DNA from: Candidatus Fermentibacterales bacterium
Lineage (GTDB): Bacteria; Fermentibacterota; Fermentibacteria; Fermentibacterales; JAFGKQ01
DNA length: 7,482 nt
Direction: 5' to 3'
NCBI GenBank assembly: GCA_016928495.1
Contig: JAFGKQ010000120.1
Span: 1-7,482, forward strand
Every line of letters starts with the position of its first letter. Position 1 is the stretch's first letter. Both the position numbers and the translations under genes were made by a program. Below the pieces are notes generated by a model. The model did not search any database, was not told where the DNA came from, and saw only the letters and a program-made list of their open reading frames with translations. Of the stretch, positions 1 to 7,482 are shown one piece after another.

Positions 1-828
1 GGAGGCCCCGCTTGCCTGCATCGCCAGGCAGGCCAGCTTCCCGGGAAGCTGGGATAGCGGGGCTACGTACCCATAGCCTCCCAGGCCGTCGAAGACCTCG
101 AGCCTGATAGCGGAGTAGATGGCAAGGGCTGCAAGGATCGAGGCGCCGAGAGCGATCCCCGGGACCCTGCGCCGCGAGACGCATGGGAGCAGGATCCAGG
201 CGGCCGGAACGGCCGCCGCCGCCGCCAGGCCCAGCTCCTTGGCCCACATGGCCAGCAGGACCAGGAGGCCGACCAGAATCGCGGGGCCGATCCGGCGGGT
301 CTCCCCGCCCCCTGAGCAGGGCCGCAGCAGAACGAGCAGCGCAGCCAGGGAGAGCAGGGTTGCCAGGATGTCGCCCCTGTTCGATACGATGCCCCATGCC
401 TCGACCGTCGCGGGGTGCGCGGCGAAGAGCAGGCTCGAAGCGAGCCCCGCCCTTCGGGAGTGTGTCAGCCGGACCACCATCAGGCCCGCCAGGGTGGCGC
501 AGGCGGCGTGGAGCAGGAGATTCACCAGCGCGTAACCGGGGAACCAGCCATTCCAGGCGGCATGCTCCGCCAGCACGACCAGGCTGGTCACCGGCCTGAA
601 GAACCCGGTCCTGGAGCCATCCTCCAGCGTGTCGCTCCAGCTGTCGAGGAGGTAGTCGTCTATCTCCTGCCCGTGCCGGAGGGGGATGAGGAAGCTCATG
701 AACTCCTGCCCGGCGGGGAATGCCCGGACGGCGGGATGACCCACGGCGAGAGTCATCAGGAGGGCGCAGACGGCAATGCCGGCAAGAGAGAGGCGTCGCT
801 GACTCGGCTGCATCTCCGACCAGGGCAT
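1..828 (-). CDS. GT-C superfamily membrane glycosyltransferase (TMTC/PMT-like), 3' end outside window
   Basis: The N-terminal 276 residues of a polytopic membrane protein lie here; the C-terminus is beyond base 1. Visible in the sequence: a first hydrophobic segment at about residues 14-35, an Asp pair in the following extracytoplasmic loop (D57-D58, 'IDDYLLD'), FFRPV at 76-80, the segment 'LVNLLLHAA' at 101-109, 'LLFAAHPATVEAW' at 133-145, 'SNRGD' at 149-153, and 'AKELGL' at 196-201. This order (loop acidic residues, F/Y-R-P, N-LLH, HP-x-x-E-W, R-x-D, K-E) is typical of GT-C enzymes of the TMTC and dolichyl-phosphate-mannose-dependent mannosyltransferase type. These use a polyprenyl-phosphate sugar and transfer it on the outer face of the membrane to protein or glycan. 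Several further hydrophobic segments follow (about 109-120, 154-168, 182-195, 200-215, 223-240). TMTC-type proteins often carry TPR repeats C-terminally, which would lie outside the window. ATG 828 is the chosen start. An in-frame ATG at 948 sits inside the candidate -10 box, and another in-frame ATG exists at 813. No ideal ribosome-binding site is seen. The gene is divergent from the GT2 at 1081. Donor and acceptor are unknown. Confidence 0.75.
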   Translation of the reverse strand, partial: MPWSEMQPSQRRLSLAGIAVCALLMTLAVGHPAVRAFPAGQEFMSFLIPLRHGQEIDDYLLDSWSDTLEDGSRTGFFRPVTSLVVLAEHAAWNGWFPGYALVNLLLHAACATLAGLMVVRLTHSRRAGLASSLLFAAHPATVEAWGIVSNRGDILATLLSLAALLVLLRPCSGGGETRRIGPAILVGLLVLLAMWAKELGLAAAAAVPAAWILLPCVSRRRVPGIALGASILAALAIYSAIRLEVFDGLGGYGYVAPLSQLPGKLACLAMQASGAS

Positions 829-946
829 CGCTGCTCGCACCGCCTTCCGCTCGAGATCCGGCTGTCCGGGCCAGGCGCAGGCGCCGGGAGCGGCGGCTGT
901 CACGCCGCCAGTGGGTCTGGCCGGCACCACGACCCGCGCGGTCGCC

Positions 947-976
947 ATTATACGAGCGGGCGCTCAGGGCCAGCAA
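947..976 (-). promoter_or_regulatory. Candidate sigma70-type promoter for the leftward GT-C gene
   Basis: On the minus strand a perfect TATAAT (947-952) is preceded, after an 18-nt spacer, by TTGCTG (971-976), which matches three of six positions of the -35 consensus. A start site about 7 nt downstream would fall near 940. That leaves a leader of roughly 110 nt before ATG 828 and would exclude the in-frame ATG at 948, which is formed by the -10 hexamer itself. Sigma-factor preferences of this organism are unknown, so the assignment rests on the hexamers and position only. Confidence 0.4.
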
Positions 977-1000
977 CCGCGACCTTGCCTCCCGCGAGGT

Positions 1001-1030
1001 ATTCTGCGTAAGCTTGTTGAGATTCTGCGT
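1001..1030. repeat. 9-bp direct repeat ATTCTGCGT, 21-bp period
   Basis: ATTCTGCGT occurs at 1001-1009 and again at 1022-1030, so the copies start 21 bp apart, about two helical turns, on the same DNA face. The pair lies between the two divergent starts, where a regulator binding site would be expected. Two copies of nine bases could also arise by chance or local duplication, so an operator role is only a suggestion. Confidence 0.35.
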
Positions 1031-1080
1031 GGTCTTTCAGTCCGGAGTCTCCGCACCAGCACCCGGGAGCGTGGCCGCCA

Positions 1081-1824
1081 GTGGAGCCGAAGAGCATCTC
1101 AGTCGTCGTTCCCGTCTATAACGAGGAGCAGAACGCAGCGGCCGCCGTGAGGTCCCTCGACGCGGTTCTGTCACGCGGCTTCAAGGATTTCGAGATAGTG
1201 ATCGTGGAGAGCGGCAGCACCGATGGAACGGCAGCGATAGCCGATGAGCTGGCCCGCTCCAACGAGAGGATCAGGGTGCTCCACCAGAACCGCAGAGAGG
1301 GCCTGGGAAGCGCCATAAGGCTCGGCTTCGCCTCTGCCCTGAAGGACTACGTCCTCTACGTGGATGGCGACGAGCCCTTCGACGTGGCGGACATAGCCAC
1401 CAGGGTCCTTCCGCTCCTGGGCGATTTCCGCGCGGTGATAGGCTACAGGATCGGCAAGAGGGAGAGCTTCAGGAGGAAGCTCTACTCCTGGACCTACAAC
1501 AGGCTGGTCCAGCTCCTCTTCCGGCTGGACGTGAGGGACGTCAACTTCTCCATGAAGGTCATCGAGAGGAAGTTGCTGCAGTCGCTCGAGCTTACCTCCA
1601 ACGGCTGTTTCTACGACGCGGAGCTGATCGCGGAGCTCCGGAGGCGAGGAATCGAGATAAAGCAGATCGGCTTCGAGTACGTTCCCAGGGGCCGCGGCAG
1701 GTCTTCGCTCGATCGCCCCTCCGTGATCCTGGGCATACTGCGGGAGATGCTCTCCTACCTCCTCAGAAGGGGAAGCGGCAGCAGACGCATCGATGCAGTC
1801 CCGCCCGGCCCTTCGGCGAGTTGA
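1081..1824 (+). CDS. Family 2 glycosyltransferase, polyprenyl-phosphate-mannose-synthase-like
   Basis: The predicted protein is 247 residues, a single GT-A fold domain. Visible motifs: the Rossmann-like opening 'SVVVPVYNEEQN' (7-18), 'IVESGSTDGT' (41-50) where most GT2 enzymes have D-D/D-G at the nucleotide site, 'GLGSAIRLGF' (74-83), the metal-binding 'DGDEPFD' (95-101) in place of the usual DADxQ/S, 'GYRIGKR' (121-127), 'YNRLVQLLFRLDVRDVNFSMKVI' in two parts at 139-161, and a basic R-G-R-S-S-L (204-210 region). The layout from GLG through the late R-x-S motif matches DPM1/Ppm1-type synthases, which transfer a sugar from an NDP-sugar to polyprenyl phosphate at the cytoplasmic membrane face. 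No C-terminal membrane helices are seen, unlike GtrB-type enzymes, so it is probably peripheral. The start is GTG with GGGAG at 1065-1069, 11 nt upstream; the fold begins at residue 6, so little N-terminal extension is possible. It precedes the nucleotide-sugar genes by 60 nt and is divergent from a GT-C that could use its product. Donor sugar is unknown. Confidence 0.8.
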   Translation: MEPKSISVVVPVYNEEQNAAAAVRSLDAVLSRGFKDFEIVIVESGSTDGTAAIADELARSNERIRVLHQNRREGLGSAIRLGFASALKDYVLYVDGDEPFDVADIATRVLPLLGDFRAVIGYRIGKRESFRRKLYSWTYNRLVQLLFRLDVRDVNFSMKVIERKLLQSLELTSNGCFYDAELIAELRRRGIEIKQIGFEYVPRGRGRSSLDRPSVILGILREMLSYLLRRGSGSRRIDAVPPGPSAS

Positions 1825-1849
1825 CACCCGATTCACCCCGGAGTACCGT
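1821..1849 (+). promoter_or_regulatory. Candidate internal promoter ahead of the nucleotide-sugar genes
   Basis: A perfect TTGACA (1821-1826) overlaps the GT2 stop codon and is followed, with an optimal 17-nt spacer, by TACCGT (1844-1849), which keeps the first two and last bases of the -10 consensus. Transcription would begin near 1856, upstream of the strong AGGAGG at 1874-1879 of the next gene. The -10 match is weak, so the three SDR/nucleotidyltransferase genes may simply be co-transcribed with the GT2. Confidence 0.25.
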
Positions 1850-1884
1850 TCTGTCTGATCCCTCGAAGCGGCCAGGAGGTCTCG

Positions 1885-2886
1885 ATGTCTGATCCTGCGG
1901 GGCGCAGGGTGCTGGTCACTGGTGCCGGCGGCTTCATCGGCCATCATCTGGTCGCCTCTCTGCTCGACGAAGGTTACGAGGTGGTCGCCTTCCTGCGCTA
2001 CACGTCGGGCGGCGGCCACGGGCTTCTCTCCCTGCTTCCTCCGCGCCTGGCGGGCCGCTACGAGGCCGTTCTGGGCGATCTGAGGGACTTCGAGTCGGTT
2101 CGAAGAGCGATGAGAGGCTGCTCCGCGGTTCTCCACCTGGGCGCTCTGATAGGGATTCCCTACTCCTACGACAGCCCTTCGGACGTGTTCGGCGTGAACG
2201 CCATGGGAACGCTCAACGTCCTTCAGGCCGCCAGGGACACCGACAGCATAGAGAGGATCGTGATCACCTCCACGAGCGAGGTCTACGGAACGGTCGGTGA
2301 GGGGCTGATCACCGAGGAGCACCCTCTGCGGGCCCAGTCTCCCTACGCCGCCAGCAAGATAGCAGCCGACCAGCTCGCTCTCAGCTTCCACAGGAGCTTT
2401 GGCCTCCCGGTCGCGATCTGCCGCCCGTTCAACACCTTCGGCCCCGGCCAGTCGGCCAGGGCCGTGGTGCCAACGATCGTCTCGCAGGCGCTCTGGGAAG
2501 ACAGGATAGCGCTGGGCTCCCTGCACCCGGTCAGGGATCTCAGCTACGTCACGGACATAGCGGGCGCCTTCCTGTGCATGCTCCGCGCGGACGGCATCGA
2601 AGGCAGGACCATCCAGTTCGGGTCGGGGGAGGGAGTCTCGGTGGGCGACCTCGCCGGCATGATCATCGAGATCGCAGGGCGTGCGGGGCTGCCCGTAGTG
2701 GAGGACGAGAGCAGGATCAGGCCCGGCGCCAGCGAGGTCGGAAGGCTGGTCGCCTCCACCGCCCTGGCGGAGAGCCTCACTGGCTGGGGGCCCTCGATCG
2801 GCCTCAGGCAAGGCCTGGAGCTCACCGTGGACTGGGTTTCGGGGCACCCCGGCCTCTACCCCTCGCCGGGGCTCTACAGGACATGA
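1885..2886 (+). CDS. LegB/ArnA-like extended SDR, probable NDP-hexose(amine) 4,6-dehydratase
   Basis: The 333-residue protein has the length and order of an NAD-dependent extended short-chain dehydrogenase/reductase. NAD site: 'TGAGGFIG' (12-19). Acidic site: 'GDLRD' (64-68). Active site: 'TSTSEVYG' (128-135) with Glu132 retained, as in 4,6-dehydratases and ArnA/UXS decarboxylases, and Y154-x-x-x-K158 ('SPYAASK'). Substrate-side motifs: 'ALIGIPYSY' (87-95), 'RPFNTFGPGQSARAVVPTI' (180-198), 'LGSLHPVRDLSYV' (210-222), 'RPGASEV' (279-285). The GIPYSY, FNTxGPxQSARAVxPTI and GSLxPxRD strings are characteristic of LegB, which makes an NDP-4-keto-6-deoxy-HexNAc in legionaminic acid synthesis. The start is fixed by AGGAGG at 1874-1879, 5 nt before ATG. 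The stop overlaps the next ATG (ATGA). The LegC aminotransferase usually found with LegB is absent; the next genes are a nucleotidyltransferase and a reductase-like SDR, so the end product is probably not legionaminic acid. A decarboxylase role is the main alternative. Confidence 0.78.
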   Translation: MSDPAGRRVLVTGAGGFIGHHLVASLLDEGYEVVAFLRYTSGGGHGLLSLLPPRLAGRYEAVLGDLRDFESVRRAMRGCSAVLHLGALIGIPYSYDSPSDVFGVNAMGTLNVLQAARDTDSIERIVITSTSEVYGTVGEGLITEEHPLRAQSPYAASKIAADQLALSFHRSFGLPVAICRPFNTFGPGQSARAVVPTIVSQALWEDRIALGSLHPVRDLSYVTDIAGAFLCMLRADGIEGRTIQFGSGEGVSVGDLAGMIIEIAGRAGLPVVEDESRIRPGASEVGRLVASTALAESLTGWGPSIGLRQGLELTVDWVSGHPGLYPSPGLYRT

Positions 2887-3632
2887 CCGCTCAGGGGGCC
2901 CCTCGCACAGCCGTCATCCTCGCCGGGGGCCTGGGCACCCGCCTGGCGCCCTACACGGCGGTCTTCCCGAAACCGCTGGTGCCAATAGGGCAGTACCCCG
3001 TGATGGACATCCTGGTCAGGCAGCTCGCCGCCGCTGGATTCTCCCGGCTGTGGTTCTCCGTGGGCCATCTGGCCGAGCTCGTGGAGGCCTACTTTCTCAA
3101 TCACCCCCTGAGAGCCGCCTCCGACCTGGAGATAGACTACATCAGGGAGCACGAGCCGCTCGGCACTGCCGGGTCCCTGCGGCTGGCAGGAGACCGCCTT
3201 CCGGAGGCATTCCTCGTTCTCAACGGGGACATACTGACGGACGTCGACTTCGCGGCGATGCTCGAGCGTCACGTGAGCAGCGGGGCAGCGCTCACGATCG
3301 CTTCCCACGGGAAGCACCTCACGTTGCCGCTGGGAGTGATCGAGCAGGCCTCCGGAAGGGTCACCGGGTACGTCGAGAAGCCCTCGCTCGAGTACGAGGT
3401 CAGCATGGGCATCTACGCCTACTCGAGAAGGGCCCTCGAGTACATCCCGGAGTCGGGCCCGTTCGACCTTCCCGAGCTGGTCCACCGGCTGCTCGAGGCC
3501 GGCGAGACCGTTCTGCGTGACCTTGCCGACGAGAGCTGCTCCTGGCACGACATAGGCAACCCCGACGACTACGCCGCCGCACAGCAGTCCTTTCGGGACG
3601 CGCCCTCGAGATACCTTCCGGACCTCCCTTGA
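2883..3632 (+). CDS. Sugar-1-phosphate nucleotidyltransferase (NDP-sugar pyrophosphorylase)
   Basis: The chosen ATG gives 249 residues, a complete single-domain NTP_transferase. Its start overlaps the stop of the preceding SDR (ATGA); the longer open frame to 2574 only reads through that gene out of frame. Motifs: 'LAGGLGTRL' (13-21), which binds the nucleotide triphosphate, 'FPKPLVPIG' (28-36) with its catalytic lysine, 'EPLGTAGSL' (91-99), 'LNGDIL' (113-118) with the metal-binding Asp, 'GYVEKP' (162-167), 'SMGIYAYSRRAL' (174-185) and 'WHDIGNPDDY' (221-230). The family forms NDP-sugar and pyrophosphate from NTP and sugar-1-phosphate in the cytoplasm. The overall pattern is closest to mannose-1-phosphate guanylyltransferase-like and PtmE-like enzymes, but there is no N-terminal CBS pair as in PtmE and no C-terminal left-handed beta-helix as in GlmU/GMPP. 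It would supply the nucleotide sugar consumed by the flanking SDRs. Nucleotide and sugar specificity cannot be read from the sequence. Confidence 0.85.
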   Translation: MTAQGAPRTAVILAGGLGTRLAPYTAVFPKPLVPIGQYPVMDILVRQLAAAGFSRLWFSVGHLAELVEAYFLNHPLRAASDLEIDYIREHEPLGTAGSLRLAGDRLPEAFLVLNGDILTDVDFAAMLERHVSSGAALTIASHGKHLTLPLGVIEQASGRVTGYVEKPSLEYEVSMGIYAYSRRALEYIPESGPFDLPELVHRLLEAGETVLRDLADESCSWHDIGNPDDYAAAQQSFRDAPSRYLPDLP

Positions 3633-4579
3633 GAGTAGCGATATCCGGGGCTTCAGGCTTCCTCGGGCGACACCTGACGGATGCCCTGCTCTCGGCCCGC
3701 ACGGATGGGGCCCCGATGGAGCTGCTCCTGATGGACGCCCGGCCTCCGGAGCCGCCCGGGGCGGAGATCGCTTGTGGGTCAGTCGAGCTGGTCCGCTGCG
3801 ACCTGCTGCGGCCGGCCGGGGAGGTCGTGAGACAGCTCCGTGGACGCAGGGTGGACGTGCTGATACACCTCGCGGGACTGACCAGGCACGCGGACGAGTC
3901 CTTCCTGGTGGAAGCCAACATGCGCATGACCGGCACCCTGCTCGACGCGATCGATGCGGAGCGGACGATCGTCACGAGCTCGTCGGCGGTCTACGGCCAG
4001 CCCGCCGAGCCGGAGCGGACGATCGGAGAGCAGTATCCCGTCTCCCCGGTAACGGCCTACGGCAGGAGCTGCGCGGCCAGGGAGCGGGCGGCCGTCGAGG
4101 CCCTCCCTGCTTCCCGTCTTTTCGTTCTGCGGCTGTTCAACCTGGCGGGCCCGGGACAGCAGCCCGTGATGCTGATCCCTACCGTGGCCTCGAAGCTGGC
4201 GAGGATGGAGGCCGGGCTGGAGCCCCGGCTTCTCCGGCTGGGCCAGCTCGACAACGTAAGGGACTACGTGGACGTGAGGGACGCGGCGCGTGCGATCTCC
4301 CTGCTCTCGACGACACCCGGGGGGGCCAGGATCCCTCCCGTGATGAACGTGTGCTCCGGCAAAGGGGTCTCCGGGCATGACGTGGTCGGAAGGCTCATCG
4401 GGATGTCGGAGGTCACACCGGAGATAAGGGCCTCGGGAGCCTATCCCGGTTCCTCTCCGGTCAGCCGCATCGTGGGAGACGGAAGGCTCATCGGGAGGGT
4501 GATCGGATGGAGGCCTGCGGTCGCTCTGGAGCGGACCCTGACGGATGTGCTGGACTACTTCAGGGCGCACAGCGCATGA
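3629..4579 (+). CDS. RMD-like extended SDR (probable NDP-4-keto-6-deoxyhexose reductase) lacking the catalytic lysine
   Basis: The 316-residue protein starts with TTG in a TTGA overlap with the preceding stop. The start is fixed because the NAD(P) motif 'GASGFLG' is at 7-13 and no ATG or GTG lies nearby in frame. Further motifs: 'VDVLIHLAG' (75-83), 'TSSSAVYG' (116-123) with Ala120 where dehydratases keep Glu, 'LRLFNLAGPGQQ' (167-178), 'LGQLDNVRDYVDVRDAARA' (204-222), 'NVCSGKGVS' (240-248) and 'IGWRP' (292-296). The FNxxGPGQ, GxLDxxRDxxDVRDxxRA and NVCSGxGVS strings are those of GDP-6-deoxy-D-mannose reductases (RMD), which reduce the 4-keto group to give GDP-D-rhamnose. The notable departure is Tyr144-Gly-Arg-Ser-Cys148 (codon TGC at 4070-4072): the lysine of YxxxK is missing although the surrounding alignment is intact. 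It may be inactive, use another residue, or act as an epimerase or binding partner. It is last in the cassette. The closest alternative call is a generic GalE-like epimerase. Confidence 0.75.
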   Translation: MRVAISGASGFLGRHLTDALLSARTDGAPMELLLMDARPPEPPGAEIACGSVELVRCDLLRPAGEVVRQLRGRRVDVLIHLAGLTRHADESFLVEANMRMTGTLLDAIDAERTIVTSSSAVYGQPAEPERTIGEQYPVSPVTAYGRSCAARERAAVEALPASRLFVLRLFNLAGPGQQPVMLIPTVASKLARMEAGLEPRLLRLGQLDNVRDYVDVRDAARAISLLSTTPGGARIPPVMNVCSGKGVSGHDVVGRLIGMSEVTPEIRASGAYPGSSPVSRIVGDGRLIGRVIGWRPAVALERTLTDVLDYFRAHSA

Positions 4580-4710
4580 GGGGCCGGGGGCGCATGAAAA
4601 AAGGAGGGCGCAACAGATAACTCCGCTCACCCCTTGTGCGGGGGTGGCCGCCCCTGGAGCCTCTTGTTACGCCCCGTGTCAGGGCTTTATGTGCAAACCC
4701 CGGGAGCCTG
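4580..4710. other. Convergent intergenic region with a GC hairpin
   Basis: This 131-nt spacer separates the ends of the rightward sugar cassette and the leftward tatC unit. It contains a perfect 6-bp inverted repeat CACCCC/GGGGTG (4628-4633 and 4641-4646, 7-nt loop) and a weaker GCCC/GGGC hairpin (4671-4685) followed by only three T residues on the plus strand. Neither has the U-tract of a classical intrinsic terminator, so termination may be Rho-dependent or the hairpins may only protect 3' ends. An ATG at 4593 opens an eight-codon frame with no support as a gene. Confidence 0.35.
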
Positions 4711-5448
4711 TCAAGCGACCTCTTCCCCGGCAGCGCCGGTCCTCTTCCCCAGTCCCGTCACCCTCGCCGCCAGCACGCTCAGCTCGAACAGCAGGTAGAG
4801 CGGCGCCGCCAGCATGACCTGGGTCAGCGGGTCCGGAGGGGTCAGGATCGCAGCCGCAACCAGCAGGGCGACTATCACGTGTCTTCTGTAGCGGGCCAGC
4901 GTTGATGGCCTGAGCACGCCAAGGCCCACCAGCAGCAGCACCAGCACGGGCAGCTCGAAGGCCACGCCGAAGACCAGCACCATCCGACCGACGAACCCGA
5001 TGTAGCTAGAGACGCTCCAGCCTCCCCTTATGGTCCCGCCCTCGAAGCTCTGCAGCACCCCGGTGACCGGCTCGAGCATCAGGAACCAGGCGAAGAGGGC
5101 TCCCCCGGCGAAGAGAAGGAAGCACGAGGCCGCCGCCGCGGCGGACACCTTTCTTTCCCTGTCCAGAAGCCCGGGGGAGATGAAGCGCCACAGGTGGTAG
5201 AAGCCGACAGGAGAGCTGAGGATGATGCCTGCCACCAGCGAGACCTTCAGGTGCGCGACCAGGGCCTCGGAGGGGGAAAGGGCGAGAAGCTCGGAGGGGC
5301 CCCTGGAGATGACGAATCCGGTCAGGGTCCTTCCGAAGGCGATCAAGGCGGTCAGGGTCGAGACCGTCAGGACGCCGAGCACCACGAGGATGCGCTGCCT
5401 GAGCTCCTCCAGGTGATCCCAGAAGCTGCCTTCAGGAGATGCCCTCAC
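4711..5448 (-). CDS. tatC: Sec-independent (twin-arginine) protein translocase subunit TatC
   Basis: The chosen GTG at 5448 gives 245 residues, the normal TatC length; a longer open frame to 5550 only reads through aroB. TatC is the six-helix inner-membrane receptor that binds twin-arginine signal peptides and, with TatA, moves folded proteins across the cytoplasmic membrane. Signatures: the N-terminal 'FWDHLEELRQR' (9-19), first helix about 20-38, periplasmic loop, helix 2 about 64-82, 'PVGFYHLWRFISPGL' (80-94) followed by Glu98 of 'DRERK', helix 3 about 103-124, 'AFELPVL' (163-169) with the conserved Glu165, 'YRRH' (187-190), 'ILTPPDPLTQ' (201-210) with Asp206, and the last helix about 211-228. 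These correspond to the signal-peptide-binding Glu and other conserved polar positions of E. coli TatC. GTG overlaps the aroB stop as GTGA, indicating translational coupling. No tatA or tatB is adjacent; these must be elsewhere in the genome. Confidence 0.95.
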   Translation of the reverse strand: MRASPEGSFWDHLEELRQRILVVLGVLTVSTLTALIAFGRTLTGFVISRGPSELLALSPSEALVAHLKVSLVAGIILSSPVGFYHLWRFISPGLLDRERKVSAAAAASCFLLFAGGALFAWFLMLEPVTGVLQSFEGGTIRGGWSVSSYIGFVGRMVLVFGVAFELPVLVLLLVGLGVLRPSTLARYRRHVIVALLVAAAILTPPDPLTQVMLAAPLYLLFELSVLAARVTGLGKRTGAAGEEVA

Positions 5449-6545
5449 CAAGCCGCGTCTTCCTCGAGAAGAGAGCCTAGCAGCCGCGACTCCTCCGAAG
5501 GGCTCAGAAGAGTGGGCCTGCAGTCCTCCCAGCCGAACGGCAGGACCCATGTCCTCTGGCCCCCGCGGCCCGTTTTCTTGTCGCGCTCCAGGAAGTCCGC
5601 CAACGCGCCCGGGCTCCGCGAGAGGCCCGCGAACCCGATGCCAAGGCCCGGGAGCATTCCGGCAAGCTCCAGGGAGAGACCCGGTGCGGAGCCCTCGAGC
5701 AGCTCGGCCATCCGGGCCTCGAGGACCAGGCCGGCTGCCACGGCCTCTCCGTGTGTCAGACCGAACCCGCTAGCGCTCTCGAGGGCGTGACCCAGAGTGT
5801 GCCCGGCGTTGAGCAGGACCCTCCTGCCCGTCTCCAGCAGGTCCTCCGTGACTATGGCCCCCTTGACCCTCAGACACCGCTCGACGAGGGAGGACGCCCA
5901 GTCCTCGAAGCCCGGCTCCCCGGCTCCGGGTACGCGAGCCAGGAGCCCGGCCGCGATGGACGCATCCCCGACCAGAGAGGTCTTGAGGGCCTCGCCAAGG
6001 CCGCCCCTGAAGTGCCCCGGCTCCAGCGTGGCCAGCAGCCGCGTAGCGATCCAGACGCTCTCTGCCGGGTAGAAGGTCCCGAGCTGGTTCTTGGCATCAC
6101 CCAGGTTGACGGCAGTCTTGCCGCCCAGGCAGGCATCCACCTGGCAGAGCAGTGTGGAGGGCACCAGGATCAGCGGAAGGCCTCTCAGGTAGGTCGAGGC
6201 GGCCAGCGCCCCGACATCGCAGACGAGGCCTCCGCCGAAGCAGACGACGGCGTCTGCGCTGCGGCGCAGCCCCGCTTGCCGCATCGCCATCCATGCCGAT
6301 TCCAGGGTCCGGACCGTCTTCGCGGCCTCTTCCGCGCGGATCAGCAGCCGTCCCGCCTGCTCGAGGCCCGACAGCTCGAGATCCAGCTCGTCCCCCCAGA
6401 AGGACAGGGCCCTCTCGTCGGCGACGAGGAACACCCTGCTGCGGCCTGAGCTCGAGACGAGAGCGCCCAGGCCCTCCAGGCCTGCGTCGAGCACGAGGCC
6501 CGTGACCCGGTCGGCGCTCATCGGGAAGCAGAGCTCCCTCCTCAT
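5445..6545 (-). CDS. aroB: 3-dehydroquinate synthase
   Basis: The 366-residue protein has the usual length for AroB, which converts DAHP to 3-dehydroquinate in the second shikimate-pathway step using NAD and a divalent metal in the cytoplasm. Motifs: 'EEAAKT' (72-77, the GExxK nucleotide motif), 'FGGGLVCDVGALAAS' (103-117), 'LRGLPLILVPSTLL' (120-133), 'DACLGGKTAVN' (137-147), 'AKNQLGTFYP' (151-160), 'GLGEALK' (182-188), 'LNAGHTLGHALE' (245-256), 'LTHGEAVA' (263-270) and 'RDKKTGRGGQRTWVLP' (321-336). Glu185, His249 and His265 fit the metal ligands, and Lys143, Lys152 and Lys324-region residues fit phosphate/carboxylate contacts. Some positions drift from the norm: the FYQP loop is one residue shorter and the usual D-T/L-D after it reads A-T-R. 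A related sugar-phosphate cyclase is possible but less likely. GGAGG at 6551-6555, 5 nt upstream, fixes ATG 6545. It lies 28 nt after the transporter and overlaps tatC. Confidence 0.93.
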   Translation of the reverse strand: MRRELCFPMSADRVTGLVLDAGLEGLGALVSSSGRSRVFLVADERALSFWGDELDLELSGLEQAGRLLIRAEEAAKTVRTLESAWMAMRQAGLRRSADAVVCFGGGLVCDVGALAASTYLRGLPLILVPSTLLCQVDACLGGKTAVNLGDAKNQLGTFYPAESVWIATRLLATLEPGHFRGGLGEALKTSLVGDASIAAGLLARVPGAGEPGFEDWASSLVERCLRVKGAIVTEDLLETGRRVLLNAGHTLGHALESASGFGLTHGEAVAAGLVLEARMAELLEGSAPGLSLELAGMLPGLGIGFAGLSRSPGALADFLERDKKTGRGGQRTWVLPFGWEDCRPTLLSPSEESRLLGSLLEEDAAW

Positions 6546-6573
6546 CCGATCCTCCGTTCTCCCCGGCGCCCCG

Positions 6574-7482
6574 TCACGGGTGCCAGACCAGCCAGATAAG
6601 GGCGGAGCCGGCGGCCGTGGCCGCGACGGTGAACGGCAGGCCTATCCTGACGAACTCCATGAAGCGCACCCTGTGGCCCTTTCGGCGCAGCATGGCTACG
6701 GCCACTATGTTGGCAGAGGCACCCACGGGGGAGATGTTGCCCCCCAGGCAGCTCCCCACCAGGAGACCGAAGGTCAGGTAGAAGTAGGACCCCCCCCCGA
6801 TGGACAGGCCGAGGGTGCGGACCACCGGTATCATGGCGGTGACGAACGGCACGTTGTCCACGAAGGCGCTGAACAGCACCGAGCCCCAGACCACGAGCAT
6901 GAAGGCCCCGAACGGGCTGTTCCCTGAGACGCCGGCCAGGAACCGCCCGATGGTGGCCATGATCCCCAGCTCATCCAGGGCAGACACCATGAAGAAGATG
7001 CCAGCCAGCAGCAGCAGGGTGTCCCAGTCGAACGCACTCAAGATCTCCCGGGGCCGCCTGCGGTCCGCCCGTTCCTGCCCCTCGTCCCCCTCGCCCGACA
7101 CCCCCTCCTCAAGGCTGAGGCCGGGGATCTCCCGGAACTTCCTGCGGTTGCCGCGGTGCCAGACAACGCTGAGCAGACCTCCGACCGCGCACAGGAGGCC
7201 GGAGGCCAGTCCCACCCCGGGCGTGAAGAAGCCTATCAGGGCCAGGCCGGCGATAACGAGCCCCAGCAGGGCGGTGGGTATCCACCAGCCCCTGGTCATG
7301 GGCGGGATGCTCGGGGCGCGGAAGCTGCGCCTGTCCCTGCCCATCAGCCGGTAGAGCACGAAGAAGGAGGCCACGGCGCCCAGCTCCACGGCGAAGAAGA
7401 TGCCGGGCCTTCCCCGGAAGAAGAAGAAGTCGTTGAAGCCCAGGTTCTCCGATGCCGCGAGTATCATGCTGGGGGGGTCGCC
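6574..7482 (-). CDS. ArsB/NhaD-family ion transporter (SLC13-like permease), 5' end outside window
   Basis: The last 302 residues of a polytopic membrane transporter lie here; the N-terminal half is beyond base 7482. The fragment opens with 'GDPPSMILAASENLGFNDF', the inner half of the ArsB/NhaD repeat ('GDPPN-x-I-A... F-x-x-F'). Its second copy appears as 'GGNISPVGASANIVAVAM' (248-265) followed by 'FMEFVRIGLP' (274-283), showing the inverted-repeat architecture of the ion transporter superfamily. Other family strings are 'FDWDTLLLLAGIFFMVSAL' (151-169) and 'FSAFVDNVPFVTAMIPVV' (204-221). Hydrophobic segments fall at about 27-45, 66-86, 90-108, 154-170, 190-208, 212-226, 232-247 and 282-300. 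A long charged cytoplasmic-type loop (about 111-147, rich in Glu, Asp and Arg) separates the halves. Members exchange Na+/H+ (NhaD) or export arsenite (ArsB) or carry dicarboxylates. No ars genes are adjacent, so Na+/H+ antiport is a reasonable but unproven guess. The coding strand has a nine-G run at 6790-6798. aroB follows after 28 nt. Confidence 0.87.
   Translation of the reverse strand, partial: GDPPSMILAASENLGFNDFFFFRGRPGIFFAVELGAVASFFVLYRLMGRDRRSFRAPSIPPMTRGWWIPTALLGLVIAGLALIGFFTPGVGLASGLLCAVGGLLSVVWHRGNRRKFREIPGLSLEEGVSGEGDEGQERADRRRPREILSAFDWDTLLLLAGIFFMVSALDELGIMATIGRFLAGVSGNSPFGAFMLVVWGSVLFSAFVDNVPFVTAMIPVVRTLGLSIGGGSYFYLTFGLLVGSCLGGNISPVGASANIVAVAMLRRKGHRVRFMEFVRIGLPFTVAATAAGSALIWLVWHP

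Follow-up and report, generated by a model that had tools for sequence, protein, structure and literature searches.

A LegB-like dehydratase/nucleotidyltransferase/SDR cassette with an embedded GT2 in Fermentibacterota may supply an NDP-sugar to a lipid carrier through an exchangeable upstream step

In Fermentibacterota, a small four-gene operon probably produces a single unusual NDP-sugar and attaches it to a polyprenyl-phosphate carrier, with the step assigned to its first short-chain dehydrogenase/reductase-type enzyme (SDR1) appearing to be swappable between species; we assign this reading a probability of about 0.55. In the proposed pathway, a nucleotidyltransferase (NTP) would activate a sugar-1-phosphate, SDR1 with bound NAD would convert the NDP-hexose or NDP-hexosamine to its 4-keto-6-deoxy form, and a second SDR (SDR2) would act at the C4 ketone, its most probable role being that of a reductase or isomerase using Tyr144 and bound NAD(H) without the usual lysine. 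A glycosyltransferase (GT2) would move the sugar to polyprenyl phosphate at the cytoplasmic face, and a membrane glycosyltransferase would use the lipid-linked sugar outside, while in sister species a nucleotide-sugar dehydrogenase and a different SDR (altSDR) would stand in for SDR1. Gene order, families, motifs, recurrence, exchange and the loss of the lysine are read from sequence, whereas we infer all chemical steps, their order and the acceptor.

The window analyzed comprises 7,482 bp and is the entire contig C209 of a Fermentibacterota metagenome-assembled genome (MAG) of 80.9% completeness; its gene neighbourhood is shared by the nearest named relative, a Candidatus Fermentibacteria MAG. 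Pfam and NCBIfam searches placed four ORFs on the forward strand at the positions and in the families that a sequence-only reading had claimed: GT2, a predicted DPMS-like glycosyltransferase of 247 aa with a GTG start (1081..1824); SDR1, a predicted LegB-like NDP-sugar 4,6-dehydratase of 333 aa (1885..2886); NTP, a predicted sugar-1-phosphate nucleotidyltransferase of 249 aa (2883..3632); and SDR2, an RMD-like extended SDR of 316 aa with a TTG start (3629..4579). GT2 and SDR1 are separated by 60 nt, and the last three genes are joined by 4-nt overlaps, ATGA at the SDR1 stop and NTP start (2883..2886) and TTGA at the NTP stop and SDR2 start (3629..3632). The minus strand of the window carries a divergent polytopic membrane protein gene that is cut by the contig end (948-1), along with genes for TatC, AroB and a CitMHS-type permease.

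GT2 matches Pfam Glycos_transf_2 (2.6e-26), and its residues 5-224 are covered by an alignment to the structure of the P. furiosus dolichyl-P-mannose synthase (PfDPMS; 5mlz). Its DxD motif is D95-G-D97, and DGD or DAD is present in 12/12 homologues. In PfDPMS, the phosphate of Dol-P is held by Arg117, Arg131, and Ser135 (PMC5526996); these residues correspond to R123, R132, and S136 of GT2, which are likewise kept in all 12 homologues. The retention of this lipid-phosphate site bears out, at the level of sequence, the earlier proposal that GT2 is a polyprenyl-P transferase, and its prediction as a polyprenyl-P-sugar synthase is well supported. PfDPMS Gln93, His94, and Lys178, which touch the metal, sugar or phosphoester, are not retained in GT2, suggesting that its donor is probably not GDP-mannose. 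No obvious transmembrane segment was seen in GT2, and no work on Fermentibacteria glycosyltransferases was found in the literature.

SDR1 matches Pfam GDP_Man_Dehyd (1.3e-58), and its best NCBIfam model is TIGR04180 (LegB), with a score of 354.5 bits against a cut-off of 475; the runner-up, TIGR01181, scores 144. C. jejuni LegB itself scores 464.8 on TIGR04180, also below the cut-off, and SDR1 is best described as a predicted relative of LegB at the subfamily level. The motifs GAGGFIG, S-T-S-E132-V-Y-G, and Y154-AAS-K158 are intact, and LegB family membership together with E132, Y154, and K158 upholds the prediction that SDR1 is a 4,6-dehydratase; the residue numbers given previously for Glu132 in SDR1 and Ala120 in SDR2 also proved right. 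NTP matches Pfam NTP_transferase (3.5e-35), has no acyltransferase domain, and carries an intact GGLGTRL...PKP signature. Its best NCBIfam model, man1P_GTase_Rv, scores 127.8 bits, far under the cut-off, and no equivalog reaches its cut-off. A LegB-like SDR1 beside a nucleotidyltransferase, which true LegB loci also hold, is what would be expected of part of a GDP- or UDP-linked legionaminic acid (LegB) pathway. However, most LegB loci proper on plasmids run LegB-LegC-NeuC-NeuB, and no gene for a LegC aminotransferase, NeuC hydrolase/2-epimerase, NeuB synthase, or CMP-sugar synthetase was found in the window or in the L009 neighbourhood. A legionaminic acid locus was rejected for want of these later genes, and we regard a part in that pathway as highly improbable.

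SDR2 matches Pfam Epimerase (7.9e-32), and its best solved-structure matches are the GDP-6-deoxy-D-mannose reductases (RMD) 6x3b (3.1e-24) and 2pk3 (3.5e-23). Its motifs read GASGFLG, SSSA120VYG, and Y144-GRS-C148, the last of which, with Cys in place of the catalytic Lys, the sequence-only reading had overlooked. Alignment of 12 Fermentibacterota copies revealed that the Tyr of the YxxxK motif is invariant and that the Lys is never present (12/12), its position being occupied by C, M, V, H, or F, five residues with no fixed replacement. Lys is found at that position in RMD 2pk3 and 6x3b and in 6/6 aligned third-gene SDRs from outside the phylum, and because the neighbouring residues are conserved, there is no room for an alignment shift. 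MAT2B, considered as an earlier example of an SDR without the Lys, was ruled out since it retains this residue, and no YxxxM sugar SDR was found in the literature. An AlphaFold model of SDR2 reached a pLDDT of 60, with low values around residues 119-136 and 171-214, and a Foldseek search with this model returned extended SDRs (WbmG, RMD, and UDP-GlcA 4-epimerase), a likeness at the level of fold only. In a phylogenetic tree, Fermentibacterota SDR2 groups with the third SDRs of Deinococcus and Streptomyces (97/96) and with RMD (99/93), the deep placement being less sure given the long branches of the window SDR2, RMD, and RmlB.

The absence of the catalytic Lys means that SDR2 is a pseudo-enzyme or else an SDR whose mechanism is modified. 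Exchange of the Lys for Ala in the extended SDR dehydratase SpsM abolished product formation in vivo completely (PMC7439481), and this null result together with the absence of the Lys from all 12 copies counts against our preferred explanation. The plain reductase role first proposed for SDR2 is thus not supported in that form. These same observations, the five different substitutes, and the continued pairing of NTP and SDR2 where SDR1 is exchanged would all be expected if SDR2 were a pseudo-enzyme that binds NAD and/or the NDP-sugar and partners NTP or GT2, or forms a scaffold for one of them, without redox chemistry; the loaded sugar would then be a 4-keto-6-deoxysugar or one completed by the product of a gene outside the cassette. 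We consider this somewhat unlikely, as the 12-protein alignment shows an invariant Tyr144 and largely retains the SS[SC]AVYG strand, the Gly-rich NAD motif, and the RxFN and RD motifs, which goes beyond the needs of a scaffold, and as free 4-ketosugars are rarely transferred. SDR2 fails a strict test as a standard RMD, yet it may work like one.

Among 42 genomes of the phylum, including that of the window, close matches were found to SDR1 in 6, to NTP in 11, and to SDR2 in 11. The entire neighbourhood recurs in other Fermentibacterota, where SDR1 identity is 53-59%. G000, G040, and G037 have the order GT2-SDR1-NTP-SDR2, as does G004, in which the cassette adjoins TatC/AroB in a different arrangement; GT2-SDR1-NTP reaches the contig end in G034, and the copy in G026 is broken by frameshifts. 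In G001, G029, G032, and G038, GT2 adjoins NTP with no SDR1 between them and SDR2 follows. G035 and G024 have the same SDR1-less appearance, limited by an N gap or contig end, and G005 retains only SDR2 at the corresponding genomic position. A single 471-aa ORF in G035 was considered as a fusion of NTP and SDR2 and rejected, since it is bridged by an N run (X in the translation) and is thus no evidence of fusion. Elsewhere, the SDR1-less genomes hold RmlB-, Gmd-, and decarboxylase-type dehydratases with at most 37% identity to SDR1.

The altSDR, in which STSE[VI]Y, Tyr, and Lys are kept, was detected (E 1e-60) in G001, G029, G032, G035, and G038 and not in G000, G004, G026, G034, G037, or G040. 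In these MAGs, which are 68-95% complete, its distribution is the exact complement of that of SDR1, with G024 and G005 lacking both, and the probability of zero overlap between 6 and 5 among 13 genomes is about 0.016 on counts alone, ignoring kinship. The altSDR and a nucleotide-sugar dehydrogenase adjoin the cassette in G001 and G029; in G032 and G035 they occur as a pair within about 10 kb, and in G038 they are on a different contig. Because both states are found inside genus g7 and inside family f2, at least two switches are needed. Five species have GT2-NTP-SDR2 without SDR1, which along with the loss of the Lys indicates that NTP and SDR2 are independent of SDR1; these five loci count against our preferred explanation, and the self-contained pathway originally proposed is not supported in that form. 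The simplest reading of these arrangements is that GT2-NTP-SDR2 may form a constant frame in which one tailoring step can be exchanged. Were the altSDR an ArnA/UXS-like decarboxylase, the two versions could both, as a matter of speculation, hand a C4 ketone to SDR2. A bolder possibility, which we deem unlikely, is that SDR2 represents an SDR family active without the YxxxK Lys in a modular sugar-carrier cassette, whose upstream enzymes are swapped (LegB-type dehydratase versus nucleotide-sugar dehydrogenase and SDR) such that one GT2/SDR2 frame delivers different deoxy/pentose-type sugars to the same lipid carrier.

The adjacency of GT2, NTP, and SDR2 without SDR1 in four genomes, and up to a gap or contig end in two more, together with the lone SDR2 of G005, could instead mean that these three genes are the real pathway, with SDR2 using the NTP product as its immediate substrate (a 4-epimerase would be one example) and a parallel branch formed by SDR1 or by the dehydrogenase and altSDR. 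This is doubtful, since SDR1, where present, lies inside the operon with overlaps, and since SDR1 and the dehydrogenase/altSDR pair exclude one another as if meeting one need. Furthermore, epimerases also use the YxxxK Lys, and in other phyla SDR1-NTP is followed by a reductase-type SDR or an aminotransferase.

The phylum to which the Melioribacteraceae locus belongs was sampled with 395 genomes, five of which contain a close NTP. At three of these loci (L103, L104, and L105), SDR1, NTP, and an SDR follow one another in that order, overlapping or with short gaps between them; L106 has SDR1-NTP-aminotransferase, and L102 is cut upstream of NTP. The trio also appears in plasmid records of Deinococcus sp. 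QL22, D. aquaticus, D. ficus, and Streptomyces californicus, adjoining pelF in every case and accompanied in most by endo-alpha-1,4-polygalactosaminidase genes. A DegT aminotransferase gene, followed by a methyltransferase gene, occupies the third position on a Staphylococcus aureus plasmid. D. grandis has SDR1-NTP without a third SDR, which counts against our preferred explanation. The tree places the third SDRs of L103-L105 on a separate branch near SDR1, and the third gene was thus recruited at least twice. The C4 ketone of NDP-6-deoxysugars is either reduced by an SDR (Rmd, RmlD, or Fcd) or transaminated by a DegT-type enzyme (WecE, PglE, or LegC), and because one or the other follows SDR1-NTP in unrelated phyla, the production by SDR1 of a 4-keto-6-deoxysugar from the NTP product is supported, as is the 4-keto intermediate put forward from the sequence alone. 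SDR1 and NTP look like a module for an NDP-4-keto-6-deoxysugar that would be followed by an exchangeable C4 step. Within the genomes sampled, linkage to GT2 is specific to Fermentibacterota. As the neighbourhood recurs in Fermentibacterota and SDR1-NTP-third gene in other phyla, the linkage is not due to chance; conservation of linkage and order, which had been suggested as a check, was found within Fermentibacterota for the cassette and elsewhere for the trio.

Extracytoplasmic glycosylation of the three-component type combines a GT2, a flippase, and a GT-C enzyme. Relatives of the membrane protein encoded at 1..948 on the minus strand adjoin the cassette in G040, G001, and G035 and occur in pieces in G026, and this neighbour may be a GT-C enzyme that uses the lipid-linked sugar. 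The protein itself has no Pfam match, one of its relatives matches Pfam PMT at an E-value of only 3.5, a profile search of the PDB returned nothing, and its AlphaFold model (pLDDT 37) is unusable. The Pfam matches in the window include no recognisable flippase, which together with the lack of GT-C support for the neighbour counts against our preferred explanation.

The most likely role of the cassette, as judged from its sequence, is the supply of an NDP-6-deoxysugar to a lipid carrier, and the comparison offers a first look at how Fermentibacterota may provide lipid-linked sugars. The chief points of interest are the Lys-less SDR2 and the SDR1 swap. With the Lys lost and the Tyr kept, the Fermentibacterota SDR2 proteins are a natural series that offers a direct test of the need for the Lys, and the module of LegB-like dehydratase, nucleotidyltransferase, and exchangeable C4 enzyme, which is apparently unnamed, occurs in distant phyla and in Pel-like exopolysaccharide loci.

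The kind of system is already known. The cassette shares its nucleotidyltransferase/4,6-dehydratase/C4 reductase logic with ManC-Gmd-Rmd (GDP-D-rhamnose) and with RmlA-RmlB plus a 4-ketoreductase (dTDP-D-fucose type), and RMD comes closest to SDR2 both in sequence and in the tree. What is new relative to these NDP-6-deoxyhexose pathways is the use of a LegB-type dehydratase rather than Gmd or RmlB, the RMD-like SDR2 without its Lys, and the DPMS-like GT2 embedded in the operon. Compared with LegB-LegC-NeuC-NeuB loci, the dehydratase is homologous (about 42-53% identity to plasmid copies) and a nucleotidyltransferase is often shared, but the later Leg genes are missing and the third gene encodes an SDR. 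The Deinococcus and Streptomyces pelF/polygalactosaminidase loci share these three gene families and their order, and their third SDRs belong to the RMD-like clade of SDR2, but these SDRs retain YxxxK, no GT2 is present, and the setting is that of a Pel-like exopolysaccharide. Like dolichyl-P-mannose synthase and GtrB-type enzymes, GT2 belongs to the GT-A fold family GT2 and has the DxD motif and the lipid-phosphate Arg/Arg/Ser, but it differs in having no obvious transmembrane domain and, with the PfDPMS donor-site residues absent, it probably transfers another sugar.

Within Fermentibacterota, the pairing of a nucleotide-sugar dehydrogenase with altSDR, an SDR that keeps both Tyr and Lys, was confined to members lacking the LegB-like dehydratase SDR1 (L056:2935-5338; L052:3733-6067; L088; L089; L090). 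In the cassette-bearing relative G026 (L051:5731-8895), frameshifts in SDR1 and the nucleotidyltransferase gene NTP break the cassette, and TatC and the membrane gene are likewise frameshifted; these lesions may be assembly errors. On the minus strand of the window (4711-6545), the longest ORFs of TatC and AroB overlap by 106 nt, and comparison with homologues suggests that TatC truly starts later, close to the SPEGSFWDHLEEL stretch. AroB scored 226.9, below the TIGR01357 cut-off of 305.

Outside the phylum, the SDR1-NTP-SDR trio of L103 adjoins NeuB-, cytidylyltransferase- and PseG-like genes (L103:1337-7896), and its sugar may thus enter a nonulosonate-containing glycan. A staphylococcal plasmid (L119:3998-7425) carries a LegB-like dehydratase with a shortened start, a nucleotidyltransferase, a DegT aminotransferase and a methyltransferase, immediately followed by the mupirocin-resistance gene mupA. 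On Deinococcus and Streptomyces plasmids, pelF loci enclose LegB-like, NTP and oxidoreductase genes (L109, 4-12 kb; L111, 2.9-10.1 kb; L114; L121), most also containing endo-alpha-1,4-polygalactosaminidase genes; the setting is that of a Pel-like exopolysaccharide, probably with additional sugar-nucleotide supply.
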